A stretch of DNA of 64,000 nucleotides from Methanohalophilus sp. RSK (GTDB lineage Archaea > Halobacteriota > Methanosarcinia > Methanosarcinales > Methanosarcinaceae), in NCBI RefSeq assembly GCF_003722075.1, contig NZ_RDSK01000009.1, positions 62,001 through 126,000 of the forward strand. Reading direction: 5' to 3'. Numbering within the stretch: the first letter of the stretch is position 1; each line of letters starts with the position of its first letter. The translations under genes were made by a program, and so were the position numbers. Below, one piece after another: positions 1-64,000 of this stretch. Under the pieces are notes generated by a model. That model was not told the origin of the DNA and ran no database searches. It was given only the letters and a program-made list of their open reading frames with translations.

Positions 1-466
1 TCATCTCATCCTGTTTTGACACCAGCATACCAGGGACTGTCAACTTCTTACCACCAATTGCAATATGACCATGGGTAATAAACTGTCTTGCCTGTTTGGG
101 AGTTCTGGCTAAACCAAGTCTGTGGACAAGTGTCTGAAGCCTTCTTTCGAGTATAGCTTCTGTATTTAATCCAAGAATGTCATCGATCTCGGCATCGCCT
201 TTTATCATGGAATAACGAATCAATTTGGATAGAATCTGGTCTGCTTCAGTCTTTGCGTGACCGGTAAGTTCAGCTTCTGCAGAATCAGCCAGTAATCTAC
301 GGGCATCTGCCCTGTAACGTCTGAGAATACTGTGTGCCTTCCAGAGTTCTTTTTTATTCCTGAGGCCGTATTTTTTAATCAGGTCAACCTCATTTGCCAT
401 ACGGGAAGCTTGCCAGGGGTGCTTCGGGGTGTCATAACTTTTTCTTTTCTTTCCGGGATAAACCAT
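1..466 (-). CDS. rps4: 30S ribosomal protein S4 (partial, 3' end outside window)
   Basis: Primary 16S rRNA-binding protein of the small subunit. About 155 codons are in the window and the C-terminus lies off the left edge. The start is the ATG at 466, reading MVYPGKKRK, with a GGTGA ribosome-binding site just upstream inside the short gap after rps13. The S4 RNA-binding region is recognisable near the left edge ([16 protein letters not shown]). It lies 12 bases downstream of rps13, matching the conserved archaeal order rps13-rps4-rps11-rpoD, so the rest of that operon is expected to the left of the window. Confidence 0.95.
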
Positions 467-478
467 GTCGAATCACCT

Positions 479-925
479 TCATCTTGTTTTACTGACACCT
501 ATTGTGGACCCACCGCGTCCTGCGGATTTGGTTCTCTGTCCACGTACCTTCAAACCTCTTTCATGGCGTATACCACGATAGGCACGGACCTTTTTAAGAT
601 CGTTCAAATCTTCCCTTATAGTCAGGTCAATATCCTGTCCAAGAAGGTGTTTATTTTCACCTGTCAACAAATCCTTTTGCCTATTAAGCATCCACACAGG
701 AAGATGGTTTTCAAATGTCTCTATAGCTTCATTAAGCCTGGCAATACCCTCATCAGAAAGGTAACCAATGGTTTCTGATGGATCTACTTCTGCACTTTCT
801 GCAATGAGCCTTGCAGCCCTTCTGCCAATCCCCTTGATACCGGTGAGTGCATAAAGGACCTTCTGCTTACCCTGCAAATCAGTGTTCATTATACGTACAA
901 GATGTCTTATTTCTTCGTCTGCCAT
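479..925 (-). CDS. rps13: 30S ribosomal protein S13
   Basis: Head protein of the small ribosomal subunit that contacts tRNA and the 50S subunit. The reading frame is open further upstream (to 985), but the ATG at 925 ([10 protein letters not shown]) is preceded by a near-perfect AAGGAGGT ribosome-binding site, giving 148 residues, which is normal for archaeal S13. The helix-two-turn-helix signature [14 protein letters not shown] is near the N-terminus, and the basic C-terminal tail typical of S13 ([14 protein letters not shown]) is present. It is the first gene of the rps13-rps4 operon, with a promoter and a folded leader upstream. Confidence 0.96.
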
Positions 926-1238
926 TATAAACCTCCTTAAGGACACATTCTTGCGTCCCGTAGCCCTGGAACTAAGGTCCAGCACTGCCTTTTTACAGGC
1001 TGTGTAAAAACCTATGATACAGACTTACTCGGCCCAATATGACTTTCTCTTATATAATGTTAATGTCTGAAAAAAACATCAGGACAAAGGCTCAATCGGT
1101 ACTAGACGATATTTGTGCTAACACCTTCCACATAAAAATAAGTTGTGATCAAAAATAGTAGAGACCTGTTTATTATAAGTGATAATTATAAATAAATACC
1201 AAACAGACAATTTGTATATACAAAAGGAACCAATAGCC
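926..1238 (-). promoter_or_regulatory. Leader and promoter of the rps13 operon; divergent intergenic region
   Basis: This 313-base gene-free stretch separates rps13 from the divergent kinase. A TTATATAA TATA box lies at 1050-1057, which would place minus-strand transcription starts near 1025 and leave a leader of about 100 bases. The leader contains two perfect hairpins: 966-982 (5-bp stem, CTGGA/TCCAG) and 990-1010 (8-bp stem, TTTTTACA/TGTAAAAA, 5-base loop). AT-rich TATA-like sequence at about 1168-1195 may serve the kinase. No gene is seen. The promoter assignment is inference from motif and spacing. Confidence 0.55.
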
Positions 1239-3620
1239 ATGACCACCAAAAAACATACTGATACAAAATCTGAAAACTTTTGTGGCCTTCAGATATTGGA
1301 ATGTCTCGACAGTTTTTACGATCTCCTGGCATCTTCAGAGAATACAGATAAGCTGATGGAGGATATTACAGAACTTCTGGCAGACAGATGTGGTGGAAAT
1401 CAATATTTTGCACGCATAACTTTTGAAGATAAAATATTTACAAGCACCACCTTCCTTGAGACTGACCTTAAACTTGAGCACAGCATCAACGTCAATGGAA
1501 ATACAAAAGGCAAACTGGAGTATTTCAAGAACAAATTATTAATAAATACAGATTTTTTGGATGAAGAAGTGAAAATGATTGAATTGGTGTCAAAGGGATT
1601 GAACAAGGACATCAGAAACCGAAATGTAAAAGACAAGCGCCGCCGCTATGAAAAAGAGATTGGAAAATTAGAAAACCGATTACAGAATGCAATGGGAGAA
1701 GGCAACCTTAGCTGGTGGGAAATGGACATCCCTAGTGGCAAAGTAAACTTTGATCCGGGCAAAGTTACCAGACTGGGATATTCCATTGATGAATTTAAAG
1801 ATGCGCATTATACTGATTTCATGAAACTGCTGCACCCCCATGATAAGGAAATTGCAATGGAAGCAATGCGTTGCCATATAGAAGGAAAATGTCCTACCTA
1901 TGAAGTGGACTATCGAATAAAGACAAAGGGTGGTAAATGGAAATGGTATCACGACAGGGGTGCAATTACAGAAAAAGACAAACAAGGGAATCCGGTTATT
2001 GTAAGCGGTATTGTAGTGGACATCACAAAACGTAAAAATACAGAACTTGCGATGGAAAATGCAAAAATAGAAGCTGAAACTGCCAACCGCACAAAAAGTG
2101 AATTCCTGGCGACAATGAGTCATGAATTGCGCACCCCACTTAATTCCATAATCGGATTTTCGGATATACTACTGGACCAGGTTTTTGGAGAACTGAACGA
2201 AAAACAAACCAAGTATGTGGGAAATGTGCTTAAAAGCGGCAAACACTTGCTCGAGCTCATAAACAGCATCCTTGATATATCAAAAGTAGAAGCAGGAAAA
2301 ATGGATCTCCAGTACGAGATGTTCTATTTTGATGATGTGTTCAGAGAAGTTAAAACAATCATTTCACCACTGGCATCCAAGAAATCCATAAACTTACAGA
2401 TAGAACCAGCCGAAAACATTCCAAAAATAAAAGCAGATAAAGGAAAAATTAAGCAAGTGCTTTATAATCTGTTAAGTAATGCGATAAAATTCACCCCGGA
2501 GGGAGGGAATGTTAGAATTATTCCTACCACATCCGAAAATATGGTGCTTGTGGCTGTAGAGGATACAGGCATAGGCATTGCTGAAAATAATCGGGACAAA
2601 TTGTTCAAACCCTTTGTCCAGCTTGATTCATCGGCAAATAGAGAATATGAAGGTACAGGACTGGGTCTTGCACTTATAACTAAGTTCATAGAACTTCACG
2701 GCGGATCACTTGAAGTGAAAAGTGAAGAAGGAAAAGGCAGCACATTTACATTTTCCATACCTGTTGATCCTGCAGAAACAAACGAATTGATACCGGAAGA
2801 TAAAGTTGAAAAGAAAATACCTGAGACGAAAGTGGATGAGGAAACCTTTGTCGCTGCACCTCACAATCCTAAAGGAGACGACCCGGTAGTTGTCGTTGCT
2901 GAAGATGATCCAAAATCAAGAGAACTTCTACTTGCGATGCTGAGTTCTAAAGGATACCATGCAGTCGGAGTGGAAAGAGGAGATCAGATAATAAAAAAGG
3001 TCCGGGAAATCAAACCGCTTGCCGTCACCCTCGATATAATGATGCCGGGCCAGGACGGCTGGACCGTACTTGATAGACTCAAAAAGGACAGCCATACACG
3101 GGGCATACCTGTTATCATGATATCCGTACTGGACAAGGCCAAAATCGATAACATGTGGATGGCGGAGGATTATTTTGTAAAGCCTGTTGACAAAACAGAC
3201 CTTATCGAAACACTTGAAAGAGTCAGGAAAAATATGAAACCAGAAGAGACAACGATTCTTGTGGTGGATGATGAGGAACAAGATAGGGAACTTATCCATT
3301 CCATGCTGGATTCGGAAGGTTTTGGGATACTGGATGCTGCCGGAGGAGAAGAAGCTATCAAAATTCTCCAAAAACAGCAACCTGATATAGTCCTGCTTGA
3401 TCTGATGATGCCAGAGTACAGTGGCTATGATGTTATTGAATATATTCAAAACCTGGATTCGACTTCGAATATATCTATTATTATCTGTACGGCACAGGAA
3501 CTTACCGAAGAAAACAGAAAAATGCTTGACGATAATGTTGCCTGCATTATGCATAAAGGAATGTTCCGACGTCAGGAACTTGTACAACTGATCAATAATC
3601 TCAAAACTATGAAAAATTAA
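1239..3620 (+). CDS. PAS hybrid sensor histidine kinase with two C-terminal receiver domains
   Basis: Soluble hybrid histidine kinase of about 793 residues with no membrane segment. Counting from an alternative upstream start at 1179, the order is: an unassigned N-terminal region (about 30-165), a PAS domain (about 170-287), HisKA with the phospho-accepting His in SHELRTP (about 315), HATPase_c with N-box [10 protein letters not shown]1 motif DTGIGI and G2 motif GTGLGL, then two receiver domains. The receivers carry their acidic pockets and phospho-Asp in LDIMMPG and LDLMMPE. No DNA-binding output domain follows, so signal would pass to a separate partner. I chose the ATG at 1239 because AAAAGGA lies about 11 bases upstream. 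It is a single gene, divergent from rps13. The stimulus is unknown. Confidence 0.9.
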
Positions 3621-3737
3621 TTTACCAGTTTTGTATAAACCAGGATTAACTGAGAAGTCCAGGATGATTTGTTATATTAGGATTGTAATCGGTAATACCA
3701 AATAGGATACAACAGATACCATAATACGGTGATCGAT

Positions 3738-4265
3738 ATGAATAATAAAAAGAAAATACTAATGGTAATCGCCCAGGAAAATTTCCGTGACGAAGAATTC
3801 CTTCAACCCAGAGAGATCTTTGAAAAGGCAGGATTTGATATAACCGTTGCAACAAACCAAAATAAAGTTGCCAGAGGGATGCTTGGAGGTAAAGTCAAGC
3901 CCGACACAACCATTTCCTCTGAAAAGGCAGATAGCTATGATGCCATCGTTATTTCAGGAGGCGGAGGTGCAAAGCAATATCTCTGGGATAACAAGGAACT
4001 GCATGAAATTGTCCAGGATGCCTACAAACAGGGGAAATTAATCGCTGCTATCTGTATATCGCCGGTAGTGCTGGCAAAAGCAGGAATACTGAAAGGCAAA
4101 AAGAGCACCGTATTCAATGATCCGGAAAGCGTAAAACAGATCAAAAAGGCAGGAGCCGAATATAAGGACCAGGATGTTATCAGAGACGGCCATATAATCA
4201 CTGCCAGAGACCCAAAAGCTGCCCGCTCATTCGGCAAAGAGGTTCTGGAATTCCTGAAAGAATAA
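3738..4265 (+). CDS. DJ-1/PfpI family protein
   Basis: Member of the DJ-1/PfpI/ThiJ superfamily, which includes deglycases, chaperones and peptidase-like proteins. The fold signature is clear: an N-terminal Rossmann strand (KILMVIAQENFRDEE), the conserved Glu in the first loop (residues FRDEEF) and the nucleophile-elbow Cys in AAICISP. About 175 residues, the normal single-domain length. A GTG at 3729 is in frame, but the ATG at 3738 sits 5 bases behind a GGTGAT ribosome-binding site and is preferred. It is a stand-alone gene after the hybrid kinase. Substrate and exact activity cannot be read from the sequence. Confidence 0.88.
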   Translation: MNNKKKILMVIAQENFRDEEFLQPREIFEKAGFDITVATNQNKVARGMLGGKVKPDTTISSEKADSYDAIVISGGGGAKQYLWDNKELHEIVQDAYKQGKLIAAICISPVVLAKAGILKGKKSTVFNDPESVKQIKKAGAEYKDQDVIRDGHIITARDPKAARSFGKEVLEFLKE

Positions 4266-4267
4266 TC

Positions 4268-4284
4268 TACCTTCTTTTTTTTGA
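4268..4284 (+). terminator. T-rich terminator after the DJ-1 gene
   Basis: A run of eight T residues (about 4275-4282) follows the stop codon directly, in the manner of archaeal oligo-T termination. No hairpin precedes it. It separates the gene from the convergent tRNA-Ser. Confidence 0.4.
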
Positions 4285-4304
4285 TTATTAGAAAAATAGA
4301 GAGA

Positions 4305-4389
4305 CGCTGAGGGGGAGATTCGAACTCCCGGGGCGCAGAGCACCACCGGTTTTCAAGACCGGCGCCGTAGGCCGCTTGGCTACCTCAGC
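4305..4389 (-). tRNA. tRNA-Ser (UGA anticodon)
   Basis: Type II tRNA of 85 nt. The acceptor stem GCTGAGG/CCTCAGC is perfectly paired and followed by a G discriminator. The anticodon arm is CCGGT-CTTGAAA-ACCGG, giving anticodon TGA, which reads UCA serine codons. The long variable arm expected for tRNA-Ser is present, and the T arm is GGGAG-TTCGAAT-CTCCC. CCA is not encoded. No intron. Confidence 0.96.
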
Positions 4390-4453
4390 ATAATGAAAAA
4401 CAATCACAAGCAGCTGGTGAACAGCGCTTATGATATAAAAAATTGGCGAAGAA

Positions 4454-5173
4454 TTACTCTTCACCTGATTCATTAGCTTCGCTTTCTGCTTCTGCCTCTT
4501 CTGCAGGGAATCCTACCGGATAAGTCTCGACAAATTTGACTTGTTCCATTCCGATGTTTTCGATTATTTCAGAAGCAATCCTGTTCTTTGACATGAGCCA
4601 GCGCTGGTTGAAACTCAGTGCAACGGGGATATTGATAATGGCAGTCTTATCTTCAACTTCAACTTCGATTTCTGGTACTCCTGTGTAAAGGGAAAGCAGA
4701 CCGTTAATTTTGTCGACATCTCCTTCGAGTTTCTCTTCAATGGTGTATTCATAAGTTACTTCTTTGCCTGCAAGGGGATGATTGAAGTCAACACGTGCAC
4801 GTCTTCCGATGACCTTGGTGACCACACCGCGTTTTCCTTCTATTTCTACACCCATCCCGGGAGTTGCTTTACGGTCCTCGAACTTATTCAGGGAAATAGT
4901 CTCAACCTGCTTGGGATCATGTTCTCCAAATCCTTTTTCAGGAGGAATAACAAGTTCTCCATTGTATCCAACATCCTTGCCAACAAAATCCTCGTCAAGT
5001 CCTTTAATGGTATGACCGGCACCTACAACTACCACATCACCGCCATAAACTCCACGTGGATTGAATATCTGGTTTTCCTTGGCCAGCTTCTCATCGGTAG
5101 TGTCAAAAATCAGGTCGCCTTCGAATTTACCAGTATATGATACTTTTATGAAATCTCCGTTCTCGATTGCCAC
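4454..5173 (-). CDS. FKBP-type peptidyl-prolyl cis-trans isomerase, long archaeal form
   Basis: Prolyl isomerase and chaperone of the SlyD-like long archaeal FKBP group (about 26 kDa). The N-terminal FKBP core (KVSYTGKFE, GLDEDFVGKDVG, IPPEKGFGEHDP) is interrupted by the insert-in-flap domain (about residues 85-145; HPLAGKEVTYEY closes the core). A C-terminal extension of about 95 residues ends in an acidic tail rich in Glu, Ala and Ser. A TTG at 5182 is in frame, but I prefer the GTG at 5173, which has AGTTGAT a few bases upstream. A TATA box with a purine-rich BRE lies at 5240-5248. Cytoplasmic folding factor. Confidence 0.93.
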   Translation of the reverse strand: MAIENGDFIKVSYTGKFEGDLIFDTTDEKLAKENQIFNPRGVYGGDVVVVGAGHTIKGLDEDFVGKDVGYNGELVIPPEKGFGEHDPKQVETISLNKFEDRKATPGMGVEIEGKRGVVTKVIGRRARVDFNHPLAGKEVTYEYTIEEKLEGDVDKINGLLSLYTGVPEIEVEVEDKTAIINIPVALSFNQRWLMSKNRIASEIIENIGMEQVKFVETYPVGFPAEEAEAESEANESGEE

Positions 5174-5239
5174 TATAATCAACTCTGAATTTAGTTTTGG
5201 TATGATATGTTAAAGGTCTGTCCCGTATAGCCTTCTGCC

Positions 5240-5248
5240 TTTATATAA
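5240..5248 (-). promoter_or_regulatory. TATA box for the FKBP gene
   Basis: Read on the minus strand, AAAAAG followed by TTATATAAA resembles BRE plus TATA box. It lies 67-75 bases upstream of the GTG start, predicting a leader of roughly 40 bases. Confidence 0.6.
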
Positions 5249-5454
5249 CTTTTTGGAAACTAGACGACAGGATGAACGGGTAAAACGACCATATGAGTCA
5301 TTTATGCAAGAATAGTGCAACAAAACATGCTATATATATTTTTCTCATAATAATGACGAAAATGAAATACATTTAAAATAAAAATAACATCTCAATTATA
5401 ATATGTATGGACTTGATTTCTATACATTGACAACAATATTATATATTCCACAAA

Positions 5455-5476
5455 ACATATATAAGTTTATATATGT
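5455..5476 (+). promoter_or_regulatory. 22-bp perfect palindrome overlapping TATA boxes upstream of kinase 2
   Basis: Two perfect 10-base arms, ACATATATAA and TTATATATGT, flank a central GT. Each arm contains a TATA-like core. It sits 66 bases upstream of the ATG at 5542, in the 368-base gene-free stretch 5174-5541, which is otherwise AT-rich with no gene seen. It could be a promoter, a dimeric operator, or both. Confidence 0.45.
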
Positions 5477-5541
5477 TTAAAAAAGAGCACTCCATTGAAA
5501 TATAATTTTGCTAATTAAGGATGGAGAAGGGATGAATATTA

Positions 5542-7203
5542 ATGGTTACAGAAAAGTCCGTACAGGGTTACAATTTGAATTATCTTAAGCCCGGGAACAA
5601 ATATAAAGGCACTGATATTTCCACAGTTGCAACAAGCTTCGAAGAAATAATCAATAAAAGCCCCATGATTGTTTTTTTTTGGGAGGGGGAACAGCGTGTC
5701 AGGACAAATTATGTATCTGAAAGAGTAACAATTTTTGGATACAGGCCTGAAGATTTCCTGGAAGGGAGGATGACATATAATGAATTAATCCATCCCGAAG
5801 ATCGCAGCTTTGTCAATAATGAGTTTGAAAGTTTCCGGAAAAATTCGTCAAATCAGTTTACCTGTGAATACCGTGTTGTAGATTCTTCAGGCAGCATAAA
5901 ATGGATTTCAGAGATTACATTCCCCTGCAAATGTGATGATAATCTGGAATACCATGGAATTTTGCTTGATGTAACAGACCGTAAAATGTCCGAGAGGACA
6001 ATTCTGGAAAAAGAACGTGACATATCCATCCTATATTCAGCATCTGCTCTTGCATCAGAATCTCTTGATGTGGATGACCTCCTTGATGAAATGCTAATGG
6101 AAATGGGAGACCTTCTTGACATTACTGCCGGTGGGGTATACATAATAAATCCAGAAGAAAAGGAGGCAGTGTTGCGTGCCTATATAGGTCCTGAAAGAGA
6201 ATATCCTGAAAGCATTCACTATTCTGCAGTCGAAAACATGTTTGATAATTCTGCAGGTTCTCCATCCAGCCCCCTTGTTGCAGAAGATACTTTCCATTAC
6301 CAGGGCCAAATGCAGCGCAAAAAGTATCTTTTATTCCGCCTCTATTCCAGGGAAAAAATAATGGGTTTTATCCAGCTTTCTATCCCCCTCAATCATGAGG
6401 TCAGTGAAAAAAGCCTGCAAGTATTGGAGCATGTAGGCAAACACATCGGGATTGCAATTGAAAATGCCCAACTTTTCGAGATAACCCAGCGAGCCTATGA
6501 AGACCTTAAAAATCTGGATAAGCTAAAGAGTGAATTCCTCGCAAACCTGACCCATGAACTGAAAACACCCCTGATATCTATCAAGGGATTCAGTGACCTG
6601 CTTGATAAAGGACGACTGGGTGAATTAAACGAAGACCAGAAAAAAGCAAATCTGGCAGTTGTCCGTAATGCAGACCGGCTCAAAAGGCTAATTGACTCCC
6701 TGCTTTATATGAGTATGGAAAAGGAGGGGAAATACCAGTATCACTTCGAAGAAGTTGATGTTGGTGAAATCATAAAGGATGCTATGGATAAAATGAAAGT
6801 CCACACAGAAGGAAAAGATGTCGATATAGGCATTGATCTCCAAAGTAAACTCTCCCCTATCTGTGGTGACAGGGAAAGGCTAACAAACGTTTTCCTGAAT
6901 ATACTGGACAATGCCTCAAAATTCACACAGGGATCCGGTAGAATAAAAATTACCCTGAAAGAGGAAGAAGAATATATACACATAAAGATAAAAGATAATG
7001 GTATAGGCATACCAAAAGAAAAACTTCCGCGTATTTATGACATGTTTTACCAAATAGATGGCTCCACAACCCGCATCTATAATGGTGTTGGCCTGGGACT
7101 CCATATATGCAAAAAGGTAATCGATATTCATAACGGAAGTATATGGGCAAGGAGTATGGAAGGATTGGGTACTACAGTTCATGTGAAATTACCCAAGACC
7201 TGA
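5542..7203 (+). CDS. Soluble sensor histidine kinase (PAS-GAF-HisKA-HATPase)
   Basis: 553-residue cytoplasmic histidine kinase. The order is a PAS_3-type domain (about 30-148, ending ILLDVTDRK), a GAF domain (about 160-312), HisKA with the phospho-accepting His338 in THELKTP, then HATPase_c with N-box NILDNASKF, DNGIGI and GVGLGL. No receiver domain and no membrane span, so it probably senses a cytoplasmic ligand or redox state and hands phosphate to a separate response regulator. No such regulator is encoded nearby. The ATG at 5542 follows GGAGAAGG; another ATG at 5532 is out of frame. Its stop lies 15 bases from the convergent end of the next kinase. Confidence 0.92.
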   Translation: MVTEKSVQGYNLNYLKPGNKYKGTDISTVATSFEEIINKSPMIVFFWEGEQRVRTNYVSERVTIFGYRPEDFLEGRMTYNELIHPEDRSFVNNEFESFRKNSSNQFTCEYRVVDSSGSIKWISEITFPCKCDDNLEYHGILLDVTDRKMSERTILEKERDISILYSASALASESLDVDDLLDEMLMEMGDLLDITAGGVYIINPEEKEAVLRAYIGPEREYPESIHYSAVENMFDNSAGSPSSPLVAEDTFHYQGQMQRKKYLLFRLYSREKIMGFIQLSIPLNHEVSEKSLQVLEHVGKHIGIAIENAQLFEITQRAYEDLKNLDKLKSEFLANLTHELKTPLISIKGFSDLLDKGRLGELNEDQKKANLAVVRNADRLKRLIDSLLYMSMEKEGKYQYHFEEVDVGEIIKDAMDKMKVHTEGKDVDIGIDLQSKLSPICGDRERLTNVFLNILDNASKFTQGSGRIKITLKEEEEYIHIKIKDNGIGIPKEKLPRIYDMFYQIDGSTTRIYNGVGLGLHICKKVIDIHNGSIWARSMEGLGTTVHVKLPKT

Positions 7204-7217
7204 ATTTGTATTGTTTT

Positions 7218-10028
7218 TCAGGGTCTTTTTTTCATATATACCCAGAAAACACTACCCTGCCCTTGCGGGTTATCTTCCACTCCAACGCTGCCGCCATGTA
7301 AATCGACAATTCTTTTTACTATTGCAAGGCCAAGACCTGTACCCTTTATGCTTCCTTTTTGTGCTCTGTTAAACCTGTTAAATATGTATGGTTTATCGTC
7401 ATCAGCAATTCCAGAACCCCCATCCGTAATCATTACTTTAAATGAATCGTCATTATCATGTACCCCTACATGAATTGAACTTTCAGAGGGGCTATATTTG
7501 ATTGCATTTGAAAGCAGATTGATAAAAACCTCCTTGATTATAGGATTGGCCTTTAGAGGATATGGCTGTTGCAGATCGTGTATTATATCCATATTTTCAT
7601 TTTCAGCCAGAGGAGCCATCTCTGAAATGCAGGAAGTTAATATTCGACCCAGGTCCATCTTTTGCAGTTCAAGGTTTTCAGTAGATTCAAGTTTGGACAG
7701 GTAAGCTGTGTTTTCGATCATATCGATCAAGCGTTCTGTGTTATTCCTGATCCTTGATAGGAAATGAATCTTTTTTTCTTCCTTTTCTTTCTTTATGAGT
7801 ATGTCTGTGAAACCTTTCACGATATTTGCAGGATTTAAAAGATCATGGCGCATTATATCGGTAAAAAGGTCCTTCATTTCGTTAGATTTCTCCAATTGAC
7901 CTGCATAATCTATAAGGGAGATTTCAGCCTGTTTTCTTCGTGTAATGTCCTGTGCAGTAAAGATTACCTTTTGGGGGGAATCTTTCAAATCCAGTGGCTG
8001 AGAATTGAACTGTATACAGATGTGTTTTTTATTGCATACCCAGTGCAACTCTGTGGAAAATTGTTTTTCAAGAATATCTGGCCCTAAGTCCTTATCAAGA
8101 TACTTCGAAGATCCTTCAGTGCATATAGAAAACAGGGATCTACCTACAATATTTTCTCTCGGAATACCAGTAAGTTCGGTCATGCCTTTATTAAAATCAA
8201 TCAATTCCAGATCTTTATTAAGCACACCGATACCGATAGGAGCATTGTCATAGAGAGCAGAGACCCAGAAATTGGCAGTTTGCAGTTCGGAGGTACGTTT
8301 GTCCACAAGTTCTTCCAGATGTTTGCGATAACTTTCCAGTTCCAGTTCGTACTTTTTACGTTCGGTAATATCTCTGACTATACTGAGCATGATACTATTT
8401 TCTTTATCAAGTACAGAAGAACTGATCTCAACATCAATAACTGAATCATTCATATGTTTCATTTTCGATTCGAAACGTGTAGATCCTTCATTCAATGTTT
8501 TCTGGATTGCTGATCGTGACTGTGCCATATATTTAGATTCATGAGGATAAAGATCAGCAAATTTCATAGATAACATATCAGAATGGGAACAGCCAATTAT
8601 TTTGCAGGCACTTCTATTGGCATCTATTATGTCACCTTTAGAAGAGTGGATTAAGATAGCATCGTTTGATCTGTCAAAAAGAGAACGGTAAAGATGCATT
8701 GTATTATCAAGCATCATATAGGTCTTACCACGTTCCTTTGCATTGAATATAGAATCAAACAATATCCTGAGGAGATCATCACTATAGGATGGCCAATGTT
8801 TGTTTTTTGTGGCCGAAACTACACCGATAAATCCTACCAACTGATTTTCGACATGTACAGGCATAATCTGAGCCGATTCAAGATCCAATGTTGTCAAGAG
8901 TCCCTTCAGATTTTTTTCAGAATCTGGAAGTTGCTCTATAGAATTCACATAATATGGCTCATTTTTCTGGAATTTCTCAATTATAGTCGGGAATTGTGCA
9001 GTTGACAGTGAGCTTAATTTATCCATTTCCAATTCGCATCTACCTTTTAAAAGTGGCACGCAAGTGTAATGTGTTAGATGCATATTATTTTCGCTATGGT
9101 TTAGTTCATAGATAAAAATTGAATCTGCATCAAGAATTCCCCTGATCTTTTCCAGAATTGGTTCTATAAGCAGACCAATATCTTCAAAAAACGGGTCTAC
9201 GAACTGATTGCACGCTCTTGCTAGAAAACGAAACGCATTGGACTGTTCCTGAGAATGGATTTCTGCCTCTTTTCTCCTGTTTATTTCACTGAGTAAACCA
9301 TTACTTCCCAAAAAATTCCCCATTTCATCATATATTGGATCTATATGATTCTGGAACCAATGCAACTCTTTACTGTAATTCTGAATACGCATCTGTGCTT
9401 TAAGAGGTAAGATATTCACTGACTTTATTTTTTTAAATATATTCAACCACTCATACCTATCATCCAGACATAAATAATCTGTAAATGGCCGGGAAATCAT
9501 TTGTTCAGGACGTAAACCGTATTCTTGAATCTTGGGTGAAATATAGACAATTTTTCCTTCACTGTTTAGGGAATAAGGAATTTCATTGGTACTACCCAAA
9601 AGGAAATCGTAATCATACCGGGCTTTTTTCAATTTGATTTCCTTATTAATAAATACAGACAAAATTTTTGCAATAAACTCAAGTTTTTGTTTTTCATCAG
9701 AAGTGAAAGGTTCGTAATTATTTTTCAATGAAAGGTTATTATAAAATAACTCAAGACATAACTCATGGCTTTTCTCTTCATTTTTGGATATATGCGAAGA
9801 AGAGATTTGATATTCACCCTGCTTAAAGCCAGGAGACTTATAAGAATAAGGACCAAACAATATCCTTGCAGATGCCTTCTCCGGATACCGAAGTACTTGA
9901 GGAAGGGCTTTTGCAATTTCTTCCATCTTTTGGTCAAATGATATATCCTCTGCCAGAATTTCGTAAAACATATCGTCAAATAATGAATTATGCATGCTAG
10001 TACCCATTAACACCATACCAACTCCCAT
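7218..10028 (-). CDS. Large multi-PAS/GAF sensor histidine kinase
   Basis: 936-residue soluble histidine kinase. Segments in order: an N-terminal GAF-like or unassigned region (about 15-135), PAS (about 140-253), GAF (about 270-435), PAS (about 445-560, ending VRDITERKK), a short coiled coil (about 560-588), PAS (about 590-700, ending TAQDITRRK), a HisKA-like dimerisation domain with MRHDLLNP (His about 728), and HATPase_c with [15 protein letters not shown] and GTGLGL. The MRHDLLNP motif is a common variant in methanogen kinases. Several in-frame Met codons occur within the first 12 residues, so the exact start is uncertain. It faces kinase 2 tail to tail, and its 5' end shares a divergent promoter region with the sulfurtransferase gene. 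Confidence 0.92.
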   Translation of the reverse strand: MGVGMVLMGTSMHNSLFDDMFYEILAEDISFDQKMEEIAKALPQVLRYPEKASARILFGPYSYKSPGFKQGEYQISSSHISKNEEKSHELCLELFYNNLSLKNNYEPFTSDEKQKLEFIAKILSVFINKEIKLKKARYDYDFLLGSTNEIPYSLNSEGKIVYISPKIQEYGLRPEQMISRPFTDYLCLDDRYEWLNIFKKIKSVNILPLKAQMRIQNYSKELHWFQNHIDPIYDEMGNFLGSNGLLSEINRRKEAEIHSQEQSNAFRFLARACNQFVDPFFEDIGLLIEPILEKIRGILDADSIFIYELNHSENNMHLTHYTCVPLLKGRCELEMDKLSSLSTAQFPTIIEKFQKNEPYYVNSIEQLPDSEKNLKGLLTTLDLESAQIMPVHVENQLVGFIGVVSATKNKHWPSYSDDLLRILFDSIFNAKERGKTYMMLDNTMHLYRSLFDRSNDAILIHSSKGDIIDANRSACKIIGCSHSDMLSMKFADLYPHESKYMAQSRSAIQKTLNEGSTRFESKMKHMNDSVIDVEISSSVLDKENSIMLSIVRDITERKKYELELESYRKHLEELVDKRTSELQTANFWVSALYDNAPIGIGVLNKDLELIDFNKGMTELTGIPRENIVGRSLFSICTEGSSKYLDKDLGPDILEKQFSTELHWVCNKKHICIQFNSQPLDLKDSPQKVIFTAQDITRRKQAEISLIDYAGQLEKSNEMKDLFTDIMRHDLLNPANIVKGFTDILIKKEKEEKKIHFLSRIRNNTERLIDMIENTAYLSKLESTENLELQKMDLGRILTSCISEMAPLAENENMDIIHDLQQPYPLKANPIIKEVFINLLSNAIKYSPSESSIHVGVHDNDDSFKVMITDGGSGIADDDKPYIFNRFNRAQKGSIKGTGLGLAIVKRIVDLHGGSVGVEDNPQGQGSVFWVYMKKRP

Positions 10029-10104
10029 TTGCCATATATTTCACCAAATATAATAACTCTTTGATTCACAAAAACAAAAAAGAATTATATCCAATAACCA
10101 GAAG

Positions 10105-10117
10105 TAATATATATATA
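10105..10117 (+). promoter_or_regulatory. TATA box of the homocysteine cluster
   Basis: GAAG followed by TAATATATATATAC, about 40-50 bases upstream of the ATG at 10157. This predicts a leader of about 20 bases that includes the GAGGT ribosome-binding site. Confidence 0.55.
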
Positions 10118-10156
10118 CTCTAATATTACCAATTGATATTAACAGAGGTAGATTTC

Positions 10157-11659
10157 ATGGTAGAAAAATCCATAGAGGAGATAAACAGGAGAATAAAAGA
10201 GGGTAATGTCAATGTTGTGACGGCTGAGGAAATGGTAGGTATATTGGGAGAACTGGGTGCAAAAGAGGCTGCCAAGGAAGTTGATGTAGTTACTACCGGT
10301 ACATTTGGAGCAATGTGTTCCTCAGGAGTCTGGCTCAATTTCGGACACCCAGAGCCACCAATGAAAATGAATAAGGTTTTTTTGAATGGTGTGGAAGCCT
10401 ACTCAGGCGTAGCTGCAGTAGATGCCTTTATAGGCGCAGGACAACTTTCCGAGACTGAAGGTTTCGATTATGGTGGGGCCCATGTAATTGAGGACCTGAT
10501 ACGCGGAAAATCCATTGATCTTCATGCCACATCTTATGGTACTGATTGTTATCCCAGAAAAACGCTTGACACTACACTCAACATATATGACCTGAACCAG
10601 GCAATTATGATCAACCCCCGTAACGGGTATCAGAAGTACAATGTTGCTACTAACGGGATAAACAGAACGATTTACACATATATGGGTTCGTTACTTCCCA
10701 ACTATGGAAATGTAACCTATTCCGGCGCCGGCGTACTGTCACCATTATCCAATGATCCTGATTACCAGACAATAGGAGTTGGTACCCCTATCTTCCTTGG
10801 TGGGACAAAAGGACATATTATTGGGGAAGGAACACAGCACAGCCCGGAAACTAATTTTGGTACATTGATGCTTAGGGGTGACCTGAAAGATATGAGTGCC
10901 GATTATATTCGTGCGGCGAATTTCCATGAATACGGCACTTCCCTCTACGTTGGGATGGGCATACCTATACCTATCCTGAATGAACAACTTGCACAATCAA
11001 CCGCAGTTACAGATAAAGATGTAGTGACAAACGTACTGGATTACGGCGTGCCAAGTAGGGACAGGCCTGTTCTCAGAAAGGTCAATTATGAAGAACTACG
11101 CACCGGTAGCATCGAAATAAACGGCAGAGATACACCCACATCCTCTATGTCAAGTTTCAAAAAATCACGTGAGATTGCAGGGGAACTGAAAAAATGGGTC
11201 GCAGCTGGAGAATTTTTTGTAAACAGCCCCTCCCAGAGACTTCCTGCAAAAGCCACATGCAAACCAATGAGACAAACAACCAGAAATCCATTAGTACAGG
11301 ATATAATGGCAAAAGATGTAGTAGTCATCGATGAGAATGCAACCTTCCATGAAGCAGCTAAAATGATCATGGAAAATACTTTTAGCCATTTGCCTGTTGT
11401 CTCAGAGGATGGAAAACTGGCAGGTATTGTGACTGCATGGGACATATCCAAAGCTGTTGCTGAAACGGGATGTAATTATGTGAAGGATATCATGACAAAA
11501 AAGGTTCTCACCTCCAATGCCACTGATCCCATAGATATTGCAGCACGCAATCTTGACATGAAGGATGTATCAGCAATGCCTGTGATAGATAATGACGGAT
11601 ATGTAATCGGTATAATCACGAGTAATGATATCAGCAAACTGTTTGCGAGGAGGCGGTGA
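10157..11659 (+). CDS. L-aspartate semialdehyde sulfurtransferase, COG1900/DUF39 with CBS pair (homocysteine synthesis)
   Basis: 500-residue protein of the COG1900 family, represented in Methanosarcina acetivorans by MA1821. That protein takes part in direct sulfuration of aspartate semialdehyde to homocysteine. The N-terminal DUF39 domain (about 1-375) is followed by two CBS motifs (about 385-500). Starting at the ATG at 10157, which has a GAGGT site upstream, conserved Cys fall at residues 54 (GAMCSSG) and 131 (TDCYPRK). These match the numbering I recall for the catalytic cysteines of MA1821 and support this start over the upstream frame opening at 10133. It overlaps the next gene's ribosome-binding region, so the two are translationally coupled. 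The CBS pair may sense adenylates or SAM; this is inference. Confidence 0.92.
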   Translation: MVEKSIEEINRRIKEGNVNVVTAEEMVGILGELGAKEAAKEVDVVTTGTFGAMCSSGVWLNFGHPEPPMKMNKVFLNGVEAYSGVAAVDAFIGAGQLSETEGFDYGGAHVIEDLIRGKSIDLHATSYGTDCYPRKTLDTTLNIYDLNQAIMINPRNGYQKYNVATNGINRTIYTYMGSLLPNYGNVTYSGAGVLSPLSNDPDYQTIGVGTPIFLGGTKGHIIGEGTQHSPETNFGTLMLRGDLKDMSADYIRAANFHEYGTSLYVGMGIPIPILNEQLAQSTAVTDKDVVTNVLDYGVPSRDRPVLRKVNYEELRTGSIEINGRDTPTSSMSSFKKSREIAGELKKWVAAGEFFVNSPSQRLPAKATCKPMRQTTRNPLVQDIMAKDVVVIDENATFHEAAKMIMENTFSHLPVVSEDGKLAGIVTAWDISKAVAETGCNYVKDIMTKKVLTSNATDPIDIAARNLDMKDVSAMPVIDNDGYVIGIITSNDISKLFARRR

Positions 11660-11661
11660 GA

Positions 11662-12048
11662 ATGATGATAAAAATCAACATTTCATCCAATGTCATAGGT
11701 GAGCCCATACTTGCAGAATCAATGATTAAAACTAGAACTGCCCTGAACATCTCGCAGGCACATTTCGATTCCACTTACGGAGAGATAATTGCCGAGGTCG
11801 AAACTGACGATTTCAAGGCTATAAGAAAAGCACTGGAATCAAAGGGTGCTAAGGTAACAGTTCTAGATTATCCGATAGTCAGGGATGAAGAAGAATGCGT
11901 AGAGTGTGGAGCCTGTATATCGGTTTGTCCTGCACATGTGTTTTCCTTTGATGATGACTGGGGTATTGCCCAGAATACAGAAAAATGTATACAGTGTGGC
12001 ACCTGTATCAAGATGTGTCCGCATCGTGCCCTGAGCCTTGAGAAATAA
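11662..12048 (+). CDS. NIL-domain 2x[4Fe-4S] ferredoxin, homocysteine synthesis partner
   Basis: About 128 residues, equivalent to MA1822, the partner of the sulfurtransferase. The N-terminal NIL domain (about 1-75; a fold also found in methionine ABC transporters) is followed by two ferredoxin motifs, [12 protein letters not shown] and [12 protein letters not shown]. It probably delivers electrons or sulfur during reductive thiol transfer in the cytoplasm. The preceding stop overlaps the GGTGAG upstream of this start. ATGs at 11662 and 11665 are both possible; 11662 has GAGGAGG about 9 bases upstream. Confidence 0.92.
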
Positions 12049-12062
12049 GCTCCTCACAAAGC

Positions 12063-12776
12063 ATGAAAGAATATTACCATCTCAAGGAAACGATAGTTAG
12101 CATCCATGCAGATGATGCCAGCCATGTGAAAGCAGCCAAAGAAGCTATTGGCTTCCACAGGTCATTACTTGAGGATTATATTCGAAGGGACCCTTATTTT
12201 CAGATTACACTGGAACCTCATTCATGCTCCGAAGATTCTCCTGAAGTCGTTAGGAGAATGACAGATGCTTCAAGTACAATGGGCCTTGGTCCAATGAGTG
12301 CCGTGGCCGGTACGATTGCTTCACTTGCTGTTGAAGCAATGGTAGAGGCAGGGGCAAGTTTTGCACTGGTTGACAATGGAGGAGACATAGCCTATATAAC
12401 AGACCGACAGATTGTGGTAGGTATATATGCGGGAGAATCCGCAGTAAAGGATATTGGGTTTGTGCTTGAACCTATTGACAATGTGGCCGGGATATGTACT
12501 TCATCAGGCACTGTTGGCCCATCGATCAGTTTTGGAATGGCAGATGCTGCAGTCGTTTTTTCAGAAAATGTATCCCTTGCTGATGCTGCTGCAACAGCTC
12601 TTTCAAATGCTACTGATACTGGTAAGGAGGCAGTGGAAAAAGCATTTAAAGTAGTAGACGGGATTGAGGGAATAAATGGTGCCTTTGTTATTCAGGGCGA
12701 TTATGTTGGTATGTGGGGAAATCTACCCAGGCTTAACAAAACCCGTGTAGATTACGATTGTATCACAAAAGGATGA
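12063..12776 (+). CDS. UPF0280/COG2122 family protein, homocysteine-cluster member
   Basis: 237-residue UPF0280 protein, distantly related to ApbE-type flavin transferases. It shows the glycine-rich region [11 protein letters not shown] and the VDNGGDIAY segment typical of the family. Genetic work in Methanosarcina has linked COG2122 to sulfide assimilation into homocysteine, and here it sits 14 bases behind the COG1900 and NIL-ferredoxin genes, completing the three-gene set. Molecular activity is not established by the sequence. The ribosome-binding site is weak, so translation may depend on coupling to the upstream gene. Confidence 0.85.
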
Positions 12777-13135
12777 TATAAATGGATACCCTTATATACA
12801 ACTATTTATAAATAATAAGTCAGACGAATGTAAGAATTCAGTCAGATCAAAGGCGGGTGCTTGGCCGCTGAAAGTCGGACTTAATTCGAACGAATGTCGA
12901 ATGCCTGAGGGCTACAATAATTAAGAGATAAATTTCAGGTTTCCAAACAACAATTGGTCCTGATTGATTTACATGTAGTTCCGGCGGGATTCCCGTCCGT
13001 AAGTGAAGTATGCGGGCGGCCATGAGAGAATTAATTGGGGATAGCGGTAAGAGTTTCTTCGTATATCGGGGATGCTGGATACCCTGTCATTACCTAAAAA
13101 ACCGTAACGTCACGAATCATCAAGAGGGGATGAAT
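12777..13135 (+). promoter_or_regulatory. Promoter and long structured leader upstream of ftsZ
   Basis: A 359-base gene-free stretch. A TATA-like TTTATAAAT at about 12805-12813 would give a leader of roughly 300 bases. Several small stems can be read: GCGG/CCGC (12853-12868), AAGT/ACTT (12872-12882), the palindrome ATTCG-AA-CGAAT (12884-12895), and a bulged GGCGGG/CCCGUCC stem (12983-12998). The sequence is clearly more GC-rich than ordinary intergenic DNA here. The frame upstream of ftsZ is open from 13010 but does not look like FtsZ. It could be a regulatory 5' UTR or an independent small RNA. Confidence 0.45.
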
Positions 13136-14296
13136 GTGCAGTCCATGGTGCAAGATGCATTAAAACTATCAGAACAGGAAAGAGAGTATCGCAAGAATTT
13201 TGAAGAGGAAGACGATTTTGAATTCGGACTTCCCAGGATAACCATTGTTGGTTGCGGAGGCGCCGGAAACAACACCATCAACCGTCTGTATAATATCGGT
13301 ATCGAAGGTGCCGAAACTATTGCTATAAACACAGACAAACAACATCTTGATCATATACGTGCTGACAAGAAGATCCTTGTGGGTAAAACCTTAACACGTG
13401 GACTTGGTGCGGGTGGCTTCCCGGAAGTCGGGGCCAAAGCCGCAGACCTTGCCCGCGGAACCCTTGAAGAAGTATTCAAGGAAAGTGACCTTGTTTTTGT
13501 AACTGCAGGAATGGGAGGAGGTACCGGTACCGGTGTGGCCCCTGTTGTGGCTGATATCGCAAAAGAACAGGGAGCAATTGTAGTAGGTATGGTTTCCAGT
13601 CCATTCAGGGTAGAAAGGGCCCGTGCTGTGAAAGCAGAAGAGGGAATTGAGGATTTCCGTCATGCAGCAGATACTGTTATTGTACTTGACAACAACAGGC
13701 TTCTCAACTATGTACCAAACCTTCCTATCGAGCAGGCGTTTTCAGTAATGGATCAGCTAATCGCTGAAACCGTAAAGGGAATCACTGAAACGATCACACA
13801 GCCATCCCTTATCAATCTGGATTACGCAGACATACGTGCTATTATGGGCTGTGGTGGAGTGGCTGTAATGCTTGTCGGGGAAAGTAAGAACCAGGACAAG
13901 AGTGAAGATGTAGTCCGGGCAGCTTTGAATCACCCACTTCTCGATGTCGATTACCGCGGAGCCACAGGTAGCCTGGTACATATTACCGGAGGACCGGACC
14001 TGAGTCTCAAGGAAGCTGAAGAAGTTGCAGCATCCCTGACATACGAATTGTCCTCAAATGCAAATGTAATCTGGGGAGCCAGAATTCGCGATGACTATGA
14101 AGGAAAGATTCGTGTAATGGCCATTATGACCGGAGTGCAGTCAGCACAGGTACTCGGACCTCAATATCAGGCCGATATTGTAGAAAAGAATACCGAATCA
14201 CGTTATACCAGGGTTCCAAATGGAAGCCGTCAGGTAGTTGAACCTATGAATCGCTCTTCTGACAATGGCGGTTCTATCATAGACATAATTAATTAA
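13136..14296 (+). CDS. ftsZ: Cell division protein FtsZ
   Basis: Tubulin-like GTPase that forms the cytokinetic ring. It carries the nucleotide-binding GCGGAGNNT motif near the N-terminus, the tubulin signature GGGTGTG with its preceding AGM, the T7-loop region [11 protein letters not shown], and a short acidic/polar C-terminal tail ending IIDIIN. The frame is open from 13010. The GTG at 13136 lies 6 bases behind GAGGGG and gives a 386-residue protein starting [10 protein letters not shown], a typical archaeal FtsZ N-terminus. The ATG at 13130 touches the ribosome-binding site and is less likely. A hairpin terminator follows. Confidence 0.96.
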
Positions 14297-14302
14297 AATC
14301 TG

Positions 14303-14345
14303 GAAAGATGCATCAAAAGCATCTTTCACAGATACTTATTTTTAA
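14303..14345 (+). terminator. Hairpin terminator after ftsZ
   Basis: Perfect 9-bp stem, GAAAGATGC (14303-14311) with GCATCTTTC (14319-14327), and a 7-base loop, followed by a T-rich stretch ending TTATTTTTA. Confidence 0.65.
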
Positions 14346-14366
14346 TATCCAACCGATTCTTCTCCC

Positions 14367-15845
14367 ATGAAAATTCTTGTAGCTACAGGTCAGCTGGCGG
14401 AAAACACAGTTCGTCATGCGGTTGGTTCTGACACAAGTGTACTTATTGTGGATACTGATGTGGCTGCTTTCATCACTCCACACAGGTTAATTCATTCCTA
14501 TAAAGACAATAATTTTAAACCCGGACAATTTGATATGGTCCTTGTTCCCGGTCTTGTCCCCGGTGATTTCACAGGCGTTGCAAACAAAATAGGTTGCCCT
14601 GTCTACTTAGGTCCAAAACACGCTTATGATCTGGGTTACGCGATACGGTTTGCAGGAGATGTGCAATTTTCAAATGAAGTCCCTGCTTGTGAATTGCTTA
14701 AAGATATACGCCAACAGGAAGCATACAAAAAATTGGGCCAGATGGAAAAGAATGCTTTTGCTCCTTTAATACTCAATGACACCAAAATAGGGGGCAATTC
14801 CCAAATGAAAATCATGGGCGAAATCGTTGATGCGGGAAATATGGATTGTGACCATCTTCAGAGTAAAGTGGCAGAATTCACCCGTAAAAGTGTTGATATC
14901 ATCGATCTGGGTATGGCTATAGATACACCCCCTGAAAACGTCCATGAAGCCATTCTCAATGCAAGAAAAGTGACCGGACTACCATTAAGTGTGGATACAC
15001 TGGATTCTGGCCATATACGTAGTGCAATTGATGCTGATATTGATATGATCCTCAGCCTCAATGACACAAATATTGATGAGCTTGGAGATGAGATCGCGGC
15101 AAAGGGGTGTGCGGTTGTGATCATCCCCGACAGTGGCAGCAAATATGACACATTGGTGCAGAATATCAAACGAGCAAAGGACTTAGGAATTGAAAATATA
15201 ATTGCAGACCCTGTGCTGGATCCAATTGGCCATGGATTTACATCTTCTGTAGAAAGATACAGAAATTTCCGTGATACTTACCCGGATATCCCTCTATTCT
15301 TTGGGGCCGGCAATGTTACAGAACTTATGGATGCTGATTCTATAGGTATAAATGCAACCCTGTGCGGAATCGCACATGAGGTCGGGGCAGCCATTCTTTT
15401 CACACCCGAATACAGTGATAAGACCCAGGGTTCCATTGCCGAGCTAAAAACTGCCTCTTCAATGATGAAACTGGCAGAGGAAAGGCACAGTTCCCCAAAG
15501 GACCTGGGAATTGACATGTTCATGATCAAAGAAAAACGAAAGCGACCGGATATAGATATGCCCGATGATGCATCTACTGCAAAGAGTAACCCCAACTGGC
15601 AACTGGATCCAGCCGGAGCATTCCATATAGGAATTACACATATAAATGATGGAAAAAGGTACATAGTCGCAGAACATGCAAAGGAAACTATCATCGGTAA
15701 AAATGCTGCAGAAATCCTGGACATGATAATAGATAAAGGACTTGTCACAAGTCTTGAGCATGCCGGTTATCTTGGAAGGGAACTGGAAAAAGCTGAAATT
15801 GCGATTGAATTTGACAGGAGCTATGTACAGGACGATGATTTTTAA
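14367..15845 (+). CDS. Dihydropteroate synthase-like protein (MJ0107-type family)
   Basis: 492-residue archaeal protein of the dihydropteroate-synthase-related family. Its middle section (about 165-370) has the TIM-barrel look of pterin-binding enzymes: DIIDLGMAIDTPPE, LPLSVDTLDSGHI, NIIADPVLDPIGHG and FGAGNVTE. The N-terminal part (about 1-150) is an extra domain, and the C-terminal part (about 400-490) is a further domain with GAFHIGITHINDG. Methanogens make tetrahydromethanopterin rather than folate, and this family has been suggested to act in pterin assembly or in another pterin-dependent step; the reaction is unproven. It is first in a run of five same-strand genes. The start ATG at 14367 has no strong ribosome-binding site and may be leaderless. 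Confidence 0.85.
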   Translation: MKILVATGQLAENTVRHAVGSDTSVLIVDTDVAAFITPHRLIHSYKDNNFKPGQFDMVLVPGLVPGDFTGVANKIGCPVYLGPKHAYDLGYAIRFAGDVQFSNEVPACELLKDIRQQEAYKKLGQMEKNAFAPLILNDTKIGGNSQMKIMGEIVDAGNMDCDHLQSKVAEFTRKSVDIIDLGMAIDTPPENVHEAILNARKVTGLPLSVDTLDSGHIRSAIDADIDMILSLNDTNIDELGDEIAAKGCAVVIIPDSGSKYDTLVQNIKRAKDLGIENIIADPVLDPIGHGFTSSVERYRNFRDTYPDIPLFFGAGNVTELMDADSIGINATLCGIAHEVGAAILFTPEYSDKTQGSIAELKTASSMMKLAEERHSSPKDLGIDMFMIKEKRKRPDIDMPDDASTAKSNPNWQLDPAGAFHIGITHINDGKRYIVAEHAKETIIGKNAAEILDMIIDKGLVTSLEHAGYLGRELEKAEIAIEFDRSYVQDDDF

Positions 15846-15856
15846 CAGGTGATCTC

Positions 15857-16309
15857 ATGAAACTTGATTCAAAAGATAAAAAAGAAATTGCTGACATATT
15901 GGCCGGGAAATACTTTTCGCAGAATGAATGGAAATGGGTAAACCTTGCAAAGGACATGCCCAGAATTCAGAAAGCCTATGAAGAAATTAAGGATCAGTAT
16001 GATTCCTACCCCTATATGAGTAAAGATTGGTATGTAGAAAATTCTTCTACGAAAAGCCTGCATATGTGCAGTCGCTGGGATGAACTCCGGGATATGGTTG
16101 ATTTCTTGAATGCTTATGCGGAACAATTTGATTTTTTGGTTGGAGCAAACCGCAAGATGCTGTGCATAAGTTCTACTGAGGAATTAAGCGACAGGCAAAA
16201 GACAGCTATCTCCGAGGCCAGGAAACTCAGGTATACTGTTTTTGTATTCACTGCAAGAGTCCCCGATGACATGGAATTCGAGCTGTCCCAGATTGGGGGC
16301 GGCATGTGA
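15857..16309 (+). CDS. Conserved hypothetical protein, about 150 residues
   Basis: I do not recognise the family. The protein is soluble and mixed alpha/beta, with an N-terminal charged helix (KLDSKDKKEIADILAG), several aromatic residues (EWKWV, YPYMSKDWY) and a C-terminal half ending in a strand-rich FVFTARVPDD. No cofactor motif is visible. It starts 11 bases after the DHPS-like gene with GGTGATC as ribosome-binding site, so it is in the same operon and probably acts in the same pathway. Codon use looks native. Confidence 0.8.
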   Translation: MKLDSKDKKEIADILAGKYFSQNEWKWVNLAKDMPRIQKAYEEIKDQYDSYPYMSKDWYVENSSTKSLHMCSRWDELRDMVDFLNAYAEQFDFLVGANRKMLCISSTEELSDRQKTAISEARKLRYTVFVFTARVPDDMEFELSQIGGGM

Positions 16310-16355
16310 TTGACGAAATAGGTTTATAAGCAATACCAAAGTAGCAATTATTCCC

Positions 16356-17546
16356 ATGCATCCCGATGAAATATATGATGTGGTAGTTGTCGGAGCCGGC
16401 CCTGCGGGCACCACAGCTGCAATGTATGCCGCACGGGGAGATGCATCCGTTTTACTTGTGGACAGGAAAAAAGACATCGGTGTGCCCCTTCAATGCGGTG
16501 GGTTTATGCCCCATGCCGATACCCTGCATGAACTTGTGCCCGATGCAGACCTTCCCTACACCCTGCTTGATTATCCGAAGAGCTGTGTGCATGCTACCAG
16601 CAATTACCAGCGTTTTATTGCACCCGACGGCTACTCAAAGGGTTTTGAAGTAGAGGCTGATTCACTAGACAGGAGACGGTTTGACAGACACCTGGCATCC
16701 CGGGCAGCTGAAGAAGGCGCCGAATTGATGGTTGGAACCAATGTCACAAATGTTCATGGAAATGCAATTGAAGTGGACGGAGTCTTTGGACCATCGACAA
16801 TCCGGGGCAAAGTCCTGATAGGTGCAGACGGTCCAAATTCTACTGTTGCAAGAGCCCATGGCATGAAACGGGAACATGATCCAATGGGAATCGGAACGGC
16901 TTTTGAGTATGAACTTGCAAACACCGGGGCGGACAGGGATGCCGTAGAGATGTATTTCGGAAAAGAGTATGTTCCCGGTGGATATGCCTGGATTATTTCA
17001 CAGGGAGGAAACACCGCAAACGTCGGTGTGGGGATACGGGAAGTGCTTTTCGAGAAGAATATGTGTGCCCGGGATTATCTGGAAAAGTTCATGAACAAAC
17101 ATCCGATTGCCAGCGATAAACTGCAGGATGCAAGGATACTTTCCGTGGTTTCCGGAGTGGTGCCGGTAGGGGGTGCTCCCGAGAAAACTGTCTCAAACAA
17201 TGTAATGCTTGCCGGTGATGCTGCAGGCCAGTTGATCGCTACCAACGGCGGAGGGATTCCCACGGCGATGATAGGGGGAAAACTGGCAGGAGAAACGGCT
17301 GGAAAATATATTGCAGGTAAATGCGAACTTTCCATTTATGAAAGGAGATGGAGGGAGCAAATGGGACTGGAGATAAAAACTGCTGTTTATATCCGGAAAA
17401 TGATGGACAACCTGATGAGATCTGACAGATTGATGTCAAAGGCCATAAAGACTATCTCACCACAACACATGAAAGCAATCCAGTGTGGCAAACTTCCTGA
17501 TCCTGTGAAAAAAACACTCACAAAGCTGAATTTCGGATTGGGTTAA
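16356..17546 (+). CDS. Geranylgeranyl reductase family flavoprotein
   Basis: 396-residue FAD-dependent reductase related to digeranylgeranylglycerophospholipid reductase, which saturates the isoprenoid chains of archaeal lipids. The N-terminal Rossmann motif VVVVGAGPAGTTAA binds the ADP part of FAD, followed by an Arg-containing second-strand region (SVLLVDRKKDIG), and the family GD motif is NVMLAGDAAGQ with GGGIP after it. The substrate-binding YxWxFP box of the archetypal enzyme is altered here (GGYAWIISQ), so this may be a paralogue acting on another prenyl substrate such as methanophenazine or quinone-like chains; that is inference. It sits 46 bases after the hypothetical gene and 2 bases before the GGCT-fold gene. 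Confidence 0.88.
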   Translation: MHPDEIYDVVVVGAGPAGTTAAMYAARGDASVLLVDRKKDIGVPLQCGGFMPHADTLHELVPDADLPYTLLDYPKSCVHATSNYQRFIAPDGYSKGFEVEADSLDRRRFDRHLASRAAEEGAELMVGTNVTNVHGNAIEVDGVFGPSTIRGKVLIGADGPNSTVARAHGMKREHDPMGIGTAFEYELANTGADRDAVEMYFGKEYVPGGYAWIISQGGNTANVGVGIREVLFEKNMCARDYLEKFMNKHPIASDKLQDARILSVVSGVVPVGGAPEKTVSNNVMLAGDAAGQLIATNGGGIPTAMIGGKLAGETAGKYIAGKCELSIYERRWREQMGLEIKTAVYIRKMMDNLMRSDRLMSKAIKTISPQHMKAIQCGKLPDPVKKTLTKLNFGLG

Positions 17547-17548
17547 TC

Positions 17549-17896
17549 ATGGATATTTTTGTTTATGGGACTCTTAAAAATGGATTCTCCAATCATCATA
17601 TAATTAGGGATTCTGTATTTATTGGAAAAGATACTACAGCTGATCAATATTGCATGTTCGATCTGGGTAGTTTTCCAGCTGTTGTGGACACTGGCAATTG
17701 TTGTAATATCAAGGGAGAAGTATATTGTATTGACAGGGATATGTTAAATAGCCTTGATATACTTGAAGGCAAGTTCTTCACAAGAAAAAAAGTAAAACTG
17801 GAAAGCAACAGAGAAGCCGGGATGTATTTTCTTGATACTTCTGAATGTAATACCTCTAACTTTCCTCTTATTCCCGATGGAGTTTGGAAGAAATGA
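17549..17896 (+). CDS. Gamma-glutamylcyclotransferase-fold (AIG2-like) protein
   Basis: 115-residue protein of the AIG2/GGCT fold. It has the N-terminal substrate loop VYGTLKNG and the catalytic Glu in LDILEG; enzymes of this fold release 5-oxoproline from gamma-glutamyl amines or peptides. It starts 2 bases after the flavoprotein stop and overlaps the radical SAM gene by an ATGA junction, so it is tightly coupled. The physiological substrate in an archaeon lacking glutathione is unknown. A polyamine-type or modified-peptide gamma-glutamyl substrate is one possibility. Confidence 0.85.
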   Translation: MDIFVYGTLKNGFSNHHIIRDSVFIGKDTTADQYCMFDLGSFPAVVDTGNCCNIKGEVYCIDRDMLNSLDILEGKFFTRKKVKLESNREAGMYFLDTSECNTSNFPLIPDGVWKK

Positions 17897-18492
17897 AAAC
17901 TGATGAACCCTCTATATGCTATGAGGCCCATGGTAACCTGTACCTGAACATAACCAATCAATGCAGTGCGGACTGTTATTTTTGTATCCGCAACCAGGGA
18001 GAAGGATTATATGGATATAATCTGTGGCTTCAAAAGGACCCTTCTGAAAATGAAATAATTGCAGAACTGGAAAAGCATGATCTGAAAAAGTACAAAGAGA
18101 TAGTTTTCACAGGATTCGGGGAACCTACAGCCCGTTTTGACGTACTGATTGCTGTCACCCGCTGGTTGAAAGCAAAGGGAACATATGTAAGACTGGATAC
18201 CAATGGACACGGCCAGCTTATAAATCCCGGGATCAATGTGGTTGATTGTCTTGTGGATGTCGGATTGGATGCAGTTTCAGTCAGCCTTAACGCAGAATCC
18301 GCAGAAGTTTATGACAGGATTTGTAAACCATTCTACCAAAACTCTTATGCTGCCCTGCTGAAATTTGCGGAAGAATCAAAAGAAGCAGGCCTCCATGTAC
18401 GTTTCAGCGTGGTAGATGTTCCTGAAATCGATACTGAAAAATGCAGCCAGATGGCTTGGGACATGGGCGTGGATTTCCGCATAAGGGGCTAA
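17893..18492 (+). CDS. Radical SAM protein, TatD-associated type
   Basis: About 199 residues. The radical SAM cluster motif is CSADCYFC (CxxxCxxC), followed by the GFGEPTAR SAM-binding glycine motif and the RLDTNGHGQL strand. The short length and composition match the TatD-linked radical SAM family, but no tatD gene is in view. The start is the ATG at 17893, overlapping the stop of the previous gene; an upstream in-frame ATG at 17884 lies inside it. The protein ends after about 200 residues, covering only a partial TIM barrel, as is usual for this group. The reaction is unknown. Confidence 0.85.
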   Translation: MKTDEPSICYEAHGNLYLNITNQCSADCYFCIRNQGEGLYGYNLWLQKDPSENEIIAELEKHDLKKYKEIVFTGFGEPTARFDVLIAVTRWLKAKGTYVRLDTNGHGQLINPGINVVDCLVDVGLDAVSVSLNAESAEVYDRICKPFYQNSYAALLKFAEESKEAGLHVRFSVVDVPEIDTEKCSQMAWDMGVDFRIRG

Positions 18493-18505
18493 CAATTACA
18501 TATAT

Positions 18506-19129
18506 TCATATGTATTTTAGCAAGGAATCCCTTTTAGCCGAGTGGATGCGCTTCTTTAGAATAGAATTTAAGGCCTGCAGATCTCCTTTTTTAGCACTTA
18601 TCGGTGCTACCCTGCCAATCCACTGTCTCCAGGGTGGAAAAAGCCCCAATCTTTCAATAATAGCATCGAGGACCCTATCTTTATCCTCTTCCTTGACCTT
18701 ATCCATTTTATTTACAACTATCAGGGGTTCAAGATCCATTTCTGTAAAAAAATCGAATATTTCTATATCAATGGGAAGCTCGCCCCGTTGATCCCAGCGA
18801 TCCACAACCTCAGCAAAAGAACCTGCATCAACTACTATAGCAGCGATGTTAATCCGCTGATTTCCCTCTTCTATATAACGTACGATTTTATCCTTTACGA
18901 TATCCTGTTTGCGCTCTTTTACACCATTCATAAATCCAAAGCCGGGAAGGTCGGTAATCACTAATTCCCCTTTCTTCACATGAGTGGGTTTCAGGGTGAC
19001 ACCAGGCCTTTTGCCGACCTTCACTTTGCGTCCGGAAAGAGCTCTTACAATAGAGGATTTGCCTACATTGGAGCGACCGGCAAATACAATTTCAAAATCA
19101 TTGTTTTTTGGGATTACAGCAGGATTCAT
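18506..19129 (-). CDS. engB: Probable GTP-binding protein EngB
   Basis: 207-residue TrmE-Era-EngA-EngB-family GTPase. G1 is GRSNVGKSS, G3 is DLPGFG, G4 is NKMDK and G5 is ISAKKG. Bacterial EngB helps assemble the large ribosomal subunit; the archaeal role is probably similar but less studied. It overlaps the upstream DHH gene by 4 bases (ATGA), so the two are translated together. It converges on the radical SAM gene. Confidence 0.93.
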   Translation of the reverse strand: MNPAVIPKNNDFEIVFAGRSNVGKSSIVRALSGRKVKVGKRPGVTLKPTHVKKGELVITDLPGFGFMNGVKERKQDIVKDKIVRYIEEGNQRINIAAIVVDAGSFAEVVDRWDQRGELPIDIEIFDFFTEMDLEPLIVVNKMDKVKEEDKDRVLDAIIERLGLFPPWRQWIGRVAPISAKKGDLQALNSILKKRIHSAKRDSLLKYI

Positions 19130-20103
19130 AAATCCTCCTGCTTTGTTTCGGCCAGACTCACCCTACGGTCAAATTCCTGAAGGAATTCATCAAGTTTTCC
19201 TTCCGGAATACGGGCCCCTGCAGCCACTGGATGCCCGCCGCCACTACCTCCGTATTTGGGAGCAAGATCTCGCAAAAGGAGGTTGATATCCACACTGCTG
19301 TTCCGGGAGCGCAAGCTCAGATCATAAGCAGCTTTATTATTCCTGTGTTCGGCTGCAATCCCTATTCCTTTTCTTCCATAAGAAGCTGCATAGATTGCGG
19401 ATTTGGAAAGGTAACCTTCAGGATCAAGTACATAAGCTATGGAATGAAGGGGATGGACCAAATCCTTTACACGTATCCTCAACTCTTCTTCAATTCTTGA
19501 TGCTTTTTTTGCACAGGGAATGAGATTGGGTATTTCAGAAGGAATCAGATCAGTAGAAAGAGGGTCAGTGATTTCTCTCTTAAAATCATAGTTCCTGCCA
19601 ACATATTGCAATGCTTGGATCAATGTTCCTGCCTGGAAATAGAGACTTCTTTTATCCCAATCCCTTGTCCATTTCTTAATTGCAGGTGTATTATCCTTAT
19701 AATCACCTATTGCACCATACACCGCAATCCTGCGGATATCCCTTTCCAGACGGGATTTAAAAACCTTGTATGTAAGTTCTGCGGCACATGTATCCAGGTC
19801 ATGGTAAAACCAGGGTTCATCCCAGCACATCCTTGGAAGAGGATGATGGTCAATATAGGTGACATCTGCACGACTGGCAATATCATTAATCTTATTGTAG
19901 AGATTTACACATGAGCGTTCATCCACGGCTATATCGCAGATAATGATATTATCATAATCTTCAGCCATATCAAGTCTATTATGTAGACTCACCGGACTGG
20001 TAAAATAGACCCTGGCATCCGGGTATGCACTTTTGGCTATGGCTCCCGAGCATACTCCGTCCGAATCACCATGTGTGAATATAATTGTATCAGTTTTTTT
20101 CAT
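19126..20103 (-). CDS. DHH/DHHA1 family phosphoesterase
   Basis: About 325 residues. DHH motifs are visible: HGDSDGVCSG (motif I), CDIAVDE (motif II), YIDHHPLPR (motif III, the name-giving DHH), and a C-terminal DHHA1 glycine motif GGSGGGHPVAAGA. Proteins of this group hydrolyse short oligonucleotides, cyclic dinucleotides or single-stranded nucleic acid using two Mn2+ ions. Archaeal members resemble RecJ/GAN-like or Nrn-like nucleases, and I cannot place this one more exactly. A GTG at 20124 is in frame, but the ATG at 20103 (MKKTDTIIF) fits the domain edge better. Neither has a good ribosome-binding site, which suggests a leaderless message. Co-transcribed with engB. Confidence 0.88.
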   Translation of the reverse strand: MKKTDTIIFTHGDSDGVCSGAIAKSAYPDARVYFTSPVSLHNRLDMAEDYDNIIICDIAVDERSCVNLYNKINDIASRADVTYIDHHPLPRMCWDEPWFYHDLDTCAAELTYKVFKSRLERDIRRIAVYGAIGDYKDNTPAIKKWTRDWDKRSLYFQAGTLIQALQYVGRNYDFKREITDPLSTDLIPSEIPNLIPCAKKASRIEEELRIRVKDLVHPLHSIAYVLDPEGYLSKSAIYAASYGRKGIGIAAEHRNNKAAYDLSLRSRNSSVDINLLLRDLAPKYGGSGGGHPVAAGARIPEGKLDEFLQEFDRRVSLAETKQEDL

Positions 20104-20197
20104 GTCTTGTTGTGTCAATAGCACTACAATTATTAAAAATTGAGGGAATCATATATGATGTTCATTGTTACATTCACAAAATCTTTTATTAACCTCT

Positions 20198-20344
20198 TCA
20201 CCCCCAATCGAGAGTATATTCTTCCGGGTCTTTCCGATCTATATCATCTGCCGAAACTGCCATTACAGCTATATTTACCGCAAAAAGGATTACCAGAAAA
20301 AAAAGAAAAATCCTGAAAGGCAATAATGTGAGGTTGTACTTCAT
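20198..20344 (-). CDS. Small membrane-anchored peptide, 48 residues
   Basis: A short open frame: a basic N-terminus, one strongly hydrophobic segment (about residues 9-31, RIFLFFLVILFAVNIAVMAV), then a charged tail DDIDRKDPEEYTLDWG. It has a clear ribosome-binding site (GTGAAGGAA) 6-7 bases before the ATG and starts 14 bases after the stop of the surface-layer-like gene, so it is probably its operon partner. The hydrophobic stretch could be a signal peptide cut after VSA or a membrane anchor. I know no named family for it. Confidence 0.6.
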   Translation of the reverse strand: MKYNLTLLPFRIFLFFLVILFAVNIAVMAVSADDIDRKDPEEYTLDWG

Positions 20345-20357
20345 ACTTTTCCTTCAC

Positions 20358-21968
20358 TTACCGTTTTTTCCCAAATACATATATTCCTGCCAATACAAAG
20401 ATTGCCATCAATGCACCAAATCCGGGTTCAACTTTGTTGTTTTCATTATTTTCACCTGAACCGGATCCACCATTTGATTCATCATCACTGAAAATACTAT
20501 TATCATCTCCATCATCATCAGATGTTTGTGAATCATCCTTGTTTGATGTGCCAGTTGCTGTTTCCTGAGTTGAAGTGTTGGTGACATTAACTTGCAGGAT
20601 ATTGGAGACCCTTTCTCCTTTATAATTTTCCATGTCAATAAAAGAAGCTCTAACAGCAGGTACTGTGAAATTACCATCATTTCCTGCACGAATAATGTAA
20701 TTATAACTTTTCGATTCATCTTTTGGAATAACCTGATCCAGACCGGTTTCTCCACTTACAAAGGTAACATCCTCTGGTATTTCAGATATTGCGTTCACAC
20801 TCGCATCCCTGTTTCCTTTGTTGCTCACTTTTACAGAAACCTTTACTTCATCTGATGGCCTAACTGTTAAAGTTTCCGTGCTCTGTGTAACTGATATTAC
20901 CGGGCCGTTTATTTCAATTTCTGGTTCATTCGAGTCATATTCATAGGTTTTCCCGTTAGGTGCTTTGAAAGAAGCAACTGTACCGGGTGCTGTGAATTCT
21001 CCTGATTTGGTGGGTTTCAGTGAATATTCAAAAAGTTTAATGGTTTCTCCTGCCTCAAGAGAAATTTTCTTATTAAGAGCTACGTCATCAAGCAGCTCCA
21101 TATGATCGAAGATTTCATCTTCTACAGCAATATCACCCACATGATAAAGACCATTATTACGTATTGAAACTGAAACCCGAGCTGTTTCATCCATATATAT
21201 TTCTTCAGGTATGGATTTGGTTATCATTAACTCAACCTTAGGAGCGATGGTTACAGTCTCACTTTCCTCATTTTCATGCAATTCCCCGTTGAGATCATAT
21301 CCACCTGCTGTAACAACAATGTCTAAGTCAGTCTCTTCCCATAGGTGAGGTACCTTTAAAGTCAATTTGTATTCATCTGTTGTCTCATCGATCTCAAGCG
21401 AAGATATGGTTTCTGTAAGATCACCTTCAACAACATCCATTCCTGCCGGATCAACAGTAAACTGAACATCTTCAGCTTTGGCTGAACCATCGTTTTTGAT
21501 ATTCAATGTGACTTCAATTTCGGTTTCGGAATTTATACGGGGGTCGTATTCATCCCTGTCTGTTTCGATGCTAATGTCAAACTCAGGTTCCCCACGATTA
21601 TCAATCTGAATTTCAGCGGTGGGGTCTTCCATATTTCCAGTCCACTCGTCAATATTGACCTCGACCTTATTTACATGGACCCGTATGTCTTTTCCCTCTT
21701 CAGTATCCCTGTATTCAAGATTATCGCCAACAAGCAATGCTCCATGTTTCAAGGTTTGTCCACTTTGCGATATGCTGATATAGACGTGTTCATCCTTTTG
21801 AAAATCCTCAGCAGTAATAGTATAGCCATTATCCTCCACGGAATCTCCCCAATGAAGGGTTGTAGAATCGATACTGGTGTCCCACTCGATATCATCAAGT
21901 GTGTAAGCAGATGCTGTGGTGGCCATAGCACAAATTAACAGGAGGGATAAGAAAAGTCTTGAATGCAT
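20358..21968 (-). CDS. Secreted surface protein with CARDB-like repeats and PGF-CTERM anchor
   Basis: 536-residue exported protein. The signal peptide covers residues 1-21, with cleavage after ASA. An S-layer-like N-terminal domain (about 22-130) is followed by several beta-sandwich repeats of the COG1361/NEW3/CARDB kind, each with a conserved N-N/K-G turn (NDGSAKAEDV, NNGLYHVGDI, NKGNRDASV). Then come a low-complexity Ser/Asp/Gly/Asn linker (about 470-510) and a C-terminal EPGFGA motif, one transmembrane segment and KKR. This is a PGF-CTERM signal, expected to be cut and lipid-anchored by archaeosortase A. The protein therefore faces the outside of the cell; its partner is unknown. Strongly acidic, as usual for a salt-exposed surface protein. 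Confidence 0.88.
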   Translation of the reverse strand: MHSRLFLSLLLICAMATTASAYTLDDIEWDTSIDSTTLHWGDSVEDNGYTITAEDFQKDEHVYISISQSGQTLKHGALLVGDNLEYRDTEEGKDIRVHVNKVEVNIDEWTGNMEDPTAEIQIDNRGEPEFDISIETDRDEYDPRINSETEIEVTLNIKNDGSAKAEDVQFTVDPAGMDVVEGDLTETISSLEIDETTDEYKLTLKVPHLWEETDLDIVVTAGGYDLNGELHENEESETVTIAPKVELMITKSIPEEIYMDETARVSVSIRNNGLYHVGDIAVEDEIFDHMELLDDVALNKKISLEAGETIKLFEYSLKPTKSGEFTAPGTVASFKAPNGKTYEYDSNEPEIEINGPVISVTQSTETLTVRPSDEVKVSVKVSNKGNRDASVNAISEIPEDVTFVSGETGLDQVIPKDESKSYNYIIRAGNDGNFTVPAVRASFIDMENYKGERVSNILQVNVTNTSTQETATGTSNKDDSQTSDDDGDDNSIFSDDESNGGSGSGENNENNKVEPGFGALMAIFVLAGIYVFGKKR

Positions 21969-22148
21969 GGATATACCTCTTTATTAGTGGGGATGTATAT
22001 AAGGCAGATTATATTTACTTTGTGTATTGATTTAATGTACCAATACTCATATAATTATCCCAATGATATGGGAAAAAAGGTTTATTAACGTTCAACTTCT
22101 TCTCTAAATGAGACTTTTATATGAGTCAGATTACTCATGGGGTTTATT

Positions 22149-24896
22149 ATGAAAGATATGAAAATTATATTCCTGTTAATTCTGGCATTATTTGTGGGGA
22201 TCAGTCCCCTGGTAGGAATTTACACGGATTACCTATGGTTTGACATGGTAGGATATACATCCGTATTTACAACAATATTACAATGGAAATTACTTGCAAT
22301 AATTCCCGGTTTTATAATTGCATTTGTATTCCTTTATATAAATGCAAAATTTGCCCGAGACTCAATTGATAAGATCCTTACAGAGAAGAACATTACATCC
22401 GAAAAAGTGGATTCCCAGATAATTCTGGTGTCAATTGTGGCTGTATCATTTATCTTTGGCCTCATATTCAGTGGAAACTGGAAAACTATACTGTTATATT
22501 TTAACAGTACATCTTTCGGATTAGAAGACCCCATTCTTATGAATGACATTGGGTTTTACGTATTCCAGTTACCTTTCCTTCATATGATAAGAGGCGTTTT
22601 CCTCGGCCTGACAATCCTTTCTCTGATACTGGTACTGGCTCTTTATTTTTACAGGCTTGAACCCATTTTCAGCTCCGATAGAATTGAAATAGAAGACTCT
22701 GAAGAACCTTATTTTTTGAATCAGTCAATCGATTTAAAAGAAATTATGGACAAATTGCCCACAAAAGTTCTGGTCCATATTTCCGCAATACTTGCATTCC
22801 TGTTTGCATTAATTGCTTTTGGATTTTTCCTTGAAAGGTATGAAATATTATTCTCCCAGCAAGGGGTTGTCGCAGGCGCCGGATATACCGATGTGAACGT
22901 AAGTCTGCCGATTTTCACCATCCTGACTGTATTGTCAGTACTGACCTCAATTGCTTTACTGGCCAACGTAAAGCTGAAAAACATAAAAATACCTTTTGTG
23001 GCTATAGCCCTTATAGCACTATTTATAGTGGCCAGTTCCTTTGTCCCGGGGGTTTATCAGCAATTCAAGGTAGAACCTACTGAAATCCAGCTTGAAGAAC
23101 CCTACCTGCAATACAATATCAATTATACAAGAACTGCTTACGGTCTTTCTGATGTTGAAGAAAAGCCATTCGAAGCCAATATGAATTTGACTTCATCAGA
23201 GCTGGAAGACAATTCAGAGGTGATTGATAATATAAGGATATGGGACCGGCGTGCCCTGGAGCAGACCTATAAACAGCTTCAGCAGATCCGAACCTATTAT
23301 ACTTTCAACGATGTTGATACAGATCGCTATCATATGGACGACGGCTACAAGCAGTATATGATATCGGCCAGGGAACTGGATACCTCTCGACTATCCCCTG
23401 AAGCCAAGACATGGGTCAATGAAAAATTGGTATATACCCATGGTTACGGGATGGTTATGAATCCTGTCAGTACAAAGACCGAAGACGGTAGACCTGAATT
23501 CGTCTTACAGGATATTCCTCCAAGGGGAGAATTTGAAGTTGATAATCCGCGGATATATTACGGGGAAATCAACCGGAATTACAATATAGTAAATACCGGA
23601 AAGGATGAATTTGATTATCCAAAGCAAGGGCAGAATGCATTTACACAATATGAAGGTAAAGGTGGAATACTACTGGATTCATTTGTAAAGCGGCTGATAT
23701 TCGCATATACCTTTAGTGAACCGAATTTTATCCTGAGCCAGTATATCGATGATGAATCCCGCTTGTTGTACCGTCAACAGATCGAGGACAGGGCTCAGGA
23801 AATAGCACCATTCCTTGAATATGACAATGACCCGTATCCGGTAATCCATGAAGGCAAGCTCTACTGGATAATGGATGCCTACACTACGTCTAACAAGTAT
23901 CCTTATTCTGAAACCTATTACGGAGCGCAGTTTAACGGTATTAATTACATCAGGAATTCAGTGAAAGTTGTTGTAGATGCCTATGATGGAACGGTTGATT
24001 TCTATATGATGGAGGACGAACCGGTCGTGAATACCTACTCTAAGATATTCCCGGATTTGTTTAAGTCATTTGATGAAATGCCAGAAGGCCTGCAAAAACA
24101 TATTCGCTATCCCAAGAATTTCTTTAGTGTTCAGATGGACTTATACGAAAATTACCACATGAAATCTGCAGAAGAATTCTACAATAAAGAGGATGCCTGG
24201 GAAATACCCAGGGAAGTTTACAGGGGAAGCAGCATTGAGATGGAACCCTATTACATGATCACCAAATTACCCGATAATGGTGGATTGGAGTATGTGTTGC
24301 TGCAACCGTTTACACCCCGTAACAGAGAGAACATGATTGCCTGGATTGCAGCCAGATGTGATAAGCCAAACTATGGACAGCTCAAGCATTACGAATTGCC
24401 AAAGGGAGAACTTGTCTATGGACCTACCCAAATAGAGTCCAGAATCGATCAGGACCCTGATATTTCTGAGCAACTGACCCTCTGGGGTCAAACCGGTTCC
24501 CGCGTAATCAGGGGAAACCTGCTTGTGATTCCAATAGGTAACTCGATATTGTATTCAGAACCCCTGTTCATAAGTGCCGAACAATCTGAAATTCCGGAGC
24601 TCAGAAGAGTTGTTGCTTCTTCGGGACAAAAGGTTGTCATGGGAGAGAATCTGAAAGAATCCCTGCAAATGCTGGTTGAAGGCCGGGTTGACAGGGAAGA
24701 AGGAACCGATCAGCCGGAAGTATCCCAAACCTCCCGGGAGCTTGCACAACAGGCATTGGACCATTACAACCAGGCCCAGGAATATCTGAAAGAAGGCAAT
24801 TGGGCCGATTATGGGGAAGAAATAGATCAGATGGAAGATGTGCTAAACCAGCTTTCACAGAGCCTGGCTGAAGACAATTCCACAGCAACCGAATAA
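22149..24896 (+). CDS. UPF0182 family integral membrane protein
   Basis: About 915 residues. Seven hydrophobic segments occupy the N-terminal third (about 1-310), with charged loops between them. The remaining 600 residues form a hydrophilic, probably extracytoplasmic domain with family motifs such as YTRTAYGL, RIWDRRAL, YGEI, GIFxNSVK-like INYIRNSVKVVVDAYDG and FTPRNRENMIAW. The C-terminus has a helical Gln/Glu-rich segment. UPF0182 (COG1615) is found in methanogens, actinobacteria and others, and its function is unknown. The frame is open from an ATG at 22137; I prefer the ATG at 22149 because GGGGT lies about 6 bases upstream. It is followed by a strong terminator, so it is a stand-alone gene. 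Confidence 0.9.
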   Translation: MKDMKIIFLLILALFVGISPLVGIYTDYLWFDMVGYTSVFTTILQWKLLAIIPGFIIAFVFLYINAKFARDSIDKILTEKNITSEKVDSQIILVSIVAVSFIFGLIFSGNWKTILLYFNSTSFGLEDPILMNDIGFYVFQLPFLHMIRGVFLGLTILSLILVLALYFYRLEPIFSSDRIEIEDSEEPYFLNQSIDLKEIMDKLPTKVLVHISAILAFLFALIAFGFFLERYEILFSQQGVVAGAGYTDVNVSLPIFTILTVLSVLTSIALLANVKLKNIKIPFVAIALIALFIVASSFVPGVYQQFKVEPTEIQLEEPYLQYNINYTRTAYGLSDVEEKPFEANMNLTSSELEDNSEVIDNIRIWDRRALEQTYKQLQQIRTYYTFNDVDTDRYHMDDGYKQYMISARELDTSRLSPEAKTWVNEKLVYTHGYGMVMNPVSTKTEDGRPEFVLQDIPPRGEFEVDNPRIYYGEINRNYNIVNTGKDEFDYPKQGQNAFTQYEGKGGILLDSFVKRLIFAYTFSEPNFILSQYIDDESRLLYRQQIEDRAQEIAPFLEYDNDPYPVIHEGKLYWIMDAYTTSNKYPYSETYYGAQFNGINYIRNSVKVVVDAYDGTVDFYMMEDEPVVNTYSKIFPDLFKSFDEMPEGLQKHIRYPKNFFSVQMDLYENYHMKSAEEFYNKEDAWEIPREVYRGSSIEMEPYYMITKLPDNGGLEYVLLQPFTPRNRENMIAWIAARCDKPNYGQLKHYELPKGELVYGPTQIESRIDQDPDISEQLTLWGQTGSRVIRGNLLVIPIGNSILYSEPLFISAEQSEIPELRRVVASSGQKVVMGENLKESLQMLVEGRVDREEGTDQPEVSQTSRELAQQALDHYNQAQEYLKEGNWADYGEEIDQMEDVLNQLSQSLAEDNSTATE

Positions 24897-24929
24897 AAGG
24901 AAGGACAAGATTCTTTGCAGATAGATATT

Positions 24930-24964
24930 GCAGCCTTTAACAAGGCTGCATAGCCTTTTTTTTT
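24930..24964 (+). terminator. Hairpin plus T-tract terminator after the UPF0182 gene
   Basis: Perfect stem GCAGCC (24930-24935) with GGCTGC (24944-24949) and an 8-base loop, followed by a run of nine T residues (24956-24964). Confidence 0.8.
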
Positions 24965-24994
24965 GGTACGTCTGCGGGGTTGATGCACATCGAT

Positions 24995-25008
24995 AATTAT
25001 ATATAATT
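24995..25008 (+). promoter_or_regulatory. TATA box of the fmd operon
   Basis: AATTATATATAATT, a perfect palindrome, centred about 80 bases before the fmdE start. It predicts a transcript start near 25030 and a leader of about 50 bases. No other regulatory site is evident. Confidence 0.6.
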
Positions 25009-25081
25009 TTCATCGCTATGTTCTTTAGGCATCCGGACGCTTATAAGCATCTCACCGGCCTTCTTTATTAGAGGTTTTTAT

Positions 25082-25687
25082 ATGGAAACTATGGATGAGA
25101 TCCTAGAAAAGATAAAAGTGGAATATCCAGAACTATTTTCACAGGTTGAAAAGGTCGTCCCATTCCACGGTTTTTTGAGCAGTGGTGCTTTAATAGGAAT
25201 CCACATGCTAAATATTGCAAAAAGGGTACTTGATGTAAAGGAAGGGGAAAGGATATACGCATTAAGTGAAACGTATAACTGTATACCGGACCCTTTTCAG
25301 ATACTTGAAAGTGCCACAACCGGCAATAAACGTTTGAGAGTTCACGATACAGGTAAAATGGCTGTGACTGTGAACAAACAAGCTCCATCGGGAATTGCTT
25401 CTGTTAAGGGAGTAAGAATATATCTCGACCCGGAGAAGACTAAAGATTACCCTAAATTACATGCTTGGTATATGAACACGCAAAAACTTCGCCACGAAGA
25501 AGTTGTTCCTGTGCTTCTTGAAGCCGGTGAGAATGTCTATTCCTATGAAATGGTGGATATAGATGTGCCGGTAAAAAAGAAAAAGACAATAAAATTATGC
25601 CAGAAATGTAATGAAAGTTTTATTCAAAGAAACAATGAAGTTCTTTGTGATGCATGTAATGATAGCCAAACGGAGACTACAATATGA
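25082..25687 (+). CDS. fmdE: FmdE family protein with C-terminal zinc ribbon
   Basis: 201 residues. The FmdE domain (about 10-160) shows FHGFLSSGALIG, the Cys-containing SETYNCIPDPFQ and GNKRLRVHDTGKMA. A C-terminal zinc ribbon (CQKC and CDAC separated by 12 residues) closes the protein. FmdE copurifies or is co-encoded with molybdenum formylmethanofuran dehydrogenase in Methanosarcina, but its role is not settled; metal or molybdopterin handling has been proposed. The ribosome-binding site is TAGAGGT. Its stop overlaps the fmdF start by 4 bases. It is first in the operon fmdE-F-A-C-D-B-fdhD. Confidence 0.92.
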   Translation: METMDEILEKIKVEYPELFSQVEKVVPFHGFLSSGALIGIHMLNIAKRVLDVKEGERIYALSETYNCIPDPFQILESATTGNKRLRVHDTGKMAVTVNKQAPSGIASVKGVRIYLDPEKTKDYPKLHAWYMNTQKLRHEEVVPVLLEAGENVYSYEMVDIDVPVKKKKTIKLCQKCNESFIQRNNEVLCDACNDSQTETTI

Positions 25688-26709
25688 ATGAAACAGTGAT
25701 ATCGACAAAGGACAACAAACAGGTGGTATACATTCCTGAGAAGTGTATCGGCTGTGGAACTTGTGTCATGGTTTGTCCAAAAGAGACACTGGTCATCGGT
25801 TCAGTCGGACCGGTTGCCAGAGGACTCATCGACAAAGAGTTCCTGGATATCAGACCGAACACATGTATAACATGTGGAATGTGTTCCAAAGTTTGTCCTA
25901 CAGGCGCTCTTGAAATGAGAGAAGACGGAAAGCCAGTAGAGGAAAAAACCTTCCTCATAAATGCTATTAAACCAACCACTGTCAATGATGATTGTGTACA
26001 CTGCGGACTTTGTGAACAGGTATGTCCACAGGGTTGCATTGAAGTGGACCAGTGGCTCTCCAACGATAATGAAGCAAAAATCGATGGTACAACAACAATC
26101 AACCAGGAATGCTGTGTACACTGTGGATGGTGTGAATCCGTTTGTCCGGTTGATGCCATAGAAGTTGAGAAACCATTTGAAGGAACCTGGTTCAGGGACG
26201 AGGATATCTGCCAGGCATGCCGTACCTGTGTTGATGTATGCCCCTGCAATGCATTATTCAACCCGGACTGGGAAGCCGGGGAACGTGTTGACAAAGTGGC
26301 CCAGAGGCCGGATGCATGTATCTACTGTGGAGCATGCGCAGTTTCCTGTCCAGTACAGGCAATTGATGTCAAGAAAACTGCAATTGCAGCTGAAATGGAA
26401 AAGAAGAAAGTATTCGAGAAAAAACTCCTCGACAAACCTTCCGTCAAGCCAACACTTACTTCCAAACTTGTCACCGATAAATATGACTGTCTTGGCTGCG
26501 GAAACTGTGTAATTGTCTGTCCTGTGAACGCTTATGCAAACAAGGAACTTGCTGCAGGGCACCTCAATAACATGGATGAAAAAGCATTGCTGGAAGTCGA
26601 GAACGGAGCAGTTAATGTAGTTGATCAGGACGTTTGTGGCTCCTGTGGTGCATGTGCCATGATCTGCCCGACAAACGCTATATGGCTGGAGAAGAGAGAG
26701 GTGGAATAA
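25684..26709 (+). CDS. fmdF: Formylmethanofuran dehydrogenase subunit F, polyferredoxin
   Basis: 341-residue polyferredoxin. Eight CxxCxxCxxxC-type motifs are visible along the chain, beginning CIGCGTCVMVCP and ending CGSCGACAMICP, so up to eight [4Fe-4S] clusters can be held. It is an electron wire to the FmdB/D active site for CO2 reduction on methanofuran, or away from it in methyl oxidation. One motif (CQACRTCVDVCPCN) has an extra Cys. The gene lies between fmdE and fmdA with a 1-base gap to fmdA, matching the M. barkeri fmdEFACDB order. Confidence 0.96.
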   Translation: MNETVISTKDNKQVVYIPEKCIGCGTCVMVCPKETLVIGSVGPVARGLIDKEFLDIRPNTCITCGMCSKVCPTGALEMREDGKPVEEKTFLINAIKPTTVNDDCVHCGLCEQVCPQGCIEVDQWLSNDNEAKIDGTTTINQECCVHCGWCESVCPVDAIEVEKPFEGTWFRDEDICQACRTCVDVCPCNALFNPDWEAGERVDKVAQRPDACIYCGACAVSCPVQAIDVKKTAIAAEMEKKKVFEKKLLDKPSVKPTLTSKLVTDKYDCLGCGNCVIVCPVNAYANKELAAGHLNNMDEKALLEVENGAVNVVDQDVCGSCGACAMICPTNAIWLEKREVE

Positions 26710-26710
26710 T

Positions 26711-28468
26711 ATGGCAGCTACTATTGCAATAAAAAATGGACATGTTTTTGATCCCCTCAATGAGATAAATGGGGATATCATGGACATCTATATCAAGGAC
26801 GGAAAAGTCGTCCCTGAATTATCTGATGCGGAAATGAAAGACGCAAAGGTCGTTGATGCCACTGGTAAAACTGTAATGCCAGGTGGTGTGGATTCCCACA
26901 CCCATATTGCGGGTGCCAAAGTAAACTCCGGTCGTCTGATGCGGCCAGAGGATAGTTACAAGTGGAATCGTCCAAAGACCTCAATAACCCATTGCGGAAC
27001 CGGGGAAACGGTACCTTCCGTATATCTTGAAGGATATGAGTATGCCCAGATGGGATATACCACAGCTTTTGAAGCTGCGGTCCCGCCTCTGGAAGCACGT
27101 CACACCCATGAAGAGATGCATTCCATCCCAATGCTTGACATGGGAGGATACCTTGTTCTTGGTAACAACTGGTTCATGATGCGCTATCTCAAGGAAGGCG
27201 ACATTGACAAGGCTGCTGCATATGTGGCCTGGATGATGAGGACACACAAGACCTATGGTATAAAATGTGTCAACCCTGCAGGTGTGGAGAACTGGGGATG
27301 GGGTAAGAATGTCGAATCCCTGGATGAGACCAACATCCATTTTGAAATTACACCAAGGGAAATGATCGAAGGACTTACCGAAGTCAATGAAATGCTCGGT
27401 ATTCCTATGCCGGTACACCTACACGCCAACAACCTGGGTCACCCGGGATGTTATGAAACAACAAAGGAATCCCTTACCATTCCATCAAAAGTCAAACCCA
27501 ATCAGGATATGGGAGTTGAATGGGCAGAAACCAAGATTGATCCTACAAAGGATAAATCCATCTACCTGACTCACTTGCAATTCAATGCCTTTGGCGGAAC
27601 ATCCTGGAGAGACTTTGAATCCGGTGTGAAGGATATTACAGATTATGTCAACAGTCAGGACCATGTGGTAATTGACAGTGGTAGTGTACCTTTCGGTGAA
27701 GCCACATGTATGACCGGTGACGGTCCGTCTATTCATGATGTCGCAGTCCTTACAGGCGGTAAATGGTCCAACTGTGATGTGGAACTTGAATGTGGTTCCG
27801 GTGTATGCCCTTTCACATATCTTAAGAGCAACCCCGTACACAGTGTCCAGTGGGCAATGGGACTTGAATCTCTGCTTCTGATCGATGATCCATGGAAGAC
27901 CATCATGACAACCGATAATCCTAACGGTGGACCATTCACCAAATATCCGAATGTCATGACCTGGTTGATGTCAGAGGCTTACAGGAATGAGACATTCAGC
28001 GAAGTCCACAAATGGGCAAATGACAGAAGTACACTCGGCGGTGTCAGCCGTGAACTGTCTCTCTATGACATTGCAACAATTACCCGTGCCACTCCTGCAA
28101 AGACCAATGGTATGGCACACAGGAAAGGAAGTCTTGCTGTTGGAGCAGATGGTGATGTAACTATTTATGATATCGATCCAACCAGGTTGGACGTTACAGC
28201 CAACTACAATGATCTGTTCACCAAATTCAGGTATGCCGATTATACCATCAAGGGCGGAGAAATTGCAGCCCATAACGGCGAGATAATGTCGATTCCCGAA
28301 AGAAGGACCTACTACAGTGACATAAAGGTCGATGCAAACGAGGAAAAGAAGATGCTTGAGGACGTGAAGAATTGGTTCAGGTACTACACCCTTGGTTTCG
28401 AGAACTATCCGACGCCTGAGAAATACCTCGTCAACCCAACCCCCATCAACGTAAACATGGAGAAGTGA
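26711..28468 (+). CDS. fmdA: Formylmethanofuran dehydrogenase subunit A
   Basis: 585-residue amidohydrolase-superfamily subunit. It holds the binuclear metal centre that converts formate and methanofuran to formylmethanofuran. The metal motif is VDSHTHIAG near residue 60. Further His residues lie in MPVHLHANNLGH and YLTHLQF, and the late metal-binding Asp region is MTTDNPNGGPF. Length and motifs are those of an intact FmdA/FwdA. The ribosome-binding site GAGGTGG lies at the very end of fmdF. Confidence 0.97.
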   Translation: MAATIAIKNGHVFDPLNEINGDIMDIYIKDGKVVPELSDAEMKDAKVVDATGKTVMPGGVDSHTHIAGAKVNSGRLMRPEDSYKWNRPKTSITHCGTGETVPSVYLEGYEYAQMGYTTAFEAAVPPLEARHTHEEMHSIPMLDMGGYLVLGNNWFMMRYLKEGDIDKAAAYVAWMMRTHKTYGIKCVNPAGVENWGWGKNVESLDETNIHFEITPREMIEGLTEVNEMLGIPMPVHLHANNLGHPGCYETTKESLTIPSKVKPNQDMGVEWAETKIDPTKDKSIYLTHLQFNAFGGTSWRDFESGVKDITDYVNSQDHVVIDSGSVPFGEATCMTGDGPSIHDVAVLTGGKWSNCDVELECGSGVCPFTYLKSNPVHSVQWAMGLESLLLIDDPWKTIMTTDNPNGGPFTKYPNVMTWLMSEAYRNETFSEVHKWANDRSTLGGVSRELSLYDIATITRATPAKTNGMAHRKGSLAVGADGDVTIYDIDPTRLDVTANYNDLFTKFRYADYTIKGGEIAAHNGEIMSIPERRTYYSDIKVDANEEKKMLEDVKNWFRYYTLGFENYPTPEKYLVNPTPINVNMEK

Positions 28469-28472
28469 TGTC

Positions 28473-29282
28473 ATGACAGAGGTAGTACTTACACCAAACA
28501 CTGAAATTGATATTAAGATCGAAGCCGATGTAATCAAACCAGATGAGTTTGCAGGCAAGAGCAAGGAAGAAATTGAGCAGTTGATTGTCTGGCAGGGACC
28601 GGACAAATTGCCCTTGAAGAACTTCTTTGATGTAGAAGGTAAGGGTGGAAGCTCTGCTGAAGAGACTTCCATTGTGATCAAAGGGGATGTAGCCCGTGTG
28701 AAAATGATTGGAGCGGAAATGACGGCCGGCAAGATCACTATACAGGGTTCCACCGGCCTGAAAGTCGGAGCTGAGATGAAAGGCGGCGAAATTGTCGTGG
28801 AAGGGGATGCAGATTCCTGGGCAGGAACCGAGATGAAAGGCGGTTTGCTCCATGTAAAGGGCAACACAGTCGATCACCTGGGATGTGCCTACCGCGGCAG
28901 CTGGAAAGGGATGACCGGAGGCCGTATCGTTGTTGACGGAAATGCCCAGAGCCAGATCGGCGGAGGATTAACAGGCGGCGAGATCATTGTTAACGGTAAT
29001 GCCGAAAATTTCTGTGGTATACGCCAGTCCGGTGGTCTTATTGTCATCAGAGGAAATGCTATACGTGCAATTGGTGCCGAAATGAGCGGTGGAACAATTG
29101 TGGTTGAAGGCCATATTACCAATTTCACTCCCGGTATGCAGTATGAAGACGAGCAATATGATCTATGTTTCGAAGACATCGAATGTGGCGGAGTATTCAA
29201 AAAATTCACAGGTGACTTTGCCATATCCAAAAAACCAAAAGGAGTCCTGTATGCTGGCAAAGAAGCAAACCTGGAGCTCTGA
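28473..29282 (+). CDS. fmdC: Formylmethanofuran dehydrogenase subunit C
   Basis: 269 residues. The C-terminal two thirds form a right-handed beta-helix like the C-terminal domain of glutamate synthase, visible as repeated GGEIVVEG, GGRIVVDG, GGEIIVNG and GGLIVIRG turns at about 19-residue spacing. It acts as scaffold between the catalytic subunits FmdA and FmdB. It starts 4 bases after fmdA; a GAGGTGATAT site for fmdD follows its stop. Confidence 0.96.
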   Translation: MTEVVLTPNTEIDIKIEADVIKPDEFAGKSKEEIEQLIVWQGPDKLPLKNFFDVEGKGGSSAEETSIVIKGDVARVKMIGAEMTAGKITIQGSTGLKVGAEMKGGEIVVEGDADSWAGTEMKGGLLHVKGNTVDHLGCAYRGSWKGMTGGRIVVDGNAQSQIGGGLTGGEIIVNGNAENFCGIRQSGGLIVIRGNAIRAIGAEMSGGTIVVEGHITNFTPGMQYEDEQYDLCFEDIECGGVFKKFTGDFAISKKPKGVLYAGKEANLEL

Positions 29283-29291
29283 GGTGATATT

Positions 29292-29681
29292 ATGAAAGCA
29301 TTACTAAATACCGGAAGTACAATTTACGAAGGACAATTCGCCAAAGGTGGCGAAAAATATTCCGAAGGTTATATGAAGGAATGTGCCCTGTGCTGGATCT
29401 CTCCCTTGGATTTTGAAGAAATGGGATGTCCTGAAAAGGTTAAAGTAACCAGCATGGATGGTACACATACCGTAGCTGTATACACAAGATGCACTGACAG
29501 GGTGATGTGCGGTAACATATTCATGCCCCGTGCTATCTGGTCCAACGTAGTAATCGATCCGCACACCTTCTCCACAGGATCACCGATTTACAAGGGAAGT
29601 CCTGTAGATATAGAGCCTACTGACGAGGAGGTTCTCACAGCCGAGGATATTGTATTGAAAGTATATGCAGGAGGTAAGTGA
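29292..29681 (+). CDS. fmdD: Formylmethanofuran dehydrogenase subunit D
   Basis: 129 residues, the molybdopterin-dinucleotide-binding domain that completes the cofactor site together with FmdB. Family features include LNTGSTIYEG, DRVMCGNIFMPRA and the C-terminal DIVLKVY. The split of this domain from the catalytic subunit is normal in Fmd/Fwd. It ends one base before the fmdB ATG. Confidence 0.95.
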   Translation: MKALLNTGSTIYEGQFAKGGEKYSEGYMKECALCWISPLDFEEMGCPEKVKVTSMDGTHTVAVYTRCTDRVMCGNIFMPRAIWSNVVIDPHTFSTGSPIYKGSPVDIEPTDEEVLTAEDIVLKVYAGGK

Positions 29682-29682
29682 A

Positions 29683-30990
29683 ATGTTCAAGAACATATTC
29701 TGTCCCGTCTGTGGTGCTTCTTGTGATGATGTACAGGTTGAACTGAAAGATAACAGCATCACTGTCAAGAACGCATGTAAGATGGGGAATGCAAAGTTCC
29801 AGGAGGTAGTAAGCGAGCATCGTATCAGGAAACCCATGGTAAAAAAGGACGGGGAATTCGTGGAAGTCAGCTGGGAAGAAGCCCTGACAAAGGCCGCAGA
29901 AATCCTCACTGCTTCAAAGAAACCCATGCTCTTTATGGGTAGTGAAACCTCCTGTGAAGCCCAGGAAGTAGGTCTGCATATAGGCGAATATCTTGGTGGA
30001 ACAGTAGATTCCAATGCGACAATCTGTCACGGTCCAACTGTAATGGGTATCCAGGAAGCAGGCTGTGCTGCAGCAACTGCGGGTACAAAAAAGAACCGCA
30101 GTGATGTAAACATCTACTGGGGCAACAACCCATTGGAATCCATGCCCAGACATATGTCCAAGTATGGTATTTTCCCCAGAGGTTACTGGACAAAGAGAGG
30201 ACGTTTCGACAGGAAAGTTATTACTGTGGATCCAAGAAGAACACCGACAGCCGATGCTTCAGACCTTCATGTCCAGCTCAATCCCAACAGTGATTATGAA
30301 TTGTTCAATGCTCTTTTGACAATCCTTAACGGGAAAGAACCTCACCACTCCGTTGAAAAAGTCACCGGTGTACCAATCTCCATCATGGAAGAAATGGCGG
30401 ACATGATCCTCGATGCCAACTTTGCCAGTTTCGCCGTTGGTCTGGGTGTCAGTTCATCATATGGTAAATATCGTAACATCGAAATGGCACTTAACGTGGT
30501 CAAGGAGCTGAACAACAACCACGGCACTAAAGCCAGTATCGGTGCACTGCGTGGCCACTGCAATGTTGCAGGATTTAACATGGTTGCGTCCTATCTCTAC
30601 GGTTATCCCTTCGGTCTTGATTTCACACGCGGCTACCCCAGGTATAACCCCGGTGAAACCACCTGTGTGGATATTCTCAGGGAAAAGGATACGGATGCGG
30701 CAATGGTTGTAGGTGCCGACCTTATGGCACACACTCCAGCAAACTGTGCATCCTATCTTGCAGAAATTCCAATGGTATGCATAGACATTGCTCCAGGCCC
30801 AACACCAACTGCAGCGGATGTAATACTGCCCGGCGTAATTGATGCTATGGAATGTGATGGTACATTCTACAGGCTGGACAATGTGTCCGTTTACTTCAAG
30901 CCCTTCACAACCTCTCCTTTTGACTTCACAGAAAGCAATGAGGATACCCTCAAGCAGCTCTTTGCGAAGATAAAGGAACTGAAGAGTTAA
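29683..30990 (+). CDS. fmdB: Formylmethanofuran dehydrogenase subunit B, molybdopterin catalytic subunit
   Basis: 435 residues. The N-terminal [4Fe-4S] site is CPVCGASCDD with a later Cys at KNACKMG. The metal ligand is the Cys in NATICHGPT (about residue 115), an ordinary Cys and not selenocysteine. Further pterin-binding strands resemble those of formate dehydrogenase alpha subunits. It reduces CO2 to formate, which is passed to FmdA. An in-frame ATG at 29665 lies inside fmdD, but AGGAGGT seven bases before the ATG at 29683 decides the start. The operon name and neighbouring fdhD and modD genes suggest the molybdenum rather than the tungsten isoenzyme. Confidence 0.96.
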   Translation: MFKNIFCPVCGASCDDVQVELKDNSITVKNACKMGNAKFQEVVSEHRIRKPMVKKDGEFVEVSWEEALTKAAEILTASKKPMLFMGSETSCEAQEVGLHIGEYLGGTVDSNATICHGPTVMGIQEAGCAAATAGTKKNRSDVNIYWGNNPLESMPRHMSKYGIFPRGYWTKRGRFDRKVITVDPRRTPTADASDLHVQLNPNSDYELFNALLTILNGKEPHHSVEKVTGVPISIMEEMADMILDANFASFAVGLGVSSSYGKYRNIEMALNVVKELNNNHGTKASIGALRGHCNVAGFNMVASYLYGYPFGLDFTRGYPRYNPGETTCVDILREKDTDAAMVVGADLMAHTPANCASYLAEIPMVCIDIAPGPTPTAADVILPGVIDAMECDGTFYRLDNVSVYFKPFTTSPFDFTESNEDTLKQLFAKIKELKS

Positions 30991-30992
30991 GC

Positions 30993-31832
30993 ATGAGTAA
31001 GGAAGACTGGCACTTCGATAAGAAACCGGATACAGAGATTACGTGGAAAGAAGAGGAGCGGGATAATACCGCTCCTTATATTCCCATAAAATGTATCGAA
31101 GTGAAAGGAGACAATTCTCCAAAAGAGATCAGTGTGGATGTTGTTATTGAGGAAATGTTTGAAGTTTTCCTGAATGGCAATTTCATATCTTCTTTTTTGG
31201 CAAGTCCCCGGCAACTTAAGGAAATGGCTGCTGGCCACCTCCTATGTGAGGGACACATTGAAAATATTGACCAGATTATTTCAATTGATGTTGATGAAAA
31301 TAAACTGTTATGTAAAACAAAATCTTCCTCGGAAGATAAAAATGCTATCATCTCTTCCTACTTATGTGACTGTGCACTGTGGAAGATACATCAGCTTACA
31401 AAAAACAAAACCATTCCCAACCCCAATATGAGGGTCAGGAGAGAAACCCTGTTCGATCTTATCGACTACATTTTTGAAAAGGGTAAAATATGGAGGCGTA
31501 CCGGTGGTGCCCATTCTACTGTAATCGCAACCTCTGAGGGGGAAATACTCACATTTTGTGAGGATGTAAGCCGGGCATCAGCAGTTGATAAGGCAATCGG
31601 TAAAGCTGCACTGGACGATGTGAAACTTAATAACTGCATAATGGCAACTTCAGGGAGGTTGTCCGTTACAATGGTGGGAAAAGCTGTCAATGCCAGAATC
31701 CCCCTTATGGTGAGTAAAGCAGCACCAATGAACCAGGGGATTAGACATGCCAAGGAAAATAATATGACACTTGTAGGATTTGCCCGCAGACCCAATCTTT
31801 ACATCTATTCCAATCCTGAGCGCTTGATCTAA
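30993..31832 (+). CDS. fdhD: FdhD-like sulfurtransferase for molybdopterin enzyme maturation
   Basis: 279-residue FdhD family protein. In bacteria FdhD passes sulfur from a cysteine desulfurase to the bis-MGD cofactor of formate dehydrogenase. Here it starts 2 bases after fmdB, so its client is most likely FmdB; that is inference from context. Recognisable features are RRTGGAHSTVIA, EDVSRASAVDKAIG and the C-terminal GFARRPNLYIYSN. The Cys pair that carries sulfur as CxxC in E. coli appears here as CDC (SSYLCDCALW), a shortened spacing. It is the last gene of the operon. Confidence 0.9.
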   Translation: MSKEDWHFDKKPDTEITWKEEERDNTAPYIPIKCIEVKGDNSPKEISVDVVIEEMFEVFLNGNFISSFLASPRQLKEMAAGHLLCEGHIENIDQIISIDVDENKLLCKTKSSSEDKNAIISSYLCDCALWKIHQLTKNKTIPNPNMRVRRETLFDLIDYIFEKGKIWRRTGGAHSTVIATSEGEILTFCEDVSRASAVDKAIGKAALDDVKLNNCIMATSGRLSVTMVGKAVNARIPLMVSKAAPMNQGIRHAKENNMTLVGFARRPNLYIYSNPERLI

Positions 31833-31835
31833 TAT

Positions 31836-32609
31836 TTACTGCACAAAGGATATCTTTGTGCCACAATTCCTGTGAATCTGTTTTGTCCCGCCAGCCTGGC
31901 TTACGATTTTTAGCATTGTTGACGCATCATCGATTCTTGTACCCATTACAGCATTAAATCCCTCTTCAAAGAAAAGGTCCGGGTAAAGGGGTGTAGTAGG
32001 ACCAAGCAAAATCGCGTTAGATGCCTGGCTTACTGATTTCATCAAAGGATCAAGTGAATTGTTCAAAAGAGTGGTACCTGTGATTATAGCAACATCGGAT
32101 GATGCTATGGTTTCTTTCAGCTCTTCCTCAGGTACAATGGTTATCCTTTCATCTTCTATTGGCTTTTTTTCCGCCACATAAAGGGTTGAGGCCTTTTTTA
32201 GTATACCGGGAATCATGGGGGCAAAATGACCCACCATTGCTACACTATCATTATTTTTTATAATATCCAATACACTGGCATCTGACGAATCGTAAGAAGA
32301 AATCTCGCCCCGGGTCTTTTTGATGAAAGCATTGAGTGCACTGGTCGCCACTGTTCGTTTTAGTGAACTGGGTGATTTTCCCATCTCAAGAACCCGAGGC
32401 AAAGGGTTATTATGAATATTACCTGCGGATGAAAGGGTTTCACAGTGGGCTGATTGAGGAATCTGAGTTGCAGCAACACCACCGTGGTTACCAATTCTGG
32501 CACCACTGTAAACCACTCCCAGAGTTATTTCATCTACAATGCTTTCAGGAAAAGTATCAGCATTTTCTTTAGCAAGCCTGTCAATCAATCTGGTTAGTAT
32601 ATCACTCAT
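31836..32609 (-). CDS. DUF364 (putative heavy-metal chelation) protein
   Basis: 257 residues of the DUF4213/DUF364 type (COG2014). The N-terminal DUF4213-like part has GVVYSGARIGNHGGVA and the C-terminal DUF364 Rossmann-like part shows VAMVGHFAPMIPG, VAIITGTTLLNNS and ILLGPTTPLYP. No catalytic role is proven; the Pfam family is annotated as putative metal chelation. It lies 9 bases after a modD-like gene on the same strand and faces the fmd operon, suggesting a role in molybdenum supply. It converges on fdhD with a gap of 3 bases. Confidence 0.85.
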   Translation of the reverse strand: MSDILTRLIDRLAKENADTFPESIVDEITLGVVYSGARIGNHGGVAATQIPQSAHCETLSSAGNIHNNPLPRVLEMGKSPSSLKRTVATSALNAFIKKTRGEISSYDSSDASVLDIIKNNDSVAMVGHFAPMIPGILKKASTLYVAEKKPIEDERITIVPEEELKETIASSDVAIITGTTLLNNSLDPLMKSVSQASNAILLGPTTPLYPDLFFEEGFNAVMGTRIDDASTMLKIVSQAGGTKQIHRNCGTKISFVQ

Positions 32610-32618
32610 TGGTACATC

Positions 32619-33410
32619 TCACGTTCTTTCAATTCTTGTGGTCAGATCAAGAGGTTGGGCATAATAAGGCGCAGTGGAGACAATAATATCCACATAAGGG
32701 GCATATTGCGGAATTTCGTCCGATTTAATACCACCTACCGCTATTTCCAGATTAGGATTTATCTTTTTAAGTTTAGTAACAATCACGGCCATCTCTTCAG
32801 GAGAATAATGATCAAGTAACAGGACATCGGCAATTTCAGCGTACTTTAATGCTTCGTCATTATCCCGTGGTTCGATTTCTATCTTTTTTACTGCTTTGAG
32901 TTTTTCCGGTGCATCTGCCACATCCAGATGGTTCTGTGTCACAAGAATGGAATCACTCAAGGAATTACGGTGGTGTGTTCCTCCAGCTACCTTTACCGCC
33001 TTTAATTCATATTTTCGAAAACCTGGATGGGTTTTGCGACTTGTGGCAATCATAATATCGGGATTTTCTTTTCTTGCAGCTTCTACGAAATTATGAGTCC
33101 GCGCTGCAATGGCACATACTATTGAAAGGAAAGTCTGGGAGACACGCCAGAGTTTGAACAATTCTCTGAGATCTCCTTGTGCGGAGAATATTACAGCTCC
33201 TCCTTCAAAATATTCACCGTTCTCAACTCTGTAGGTCACATCCAGTCCTTTGTTTTTGTAGAATTGTTCCAGATCATCGGCACATGCTCCAATTCCCTCA
33301 TCCCGTGACAGAATGTTCAGAGTACCTTCACCATTTATCTGAAGCAATTCTGTGGTTTCATCCCCATAAGGACAATCTTCCTGCAAGTAATGTTCAAAAT
33401 ACTCTATCAT
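32619..33410 (-). CDS. modD: ModD-like protein, quinolinate phosphoribosyltransferase fold
   Basis: 263 residues with the fold of nicotinate-nucleotide pyrophosphorylase. Typical segments are the N-terminal EDCPYGDETTELL, ATSRKTHPGFRKYELKAVKVAGG and HHRNSLSDSILVTQNH. ModD homologues are encoded with molybdate transport genes in bacteria, and the location beside fmd, fdhD and DUF364 supports ModD rather than NadC. True NadC cannot be fully excluded by sequence reading alone. The ATG at 33410 follows a weak AAAGG site. Confidence 0.85.
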   Translation of the reverse strand: MIEYFEHYLQEDCPYGDETTELLQINGEGTLNILSRDEGIGACADDLEQFYKNKGLDVTYRVENGEYFEGGAVIFSAQGDLRELFKLWRVSQTFLSIVCAIAARTHNFVEAARKENPDIMIATSRKTHPGFRKYELKAVKVAGGTHHRNSLSDSILVTQNHLDVADAPEKLKAVKKIEIEPRDNDEALKYAEIADVLLLDHYSPEEMAVIVTKLKKINPNLEIAVGGIKSDEIPQYAPYVDIIVSTAPYYAQPLDLTTRIERT

Positions 33411-33713
33411 ACTAAACCAACCTTTAATTTACGCCAGCATTTCAAATCCTAAGTGTATAAAAATTCCTGGACATCCCTCATTTTGCCAGACACATAGAAT
33501 AACACTTTCCGAATAGACTAAAAGGGTTTGGAGACTAACGATAAATGCTGCATGTAACGATTTTTAAGAGAAGTCACATCTATTCGGCCAGTGCTTTTTC
33601 CGACAGAGACAATCGGCTATTTCCTATGTGTTATGTACATGCGTACATATCAATAAAAAGCTATCGATTTAAAACCCGACAGTTTGATATTGGGACAAAT
33701 TAATTTCAGAAAT
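33411..33713. other. Divergent intergenic region with an ATGTAC inverted repeat
   Basis: 303 bases without a gene between the modD-like gene and the Nif3-like gene. The only strong structure is an inverted repeat at 33633-33648, ATGTAC-ATGC-GTACAT, two 6-base arms around 4 bases. It could be an operator for the rightward gene, whose ATG is 66 bases away. AT-rich sequence follows. No RNA gene is seen. Confidence 0.4.
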
Positions 33714-34454
33714 ATGAACCTTTCAGAAATTGTAAATAAACTGGAAATTATTGCACCTCCCGAACTTGCAGAAGATTTTGATGAAGGCAGGATAGGCCTG
33801 ACCCTTGACCTACAGAATGATGTTAATAAAATAGCTGTGGCTCTTGACCCTACCGAATACACACTTAATAGGGCAGCAGATATAGGTGCAGATTTGTTAA
33901 TCACACATCACACACTACTGTTCCATTCGATTAATTCAATATCCTGCAACCTGGCAAAACACCTGAAGATCGCGCTGGATAACAATATTTCCCTCTATGC
34001 AATGCATACCAACTATGACCGGGCAGAAGGAGGAGTGAATGATATCCTTGCTGAAAAGCTGGGTCTTAAAAATATTGAGAAACTGGATATGGGATGTATA
34101 GGAGAAATGGATCCTGTCTCGAAGGATGTTTTCATCAACCACGTGTGCAAGTCCCTAAACACCCATGTACAATACGTCGGTGAAAAAGAAATGATTTCCA
34201 AAGTTATGGTCTTCGGTGGAAGTGGATTTAAAGAACCTTTTCTTGATATTGCTAATTCAATGGAGGTAGATGCCTATGTATCCTCTGAAATGAAACATGA
34301 CGTGATTCGCAACTTTACGGATATGCTGCTGGTTGATGCCACCCACTATGCCACCGAAAATCCTGCAATGCAAGCCCTTGCAACCCGTCTGGAAAATGAC
34401 CTGGGTATCGACACCGAATTTATTGACCACAATCCCCTGATACGTACTTCCTGA
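33714..34454 (+). CDS. Nif3-like dinuclear metal centre protein
   Basis: About 246 residues of the NIF3/YbgI (DUF34) family. The metal-binding motifs are LLITHHTLLFH, MHTNYDRAEGG and VDATHYATEN, giving the usual His-His, His/Asp and His/Glu ligands. Function across the family is unclear (a GTP cyclohydrolase-like activity and metal-insertion roles have been proposed). A TTG at 33684 is in frame, but the ATG at 33714 (MNLSEIVNKLE) fits the family start. No ribosome-binding site is seen, so it may be leaderless or use a weak site. It is followed directly by a small charged protein. Confidence 0.9.
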   Translation: MNLSEIVNKLEIIAPPELAEDFDEGRIGLTLDLQNDVNKIAVALDPTEYTLNRAADIGADLLITHHTLLFHSINSISCNLAKHLKIALDNNISLYAMHTNYDRAEGGVNDILAEKLGLKNIEKLDMGCIGEMDPVSKDVFINHVCKSLNTHVQYVGEKEMISKVMVFGGSGFKEPFLDIANSMEVDAYVSSEMKHDVIRNFTDMLLVDATHYATENPAMQALATRLENDLGIDTEFIDHNPLIRTS

Positions 34455-34463
34455 GGTGAGAAT

Positions 34464-34613
34464 ATAGATTCAGATGAAATATCGGATGAAGAACTGGAAG
34501 ACATGCTTGCAGAATCATCCAGAAAAAGGGATCGCAAGCACCGGGGATTTGGTGGATACGAGCGCAATAAGATATACAGGGGTGTCGAGGTTAAAGAGAA
34601 AAAGGAAGACTGA
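34464..34613 (+). CDS. Small charged protein, 49 residues, probable AUA start
   Basis: An open frame of 49 codons ending at a TGA. The composition is strongly acidic at the N-terminus (DSDEISDEELEDML) and basic at the C-terminus (SRKRDRKHRGFGGYERNK). A GAGGTGAG ribosome-binding site overlaps the Nif3 stop and is placed four bases before an ATA codon at 34464. No ATG, GTG or TTG exists in frame near this site; the first in-frame ATG is at 34503 and would cut off the acidic part. Either AUA initiates, or the ATG was lost by mutation or sequencing error. I do not recognise a family. It converges on aTrm56. Confidence 0.55.
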   Translation: MDSDEISDEELEDMLAESSRKRDRKHRGFGGYERNKIYRGVEVKEKKED

Positions 34614-34614
34614 A

Positions 34615-35142
34615 TCAGGGATTTTCGATTACTTTTTTCCCGTGATCCATTGGTACAACCTGAAGTTGTGCATCCTTAAATTCATTCTCCAGGGGATCAT
34701 CTTCTGCGATCCTGTCCAGAGTAACGGCTACAGCAGCCACTTCTGAATGAGGCTGGTTACCCACAGCAACATTCCAGTCAGCCAGTTCATATACCTCAAA
34801 GGGGACCTTTTCCGCCCCGACAACGATCATGAGTTTTTCACATTCCTGTATAGAGGGTACGGCATCTGGCAGATTGATACCATACATTGAAAGATGGCAC
34901 ACTTTTCCGCCTTCTGATTTCCATTTTTTAATCTCGGTCTTCCATTTTACATCATTACGGATATAAAAATCTCCTCCCCAGCGTTGGCATAGCTGGGTCA
35001 CGCTCCGGGTAATAGAGGGATCGTTACTTGCAAGGAGTATCCCTTCAGCACCGAAAGCCCTTGCTGTAAGAGCCACGTGGGTTGTGATACGTTTATCTCT
35101 TTGAGGCCTGTGCCCCAGACGCAGTATTACAATTCTTTTCAT
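34615..35142 (-). CDS. tRNA (cytidine(56)-2'-O)-methyltransferase aTrm56
   Basis: 175-residue SPOUT-class methyltransferase that methylates the ribose of C56 in the T-loop of archaeal tRNAs. The N-terminus VILRLGHRPQRDKR is diagnostic, and the C-terminal trefoil-knot SAM site is seen in LMIVVGAEKVPFEVYELADWNVAVGNQPHSE. The frame opens at a TTG (35148), but the ATG at 35142 is the natural start. It converges with the small charged protein, with one base between the stops. Confidence 0.93.
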   Translation of the reverse strand: MKRIVILRLGHRPQRDKRITTHVALTARAFGAEGILLASNDPSITRSVTQLCQRWGGDFYIRNDVKWKTEIKKWKSEGGKVCHLSMYGINLPDAVPSIQECEKLMIVVGAEKVPFEVYELADWNVAVGNQPHSEVAAVAVTLDRIAEDDPLENEFKDAQLQVVPMDHGKKVIENP

Positions 35143-35184
35143 GGGCAAAAATAGGAAAAATAATATTAAAGCGTAATGGCCGCT

Positions 35185-36705
35185 TTACACTTCCTTAAAG
35201 GATTGTACTCGTTCAAGTAGCATGCCTTCAACCACTATAGGGGAATCTCTTTGGGCATTCTGCAGAGCTGTTTCCAGTTTATTTTTCTTTTCTGCGTGAA
35301 TGGTAAGAACGGGTTCACCTTTTTTAACCGGCTCTCCCTGTTTCTTGTTAATCAGCACACCTGCTCCTTTATCGTTGGGAGCACCGGCAAGCCTAGCAAT
35401 CTGTACCACTCGCTTGTTCTTGAATTCAAGCACATAACCATTTGCCGGCGCAGTGATCTCAGCTGTATATTCACCCGGAATGATATCCTTGTAAGTGACG
35501 TCTGGATTGCCGCCCTGTACTTCTATTATTTCCCTGAATTTGGCAAGAGCTTTGCCACTTTTAAGGGTTTCCATGGCAAGTTCATTACCCTGACCACGGG
35601 CAGCCACTCCACCCATCTCAAGTAGCATTCCTGCAAGAACCATACTTTTTTCGATAAGACTGTTTGGTCCTTCGCCAGTTTCAAGTACCTGAAGAGCCTC
35701 ACGTACTTCAAGTGCTGGTCCTACAGTTCGACCAACCGGGGAAGCACCATAGGTAAGGGCACAGTCCACATTCATTCCGAGTCGCTCACCCAGATTGATA
35801 AGATCACGAGCAAGTTTTCTGCCTTCCTGCACGTTTGCAATCTTGGTACCGGGGCCGGTGGGTATGTCAATAACCACATTATCAGCACCAACAGCTCCCT
35901 TTTTAGCCATTATTGATGCTAACAGCTGACAGTGTGGATCAATGGAGAGGGGGTATTCTACTTTGATAAGTTTGTCATCTGCAGGGGCTATGTTGGTGGC
36001 GCCACCCCATACCAGAACACCTCCAACTTTTTCTGTCATTTCCTTTACCTGGGAAGCGGAAAATTCAACCGGTGCCAGAATCTCCATAAGATCAGATGTC
36101 CCCCCTGCACCTGTAATTGCACGGGAGCTTGTTTTTGGGATCAGTAGCCCGTTAGCTGCTACAATTGGTACTACCAGAAGAGAAATCTTATTGCCCGGCA
36201 CTCCTCCGATAGAATGCTTATCCATGATCGGACCCTTCGCAAATTCAAGTTTTTCTCCTGTATCTATCATCGCCCGGGTAAGCCATTCGGTTTCGTTATC
36301 TGTCATATCATTTATATAAGTGGATGTCAGGAAAGCAGCTAGTTCGATTTCACTCAGGTTCTCTTCCGCAATATCCTTGACAAGACCGTAGATCTCTTCC
36401 TGAACAAGTTTTTCCCCATCCATGTTTTTGCGGATCAAGCGCGCAGATTTGGGTTTCTCTGCAGGTTCGATCTCTACAATTTCGGTCCACTCCCTCTGAA
36501 GCTGTTCTTTAACTTCGTGATACAGTCCGATCATTCCGGGAGATATCATATCTTCTGTAAAATCCACAATTGCTGTAACTGTAACATGTCCTGTTACACG
36601 AACCCTGTCACCTTCATAAACACCCAGTTCTTTCGCATCTATGGAGTTAAGTATAATTTTGTATTTTCCGACTTTGATATCGATTGGCTGGACTTTAAGT
36701 TCCAT
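35185..36705 (-). CDS. AMP phosphorylase
   Basis: 506-residue archaeal AMP phosphorylase, related to thymidine phosphorylase but longer. It converts AMP (or CMP, UMP) and phosphate to ribose-1,5-bisphosphate plus base, feeding R15P isomerase and type III RuBisCO in nucleotide salvage. An N-terminal archaeal extension (about 1-85) precedes the phosphorylase core with GPIMDKHSIGGVPGNK, the glycine-rich TGAGGTSD and the C-terminal GYVLEFKNKRV barrel. The ATG at 36705 follows GGTGTAA. It is a single gene; the isomerase and RuBisCO are not in this window. Confidence 0.95.
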   Translation of the reverse strand: MELKVQPIDIKVGKYKIILNSIDAKELGVYEGDRVRVTGHVTVTAIVDFTEDMISPGMIGLYHEVKEQLQREWTEIVEIEPAEKPKSARLIRKNMDGEKLVQEEIYGLVKDIAEENLSEIELAAFLTSTYINDMTDNETEWLTRAMIDTGEKLEFAKGPIMDKHSIGGVPGNKISLLVVPIVAANGLLIPKTSSRAITGAGGTSDLMEILAPVEFSASQVKEMTEKVGGVLVWGGATNIAPADDKLIKVEYPLSIDPHCQLLASIMAKKGAVGADNVVIDIPTGPGTKIANVQEGRKLARDLINLGERLGMNVDCALTYGASPVGRTVGPALEVREALQVLETGEGPNSLIEKSMVLAGMLLEMGGVAARGQGNELAMETLKSGKALAKFREIIEVQGGNPDVTYKDIIPGEYTAEITAPANGYVLEFKNKRVVQIARLAGAPNDKGAGVLINKKQGEPVKKGEPVLTIHAEKKNKLETALQNAQRDSPIVVEGMLLERVQSFKEV

Positions 36706-36847
36706 TTTTACACCTTATATGAGTTTTGTACTATATTACATTGATAACTTATTTAAGTTTTCAAGAGGATTTTGTTTAATCAAATTATCTACTTTTCATT
36801 TATGCTTATTCAAAGGCAAATCGTAATGGAGTCGTATATCGAAAAAG

Positions 36848-36856
36848 CTATATAAA
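36848..36856 (+). promoter_or_regulatory. TATA box of the Tad-like module A
   Basis: CTATATAAA preceded by the purine-rich GAAAAAG, about 63-71 bases before the GTG start of the MinD-like gene. The intervening leader is very AT-rich. Confidence 0.55.
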
Positions 36857-36918
36857 CTTCTGCAGGAAAACAAATCTTAATATATAATAAATAAATATAA
36901 TATTTATTGGGTAATAAA

Positions 36919-37710
36919 GTGGCTTCGATTTATACATTTGCCTCTGGGAAAGGGGGGACTGGAAAGACTACTGTTTCTGCCAATGTAGCCACAGCTCTTG
37001 CGGGTATGGGGAAAAGAGTGCTAATTATTGATACCGACCTTGGTATGGCAAATGTGGGATTGCTCTTCAGTTTTAATATAAACAAAACCCTACACGATGT
37101 GCTTGCAGGAGATATTGATGTAAGAGAGGCAATTTATGAGGGGCCCTACGGTGTCAAAATACTTCCTGCCGGATACACAATTAAAGGCTATCAGAAAGCT
37201 AATATCAAAATGCTTGAAAAAGTGCTTGACCAGTTAAACGGGGAATTTGATTTCATAATAATGGACACTCCTTCCGGAATCAATCCAAATATCATAATCC
37301 CTCTCAAACTCTCACATTATGTTGTGGTGGTCATGAATCCTGAGATTACTTCAATTACAGACTCCCTTAAAACGGCAACAATAGCCCGAAGTTATGATGT
37401 GCCGCTAAGAGGGGTTGTAGTTAACCGTATTGAAGATCGACTTAGTCAGAATTTGAGAGACAAGGTCCATGAATCAAGTGGTATGGACATAATAGGTGAA
37501 GTACCATCTGATATTGCAATCCAAAAAGCTCTTTCCCTCCAAAAACCCGTCGTTTACAACTATCCAACATCAGCTGCATCATTGAGTTTGAAAAGAATAG
37601 CAGCGCAAATGGCAGGTATTGAAAGTGACCCTGCCTACCTGGACGAAACCGGTTCGCAGCCTAAAAAGGGTTTTTTCCAGAGAATTAAAGGTATATTTTT
37701 TGCTCAATAA
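36919..37710 (+). CDS. MinD/ParA-type ATPase, TadZ-like, of secretion module A
   Basis: 263 residues. A deviant Walker A motif (SGKGGTGKTT) lies at the N-terminus, with the switch regions IIDTDLGMANVG and IIMDTPSG. The C-terminus ends in a short basic amphipathic stretch (GFFQRIKGIFFAQ), which is typical of a MinD membrane-targeting helix. It is 16 bases upstream of a Tad-like secretion ATPase, so it most likely positions or regulates that machine (TadZ-like) rather than division; this is inference from context. The frame opens at a TTG (36907); the GTG at 36919 after GGGT gives the canonical MASIYTFASG start. Confidence 0.88.
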   Translation: MASIYTFASGKGGTGKTTVSANVATALAGMGKRVLIIDTDLGMANVGLLFSFNINKTLHDVLAGDIDVREAIYEGPYGVKILPAGYTIKGYQKANIKMLEKVLDQLNGEFDFIIMDTPSGINPNIIIPLKLSHYVVVVMNPEITSITDSLKTATIARSYDVPLRGVVVNRIEDRLSQNLRDKVHESSGMDIIGEVPSDIAIQKALSLQKPVVYNYPTSAASLSLKRIAAQMAGIESDPAYLDETGSQPKKGFFQRIKGIFFAQ

Positions 37711-37726
37711 ATGAAGGTGCAATTAT

Positions 37727-39685
37727 ATGGCTTCCTCTTCAGAAGAACAAATACAGAGAATGGAAGAAAATAGGGGCAGGGAGGACACGGAAGAGTCCTA
37801 TAAAGAGAGGAATACGGACATTCATAAAAATGCGTCTGGGGGGGACGGCGATAATCCAGATGATTTCAATCTTGAAAAACAGATTGAAACAATGAGTACT
37901 GTATTTTCAGATTTAGCTAGTGAACCTAATGTCAATGAAGGGATTGACAAACTTGTTGAAAAAGAATTAATAAATCAGGAACTGCAACAGGGAAAGATAC
38001 CAGAAGAAGTTCAAAGTGTCTGGGAAAAAGCCATCCGGGAAATTACAGAAGAACAAATGAAGGTTGATGAAAAAAATATTGAAATTCACAAATCTTCAAT
38101 GTTGCAGAAAATAAAAGACATAATCACAAAACGTGAGATTGAATTCGAAAAATACGATATTGTAAAACATGGTCCTCTTGTAGACCTATCCGGAGAAGAT
38201 AAACCTGGTGTACGTGAAATTGAACTTTATCCCATAAATCCTCCCTATTCCTACATTCGCATCCTTTATGACATGGAAATACATGAATATCAGTACAAGG
38301 TCATTGAGCCAGAACTAACTGATATGGAAAAAAAGTTGCTTGAAAACATTAAATTGCGCCTGATAGAGACCCTGGATATTGATCTGAAGGAAACCGAAAA
38401 CTCAGATGCAAAAGATGTACTCCGATCCAGGTTTGTCGATTTCCTGAGAGATTACAGGATAGACCTGTCCCCTGCAAACAGGGAAAAACTTATCTATTAT
38501 ATCCAGCGGGATTTCCTGGGTTATGGGGATATTGATGCGGTGATGCGTGATCCGGATATTGAAGATATCTCCTGTGACGGACCTGGCACCCCCATCTATG
38601 TCTACCACAAAAAATACGAATCAATTCCTTCAAGTATAATATTTGATGTAGATGAAAAGTTGGATTCTTTTGTAATAAGAATGGCCCAAATCTGTGGAAA
38701 ACACATCTCAATTGCAAATCCATTGCTTGATGCAACAATGCCGGATGGGTCCAGGATACAGCTGACCCTTGGAAGAGAAGTAACAACCTATGGAAGCACT
38801 TTTACGATACGCCGTTTTAATGAAAACCCAATAACTCCATCCCAATTGATCGGTTTCCATACTTATTCTACAGCCATGATGGCCTACCTCTGGCTTGCTG
38901 TTGAATCAAACAAAAGTATCATATTTGCCGGTGGTACAGCGTCAGGTAAAACAACTTCCATGAATGCAATTTCCATGTTCATTCAGCCCGAAATGAAATT
39001 AGTTTCGATTGAAGATACGAGGGAACTTAATCTTGCTCACCCCAACTGGATTCCGGGTGTAACAAGGCAGGCTTTTGCAGGTGAAGAAAGAGGATCCATA
39101 GGTATGTATGAACTCCTGAGAGCATCCCTGCGTCAGCGTCCGGAATACATACTTGTAGGAGAAGTAAGAGGAGCTGAAGCATATGTACTTTTTCAGGCAA
39201 TGTCTACAGGCCACACCACATTTTCCACCATACATGCAGATTCCGTACAATCAATCGTCCATCGCCTTGAAAATCCTCCCATCAATGTACCCAGAATTAT
39301 GATACAGGCGCTTGATGTTGTTTGTGTGCAGGCACAAGTCAAAGTTGGTGAAGAAAGGGTTAGGAGATGCAAGTCTATTACGGAGATAATTGGAGTAGAC
39401 CCGCGAACCGGTGAACTGCTTACAAATGAAGTGTTTTTGTGGGGGGCAGGAAAAGACTCTTTCCAGTACTCAGGCAGATCCTATGTAATTGAAAGTTTGA
39501 TGCTTGATCGTGGATGGGATGATGCAACTGCCAAAAAGGAATTACAACAACGACAGGATGTTATAGAGTGGGCTTTGCAAAGAGGGATTAATAATTACAA
39601 GGATTTTTCGAAGATAATTGTTGCCTATAAGAGAGAACCTGAAACAATAATAAAACTGGTAAAACAGGAAATGCAAGATGAGTAA
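37727..39685 (+). CDS. Type II/IV secretion ATPase (TadA/GspE-like) of module A
   Basis: 652-residue hexameric-type ATPase that drives assembly of type IV filaments. About 130 residues of charged, coiled N-terminal sequence precede the archaeal N-domain. Walker A is GGTASGKTT (about residue 402), the Asp box IEDTRELNL, Walker B EYILVGEVRGAEA and the His box GHTTFSTIHADS. It is preceded by a MinD-like gene and overlaps the first platform gene by 8 bases. The set of ATPase, TadZ-like ATPase and two platform proteins resembles archaeal relatives of the Tad pilus. No pilin or prepilin peptidase gene is next to it. Confidence 0.92.
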   Translation: MASSSEEQIQRMEENRGREDTEESYKERNTDIHKNASGGDGDNPDDFNLEKQIETMSTVFSDLASEPNVNEGIDKLVEKELINQELQQGKIPEEVQSVWEKAIREITEEQMKVDEKNIEIHKSSMLQKIKDIITKREIEFEKYDIVKHGPLVDLSGEDKPGVREIELYPINPPYSYIRILYDMEIHEYQYKVIEPELTDMEKKLLENIKLRLIETLDIDLKETENSDAKDVLRSRFVDFLRDYRIDLSPANREKLIYYIQRDFLGYGDIDAVMRDPDIEDISCDGPGTPIYVYHKKYESIPSSIIFDVDEKLDSFVIRMAQICGKHISIANPLLDATMPDGSRIQLTLGREVTTYGSTFTIRRFNENPITPSQLIGFHTYSTAMMAYLWLAVESNKSIIFAGGTASGKTTSMNAISMFIQPEMKLVSIEDTRELNLAHPNWIPGVTRQAFAGEERGSIGMYELLRASLRQRPEYILVGEVRGAEAYVLFQAMSTGHTTFSTIHADSVQSIVHRLENPPINVPRIMIQALDVVCVQAQVKVGEERVRRCKSITEIIGVDPRTGELLTNEVFLWGAGKDSFQYSGRSYVIESLMLDRGWDDATAKKELQQRQDVIEWALQRGINNYKDFSKIIVAYKREPETIIKLVKQEMQDE

Positions 39686-40601
39686 ACGATACTTCAGCTA
39701 TGCCTATACCCTTTTCGGGGACCATTTTGCAAAAAAGAGACTCAAATACCATCGTCTCCGCCACAACCTGCTGAAAAGCAGGATGAACATAGGTTATGAT
39801 ATGTATTTATCCGGAGCAATGCTTTCTGCTATAATAGGGAGCATACTTGTATTTCTATTCTTTAATATATTAATTTTCATTACGGGTGTACCGGAAGTCC
39901 CGGGCACACGTTTATATTTGCCTTACTGGTTTGCTCCCATTGTTCCATATAAAGCCCTTATTGTGCAGGTATCTGGAAGTATAGCAATCCTGCTATTATC
40001 TTTTGTATCCATCTTTAAAGGCTTTGTTCTCTATCCAGCTTTGATTGCAGGAGACAGAAAACGCAACATAGAACAAATCCTGCCCTATGCGATAAATTAT
40101 ATGTCTGCAATGTCAGGAGCAGGAGTGCTTCCCGTAGAACTTTTTAAGTCCCTGGCTAAAAATTCCATTTACGGGGAAGTTGCAGTTGAAGTGCGTTATC
40201 TGGTAAGGGACATAGAAGTGTTGGGGAAGGACCTGGTAACCGCCATGAAGAATATCTCGCTTACCACTCCATCACCTATGCTTCAGGAATTTTTGCAGGG
40301 GGCAATTACGGTTGTTACATCAGGGGGCGAACTGGAACCATATTTTAAGATAAAGACCGATCAATATATAGTGGAAAACAGGCAGAGACAAAAAGAATTT
40401 CTTGAAACACTGGGACTTCTCGGCGAAACTTATGTTACTGCATTTGTAGCAGGTCCGCTTTTCCTTATAATAGTCATATCGATCATGTCTATAATGGGTG
40501 GGGCAAATATGCTGTTTCTCTACATTCTTGTGTATGCCATAGTACCTGTAGGAAGTATTTTGTTTGTAATTCTTATCAGTAGTTTGACTCCGGAGGAGTA
40601 A
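39678..40601 (+). CDS. Secretion platform protein A1 (TadB-like, T2SF domain)
   Basis: 307-residue inner-membrane platform protein with a T2SF domain. Two hydrophobic segments lie near residues 35-115, the cytoplasmic T2SF domain spans about 120-240 (PYAINYMSAMSGAGVLPVELFKSLA), and two further membrane segments close the chain (about 250-305). It forms the base on which the ATPase works. It overlaps the ATPase gene and ends 1 base before the second platform gene's ATG. It aligns with the N-terminal half of the fused protein encoded at 57876-60080, including ETYVTAFVAGPLF in both. Confidence 0.9.
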   Translation: MSKRYFSYAYTLFGDHFAKKRLKYHRLRHNLLKSRMNIGYDMYLSGAMLSAIIGSILVFLFFNILIFITGVPEVPGTRLYLPYWFAPIVPYKALIVQVSGSIAILLLSFVSIFKGFVLYPALIAGDRKRNIEQILPYAINYMSAMSGAGVLPVELFKSLAKNSIYGEVAVEVRYLVRDIEVLGKDLVTAMKNISLTTPSPMLQEFLQGAITVVTSGGELEPYFKIKTDQYIVENRQRQKEFLETLGLLGETYVTAFVAGPLFLIIVISIMSIMGGANMLFLYILVYAIVPVGSILFVILISSLTPEE

Positions 40602-40602
40602 A

Positions 40603-41586
40603 ATGAAGCTTATTGGCAAAGATCCGGTAAAAAGTAATGAACCTTTAAGTGAGGAAAAACTTCAGGTACTTGAAGACCTCACTATAAAAGAAAAACTGGA
40701 AAAAGCCAAAGAACATGTGATAATAAAGGAATTTACTAAAACCCCAAAGGAATTCTTATTCAAAAACCCATTATATTCTATAGTCTTCAGCGGACCACTT
40801 TCATTGATCTTTCTGATAATAGGACTGAAGTTGACGTGGGGTACACCATTTATAGATGATGTGATAATATTTTCAGTTCTAATTTCAATTTCGCTTCCTG
40901 CATACACTTTCTTCAAAAAAAGGCGTTTTATAAATCAGGTAGAGGAATACATACCAAATTTCCTCCGGGACATGGCAGAGATGAGCCGTGCCGGACTTAC
41001 ATTGCCTGCAGCAGTCAATACATTGACAAAAGCTGACTATGGAGTACTAACAGAAGAAGTTAAACAAATGGATGCTTCCCTTTCCTGGGGCATTTCTTTT
41101 GAGGTAACCCTGGAGAATTTTGCCCAACGTCTCAATACCCCCCTTATATCAAGGTCTGTAGCTTTAATTACACAGGCAAACAGGGCCGGCGGAAGAACTT
41201 CATCCGTACTTGATGCAGCTGCCAGGGATGCAAATGAGATCAAGACCTTGCAGAGGGAAAGAAAGGGGAACATGGTGGTTTATGTTGTGATCAGTTACAT
41301 GTCATTCCTTGTTTTCCTCTTTGTGGTTCTTATGTTAACCTCTAAATTCGTACCAACCATGGCAGAAGCCGGGAATGCAGCAGCATCTGCAGGTGCAGGA
41401 AGTCAATTCATAGGTGCTTTTGATCCGGATCATTTCACCCGTATATTATTCCACGCTTCTGTGATCCAGGGGTTTGTTACAGGAATCGTAGCAGGCCAGA
41501 TGGGGGAAGGACAGGTATCAGCAGGCTTAAAGCACTCCTTATTGCTGACCATCATAGCCTGGGCCACTTTCACCTTCCTTATCTGA
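40603..41586 (+). CDS. Secretion platform protein A2 (TadC-like, T2SF domain)
   Basis: 327 residues. A charged N-terminal arm (about 1-55) is followed by two membrane segments (about 60-105), a T2SF cytoplasmic domain with NFLRDMAEMSRAGLTLPAAV, a membrane segment near 225-250 and a final hydrophobic pair. It ends SAGLKHSLLLTIIAWATFTFLI-like, the same ending as the C-terminal half of the fused platform protein in module B. It partners A1 in the membrane. The stop overlaps the convergent fumarase beta gene by 8 bases. Confidence 0.9.
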   Translation: MKLIGKDPVKSNEPLSEEKLQVLEDLTIKEKLEKAKEHVIIKEFTKTPKEFLFKNPLYSIVFSGPLSLIFLIIGLKLTWGTPFIDDVIIFSVLISISLPAYTFFKKRRFINQVEEYIPNFLRDMAEMSRAGLTLPAAVNTLTKADYGVLTEEVKQMDASLSWGISFEVTLENFAQRLNTPLISRSVALITQANRAGGRTSSVLDAAARDANEIKTLQRERKGNMVVYVVISYMSFLVFLFVVLMLTSKFVPTMAEAGNAAASAGAGSQFIGAFDPDHFTRILFHASVIQGFVTGIVAGQMGEGQVSAGLKHSLLLTIIAWATFTFLI

Positions 41587-42154
41587 GAGCCTTTTCAAGA
41601 TTTTCGTTTACCTTTTCCCTGATATTCCTGAAAATATCTTGTCTCTCAGTATCAATTCCCACTACCAGAGGACCGAATTCATCCATTTCAAGTACCCATA
41701 CCGCTTCGGGCATGCCCAGATCAAGCCAGTGAACATCACAAACCTCTGTTATGGAATTGACCGCCAGTGCAGCACATCCTCCCGTATAGACAAGATAGAC
41801 ACATTTTCCTTTCATTGAATCGGCGACATGGTCCATCCCACCCTTACCTATCAACATTCTCACATTGTGTCTTTCCAGAAGTGGAGGAGTCATCACAGAC
41901 ATACGTGCACTGGTAGTCGGACCGGCAGCCACAGGTTCCCATATTCCGGATTCCTTTTCTTGCATAAGGGGGCCGCAATGATAGATAGCGGCTCCTTCCA
42001 GATCAAATGGCATGTTTTCCAGAGGAGTTTCCAGGATACGTTTATGAGCTTCATCCCGGGCTGTGAAAACCTTGCCGGATATATAGACCACATCACCAAT
42101 ACGCAGGGATTCTATGTCCTCGATGGAAAGAGGGGTTTTCAGATGATATTCCAT
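41579..42154 (-). CDS. Class I fumarate hydratase, beta subunit
   Basis: 191 residues, the C-terminal (swivelling) domain of iron-sulfur fumarase as a separate subunit. Motifs include YISGKVFTARDEAHKR, YHCGPLM, GPTTSARM and GGCAALAV. With the alpha subunit it interconverts fumarate and malate in the partial TCA route used for biosynthesis. Its ATG lies 16 bases inside the alpha gene with GGAGGTGAT upstream, so translation is coupled. Confidence 0.95.
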   Translation of the reverse strand: MEYHLKTPLSIEDIESLRIGDVVYISGKVFTARDEAHKRILETPLENMPFDLEGAAIYHCGPLMQEKESGIWEPVAAGPTTSARMSVMTPPLLERHNVRMLIGKGGMDHVADSMKGKCVYLVYTGGCAALAVNSITEVCDVHWLDLGMPEAVWVLEMDEFGPLVVGIDTERQDIFRNIREKVNENLEKALR

Positions 42155-42993
42155 TTGCCATCACCTCCAATAACAGCTGTGGCATGCCTGTTGGCCCAAC
42201 ACTGGATATTGATAGCCACGGGAAGGGAAGCGGTGTGGCAGTGGGCTGTCCTGATATGAACCGCCAGAGCCGTCGTATCGCCACCTGTACCCATAGGACC
42301 AACTCCCAGGGAATTGACTTTTTTCAGCAGAGCATGTTCCTTTTCATCCATGTCATTTACCTGCTCCAGCAAAGCGCTTTTGGCAAGCAGGGCGGCCTTG
42401 TCAAATGATCCACCAACACCAATACCCAGTATCACAGGTGGGCAGGGCTTCCCCCCGGCATTCCTGACAGTTTCAAGGACAAGACGGTCGATTGAATCAC
42501 CTTCTGTTGGATTAAGCATTTTCAGTATGCTCATATTTTCCGAGCCTGCACCTTTAGGAACGGCTGTGATCCTCAGTTCTGCTGAGTCATTAAAATAATA
42601 TTTTATATCCGGCAACCCATCTCCGGTATTATCCCCACTATTAATGCGTGTCAGAGGATGTACGGCATTGGGCCTAAGAGGTACGGCAGATGTGGCTTTC
42701 CTGACCCCCTCAATAAGAGCTTGTTCAATATCTGGAAGGGGTGAGATTTTGCGGCCGATTTCCACAAAAAGGATGATAATTCCGGTATCCTGGCATATGG
42801 GCACAGAATGCCTGCGAGCAATCCCTGTATTTTTCAGTATTGCCTGCAAATGGGAGCGTGCAATCTCACTGCTCTCCTCCTGTTCAGCGTTTTCCAGACA
42901 AGCAACTACATCATCCGGCAATTCAGTTTCTGCCCTTTGTATGGCTGAGACGGTTGCTTCCACAATGTCTTCGTGTTTAATTCCTGATTCCAA
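42139..42993 (-). CDS. Class I fumarate hydratase, alpha subunit
   Basis: 284 residues holding the catalytic [4Fe-4S] cluster. Likely Cys ligands are in HSVPICQDTG, GGKPCPPVILGIGVGG and INIQCWANRH. The start is a TTG at 42993 with a good GGTGATC ribosome-binding site 6 bases upstream; no ATG gives a full-length protein. The beta subunit overlaps its 3' end. The related tartrate dehydratase cannot be fully excluded, but in methanogens this pair is normally fumarase. Confidence 0.93.
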   Translation of the reverse strand: MESGIKHEDIVEATVSAIQRAETELPDDVVACLENAEQEESSEIARSHLQAILKNTGIARRHSVPICQDTGIIILFVEIGRKISPLPDIEQALIEGVRKATSAVPLRPNAVHPLTRINSGDNTGDGLPDIKYYFNDSAELRITAVPKGAGSENMSILKMLNPTEGDSIDRLVLETVRNAGGKPCPPVILGIGVGGSFDKAALLAKSALLEQVNDMDEKEHALLKKVNSLGVGPMGTGGDTTALAVHIRTAHCHTASLPVAINIQCWANRHATAVIGGDGKWNII

Positions 42994-43050
42994 GAAAGAT
43001 CACCTGCATTACAAAAAATGCTGTACATTTCATAATTTTCATACCAACTG

Positions 43051-43416
43051 TCACATTCCTTCTTCAAACTGGAATTTGTGCCTGTTAATTTTCATTATCT
43101 TTACAAGTGATAACATTACAGGTACTTCGACCAGTACACCTACTACAGTTGCCAGTGTTGCTCCTGAAGTTGCACCAAACAGTATTAATGTAGTGGCTAC
43201 TGCCAGTTCAAAGAAGTTACTTGGTGCAATAAATGTAGAAGGTGCAGCTTCATAGAAGGGGATTTTCAGCTTTTTTGCACCATCATAGCTGATTGCAAAT
43301 ATAAAATATGTTTGCACTATGATAGGTATAGCAATCAAGGCAATATGGAGAGGATATTTGATTATCATTTCACCCTGAAGAGTAAAAATCAAGACCAGGG
43401 TTATTAGGAGTCCCAT
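43051..43416 (-). pseudogene. Truncated ACR3-type arsenite transporter (C-terminal third only)
   Basis: 121 residues that align with the last third of the intact ACR3 protein at 46734-47918: [46 protein letters not shown] and a similar end. The N-terminal two thirds, including the essential Cys region, are missing. Upstream codons continue the homology weakly (AWWYLYL) until an in-frame TAA near 43450. An ATG at 43416 could still be translated, but three membrane helices would not make a transporter. It is best read as a decayed paralogue. Confidence 0.8.
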
Positions 43417-43590
43417 TAAATATAAATACCACCATGCCCCATGTTTTTATGGAGGTATGCCAAGATAACTTGAAATATTTAAGCGATGCTCTATGTATTA
43501 ATGCAGGGTCTTATCCTTAAAGGCCTGGTTAAATCTAGGGTGCAGAGTATTTTGATTGTTTTGAGCATATCTTCTAGGTAGGGGTATTAA

Positions 43591-45066
43591 ATGAAAGAGA
43601 TATATGACAAAATGGCAATGGAAGCCATGAACGCACAGAAGGCAGTTGTAAGTACTATAAATAAGAAGCGAGGCACTGCCTTTAAAGTAGAGGATGCAAA
43701 ACCATACGTAGATGCAGTCAATAAAATGCAGGCCAAAGGTGAACAGTGCAAAGAAGTATTCGATCTGCACATCAATTCAGTTAACACGCATTATGAGGTC
43801 CTCTCCGGGTTAACCGACACTGTAAGGCCGGAAGACGATCCTTATGTAGAACATTATCAGACGCCCCCCGTATTGGAGATATTGTATGAGGAAGACCCAG
43901 CCTTCAGGGAGTCAGTGGAAAAGTTCATTGACATGATTGGCAGGTCAGAGGCACTTATAGGCAAAGAATCCATGAGAAGATATGCAGGCTTCTATGGTCC
44001 TACATGTGTGGTAGACTTTGCCTTTTCTCCAGGAAGCACAAGTAATGTTGTTAACAGAATACTGCAGGAAACAGACATTCCGGTAGATCACAAACGCGCA
44101 ATCCTTTCTTCCAAGTCATGGGGAATGAACACATCATACGGAATAGGTGCCAAGTTCCAGATGGCAATTGAGAACGGCAAGACTCCTGATGAAGCTGTTA
44201 AAGAAGAAATTGAGATGCTCCAGATGGTCTATGATACTCCCATGGCTGCACAGATCAAGTTAATGGATGAAGCTGGCCACACGTCTTTTGATGTGAAGAA
44301 ATACATGAACCAGTATAAGCAGAGAATGAAGCCAACTATAAAAGCTGCAATGGATGCTGATGTTTTCTACGGTAATATCGTCACAGTTCCTGCATATAGT
44401 GTGGGAGATGTTGCTCATCACATATCGCAGTCGATGTTCAACATGACAAAAGATGATGTCGTAATGGCAGTTATCAATGCCGTGACAGACGTCATGGACG
44501 GGACCATGAAGAATGCCATGGGCAATTTCAAAAATGAGTACTCACCGCTGACCATTGCAACAGATGCAGCCGCAGGAGCAACTACGAAATTACTCTGGAT
44601 GGATGGATTCACAACTATGATGGTTCTCGACCTGCTAGTCAAGAGATTCCATAACTTTGTGCTCACCAATCCAACAAGAGGTGCCGCAGCTGAACTTCAC
44701 AACGTTGACTTTATGGACTTGATCGAAAAGGGTGAACGTATCATTGATCACAAGCCAAGGGGAATGGGCGGAATGATCCAGGGCATACCAATTGACTTTA
44801 GTCCGATCGAGAAGAACGAGGTCCTCAACAACCCTCAGCGCTACACATATCCTGCCTGTGCCATCACCGTTCGTTTCTCGGCACTTATGCGTCTGGCTGA
44901 TTTCCCATGCATGCTGACAAGTGAGCCCGTAACTGCTACAATGCTGACCAACATTATAGCTCTGCACAAGACCGAACCACATTCACCTGCACGTACCTGC
45001 AAGTTCTGTGCAGCAAACTACTTCGATTACAAGTGCAAGGACTGTAACTGGACGGAGGCAGTTTGA
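43591..45066 (+). CDS. DUF2193-like methanogen protein with C-terminal zinc ribbon
   Basis: 491 residues, most likely the DUF2193 family of methanogen proteins with no known function; the family assignment is from memory and should be checked. It is soluble and alpha-helical, with repeated Met-rich segments, and ends in a zinc ribbon CKFC-x8-CKDC. No cofactor motif is recognised. The start ATG is behind AGGTAGGGGT. An 8-bp hairpin and then aqpM follow on the same strand, so the protein and aquaporin may be linked. Codon use and length look like a well expressed native gene. Confidence 0.8.
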   Translation: MKEIYDKMAMEAMNAQKAVVSTINKKRGTAFKVEDAKPYVDAVNKMQAKGEQCKEVFDLHINSVNTHYEVLSGLTDTVRPEDDPYVEHYQTPPVLEILYEEDPAFRESVEKFIDMIGRSEALIGKESMRRYAGFYGPTCVVDFAFSPGSTSNVVNRILQETDIPVDHKRAILSSKSWGMNTSYGIGAKFQMAIENGKTPDEAVKEEIEMLQMVYDTPMAAQIKLMDEAGHTSFDVKKYMNQYKQRMKPTIKAAMDADVFYGNIVTVPAYSVGDVAHHISQSMFNMTKDDVVMAVINAVTDVMDGTMKNAMGNFKNEYSPLTIATDAAAGATTKLLWMDGFTTMMVLDLLVKRFHNFVLTNPTRGAAAELHNVDFMDLIEKGERIIDHKPRGMGGMIQGIPIDFSPIEKNEVLNNPQRYTYPACAITVRFSALMRLADFPCMLTSEPVTATMLTNIIALHKTEPHSPARTCKFCAANYFDYKCKDCNWTEAV

Positions 45067-45073
45067 TCACAGA

Positions 45074-45100
45074 TGTGCCTCGATGAGGCACATTTTGTTT
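45074..45100 (+). terminator. Hairpin between the DUF2193-like gene and aqpM
   Basis: TGTGCCTC (45074-45081) pairs perfectly with GAGGCACA (45085-45092) around a 3-base loop, followed by TTTTGTTTT. It lies between two same-strand genes only 50 bases apart, so it may act as a partial terminator or processing site that sets different levels for the two. Confidence 0.6.
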
Positions 45101-45116
45101 TCAGGCAGGAGGTTTT

Positions 45117-45866
45117 ATGTCAGAAGTAAGTCTGTTTAAAAAATCCATCGCAGAATTGATAGGGACTTATGTACTGGTTTTCCTGGGAACAGGTTCAGTT
45201 GTGACAACTGTCCTGCTGACACAAGGGGATACTTTGATTCCTAGCAATACTTTCAATATAGGAATTGATATCGCTGCATGGTTTGCCATAGGAATTTCAT
45301 TCGGAATTGCTGTATTGGCAATGATCTATGCTTTCGGGCATATTTCGGGAACGCACATCAATCCGGCAGTCAGCATTGCGCTGTGGGCTACAAAGCGCAT
45401 GAAAACTTCGGATATGGTCAGTTATATTGTAGCCCAGCTCATAGGTGCAAGTCTTGCATCCTTCACCATTGTGGGCATTCTTGGTTCGAGGGCCGTTGCA
45501 AGCGGCCTTGGCGCAACTGCCATGTTAGGCGGTCTGGGCTATGGGCAAGCAATATTATGTGAAGCTGTAGCAACATTCTTCCTGATGCTTACCATAATGG
45601 GAACTGTTGTGGATAAAAGGGCTCCAGGGGGATTTGCAGGTCTTGCCATAGGTCTTGTGGTTGCTGCGGATGTCACTGTAGTAGGTAATATAACGGGTTC
45701 ATCCCTGAATCCAGCTCGTACCTTTGGTCCATATATTGCAGACTTTCTGTTAGGCGGGCAAAATCTGTGGTGGCAATACCCAATATACCTGATCGGACCT
45801 ATCATCGGAGCACTTGTTGCAGCGCTAATCTATGATTATGTGTCGGATGTTAAAAAAGTGTCTTGA
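45117..45866 (+). CDS. aqpM: Aquaporin (MIP family)
   Basis: 249 residues, six membrane helices and the two MIP half-helix motifs HINPAVS and SLNPART. It is of the AqpM type known from methanogens, which conducts water and, in some cases, glycerol or other small neutral molecules. The ATG at 45117 has a strong GGCAGGAGGT site. It directly follows the DUF2193-like gene, and a hairpin terminator follows. In a salt-adapted cell it may help volume control; coupling to the upstream enzyme-like protein instead hints at a small-solute role. Confidence 0.93.
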   Translation: MSEVSLFKKSIAELIGTYVLVFLGTGSVVTTVLLTQGDTLIPSNTFNIGIDIAAWFAIGISFGIAVLAMIYAFGHISGTHINPAVSIALWATKRMKTSDMVSYIVAQLIGASLASFTIVGILGSRAVASGLGATAMLGGLGYGQAILCEAVATFFLMLTIMGTVVDKRAPGGFAGLAIGLVVAADVTVVGNITGSSLNPARTFGPYIADFLLGGQNLWWQYPIYLIGPIIGALVAALIYDYVSDVKKVS

Positions 45867-46426
45867 GAAGATACTTTCTTCCCTTTTTATCAAATAACCC
45901 CAGTTTGACAGTTTCTACTCTATCTTGAAGAGAATGTCTTCTCTTTCAACCCAAAATTTTCATTTTTTTTGTCAGGAAAAGCTATTTGACAGTTCAAACA
46001 ATTTCATGTGAAAAACTCCGATTTCATCGGTTTTCTTTAAAATGGATGCAATTTTCAGGAATCTTGGCCTGAATTTACTCGCTGAACCCTTATGTTCATA
46101 AGAATAATGCTCATCTGTCAAATTCTTTGTCCAAAAAATGGGCAAAAATCAGAAAAAACACAATCCAATGACTTATGTGATACTGTCAAATCAATGGGGC
46201 AAAAAATGGATAAAATTATAAAAACAAGCATGGAAGAAAGAAAAGATGCTAGCGAACGACCAGAAGAAAAAAGATAAACATAGAGATTAGAATAGAACCT
46301 AAAAAGAGAGACATTCAGTTGATTAAAAATAAAACTGTCAAAGTTGGGTTACAATATATTCACATAGTATTGTTTTAAAACCAAAAAAATTACAAATCAA
46401 ATTTTAAAATATTAGATGTTGATTGG
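45867..46426. other. 560-base noncoding region with repeated TTTGACAG motifs
   Basis: No convincing gene. The motif TTTGACAG occurs at 45904 and 45985 on the plus strand and as its reverse complement CTGTCAAA at 46115, 46183 and 46335. Three of these extend to the exact 10-mer TTTGACAGTT or its complement. Spacing is irregular (roughly 70-150 bases) and flanks are not conserved. A second small hairpin with a T-run lies at 46018-46038 (CCGAT-TTC-ATCGG). A 61-codon frame at 46092-46277 lacks a ribosome-binding site and is not called. Confidence 0.5.
45925..45970 (+). terminator. Hairpin plus T-tract terminator after aqpM
   Basis: TTGAAGAGAA (45925-45934) pairs with TTCTCTTTCAA (45939-45949), a 10-bp stem with one bulge and a TGTC loop, followed by a T-rich stretch including eight T residues (45963-45970). 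Confidence 0.65.
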
Positions 46427-46509
46427 TGCGAGAGGGGGGATTCGAACCCACGAACTCCTACGAGAATGGATCTTGAGTCCATCGCCGTTGGCCGCTTGGC
46501 TACTCTCGC
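46427..46509 (-). tRNA. tRNA-Leu (CAA anticodon)
   Basis: Type II tRNA of 83 nt. Acceptor stem GCGAGAG/CTCTCGC is perfect, with an A discriminator. The anticodon arm ATGGA-CTCAAGA-TCCAT gives anticodon CAA, which reads UUG leucine codons. The long variable arm and a T loop TTCGAAT are present. No intron; CCA not encoded. Confidence 0.96.
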
Positions 46510-46733
46510 ACACTGGTTTTGAAGTTAAGGATAATAATTATCCTGCAAGCAAAATATTGCAACGTCTAAATAACATGATTTTTTATAAATCTATCGCAGG
46601 AAATGTGGAAACTTTTGTGATTTTGTGCATATGGAATCCATTTCAATATTTATTGAAACAGATATATTGATATAGATAGAACGCGATTTAACAATTATTG
46701 AAATGCATTATTATGGCAACAGAGGTCTTATAA

Positions 46734-47918
46734 ATGGAAGATAAATCCTGCATTACAAAAGAAGCAAAAGGTCTTGGTTTCTTTGAAAGATACCTGACCC
46801 TGTGGGTAGGACTATGCATTGTTGCCGGTATCCTGCTTGGCAGGTTCGCCCCCGGAGTTGCAATATACCTTGATAGTCTTGCTATTTATTCCAACGGTGC
46901 CCCCGTAATCTCGATCCCGATAGCAATCTGTTTGTTCTTCATGATGTATCCTATCATGGTGAAAATCGATTTCGATGAAGTACTCAAAGCCGGGAAGAAT
47001 TTCAAACCCGTCGGCCTGACACTTTTCATAAACTGGGCTGTCAAACCTTTCACTATGTATGCAATATCCCTGTTCTTCCTCGGCGGCCTTTTTTTGCATT
47101 TCATTGGCCCGGAAGCAGTGGATCTAATCAAGATGCCTCTTGGACTAAACCTGCCTGTGGGTGCAACCTATGGTGAAGGTACGGTAGTGCTTGAAAATGG
47201 GGTGAAAATGCTTGAGGTACCCCTCTGGCGCAGTTATTTTGCAGGAACTATCCTGCTTGGTATTGCACCCTGTACCGCAATGGTGCTTGTCTGGGGCCAC
47301 CTGGCCAGAGGCAATGACGGCCACACACTGGTCATGGTCGCAATCAATTCACTTGCAATGCTACTACTCTATGGCCCACTTGGAGGCTATCTTTTGGGCA
47401 TAGGCAGTTTTCCAGTCCCATGGGAAGCCCTTGCTCTCTCGGTTGGCATATATGTCGCCCTGCCACTTATTGCAGGCTACCTGTCACGCAAGTTCATAAT
47501 GAGGACAAAAGGAGAGGAATGGTTCAATACCAATTTCCTCCACCTGCTGACTCCGATAACCATCACTGCACTGCTCATTACACTGGTCCTCCTGTTCAGT
47601 TACAAGGGTGACATGATCGTAGCACAGCCCCTGACTATCCTGTGGATAGCAGTACCACTGATTATCCAGACGTGTGTGATTTTTGCCCTGGGATACGTGG
47701 TCTCAAAAGGAATCGGTCTTACCTATGAAAATGCTGCCCCAACGGCAATGATAGGAGCATCCAATCACTTCGAGGTAGCCATTGCAACAGCGACCATATT
47801 GTTTGGAATATCCTCCGGAGCTGCCCTTGCAACGGTCGTAGGAGTATTGATAGAGGTGCCGGTAATGCTGATGCTGGTAAAGATATGCCTGCGTACAAAG
47901 GGCTGGTTTAGGGGCTGA
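46734..47918 (+). CDS. ACR3-type arsenite efflux transporter
   Basis: 394-residue membrane protein of the ACR3/bile acid:sodium symporter superfamily with about ten helices. The conserved functional Cys lies in [14 protein letters not shown] (about residue 180). The chain is longer than the usual 350 or so because of a segment of about 40 residues between the fourth and fifth helices (around 122-162). It exports arsenite or antimonite. The ATG follows AGAGGTC. No arsR, arsA or arsC lies beside it. A decayed paralogue is 3 kb to the left. Confidence 0.93.
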
Positions 47919-48021
47919 AAAGCCCACATTTTCCTTTTTAGTGATAGCAGGAACACCTCAATACATCATACAAAACCTATTTTTGCAATAAGTTCCAAGT
48001 TCCATATACAGAGGTGGTTTC

Positions 48022-48684
48022 ATTAGATATCCAATATTCCTTTTTTTTATCATTATAGTGCTTGTAGCAGGCTGCATTTCCAACACACCGCAGGAAACAG
48101 AAAGTGGTGTGCAGGACAATGAGACAGAAACACTGGAAAATGACGGTGTTGAACTTACACCTATTGAAGAGCAGCGCAACAATGGCATCAAGGGAAGCCA
48201 GTATATTGATAGAGATACCTACACACTCAAAATCAGTGGAATGGTAAATGAAACTGAAAATATAAGTTATGAGCAGCTCACCTCCTACCCAGCCGTTTCC
48301 AGGGTTGTGCCGCTTGACTGTGTAGAAGGCTGGCGCTTTACAGCACTGTGGACCGGTGTACCAGTGGAAATCCTCTTAGAAGAAGCGGGAGTCAGTGCAG
48401 GGGCGAATACGGTTATTTTCTATTCAAAAGACGGTTATTCTACATCCCTTTCCCTGGATTACCTGATTGATAACAATATTATCGTTGCCTACAAACTTAA
48501 CAACGTCACCCTCCCCCAGGAAAGAGGCTTTCCCCTGCAACTTGTAGCAGAGGGAAAATATGGTTACAAATGGGCTAAATGGATCACAGCGATAGAGGTT
48601 ACGGACAACGACAGTTATGAAGGATTCTGGGAAAGCCGCGGCTACAATAATAATGCAGATGTGGATGGCCCAAGGTTTCAATAA
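48022..48684 (+). CDS. Molybdopterin-binding (sulfite-oxidase-like) lipoprotein, probable AUU start
   Basis: About 220 residues. The predicted N-terminus is a lipoprotein signal: RYPIFLFFIIIVLVAGC, with lipobox VAGC, followed by an acidic linker and then an oxidoreductase molybdopterin-binding domain (PF00174-like; about 55-215). The Mo-ligand Cys is in VPLDCVEGW. The only conventional start (GTG at 48058) would remove the signal's charged and most of its hydrophobic part. An ATT at 48022, with GAGGTG six bases upstream, restores it; no ATG, GTG or TTG lies further upstream before the stop at 47989. The single-domain form lacks the usual dimerisation domain, and its substrate is unknown. It would be anchored outside the cytoplasmic membrane. 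Confidence 0.75.
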   Translation: MRYPIFLFFIIIVLVAGCISNTPQETESGVQDNETETLENDGVELTPIEEQRNNGIKGSQYIDRDTYTLKISGMVNETENISYEQLTSYPAVSRVVPLDCVEGWRFTALWTGVPVEILLEEAGVSAGANTVIFYSKDGYSTSLSLDYLIDNNIIVAYKLNNVTLPQERGFPLQLVAEGKYGYKWAKWITAIEVTDNDSYEGFWESRGYNNNADVDGPRFQ

Positions 48685-48706
48685 TTAGAAATAAGATTCA
48701 GAGATT

Positions 48707-48797
48707 GGAAGAAGGCAGAGGTATTGTAAAACAGGTGCAAACCATACAATTCGGGACTTTTTGTTTCTAAGCCCAATTACCTCCGCCTTACTCTTCC
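48707..48797. other. Long imperfect stem-loop in a 300-base intergenic region
   Basis: GGAAGAAGGCAGAGGTATTG (48707-48726) is nearly the inverse of 48774-48797 (reverse complement GGAAGAGTAAGGCGGAGGTAATTG without small indels). It forms a 20-bp stem with a loop of about 47 bases. The rest of 48685-48984 is AT-rich without a gene. It could be a small RNA, a terminator-like structure or a mobile-element remnant. Confidence 0.4.
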
Positions 48798-48953
48798 AGA
48801 AGTTATAATCATTCCTCTGTTGCATTTATACTTCTACAATATAATATACAGAGTATATAGAATAAATATATCACAGAACCACAAGTCAGAACCAATTGTA
48901 CCTGACATATACTGATACTTCAGGATAATTCTGCAATTTTCGTGAAATAAACT

Positions 48954-48964
48954 TTTTAAATATA
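48954..48964 (+). promoter_or_regulatory. TATA box for a leaderless SnoaL-like gene
   Basis: TTTTTAAATAT, centred about 26 bases before the ATG at 48985. That distance places the transcript start at or next to the start codon, so the message is probably leaderless. There is no ribosome-binding site before the ATG. Confidence 0.55.
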
Positions 48965-48984
48965 GACCCTGTCTATTACTAGCA

Positions 48985-49428
48985 ATGGGAAAAAATGAGA
49001 CTAACGATGAGCAAACCTGTGGCTCTCTTGACAAAAACAAAGAAATTGTGCTGAAAGTCGCCAGAGAAGGCTGGAATCCTGTTATCGTAGATAAGCACTG
49101 TACAGATGATTATCTGATGCATTATGGCGGAGAAAAACTGGACAGGGAAAATCTCAAGGAATTCATGGGTGCCATACACCATGCCCTTCCAGACCTTCAT
49201 TTTGAAATAGAAGATATAATAGCTGAAAAAGACAAGGTTGTTACGCGCTGGAAAGCAGAAGGAACCCATAAAAGGGCATTTCAGGGTGTATTTCCTACAA
49301 ACCACAAAGTTAGTTTTACGGGAATGACCATAAGCAGGGTGAAGGGTGAAAAGATTGCCGAGGAATGGGAAGAGGTCGACCAGCTCAATTTTACCCAACA
49401 ATTTGGAGTCTATCCCGACGATTTGTAA
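48985..49428 (+). CDS. SnoaL-like (NTF2-fold) protein
   Basis: 147 residues of the SnoaL polyketide-cyclase-like/NTF2 fold. Typical segments are the N-terminal helix before EGWNPVIVDKHCTDDYLMH, the FMGAIHHALPDLHFEIEDIIAEKDKVVTRW-type strand pair and the closing EEWEEVDQLNFTQQFG. Such proteins are found as isolated single genes in many genomes and their substrates are mostly unknown; real polyketide chemistry is not implied. Single gene with its own TATA box. Confidence 0.88.
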   Translation: MGKNETNDEQTCGSLDKNKEIVLKVAREGWNPVIVDKHCTDDYLMHYGGEKLDRENLKEFMGAIHHALPDLHFEIEDIIAEKDKVVTRWKAEGTHKRAFQGVFPTNHKVSFTGMTISRVKGEKIAEEWEEVDQLNFTQQFGVYPDDL

Positions 49429-49535
49429 TTTATTATATAGCAGACAACACTATCCTCTGCCCACTTGATTTTAATATAAAAAGATATTAATTAAACCATC
49501 AAAACATCACTGGAATAATTCTTCGGAGAATTCAA

Positions 49536-51209
49536 TTGGACACTACTAACCTCATATTGGCGATATTTTTAGTATACTGGGCCGCAGTTGCCTATCTTAA
49601 CAAAAGGGGTGTACTGGAGAAGTACAACATATCCGCATATGGCCCTATACTCATGATCAGAACTGTCAGGGGTGTGGCTCTTCTGGATAAACTTGCAAAA
49701 CCCCGCCGTTACTGGAGAGTATTTGCAAATACCGGCATTGTGCTAATGTTCATAGGCATGTTTGCCATGCTTTTTATTGTCATTCTTTCAGATATCGCGC
49801 TTATTTCTTCCCTTACAGAGAATGCAATGCCTCAACCCGGGAAATTCAACGAGGCACGTAATGTATTCCTGATCCCCGGTGTCAACGAATTTATCCCGCT
49901 TACCTGGGGCATCATTGCCCTGGTAGTAACACTTGTGGTTCATGAATTTGCCCATGCCATTCTTGCCAGGGTAGAAGATATCAGGGTAAAATCCATGGGA
50001 ATACTTTTTGCCCTGGTGCCTATTGGAGGATTTGCTGAACCCGATGAGGAGCAACTTTTCGGGGAAGGGAAAGACGAATTTGGAAGTCCTGTAATAAATG
50101 AAAAAAAGGCCACCAGAAACCAGCGTGCACGCGTCCTGGCTGCCGGAGTGATGTCTAATTTTGCAGTGGCCCTGATTGCTTTTGTTCTCTTTTTCGGACC
50201 AGTGCTGGGGGCTATAGCTCCTATGAGCGATACAATGGTCGTGAATGTTAAAGAAAACTCTGTAGCTGATATTGCAGGTATTGAAAAGGGAATGATAATT
50301 ACCGGCATCGATAATCAGGAAATACGTTATGCCAATGACGTTGTAGCCTATTTGAACAAAACAGAAATTGGATCTACGGTCACCCTGAAAGCAGCCAAAG
50401 ACCGAAAGGTAAGAGAGTATGAACTGAAAGTAACCGACAAGCAGGATACCGGAGATTTTGGAATATATATCAATGATATTGTAGATGGTTCACCTGCAGA
50501 AAGAAGTAACCTTGAAAAAGGGATGTTTTTACTATCCATCAATAATGTTACTACCCAAACCCCTGAAGAATTTGTCAATTTCATGAATACCACAACTGCC
50601 GGCCAGGAAGTGGAGATAAAGGTCAAGACAACTGAGGGAGAATATAATAAATACACTCTGACACTGGGGCAACATCCGGATGGCACTTCTGAAAAAGGAT
50701 TTTTGGGAGTCTATTATGGCACAGATGGCGTAAAGAATATACCGGTCGGACTTTCCATCGGCGAGTACCCCGCCCACGAATATCTGGATATGCTCAAAGG
50801 TCTGCCTTCTATGCTTACCGGTGTAGCTGGCTGGGTAATTATGTTAGGCCTGCCCATAATAGGATTTACAGGAGAAGGATTCCCCGGCTTTAGTGGCACT
50901 TTTGCCCAGTTCTATGAACCTGTTGGGTGGGGCGAGCCTCTCGGTGTAGGAATATTCTGGGTTGCCAACAGCCTTCTTTGGATTGGATGGCTGAACTTCT
51001 ATGTAGGCTTATTCAACTGCCTTCCGGCTGTCCCGCTGGACGGAGGACATGTATTCAGGGATTACCTCCAATCGTTCCTCAAACGGTTTACAGGAGATGA
51101 AATCAAGTCAACCACTCTTGCAGGAACCATAGCAGGCACATTTACAATCCTAATCATATTGTCCTTTGTCCTGATGATATTCGGACCTTACATAGTTCAT
51201 GGTTTCTAA
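49536..51209 (+). CDS. Site-2-type membrane metalloprotease (M50) with tandem PDZ domains
   Basis: 557 residues. The zinc motif HEFAH (about residue 136) lies in a membrane helix, and the third ligand motif LDGGH (about 501) follows NFYVGLFNCLPAVP. Two PDZ-like domains lie between them (about 230-310 and 315-400). Membrane helices occur at the N-terminus (1-25, 65-95), around the active site and at the C-terminus. It cleaves transmembrane substrates inside the bilayer, probably for regulated proteolysis or clearance of signal peptides. The start is a TTG at 49536 with GGAG seven bases upstream. It leads a same-strand run with the potassium channel genes. Confidence 0.93.
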   Translation: MDTTNLILAIFLVYWAAVAYLNKRGVLEKYNISAYGPILMIRTVRGVALLDKLAKPRRYWRVFANTGIVLMFIGMFAMLFIVILSDIALISSLTENAMPQPGKFNEARNVFLIPGVNEFIPLTWGIIALVVTLVVHEFAHAILARVEDIRVKSMGILFALVPIGGFAEPDEEQLFGEGKDEFGSPVINEKKATRNQRARVLAAGVMSNFAVALIAFVLFFGPVLGAIAPMSDTMVVNVKENSVADIAGIEKGMIITGIDNQEIRYANDVVAYLNKTEIGSTVTLKAAKDRKVREYELKVTDKQDTGDFGIYINDIVDGSPAERSNLEKGMFLLSINNVTTQTPEEFVNFMNTTTAGQEVEIKVKTTEGEYNKYTLTLGQHPDGTSEKGFLGVYYGTDGVKNIPVGLSIGEYPAHEYLDMLKGLPSMLTGVAGWVIMLGLPIIGFTGEGFPGFSGTFAQFYEPVGWGEPLGVGIFWVANSLLWIGWLNFYVGLFNCLPAVPLDGGHVFRDYLQSFLKRFTGDEIKSTTLAGTIAGTFTILIILSFVLMIFGPYIVHGF

Positions 51210-51220
51210 ACACAGGATGG

Positions 51221-52231
51221 ATGAAAATGAAATTACCGGCCAAGTGGAGACGATCACTGTACCATTACCTGGGAATTTCCCTGGGATTGGTAATCATAGA
51301 TACGATCTTCTTCCTCCTGCTGGTAAATTATGAGGGGCAAACGCAGTTTTATAATCCTGTAGATGCTCTATATTGGGTGATTTCAACTACCACTACTGTA
51401 GGTTACGGAGACATTGTTTTAACAAGTCCAATTGGCAAAATTTTTGCCATCTTCGTAGAATTGAGTGGCGTAGCCATGGTATTTGGGATTTTGATTACTT
51501 TTGTCATCACACCATGGTTTGAAAAAGCCCTGAACATGCCCCTTCCAACAAAAGCCCAGGACTCCTTTTATTCCCATATAATCATTTGTGGCTACAACCG
51601 GTTAATGGAAACACTCATAGATGAACTTGAGGACCAGAAAGTCAATTTCATAATCATTGAAGACAATGAAGAGATACTTCGAAGCCTTATTGAAAAAAAA
51701 AGACCATGCATATACGGTAAAGCTACAGATGACGAAACACTGGAAAATGCCAGGATTCGCAATGCTCGCTTTTTGATAGCAAATCGCTCTGATGAAGAAA
51801 ACGCCAGTATTGTCCTTACCGCTTCCAGTCTTGCAGATGTTCACATAATAGCAGTAGCCGAAGATTCAGCAAATATCAAATACCTCAAATATGCAGGTGC
51901 AAATCGTGTAGTTTCCCCCAAACTTGTACTTGGCAGGTTCCTGGGAAAAAAAGCACTGGACCCCTATGTAATGGGGCTTGGCGGTGCAACTACATTTATG
52001 GATGGATATAACATTGTAGAACTTCCCGTATACCCTGCAAGCCAGCTTATTGGCAAACCATTCAACGAAGCTAATATCCACAAGAAAACAGGAGCAAATA
52101 TAATAGGATTAAGAAAAGAAGGTAAATTGCTCCTGAAAGTTGAGGATGAAGAAATAATTAAAGAAAATACTGTACTGCTTGCAACCGGTACAATGGAACA
52201 TTTGAGTGAATTAAAGGATCTTACAAAATGA
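51221..52231 (+). CDS. Potassium channel with RCK domain (MthK-like)
   Basis: 336 residues. Two membrane helices flank a pore with selectivity filter TTTTVGYGD (residues 56-64). A cytoplasmic RCK N-domain follows (HIIICGYNRLMETLIDEL, about 115-240) and an RCK C-domain (about 255-336). Such channels are tetramers gated by Ca2+, nucleotides or pH through the RCK ring. It begins 11 bases after the protease gene and is followed by a free RCK protein, so ion balance is the theme of this operon. Confidence 0.95.
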   Translation: MKMKLPAKWRRSLYHYLGISLGLVIIDTIFFLLLVNYEGQTQFYNPVDALYWVISTTTTVGYGDIVLTSPIGKIFAIFVELSGVAMVFGILITFVITPWFEKALNMPLPTKAQDSFYSHIIICGYNRLMETLIDELEDQKVNFIIIEDNEEILRSLIEKKRPCIYGKATDDETLENARIRNARFLIANRSDEENASIVLTASSLADVHIIAVAEDSANIKYLKYAGANRVVSPKLVLGRFLGKKALDPYVMGLGGATTFMDGYNIVELPVYPASQLIGKPFNEANIHKKTGANIIGLRKEGKLLLKVEDEEIIKENTVLLATGTMEHLSELKDLTK

Positions 52232-52244
52232 CAGGTGACCTGGA

Positions 52245-52928
52245 ATGCAAATGGGCCATATAATCGTTCTTGGATATGGGGATGTAGGAAAAAGGATTGC
52301 AGAAGTACTTGACGAGAACGATATCCCTTTTGTCATTGTTGATTCAAAAGAAGACCTTTTCCTGAGACCGGATTTTGAATATATAGTGGGTAATGGTACG
52401 GAAGAAGAAGTACTCAAAAATGCGGGTATCGAGAATGCCTCTACGGTTATAATTTGTCTGAATCACGATACGGATGTTATCTTTGCCACTCTTATCTCCA
52501 GAGGATTAAATCCGGAGTCCACAATATTTTCCAGAGCAAATTCAGTCGAATCCATTGACAAAATATACAAAGCAGGAGCCGATTATGTTGCTTCCCTTTC
52601 TATAGTTGCCGGCCAGATGCTGGCAAAAATCACTTCTGTTTTTTATGGGGGCGGAGGATACTGCCCGATAGAAGATATAATGCTTTATGAGGGAATTGAA
52701 ATTGAGCGTCATGTCGTGGGTAAGAGCATGGGAAGAAAGACAATCGGCGAACTTGATCTGTATAGTACTATCGGGTGTCGTGTAATCGGCTATATGCAAG
52801 GAGATACGAAAAAGATAGAAGAACTGGATGATGTAGTCCTTGAAAAGGGAGATGTCATATCTGTTGTAGGCACACGCGAGGATATTGCCCGCTTCAAAGA
52901 AAGATACAAAGATGTAAAGGATAAGTAA
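52245..52928 (+). CDS. TrkA/RCK-type potassium regulatory protein
   Basis: 227 residues with an NAD-binding RCK_N domain (HIIVLGYGDVGKRIAEVL, with Asp at the end of strand 2 in VDSKED) and an RCK_C domain (about 140-225). There is no membrane segment. It starts 13 bases after the channel gene with AGGTGA upstream. It probably forms or modulates a regulatory ring for the adjacent channel or for a Trk transporter encoded elsewhere. Confidence 0.92.
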   Translation: MQMGHIIVLGYGDVGKRIAEVLDENDIPFVIVDSKEDLFLRPDFEYIVGNGTEEEVLKNAGIENASTVIICLNHDTDVIFATLISRGLNPESTIFSRANSVESIDKIYKAGADYVASLSIVAGQMLAKITSVFYGGGGYCPIEDIMLYEGIEIERHVVGKSMGRKTIGELDLYSTIGCRVIGYMQGDTKKIEELDDVVLEKGDVISVVGTREDIARFKERYKDVKDK

Positions 52929-52934
52929 GATATA

Positions 52935-53708
52935 ATGGCTTTAGACCCCTTTCTTCTTACAATACTAATCCTGGGACTTTCCTCCATTTTTGCATTATTG
53001 GGAATCGGAGGGGCAGTAATCTATGTACCCCTTTTTTACTGGATTGGTATTGACCTGAGAATAGCAATCCCGCTTGCCCTTCTACTCAATGTGACCACAG
53101 CCGGTTCATCTTCATTTACATACCTGAAAAAGAAAGTGATAGATTTTCATACTGCAATTCCTTTCCTTATTTTTTCAGTAATCGGAGCACCAATTGGAAC
53201 ACATATTGGCATGAGAGTTTCTGAGGAGACAATTCTCTTTATTTTCAGTGTTGTAATAGTTCTTGTCGGATTAAGCATGCTCATTAATGGCAAAAAACAA
53301 ACATACATAGCAGAACCAGCAACCAAAAGGAGACTGCTTTTGGGGTCGCTTGTGGGAGTGGGGGTCGGAATAACTGCGGGGATGCTGGGTATCGGGGGCG
53401 GAACTTTCGTGGTACCTCTGCTCCTTGGTCTTGGATATGGGATAAGGGAGGCACCTGCCACGTCATCGCTAATTGTAATGATCTCTTCACTGTCTGGCCT
53501 TATCTCCCATCTCAACAATATAGAAATTTCTGGTACTACAATGATTCTATTTGCAACTGCCTCACTGATTGGAAGCCAGTTTGGCTCCCGGATTATGTAT
53601 ACTTCAAAATGGAATCTTGAAACCCTTTCCAGAAAATATTTCAAAAAAATTTTCGGATTGATGCTTATAGTAGTTGCTGTATTGTTGCAATATCGTATCA
53701 GTTTTTAA
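52935..53708 (+). CDS. TauE/SafE family membrane exporter
   Basis: 257 residues with about eight hydrophobic segments in two inverted repeats. Family signatures are the glycine-rich LLGIGGAVIYVPLF near the N-terminus and its counterpart GMLGIGGGTFVVPLLLGLG in the second half. The family moves sulfite, sulfoacetate, taurine-derived or other organosulfur anions; the substrate here is unknown. It begins 6 bases after the RCK gene and probably belongs to the same transcript. An oligo-T does not follow; tRNA-Arg is 55 bases downstream. Confidence 0.9.
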   Translation: MALDPFLLTILILGLSSIFALLGIGGAVIYVPLFYWIGIDLRIAIPLALLLNVTTAGSSSFTYLKKKVIDFHTAIPFLIFSVIGAPIGTHIGMRVSEETILFIFSVVIVLVGLSMLINGKKQTYIAEPATKRRLLLGSLVGVGVGITAGMLGIGGGTFVVPLLLGLGYGIREAPATSSLIVMISSLSGLISHLNNIEISGTTMILFATASLIGSQFGSRIMYTSKWNLETLSRKYFKKIFGLMLIVVAVLLQYRISF

Positions 53709-53763
53709 ATGCCCTATAGAAAAGTTTAATAGACGTTATCACTATGATAAAGCTGCTCCCTGC

Positions 53764-53861
53764 GGGCCCGTGGGGTAGCCAGGATATCCTGATGGGCTTC
53801 GATGTTACCTAGAAAGGTGCGAAGATACCCATTGACTCGTGTTCGAATCGCGGCGGGCCCG
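53764..53861 (+). tRNA. tRNA-Arg (UCG anticodon) with 24-nt intron
   Basis: Acceptor stem GGGCCCG/CGGGCCC is perfect, with a G discriminator. The anticodon stem is ATGGG/CCCAT. The exon loop after splicing is CTTCGAA, giving anticodon TCG. An intron of 24 nt (53803-53826) sits at the canonical position 37/38. It forms a bulge-helix-bulge: the 4-bp central helix CTTC/GAAG is flanked by 3-base bulges GAT and ATA. The mature tRNA is 74 nt. The T arm is TCGTG-TTCGAAT-CGCGG, with two G-U pairs. Confidence 0.93.
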
Positions 53862-53893
53862 TTCTTTTCTAATTATAATCGAATGTCAGGTAC

Positions 53894-55513
53894 TTATTCA
53901 TCCAGGTTTATTTCAAATCCTACAACCGGTTGTCCAAGCCCGAAATTGAGTATGACTTGCGGATGAATTTCTCCCATCACACCCACTTTTATACCATTTA
54001 CCAGAATATCTGCTCTCCTGCCTTCAATAAATGCAGGGTCTTCTGATGCCTTGGCTGAATAGGGAACATTTCGCTCCATCATCATTGAATCAACAATTTC
54101 TCTTATCTCCTCGAAATTTGCCAGCGCATGAATGGACGTAGCTGCCAGATGCAGTTTATTTGTACAATCTACGATAGCCTCACCTACCTCAAATATGCGC
54201 TGAGGCAGCTCATGGTGCTGGTTCAGGGAAAGAATTTCCAGCTGGTTGGGTAGGAGGGTTGTACGTATCATTGTCTGGTCTTCACTGATGGGATGCATTA
54301 CAGGCGTCACATCTTCTGTATGGGGCCTCCTCATATTATCAAAGTGCACCTTTTCACTGGTAAGGGTAAATGGCATCACTTCAGAATATCCCAATCCAAT
54401 CATAATCTCCCTGATATTATCCTGCATCAGGGAAAGGGGGTGTGCCTCACCGGTAGTGGAAGTGGACGGGAATATTGCCTCAATATTGTCAAAACCTACT
54501 GAAATTGCAATGTCTTCAATAATGTCATAATTATGCAGGATATCTGCCCTGTAGGGAGGAATTTCTATCTCTACTGCATTGGTGTCTGCAGGTGATGCTG
54601 CATAACGCATTTTTCTCAAATGGCCTGCTACTTCCTCTGATGTCAAATCCATACCAACAAGAGATTTTACTTCATCCATTGAAATAATACGTTTTTCCGG
54701 TGAGAGATCAGGAGTTATCTTTGATTCCCCGCCGGGATAATTGATCTTAACAGATTCAATCCTGCCTCCACGATCGGCAAGTGCAGCCACAACAATGTTG
54801 AGGGCTGTGTAAACTTCGCCACTCAGGCCGGTTACATCTATAAAAAGATCGGTGGTGTTTTTGTCCACCATGGTTAGTGTTCCGTTTATGATAGGTGGGA
54901 AAGAAAGCACCTGATCATTAGCATCAAGTATAAGGGGATATTTTGAATAGCCTTCAAGAAGATGGGCAAAACGTGTACCTTTTGGATGTTTTTCAAGAAT
55001 TTCTGCCAGGTTCATGGGTTCGGTAAAATCGAGAGGAACAAATTCCACCGATGGATCGGCACCTATATACTTAAAAGGTGGTTTGATCCCGGAGAGGTCA
55101 TGAACCCCGATTGACACTTTCTTGCGGTTCCTCCCCAATCCCCAATGCAGGGATTCCTGCAGGTCCATCAGGGATTTTATTGAAGACTCAGTAAATTTGA
55201 CCCCTCGGACAATCGCACAACCAAGCACAGGACGGATATTCTTTATATCATCGTCCAGAGATATTTCAACATCTGAATCATTAATATCATATTTTACAGG
55301 GCCTGTTTCAATATCCATAAATCCCCGCATTGCCCTGGAAACACCTTCAACACTATATAGATCGGGACGATCGGGGAAGAATTCGATATCAATGGAATTC
55401 TCTTCAAGACGTTCGATATCTGCTCCGATCATGGGAACCCTATCTATTATGCTATCCCGGTCAGTACCTGTAAGTTTCTCAAGGTCTTCATAATCCAGTG
55501 TTATAATGGGCAT
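53894..55513 (-). CDS. pheT: Phenylalanine--tRNA ligase beta subunit
   Basis: 539 residues, the archaeal-type beta subunit of PheRS. Recognisable parts are the N-terminal domain ([30 protein letters not shown]), the B3/4 and B5 regions (about 100-340) and the catalytic-core-like C-terminal domain ([35 protein letters not shown]). It has no N-terminal EMAP/OB domain and no C-terminal anticodon-binding extension, as usual in archaea. The alpha subunit is not in this window. Confidence 0.96.
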
Positions 55514-55637
55514 GGGGATCTTCCGTTAAGTTGGTCTGTATGCTTGGAAAGTAATGGGTATCTAAGATTTAATGTTTTTCATGGATAGGTCAAAGGAGAA
55601 TATTATCCATAACTATAATAATGATTATAATATTATT

Positions 55638-55647
55638 ACTTATATAC
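55638..55647 (+). promoter_or_regulatory. TATA box of the Tad-like module B
   Basis: ACTTATATAC about 60-70 bases before the ATG at 55707, in an AT-rich divergent region of 193 bases. It predicts a leader of about 35-40 bases ending in the CCGGTGAC ribosome-binding site. Confidence 0.5.
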
Positions 55648-55706
55648 ATCTACGCTGCGTTTAGGCTCATAATACCCATAAATAATAATTAATTTCCGGT
55701 GACAAA

Positions 55707-57860
55707 ATGAGTGATGAAGATTCCGTAAAAAGGGGTATGGATTATTCAAACAGGGGAGAACTTTCAAAGAACAATAAAAACTCATCCACTGGCAAGCAAG
55801 AAGAGTCGGGATTAATGGAACCAAAACGTTTCAAACCCGGCTCCTTCCATAAAAAAGAAGAATCTTCTCAAAAAGATAACTTGTTTATTAAAGAAAAAAA
55901 AGATGAAATTATTTTCACACCTTCCAAAGATGAAAAAACCATACGTAGAAAAAATCCACCTTCAAATGAAAACAATGAGGAACAAAGAAAACTATTCGGC
56001 GGAGAATCAAATACTTCCGATTCTAACGAGGATTTGCCAAATATATTCACCCCACCCCCAGAAAACGAAACTGCTGACATAAATATTAAAGAGATGCAGG
56101 AAAAAATAACTGAAGTCGATGACTCTGAAGAACTAAATAACAGCAGTATGATGAAGACTTCCTTATCTCAAGTTCCTACTGCCACTGATAACACGGAAAA
56201 TTTATCGGTGGATGAACTGGAAGAGGACGATAAAGAATCAGGCGAAGAGACTGATTCACAGACTAAAATAAAAACAAGTTTCAAAAATATTAATTTCATT
56301 CAGAAAATACGTAATCTCCTTGAAAGGGAAATGGAACCAATAGAACAGTATGACCCTGCTATCCATGGCCCCATTACATATTTTGAAGGGATAGCAAATT
56401 ATGAAGAAATTGAGAGATATTGGCTTGTGGAGCCATTTTGTTTTGTAGTCATTCTTTATAATGAACTCCTCAATGATTATCTGTACCAGATAGTTGAACC
56501 AAAATTAGATGAATTTGAGGAAATCTTCCTGACAGAGATTAAAGATCGTTTGCGTGATGTTTTACTCGTGGAAAATATTGACAGACTGGCGGATAAAGAA
56601 AAGATACTGGAAGACAAGATACTGATCATCCTTAAGGATTATGCTATAAAATTTACCCCCCTGATGTTGGGAAAAATCATTTACTATGTAAAAAGGGATT
56701 TTGTCAGGCTGGGAAAAATTGATCCACTGATGTATGACGAAGGGATAGAAGATATATCAGGTAACGGACACGATAAGCCTGTATTTCTCTATCACAAAAA
56801 ATACAGCAATATTTCCACCAATATCTACTTTGAAGAAGATGAACTCAATTCTTTTATAATCCAGCTTGCTCAAAAAAGTGGTAAACATATATCTGTAGCC
56901 GAGCCAATGATAGATGCTACAATGCCAGATGGGTCCCGTATCCAGATGACTCTGGGTACAACTGTAACCACTCACGGCAGTACCTTCACAATTCGTAAAT
57001 TCAGTGAAACCCCTATTACACCAATTGACCTTCTTGAATGGGGCACCTTCTCTTCGGCAGGAATGGCGTATCTGTGGCTGTGTATTGAAAATAATAAGAG
57101 CCTTATATATGCAGGAGGTACGGCTTCAGGTAAGACTTCATCATTGAATGCAGTCTCCCTGTTCATTCCTGAGAAAGCAAAAATCATTTCCCTTGAAGAT
57201 ACAAGGGAACTTAAATTGCCGCATATTAATTGGATACCGGGAGTTACCAGGGATTCATTTACAGCAGACGAAAGGGGAGCCGTTGATATGTACGACCTGC
57301 TGAAAGCGGCGTTGAGACAGAGACCCGAATACCTGCTGGTAGGTGAAGTCAGGGGTAAAGAAGCATTGACATTGTTCCAGGCAATGTCTACAGGCCATAC
57401 CACATTTTCCACGATGCATGCTGATTCTGTGCCATCGGCAATCCACAGGCTGGAGAATCCTCCAATAAGTGTACCCAGGAACATGATCCAGGCCCTTGAC
57501 ATAATGAGTATTCAGGCACAGACATTTTCAGCAGGTAAACGTGTCAGGAGGAACCTGAAGCTTGTGGAGATCACCGATATAGATCCAAATACCCGCAATA
57601 TTCGAACCAATGACATATTTACATGGAATTCATCTACTGATTCCTTCAGGCATACTGGTAAATCCAAAGCATTGGACGATATAAAGCTACAAAGGGGCTG
57701 GAAAGAAGAAGATATAAAGCGAGAACTGCAAACCCGGCAAAATATACTTGAATATATGTTGGACAATGGCATCCGGGATTTCAAAGAGATTGCTGCCATC
57801 ATTAAAGAGTACCAGGCAACACCCGAAAAGACCCTTACCAGATTTGGAATGGATCAATAA
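55707..57860 (+). CDS. Type II/IV secretion ATPase (TadA/GspE-like) of module B
   Basis: 717 residues, a paralogue of the module A ATPase. The N-terminal 195 residues are low in complexity, acidic and rich in Ser, Asn, Glu and Lys. Walker A is GGTASGKTSS (about residue 470), the Asp box LEDTRELKL, Walker B EYLLVGEVRGKEA and the His box GHTTFSTMHADS, all intact. The core and C-terminal domain align along their length with module A (for example the shared DATMPDGSRIQ and GSTFTIR segments). It is followed at 15 bases by a fused platform protein. There is no MinD-like gene here. Confidence 0.92.
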   Translation: MSDEDSVKRGMDYSNRGELSKNNKNSSTGKQEESGLMEPKRFKPGSFHKKEESSQKDNLFIKEKKDEIIFTPSKDEKTIRRKNPPSNENNEEQRKLFGGESNTSDSNEDLPNIFTPPPENETADINIKEMQEKITEVDDSEELNNSSMMKTSLSQVPTATDNTENLSVDELEEDDKESGEETDSQTKIKTSFKNINFIQKIRNLLEREMEPIEQYDPAIHGPITYFEGIANYEEIERYWLVEPFCFVVILYNELLNDYLYQIVEPKLDEFEEIFLTEIKDRLRDVLLVENIDRLADKEKILEDKILIILKDYAIKFTPLMLGKIIYYVKRDFVRLGKIDPLMYDEGIEDISGNGHDKPVFLYHKKYSNISTNIYFEEDELNSFIIQLAQKSGKHISVAEPMIDATMPDGSRIQMTLGTTVTTHGSTFTIRKFSETPITPIDLLEWGTFSSAGMAYLWLCIENNKSLIYAGGTASGKTSSLNAVSLFIPEKAKIISLEDTRELKLPHINWIPGVTRDSFTADERGAVDMYDLLKAALRQRPEYLLVGEVRGKEALTLFQAMSTGHTTFSTMHADSVPSAIHRLENPPISVPRNMIQALDIMSIQAQTFSAGKRVRRNLKLVEITDIDPNTRNIRTNDIFTWNSSTDSFRHTGKSKALDDIKLQRGWKEEDIKRELQTRQNILEYMLDNGIRDFKEIAAIIKEYQATPEKTLTRFGMDQ

Positions 57861-57875
57861 AATGGTGGGATAAAC

Positions 57876-60080
57876 TTGGATGGATCACAAACTGAAGAAA
57901 ATGAAACTACAGTTGAGACTGGTGCAATCGATGAATCTACGGATCCTGTCAACAAAATATCCCACCCTGCCAAAACCAAAAAAATGTCGTTCAAACAAAA
58001 AATAAAAAACTCTTCCAGACATCTGAAAACACGTTTCAAATTAAATGGTAGAAGCAACTCAGAGAAAGAGTATGGTCAAATTCTTTTTGACCTTGCCAAA
58101 AAGATCCCTTTTGCCCTGCTGGGAGAAAGGGTTAAAGAAAAAGGTGACAGGTATTCAAATCTCCAGCTCCAGCTCAAACAGGCCCGAATTCCTGTGTCTT
58201 ATGAGATGTATGTATCAGCAGGGATATTTTATTCTGTTGTTGCAGGGATATTCGGGGCTTTGCTGGGACTTTTATTTGCTTATCTTATTTTCACCATCAT
58301 AGGATTACCCGATCAACTCACCGGCATCCAGATTAATTCATCGTTTGCATGGTTGCTGGCTTACAGGGATATTATAATAGGCTTTTTTATTGTAGTTTTC
58401 CTGACCCTTGTGCTGGGAGGTATAACTTATGTTCTTTTCATGTTTTATCCGGCATTCCAGGCTGGTGAGAGGAAAAATAATATCGATCAACAGCTCCCCT
58501 ATGCAGTAACTTTTATGTACGCACTAACGCGAGGTGGGATGAATATCCTGGATGTATTCAAATCCCTTGCAAAAGCAGAAGATACCTATGGGGAAGTGGC
58601 TGTCGAAGTCGATACCATTGTGAAGGATATGGAATATTTTGGGCATGATATCAGAACAGCACTGACAAATATATCCAGTACTACCCCTTCAGACAGGTTT
58701 CAGGATTTAATATACAATCTTGTTACAATAATAGATAGTGGAGGAGACATAGCAAAATATTTCCAGGATAAATCAGACCAGTATTTGCAAAAAAGTATGG
58801 TAGACCAGAAAGGTTTCCTGGAAACACTGGCATTGCTTTCTGAATCATATGTAACCGCATTTGTGGCCGGTCCACTGTTTATAATAATAATGGGAGTTAT
58901 GATGATTATTATGGGTTCCGGCTCAAAATCAATGGTATATGCAATCATATATGCCGTCCTCCCCATCGGTTCCCTCATGTTTGTTGTTATGATCAGCATA
59001 ATAACACCTGGCGAGATAGGGGAACCAAAGTTACTCAAGACCAATGCTACATATGATCATGGAATCCCCGAAGTGCCTCTACACCTCCAGCCGGTTTATG
59101 ACGAAAACGGGGAAGTTATAGAAGAAAACGAGGACAAGGTAAACAAACGTGGATATTTTGAAAGTTTCATCAAATCAAAAAAGCAACTTCAATATAAGAA
59201 GTATATAAGGAATCCTTTAAAACCAATGCTTGAAAAGCCCGAATATACACTGTTTATAACGGGCCCGATTGGGGCATGTATAATAATAATTCCCCTCCTG
59301 CTCAATATGAATAATGGTGGATTACCTTCTGATATAATTGATTTTATTGATGATTATCTTGTATTTGGATTTTTTGCAACAGTTGTCCCCCTGACAATAT
59401 TCTATGAAAAGAAAAATCGGCGCAAGAAGAAACTGGAACAAAATATTCCTGATCTGTTGAAAAAACTGGCCAGCACTAACGAAACCGGGATGACATTACA
59501 GGATTCAATAAAGCTTATGTCAAGAAAGGAAACTGATACTCTCAGCCAGGAAATAAAAAAGGTATGGAGGGATATTTCCTGGGGAGTAAACATAAATGAC
59601 AGTCTTGTCAGGTTTGCAAATCGACTGAGGACCCAGGTTGTGGCAAGGTCATTTACCCTTATTACCAAGGCCAATGAATCCAGTGGAGATATAGGCCAGG
59701 TTTTACTTGTAGCATCCCGTGATGCATCATCAGAACAGGATATGAAGCGGGAACGTTCAATGAGCATGATGATTTATATAGTAATTATCTACATTGCTTT
59801 TCTTGTTTTTGTAGGGGTGATCTATGTAATATCCACTACATTCCTGACAGAAATGGCAAATGCGGGTGCAAAAATGGCTGCTTCCGGAACACAGGGAAGT
59901 TTCCTTTCGAGTTTTAACCTGGATGAGTATACTAGATTGTTCAAACATGCCTGTCTGATACAGGGACTGAGTTCCGGCCTGATGGCAGGAGCAATGGGTG
60001 AAGGAAAAGTCCTTGCCGGATTGAAACATTCAATAGTGATGATGACAATTGCTTACGTTATCTTTACCTTATTTATCTGA
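57876..60080 (+). CDS. Fused double T2SF secretion platform protein of module B
   Basis: 734 residues. Two platform proteins are joined in one chain: a TadB-like half (about 65-380, with PYAVTFMYALTRGGMNILDVF and ESYVTAFVAGPLF), a charged linker (about 385-430) and a TadC-like half (about 435-734, with DLLKKLASTNETGMTLQDSI and the ending AGLKHSIVMMTIAYVIFTLFI). Each half has its own membrane helices and one T2SF domain. In module A the same two halves are separate genes. The start is a TTG at 57876 with GGTGGGA upstream; an overlapping ATG is out of frame. It should form the membrane base for the module B ATPase. Confidence 0.92.
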   Translation: MDGSQTEENETTVETGAIDESTDPVNKISHPAKTKKMSFKQKIKNSSRHLKTRFKLNGRSNSEKEYGQILFDLAKKIPFALLGERVKEKGDRYSNLQLQLKQARIPVSYEMYVSAGIFYSVVAGIFGALLGLLFAYLIFTIIGLPDQLTGIQINSSFAWLLAYRDIIIGFFIVVFLTLVLGGITYVLFMFYPAFQAGERKNNIDQQLPYAVTFMYALTRGGMNILDVFKSLAKAEDTYGEVAVEVDTIVKDMEYFGHDIRTALTNISSTTPSDRFQDLIYNLVTIIDSGGDIAKYFQDKSDQYLQKSMVDQKGFLETLALLSESYVTAFVAGPLFIIIMGVMMIIMGSGSKSMVYAIIYAVLPIGSLMFVVMISIITPGEIGEPKLLKTNATYDHGIPEVPLHLQPVYDENGEVIEENEDKVNKRGYFESFIKSKKQLQYKKYIRNPLKPMLEKPEYTLFITGPIGACIIIIPLLLNMNNGGLPSDIIDFIDDYLVFGFFATVVPLTIFYEKKNRRKKKLEQNIPDLLKKLASTNETGMTLQDSIKLMSRKETDTLSQEIKKVWRDISWGVNINDSLVRFANRLRTQVVARSFTLITKANESSGDIGQVLLVASRDASSEQDMKRERSMSMMIYIVIIYIAFLVFVGVIYVISTTFLTEMANAGAKMAASGTQGSFLSSFNLDEYTRLFKHACLIQGLSSGLMAGAMGEGKVLAGLKHSIVMMTIAYVIFTLFI

Positions 60081-60094
60081 AGATGAGGACAACT

Positions 60095-60742
60095 ATGAAA
60101 ATTGCGGGAATCGATGAAGCTGGCAAAGGACCGGTAATCGGGCCAATGTGTGTTGCCGGTGTTATTATGGATGAATCAAATATAAATGCCCTGAAGAACC
60201 TGGGTGTGGCAGACTCAAAAAAACTATCTCCTAAAAAAAGGGAAAATCTCGCCCGCCAAATACGTAAATATGCAGATGGGATATTTATTCAGGAAATAGA
60301 AGCCTGCCAGATAGATGAACTACGCAACATAATGAGCATGAATGATATCATGGTAAGGGGTTTTTCAAGTGTCCTCGAAAACCTGAAACCTGATATAGCA
60401 TATGTGGATGCTGCGGATGTAAATGCAGAAAGGTTCGGCAAGAGACTTCTTGCTGCATATGAAAAAAAACATGAAGGAGAAAAAAAGCCGGAAATCGTAT
60501 CCGAGCATCGTGCCGATGATATATATCCGATAGTATCTGCTGCATCCATTATTGCAAAAGTCAGAAGAGATGAGCTTATCGGAAATATTAAAACATCTAT
60601 CAATAAAGATTTTGGAAGCGGTTATCCATCAGACCCAAAAACTAAAAAATTCCTTCAGGAGTGGATAGATAAAAATGGGAATTTACCCGATTTTGTCAGG
60701 CATTCCTGGAAAACCGCTGCAAAACTAAAAGGAAGCAGATGA
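60095..60742 (+). CDS. rnhB: Ribonuclease HII
   Basis: About 215 residues. The catalytic acidic residues are seen in IAGIDEAGKGPVIGPM (Asp-Glu pair), YVDAADVN and the later EHRADDIYPIVSAASIIAKV. It removes ribonucleotides from RNA-DNA hybrids in replication and repair. ATGs exist at 60083 and 60095; the second has GATGAGG upstream and matches the family N-terminus. It begins 14 bases after the platform gene, so it may be on the same transcript, and its stop abuts that of purQ. Confidence 0.95.
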   Translation: MKIAGIDEAGKGPVIGPMCVAGVIMDESNINALKNLGVADSKKLSPKKRENLARQIRKYADGIFIQEIEACQIDELRNIMSMNDIMVRGFSSVLENLKPDIAYVDAADVNAERFGKRLLAAYEKKHEGEKKPEIVSEHRADDIYPIVSAASIIAKVRRDELIGNIKTSINKDFGSGYPSDPKTKKFLQEWIDKNGNLPDFVRHSWKTAAKLKGSR

Positions 60743-61435
60743 TTATTTCCGGCCAGATTCAATCATCGACTTAAACATCAAAAGACCATCATCAGCACCC
60801 ATAATTGTCTCCGATGCTCGTTCGGGATGTGGCATCATACCCAGTACATTGCCGGTTTTATTTGTGATACCTGCGATGTTATGACGTGAACCGTTTGGGT
60901 TGACAGCTTCGGTAGGGTTGCCGTTTTCATCTACATACCTAAATACAACCTGATTATTATCCTCCAGCTGTTGCAGGGACGGATCATCATGGTAGTATTT
61001 GCCATCCTTATGTGCAATAGGGATGCGGATTACCTGACCCTTTTCATACATTGAAGTAAAGGGGGTATTCGTATTTTCCACCCTCAGGTAAGACCATTCA
61101 CATTTGAACTTGGGATAACTGTTTGTTGTAAGGGCTCCTTCCAGCAGACCTGATTCAGTAAGTATCTGGAAACCGTTGCATATTCCCATCACTGGCTTGC
61201 CATTGTCGGCCATTTTTCTCACAGCATCCATTATAGGTGTCCTTGAAGCAATAGCACCTGATCTCAGATAGTCACCATATGAAAAACCACCCGGGATTAC
61301 AGCGGCCTCATAGTCATCAAGTTTTTCTTCTTTATACCAGACAAGTTCGGCATCAATTCCAAGGACATCCTGCAAGACGTGCAGGACATCATTATCACAA
61401 TTGCTTCCACCGAACTGTATGATGGCAACAGTCAT
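60743..61435 (-). CDS. purQ: Phosphoribosylformylglycinamidine synthase subunit PurQ
   Basis: 230-residue class I glutamine amidotransferase subunit of FGAM synthase (purine synthesis). The oxyanion loop is PGGFSYGDYLRSGAIA, the catalytic Cys is in GICNGFQ, and the His-Glu of the triad are in MPHPERASE. It overlaps purS by 4 bases. The large subunit purL is not in the window. Confidence 0.97.
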   Translation of the reverse strand: MTVAIIQFGGSNCDNDVLHVLQDVLGIDAELVWYKEEKLDDYEAAVIPGGFSYGDYLRSGAIASRTPIMDAVRKMADNGKPVMGICNGFQILTESGLLEGALTTNSYPKFKCEWSYLRVENTNTPFTSMYEKGQVIRIPIAHKDGKYYHDDPSLQQLEDNNQVVFRYVDENGNPTEAVNPNGSRHNIAGITNKTGNVLGMMPHPERASETIMGADDGLLMFKSMIESGRK

Positions 61436-61683
61436 TCTATTTCCCTCAGGTCAATCGAGTAATCATGAATTATAGGATTTGCAATCAGCTTCTGGCACAT
61501 TTGGTCAACAAGGTCACGGGCATTTTCTTCAGATTCTGCCTTAAGTTCAATGACATACCTTTTGGTGCTTTTAACGCTCTCTGCATTATAGCCCAGGTGT
61601 CCCAGAGCACGTTTTATAGTAGTTCCTTCAGGGTCCAGCATACCGGCCTTTAGATTGATGGTGACTTCTGCCTCATATAGCAT
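61432..61683 (-). CDS. purS: Phosphoribosylformylglycinamidine synthase subunit PurS
   Basis: 83-residue small subunit that bridges PurQ and PurL. It has the family's EVTINLKAGMLDPEGTTIKRALGHLGY N-terminal half and a C-terminal strand ending IHDYSIDLREIE, in short matching segments. It is the first gene of the purS-purQ pair, with a start overlapping nothing upstream. Confidence 0.96.
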   Translation of the reverse strand: MLYEAEVTINLKAGMLDPEGTTIKRALGHLGYNAESVKSTKRYVIELKAESEENARDLVDQMCQKLIANPIIHDYSIDLREIE

Positions 61684-61751
61684 ATTAATCCTCAGCTGTG
61701 ATTGTAAAGTAATCCAATCCTAGACATAAATGATTTGTTATATAATCTCTT

Positions 61752-62339
61752 CTATAGGCGCTGTTTTGCCCCCATTACCCGTTGTATAAAAGTAATATGG
61801 GTCAAGATTGCAATAAGTGCAAGCGCTTGCAGGAGGAAACCTGAAAGGGCGCCGATGATAAGAATTATAATTCTTTCTGATCTTTCTGCCACCCCTATGT
61901 CAAGTTTGGGTGCACCTGCTGCTTCGGCACGTGCGCGTGTGTAACTTACAAGATATGAGCCGATCATTGCAAAGATACACCAAATCCAGCCCTCTATAAA
62001 AAATCCGGTCCCCTGAATTGTGTTGTTTACAAAACCATAAATCAAACCTGCAAAAACAATAGCATCTGCATAACGATCGCATACCGAATCAAGTACCCCT
62101 CCAAAAGCCGATGTTGTGCCACTGGCACGTGCAACGGCCCCGTCCAAAACATCAAGTACCCCTCCAAGAATTAAAAAAAGGGCACCGTATAAAAGATCGC
62201 CTTTTGCGAATTCAAAAGCTGCCAGAAAACTTACAAAAAGCCCAATATATGTGATGGCATCGGGAGAGAGGGGGATTCTGGACGCAAATGGCAATACAGA
62301 ATGACGTATGGAGTTTTTTAAATTACCAAGTATTTCCAT
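61752..62339 (-). CDS. CDP-alcohol phosphatidyltransferase, archaetidylinositol phosphate synthase-like
   Basis: 195-residue membrane enzyme of the CDP-alcohol phosphotransferase family. The catalytic signature DGxxAR-x8-GxxxD is read as LDGAVARASGTTSAFGGVLD with a following CDRYAD. The SYTRARAEAAGAPKLDIGVAERSER region is typical of archaeal archaetidylinositol phosphate synthase, which joins CDP-archaeol and inositol-1-phosphate. About six membrane helices. It is a single gene between purS and the TPR gene. Confidence 0.88.
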   Translation of the reverse strand: MEILGNLKNSIRHSVLPFASRIPLSPDAITYIGLFVSFLAAFEFAKGDLLYGALFLILGGVLDVLDGAVARASGTTSAFGGVLDSVCDRYADAIVFAGLIYGFVNNTIQGTGFFIEGWIWCIFAMIGSYLVSYTRARAEAAGAPKLDIGVAERSERIIILIIGALSGFLLQALALIAILTHITFIQRVMGAKQRL

Positions 62340-62418
62340 CCCTCTTCATAAATTGGTAGTATGATCGTAGAGATATTGGGATTTCACATATATAAAATTA
62401 AACACAAATAATGGGTAC

Positions 62419-63045
62419 TTAGTAATTGGATGCTTGTTTTTTTTGCTGATTAAGCATGGATATTGCTTTTTTCAGGTAATTTTTTGCTTCTTCACATTCC
62501 GGATCAAGATTTAGTACATTAGAAAAGCATCGTGTCGCTTCATCATATGCCCCTTTTAAGAAATGTGATATGCCCCGACAGTTCCACAAAATGGTTTTCT
62601 TTTCAGCAGAATCCGTTTCCCTGACGTTTATATGTTCATAACACACAAGGGCTTCTTCATATCTTTCCATAGTACAGAACATCATGCCTTTATTCAGCCA
62701 TGCATTATCATAATCTGGATCGATCCCGGTGGACCTGTCAAAGCACTCAATCGCTTTTTCTGGCTATTTCAACTAGGAATAGACTATACCTCTATTGTAC
62801 CAGATATCAGGATTATTTCCATCAAGTTCAAGAGCATTATCAAAACAACGGATGGCTTCCTGATATTCTGTCAGGTCACTGTGGGCAATACCTTTATTTG
62901 TCCATACAAGGGCAATCGCTTCGTTATCCCATATCAGGGAATCTTTTTCCACTTCGAGAACGCGCGAGTAGCAACGAATCTTGTCTTCAGGATATTCGGC
63001 ATGAAAACCAAGCTGAAACCATTTTTCTGCCGCCATTCCTTCCAT
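62419..63045 (-). CDS. TPR-repeat protein interrupted by two in-frame UAG codons (possible pyrrolysine readthrough)
   Basis: A protein of 208 residues built of tetratricopeptide repeats. The frame is continuous except for TAG at 62773-62775 (residue 91) and TAG at 62764-62766 (residue 94), reading IWYNRGIVYS-TAG-LK-TAG-PEKAIECFD. TPR consensus continues exactly through both codons, and there is no frameshift or indel. In a pyrrolysine-using methanogen UAG can be read as Pyl, so a full protein is possible. If read as stop, a 90-residue fragment remains, and the downstream part (from the ATG at 62685) has no convincing ribosome-binding site. The start chosen is the ATG at 63045 behind AGGAG; ATGs at 63036, 63066 and 63090 are also in frame. 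A nonsense-mutated pseudogene is the alternative. Confidence 0.7.
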
Positions 63046-63465
63046 ATATAGTATGCTCCTGACCATGCCAGATATAAAATATAAGTACAAATATAAGGTA
63101 ACTGGAAGTATAAAATACTTATTATCTATCCTATATCACCCCAAAAAGGACAGCATATAATTCAATTTTGTAGAATTTACAGACATAATAATTAGTGAAA
63201 CATATATTAATTGCAGTCTTTAATCATACTTTTCTGAAATACTGACGTGATGTAACTGGCAAATTTATATTGTGCGACTTTCCTATGGGGATTGTAGGCA
63301 AATAGAAAGCTATAAATTTTTTGGCTCCATTATATAGAGCGAAAATGGAATTATGGATAGGCTTCCAATCACTGATTCGACTTTATGGGGGGAAGAATCA
63401 GGATAACAAAAAGCATATTCATAGGTTTATAGGACCAAACATCATCCATAAACGGGGGGTATTAA
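63046..63465. promoter_or_regulatory. 420-base divergent region with the gpgS promoter
   Basis: No gene seen. GCTATAAATT at 63309-63318 is a good TATA box for the rightward gene and implies a leader of about 125 bases. AT-rich TATA-like sequence at about 63070-63090 may serve the leftward TPR gene. A 60-codon frame inside the leader (63321-63503) is out of frame with gpgS and is not called. Confidence 0.5.
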
Positions 63466-64000
63466 ATGGATTTCCATCAGGAGGATATTGCTACAATACA
63501 TGATTTTTGCATTGATGTCAATAAACTTGAAGAAAAGATCAAGCAACTTGAAAAAAAACGACCTGCTTGCCTGATTATACCGATATTATACGAGGAAGTC
63601 GAAAAACGACCCCTCCAACAAATCGTGGAGGCATTAAACAGATGCGACTGTGTTAAACAGATAATTATTCCAATGGCAGCGGACAACCCTGAGCAGTACA
63701 GGAAGGCTGCGGAATTTTTCAAGCAACTAAAACCCGATCACATGTTGATATGGTGTAACGGTAAAAGGATTCAAAAGATCATTGATGATATGAAAGAGAT
63801 TGATCTTGACCTTACAGGGTTCAGGGGTAAAGGTATGGATGCCTGGTTGGGACTGGGCGTTGCCAGCCTGAATTCTTATGCAATTGCCCTGCATGACGCG
63901 GATATTGTCAATTACACATCTGCCATTCCGTTAAAACTTCTTTATCCTATAGTCAGTCGCGATCTGAATTTCTTTTTCAACAAAGGTTATTATGCAAGGG
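63466..64000 (+). CDS. gpgS: Glucosyl-3-phosphoglycerate synthase-like glycosyltransferase (partial, 5' part)
   Basis: The first 178 codons are in the window; the gene runs off the right edge. The ATG at 63466 follows GGGGGGT. The N-terminal segment (HQEDIATIHDFCID) precedes a GT-A-type nucleotide-sugar domain starting LIIPILYEEV. The DxD metal motif is in IALHDADIVNY, preceded by GKGMDAWLG and followed by LLYPIVSRDLNFFFNKGYYAR. This pattern fits GT81 glucosyl-3-phosphoglycerate synthase, characterised in Methanococcoides burtonii, which makes the precursor of the compatible solute glucosylglycerate. The assignment is from remembered family features; mannosyl-3-phosphoglycerate synthase is less likely. 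Long leader with its own TATA box. Confidence 0.8.
   Translation, partial: MDFHQEDIATIHDFCIDVNKLEEKIKQLEKKRPACLIIPILYEEVEKRPLQQIVEALNRCDCVKQIIIPMAADNPEQYRKAAEFFKQLKPDHMLIWCNGKRIQKIIDDMKEIDLDLTGFRGKGMDAWLGLGVASLNSYAIALHDADIVNYTSAIPLKLLYPIVSRDLNFFFNKGYYAR

Follow-up and report, generated by a model that had tools for sequence, protein, structure and literature searches.

What is a protein of no assigned function doing directly before an aquaporin gene? The question is raised by two genes in a 64,000-nt stretch of Methanohalophilus sp. RSK DNA (the window; contig NZ_RDSK01000009.1, positions 62,001 to 126,000), whose features are collected in Table 1. In the profile search, the upstream product matched PF09959 (DUF2193), a family with no assigned function, over profile positions 1-498 of 498 with 842 bits against a cut-off of 25, and is a full-length member. 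The downstream ORF, encoding 249 aa, matched the MIP family PF00230 with 162.6 bits. Each is the single match to its family in the 1.97-Mb assembly, and the genes lie on the same strand with 50 nt between the DUF2193 stop and the MIP start. These data agree with the first-pass annotation, which had described a DUF2193-like, zinc-ribbon-ending protein of 491 residues encoded 50 bases upstream of aqpM; indeed, the C-terminus CKFCAANYFDYKCKDCNW has the pattern CX2C-X8-CX2C, which makes the term zinc-ribbon-like fair. Cys470, 473 and 485 are invariant in a 15-sequence alignment of DUF2193, and the C-terminal Cys/His motif suggests a bound metal; the DUF2193 Cys cluster has been proposed to bind Fe-S, according to the accessible part of PMC9431491. 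Among the best 80 of 292 stretches, the closest named relative comes from a Methanohalophilus MAG (95% identity).

Table 1. Positions in the window of the gene pair and of the features associated with it.
Feature	Position	Strand	Evidence
DUF2193 protein (PF09959), 491 aa, clade 1, proposed C1-loading enzyme	43591..45066	+	842 bits, full profile length
C-terminal Cys motif (Cys470, 473, 482, 485), zinc-ribbon-like	44998..45045	+	sequence
Hairpin, 9-bp stem, 3-nt loop, T-rich tail	45073..45093	+	fold z-score, compensatory base changes among the 11 gaps
AqpM-type aquaporin (PF00230), filter residues F/V/S/R	45117..45866	+	profile match, PDB relatives, filter alignment
Segment missing at the corresponding site in four congeners; left end inside ACR3 gene	43415..46400		flank comparison
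Block at 90% DNA identity with another Methanohalophilus genome (L114/L130)	43498..45892	+	blastn
ACR3 arsenite-efflux gene, 3' end fragment	43051-43416	-	cut where the pair segment begins

The two genes had been read as one unit, with a survey of their co-occurrence set beforehand as the refuting test, and in that survey the pair recurs. After identical genes were collapsed, 138 distinct clade-1 DUF2193 genes remained, 132 with enough downstream sequence, and 126 of the 132 are followed directly, on the same strand, by a MIP gene; the six without one are L106, L135, L137, L138, L169 and L189. Pfam describes the DUF2193 family as archaeal, yet the survey yielded 11 testable bacterial genes, and 9 of these have MIP directly downstream. 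Two loci with short downstream sequence, L190 and L209, were left out of the count and carry MIP just upstream of DUF2193 in divergent orientation. In a phylum sample of 294 genomes (PF09959 matches in 85, MIP in 107), MIP was present in 77 of the 79 clade-1 genomes and in 30 of those lacking clade 1 (Fisher 5e-43, with no phylogenetic correction). M. acetivorans, in the control panel, has DUF2193 and no MIP, so the link is strong, not absolute. The 80 named loci taken from genome contigs are the best 80 of 292 confirmed stretches and are biased toward close relatives of the window protein. The DUF2193-AqpM pairing is a deeply conserved unit spanning two domains. No report of it was found in the literature searched, outside which lay most subscription papers and preprints, so that an earlier mention is possible, and the sources searched state no link of PF09959 to AqpM or H4MPT. 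In addition, archaeal DUF2193 is often adjoined by an HTH_10 regulator (cluster c3, 40 loci; the two members tested are from L046 and L112), which is divergent from it in 27 cases and on the same strand in 10 (redundant set). In a Methanolobus vulcani locus (L134, 4793-5722), the gene divergent from DUF2193 encodes an MscS-type mechanosensitive channel.

The term two-gene unit describes the window, where the 50-nt gap contains neither an ORF nor the DUF2180 pattern, but not most other archaea sampled, in which the order is DUF2193-DUF2180-AqpM. The DUF2180 pattern was detected in 112 of 117 loci with a gap of at least 130 nt (redundant set), two of which were confirmed as PF09947, and was not found in the 32 short-gap loci. 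The genome studied here encodes DUF2180 elsewhere, as two tandem paralogues (L210, 1501-1966; contig C9 near 290000) divergent from mer, the methylene-H4MPT reductase gene (TIGR03555, 554 bits). In L257 (2996-3939), a DUF2180 gene immediately precedes one for an AqpM-type channel, and the 6.5 kb read contains no DUF2193. An AhpD-like gene follows the tandem paralogues. In the literature searched, DUF2193 appeared in a single paper and DUF2180 in none.

Between the two genes of the window, an 8-bp perfect stem with a T-rich tail had been noted. The hairpin and its tail were recovered, but the stem is 9 bp long, pairing 45073-45081 with 45085-45093 ahead of the T-rich run. The 62-nt region around it folds with z = -4.3, and 0 of 200 shuffles were equally good. 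Four terminator-like patterns were found in the region, no excess over shuffles (mean 3.1, sd 1.8), so that the terminator pattern by itself is not significant; its significance comes from conservation. Across 11 homologous gaps, each 49-50 nt long (the window and 10 relatives, from Methanohalophilus and Methanolobus), 99% of cells pair, against at most 67% in shifted registers. Two of the nine stem pairs changed on both sides, a number matched by 36 of 500 shuffles, while the covariation score was reached by 0 of 500. Hairpins of different sequence occur in most other gaps below 130 nt, bacteria included, a count made without shuffle control. At the gathering threshold, Rfam matched only two tRNAs in the whole window. 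The intergenic element thus has the stable conserved stem and following T-rich run of a terminator or processing hairpin. Its role is probably to uncouple expression of DUF2193 and AqpM, and by setting the two genes' expression apart it would let the soluble enzyme be made in excess over the channel.

Structure prediction, recommended in the first-pass annotation as a route to an active site, led to no significant PDB match. Two full-length AlphaFold2 models of DUF2193 (pLDDT 83 and 85; pTM 0.87 and 0.88) are nearly all-helical, and neither gave a Foldseek PDB match at E <= 0.001 when searched as a whole chain, a search in which a partial match could be missed. The top Foldseek rows are mostly helical membrane proteins at a TM of about 0.12, which carries no meaning, and a second look at the first model with VIA gave a best Z of 4.2. 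Searching the PDB by sequence, with the single protein and with a 58-sequence profile, also returned nothing significant for DUF2193. The window protein and its bacterial relatives are 61-65% identical, with polar residues invariant at dozens of positions, a pattern suggestive of an enzyme whose site is elaborate.

For the channel, the solved proteins nearest to the window MIP in the PDB sequence search were AqpM structures (3ne2 from Archaeoglobus; 2evu/2f2b from M. marburgensis; E ~1e-74), and it resembles them in its two NPA motifs and its F/(I or V)/S/R filter. At the four filter positions that mark AqpM (Phe62, Ile187, Ser196, Arg202) the window has F, V, S and R; Val for Ile at position 187, a conservative variant, is the one difference. 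All 148 linked channels (redundant set) have two NPA motifs and an AqpM-type filter with Phe62 and Arg202; at position 187, 142 carry Ile and 6, the window among them, carry Val. Twenty unlinked MIPs, two of them extra copies in clade-1 genomes and the others from 18 of the 30 genomes that have MIP but not clade 1, have varied filters: eight F-H, one H-H, one W-G, five with Thr, Ser or Cys at position 62, and five F-I. The AqpM filter is thus present in every linked channel (148 of 148) but also outside that set (5 of 20 unlinked channels). The accessible part of PMC6912568 gives the physiological role of AqpM as "none identified", and that of PMC3287591 describes a channel that is narrow at the filter (radius ~1.4 Å) and, citing earlier work, does not transport H2S. 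Such a filter is predicted to suit formaldehyde better than methanol or methanediol. In Methanocalculus at 25 MPa under CO2 limitation, AqpM rose 4.2-fold and an AFOR gene 2.1-fold (accessible part of PMC12727201), which fits an aldehyde or CO2.

The metabolic setting is clearest in bacteria, where a sigma54 activator comes first, followed by DUF2193 and then, in 9 of 11 loci, MIP; the activator cluster lies upstream in all 11 (one member, in L193, was tested). After MIP, L193 encodes a beta-RFAP synthase (TIGR00144, over cut-off) and, further on, a flavoprotein of the AfpA/dihydromethanopterin-reductase kind, a dihydropteroate-synthase-like protein and DUF447. The beta-RFAP synthase cluster occurs in 9 of the 11 fetched bacterial loci (two members tested; L144 and L154 in this count are the same MAG). 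It lies ~15 kb upstream on the contig in L159, and L149 has only ATP-grasp-cluster and HisA-cluster neighbors. In the longer stretch L226-L227, the genes beyond these encode Mpt_N (MtdB type), ATP-grasp, a molybdopterin-binding FwdD-like protein, two ORFs without Pfam match at the FwdB position, an FwdA-type amidohydrolase, FTR, an FwdC-type GXGXG protein, MCH, RimK, CitG, 4-HFC-P synthase, an amino-acid kinase and ATP-grasp, and then hydantoinase-like, HisA-like and PabB/PabC-type proteins, GTP cyclohydrolase I and FdhD. Mch was detected in 7 of 10 bacterial DUF2193 genomes and gave no match in the other three, and Fae was found in 0 of the 10. In Bacillota the pair stands at the head of an operon that encodes an apparently complete tetrahydromethanopterin (H4MPT)/methanofuran C1 pathway, and no Fae was found in these genomes. 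H4MPT genes in Firmicutes are already known (accessible part of PMC5020050), and a text search of that source found no mention of a DUF or an aquaporin. In similar text searches, PMC9768040 (DCMF metaproteomics) did not mention aquaporin, methanopterin or formaldehyde, and PMC9012536 (ANME genomics) did not mention DUF2193 and had its sole "aquaporin" within a reference title. One Peptococcaceae MAG has two copies of the DUF2193-MIP-H4MPT locus (L144 and L154) and two Mch genes.

In a 94-sequence tree, all 11 bacterial copies fall into a single clade (support 0.995) amid archaeal sequences; the five clade-2 sequences form no single outgroup, and the root was set on one of them. In the Bathyarchaeota locus L209, genes for a molybdopterin subunit, FwdA, FwdC and an MtdB-type protein precede divergent MIP and DUF2193 genes, a different gene order with the same partners as in the bacterial operon. 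Clade-2 DUF2193 proteins are 34-40% identical to the window protein (those aligned) and have no MIP beside them in 11 of 11 testable loci. Of the 14 distinct clade-2 loci, 11 have an MtrH-family gene immediately before DUF2193 and 3 have an AFOR-cluster gene there; a few of these neighbors were tested and the rest assigned by clustering. Both clades meet within 8 kb in L041 (6101-13994), with clade 1 and MIP on one side, MtrH and then clade 2 on the other, and an AFOR gene at 102-1784. The H4MPT-linked C1 setting shared by both clades, across two domains and in varied gene orders, argues for C1 metabolism rather than osmoregulation, and we consider it quite probable that the pair belongs to H4MPT-linked C1 metabolism.

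What the pair would do there can be stated more tentatively. A MIP partner implies a small uncharged solute, for which a neutral C1 compound is the simplest fit; the small neutral solute suggested in the first-pass annotation was right in direction. AqpM would pass such a compound across the membrane, most likely formaldehyde, with methanol second and CO2 third, and DUF2193, cytoplasmic and probably metal-dependent, would convert it into an H4MPT-bound C1 unit, the carrier in this methanogen being tetrahydrosarcinapterin. The unit could then enter Mtd/Mch/Ftr/Fwd for oxidation and detoxification or Mer/Mtr/Mcr for methanogenesis. The pair has the same design as operons of the glpF-glpK type, in which a MIP channel is encoded with the enzyme that traps its solute. 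It differs from them in its channel subfamily, in its unrelated partner and in a setting of C1 compounds instead of glycerol. We favor formaldehyde because the bacterial pathway starts at methylene-H4MPT with no Fae found and because AFOR precedes some clade-2 genes. From the observed genomic link we infer an enzymatic role for DUF2193, its use of H4MPT and the identity of the solute; C1 entry with formaldehyde as the solute is a reading that we put forward tentatively.

In its proposed role of transferring formaldehyde onto H4MPT, DUF2193 would resemble Fae (PF08714). By sequence it is not a Fae, the two being unrelated and ~490 versus ~160 aa long, and PF09959 was the sole family in the window protein at E <= 0.001; nevertheless, it may work like one. 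A stand-alone Fae and an HxlR-cluster regulator lie within ~4 kb of the pair in three genomes of the genus Methanolobus, which are related and therefore provide weak evidence. HxlR is formaldehyde-responsive in Bacillus. No replacement of Fae by DUF2193 was found in archaea, where 84 of 85 DUF2193 genomes have Fae or a Fae fusion (by eye), and this counts against C1 entry; the anti-correlation between the two families that a pure substitute would show was not found there. Also counted against it are the missing fold match, the lack of Mch in three bacterial genomes and of MIP in M. acetivorans and beside six clade-1 genes, and the sole published expression lead for DUF2193, Mvol_0354, which was more abundant on FeS2 (accessible part of PMC9431491). 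The tandem DUF2180 genes divergent from mer count in its favor. In its fullest form, the proposal is that DUF2193 would be a fold-novel H4MPT-dependent C1-loading enzyme replacing Fae in anaerobic bacteria, with AqpM, an orphan aquaporin subfamily, as its dedicated channel for formaldehyde or methanol, the two forming with DUF2180 an undescribed C1-entry module common to Archaea and Bacillota; we hold this version with still more reserve.

The best-surviving alternative keeps the same module and takes methanol as the solute, DUF2193 being a new methanol-oxidizing or methanol-activating enzyme that feeds formaldehyde or methylene-H4MPT. No alcohol dehydrogenase family was found among the bacterial operon genes tested, the pair in L112 has an F420-type FrhB/FdhB gene as a neighbor, and methylotrophs such as Methanolobus are frequent hosts in the best 80 of 292 stretches, observations that all suit methanol. 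However, many carriers in the same 80 are hydrogenotrophic or aceticlastic methanogens or Archaeoglobus, and methanogens handle methanol through MtaABC; we regard this alternative as unlikely. Another possibility, which we rate as quite unlikely, is CO2 supply to formylmethanofuran dehydrogenase: AqpM would conduct CO2, and DUF2193 would handle it, for instance as a carbonic anhydrase of a new kind or as a CO2 donor. CO2 passes lipid membranes readily, and MtrH and AFOR beside clade 2 would be left unexplained. A CO2 role would account for the Fwd genes beside the pair in Bathyarchaeota and within the bacterial operon; CO2 has been suggested as an AqpM solute (accessible part of PMC3287591), and the rise of AqpM under CO2 limitation in PMC12727201 agrees with it.

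Three further explanations were weighed. DUF2193 might clean or repair H4MPT bearing unwanted aldehyde adducts, with AqpM letting the released small aldehyde out, since acetaldehyde condenses spontaneously with H4MPT (accessible part of PMC13192316) and an AFOR-cluster gene directly precedes clade 2 in some loci. Such repair would not call for a channel gene leading a C1 operon, however, and judging from the accessible part of PMC3287591 acetaldehyde would be large for the AqpM filter; we regard this as very unlikely. That DUF2193 handles iron or sulfide while AqpM passes H2S would match the FeS2 response of Mvol_0354 and the proposed Fe-S site in PMC9431491, but it conflicts with the reported failure of AqpM to transport H2S (PMC3287591) and with recurring neighbors that are C1 genes, and is highly improbable. 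Water flux and osmotic adaptation, the link suggested in the first-pass annotation, is least credible, for although the host genus is halophilic, a water role has been proposed for a Methanohalophilus aquaporin (accessible part of PMC6491703) and some Methanolobus loci have an MscS-type gene beside the pair, the filter His of the AqpZ type is absent from all 148 linked channels (redundant set), and the pair is kept in non-halophilic and bacterial hosts, where it sits with H4MPT/methanofuran C1 genes across domains.

For AqpM, which has solved structures and an unsettled solute (accessible parts of PMC3287591 and PMC6912568), gene order thus names a partner and a metabolic setting, and the pairing makes the question of its solute directly testable. 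DUF2193 and DUF2180, conserved families without function, are placed in H4MPT-linked C1 metabolism, and the Bacillota H4MPT pathway gains a candidate entry step where Fae was not found.

The local history of the pair points to joint movement. In three congeners (L238, L240 and L241; 91-94% identical in the left flank), the alignment stops at 43414 and resumes at ~46400 at a tRNA-Leu, and in the fourth (L239) only 79 nt separate the points matching 43006 and 46419. At the site of the segment that holds the pair, the congeners thus carry different sequence. The block shared with the other Methanohalophilus genome consists of the two genes and short flanks. DUF2193 occurs in 3 of 8 genomes of the genus and sits at a different place in the L241 genome. 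The flank breaks, the shared block and the patchy presence together indicate that the two genes travel together. A full ACR3 gene (46734-47918) lies to the right of the pair in a stretch adjoining the tRNA-Leu (46604-47945), which is absent from the four congeners and is a second local insertion. The ACR3 fragment and the full ACR3 gene flanking the pair had suggested AqpM as an arsenite channel; this was rejected, the left ACR3 being the cut end of a native gene and the right one lying in the region absent from the congeners, so that both look like local history. A viral origin of DUF2193 was dropped as well, since a scan of viral contigs contained no relatives and PHROGs gave no match. The window MIP (45117-45866), by comparison, matches the viral family phrog_20813 (E 1.4e-37), and some prokaryotic viruses therefore appear to carry MIP channels.
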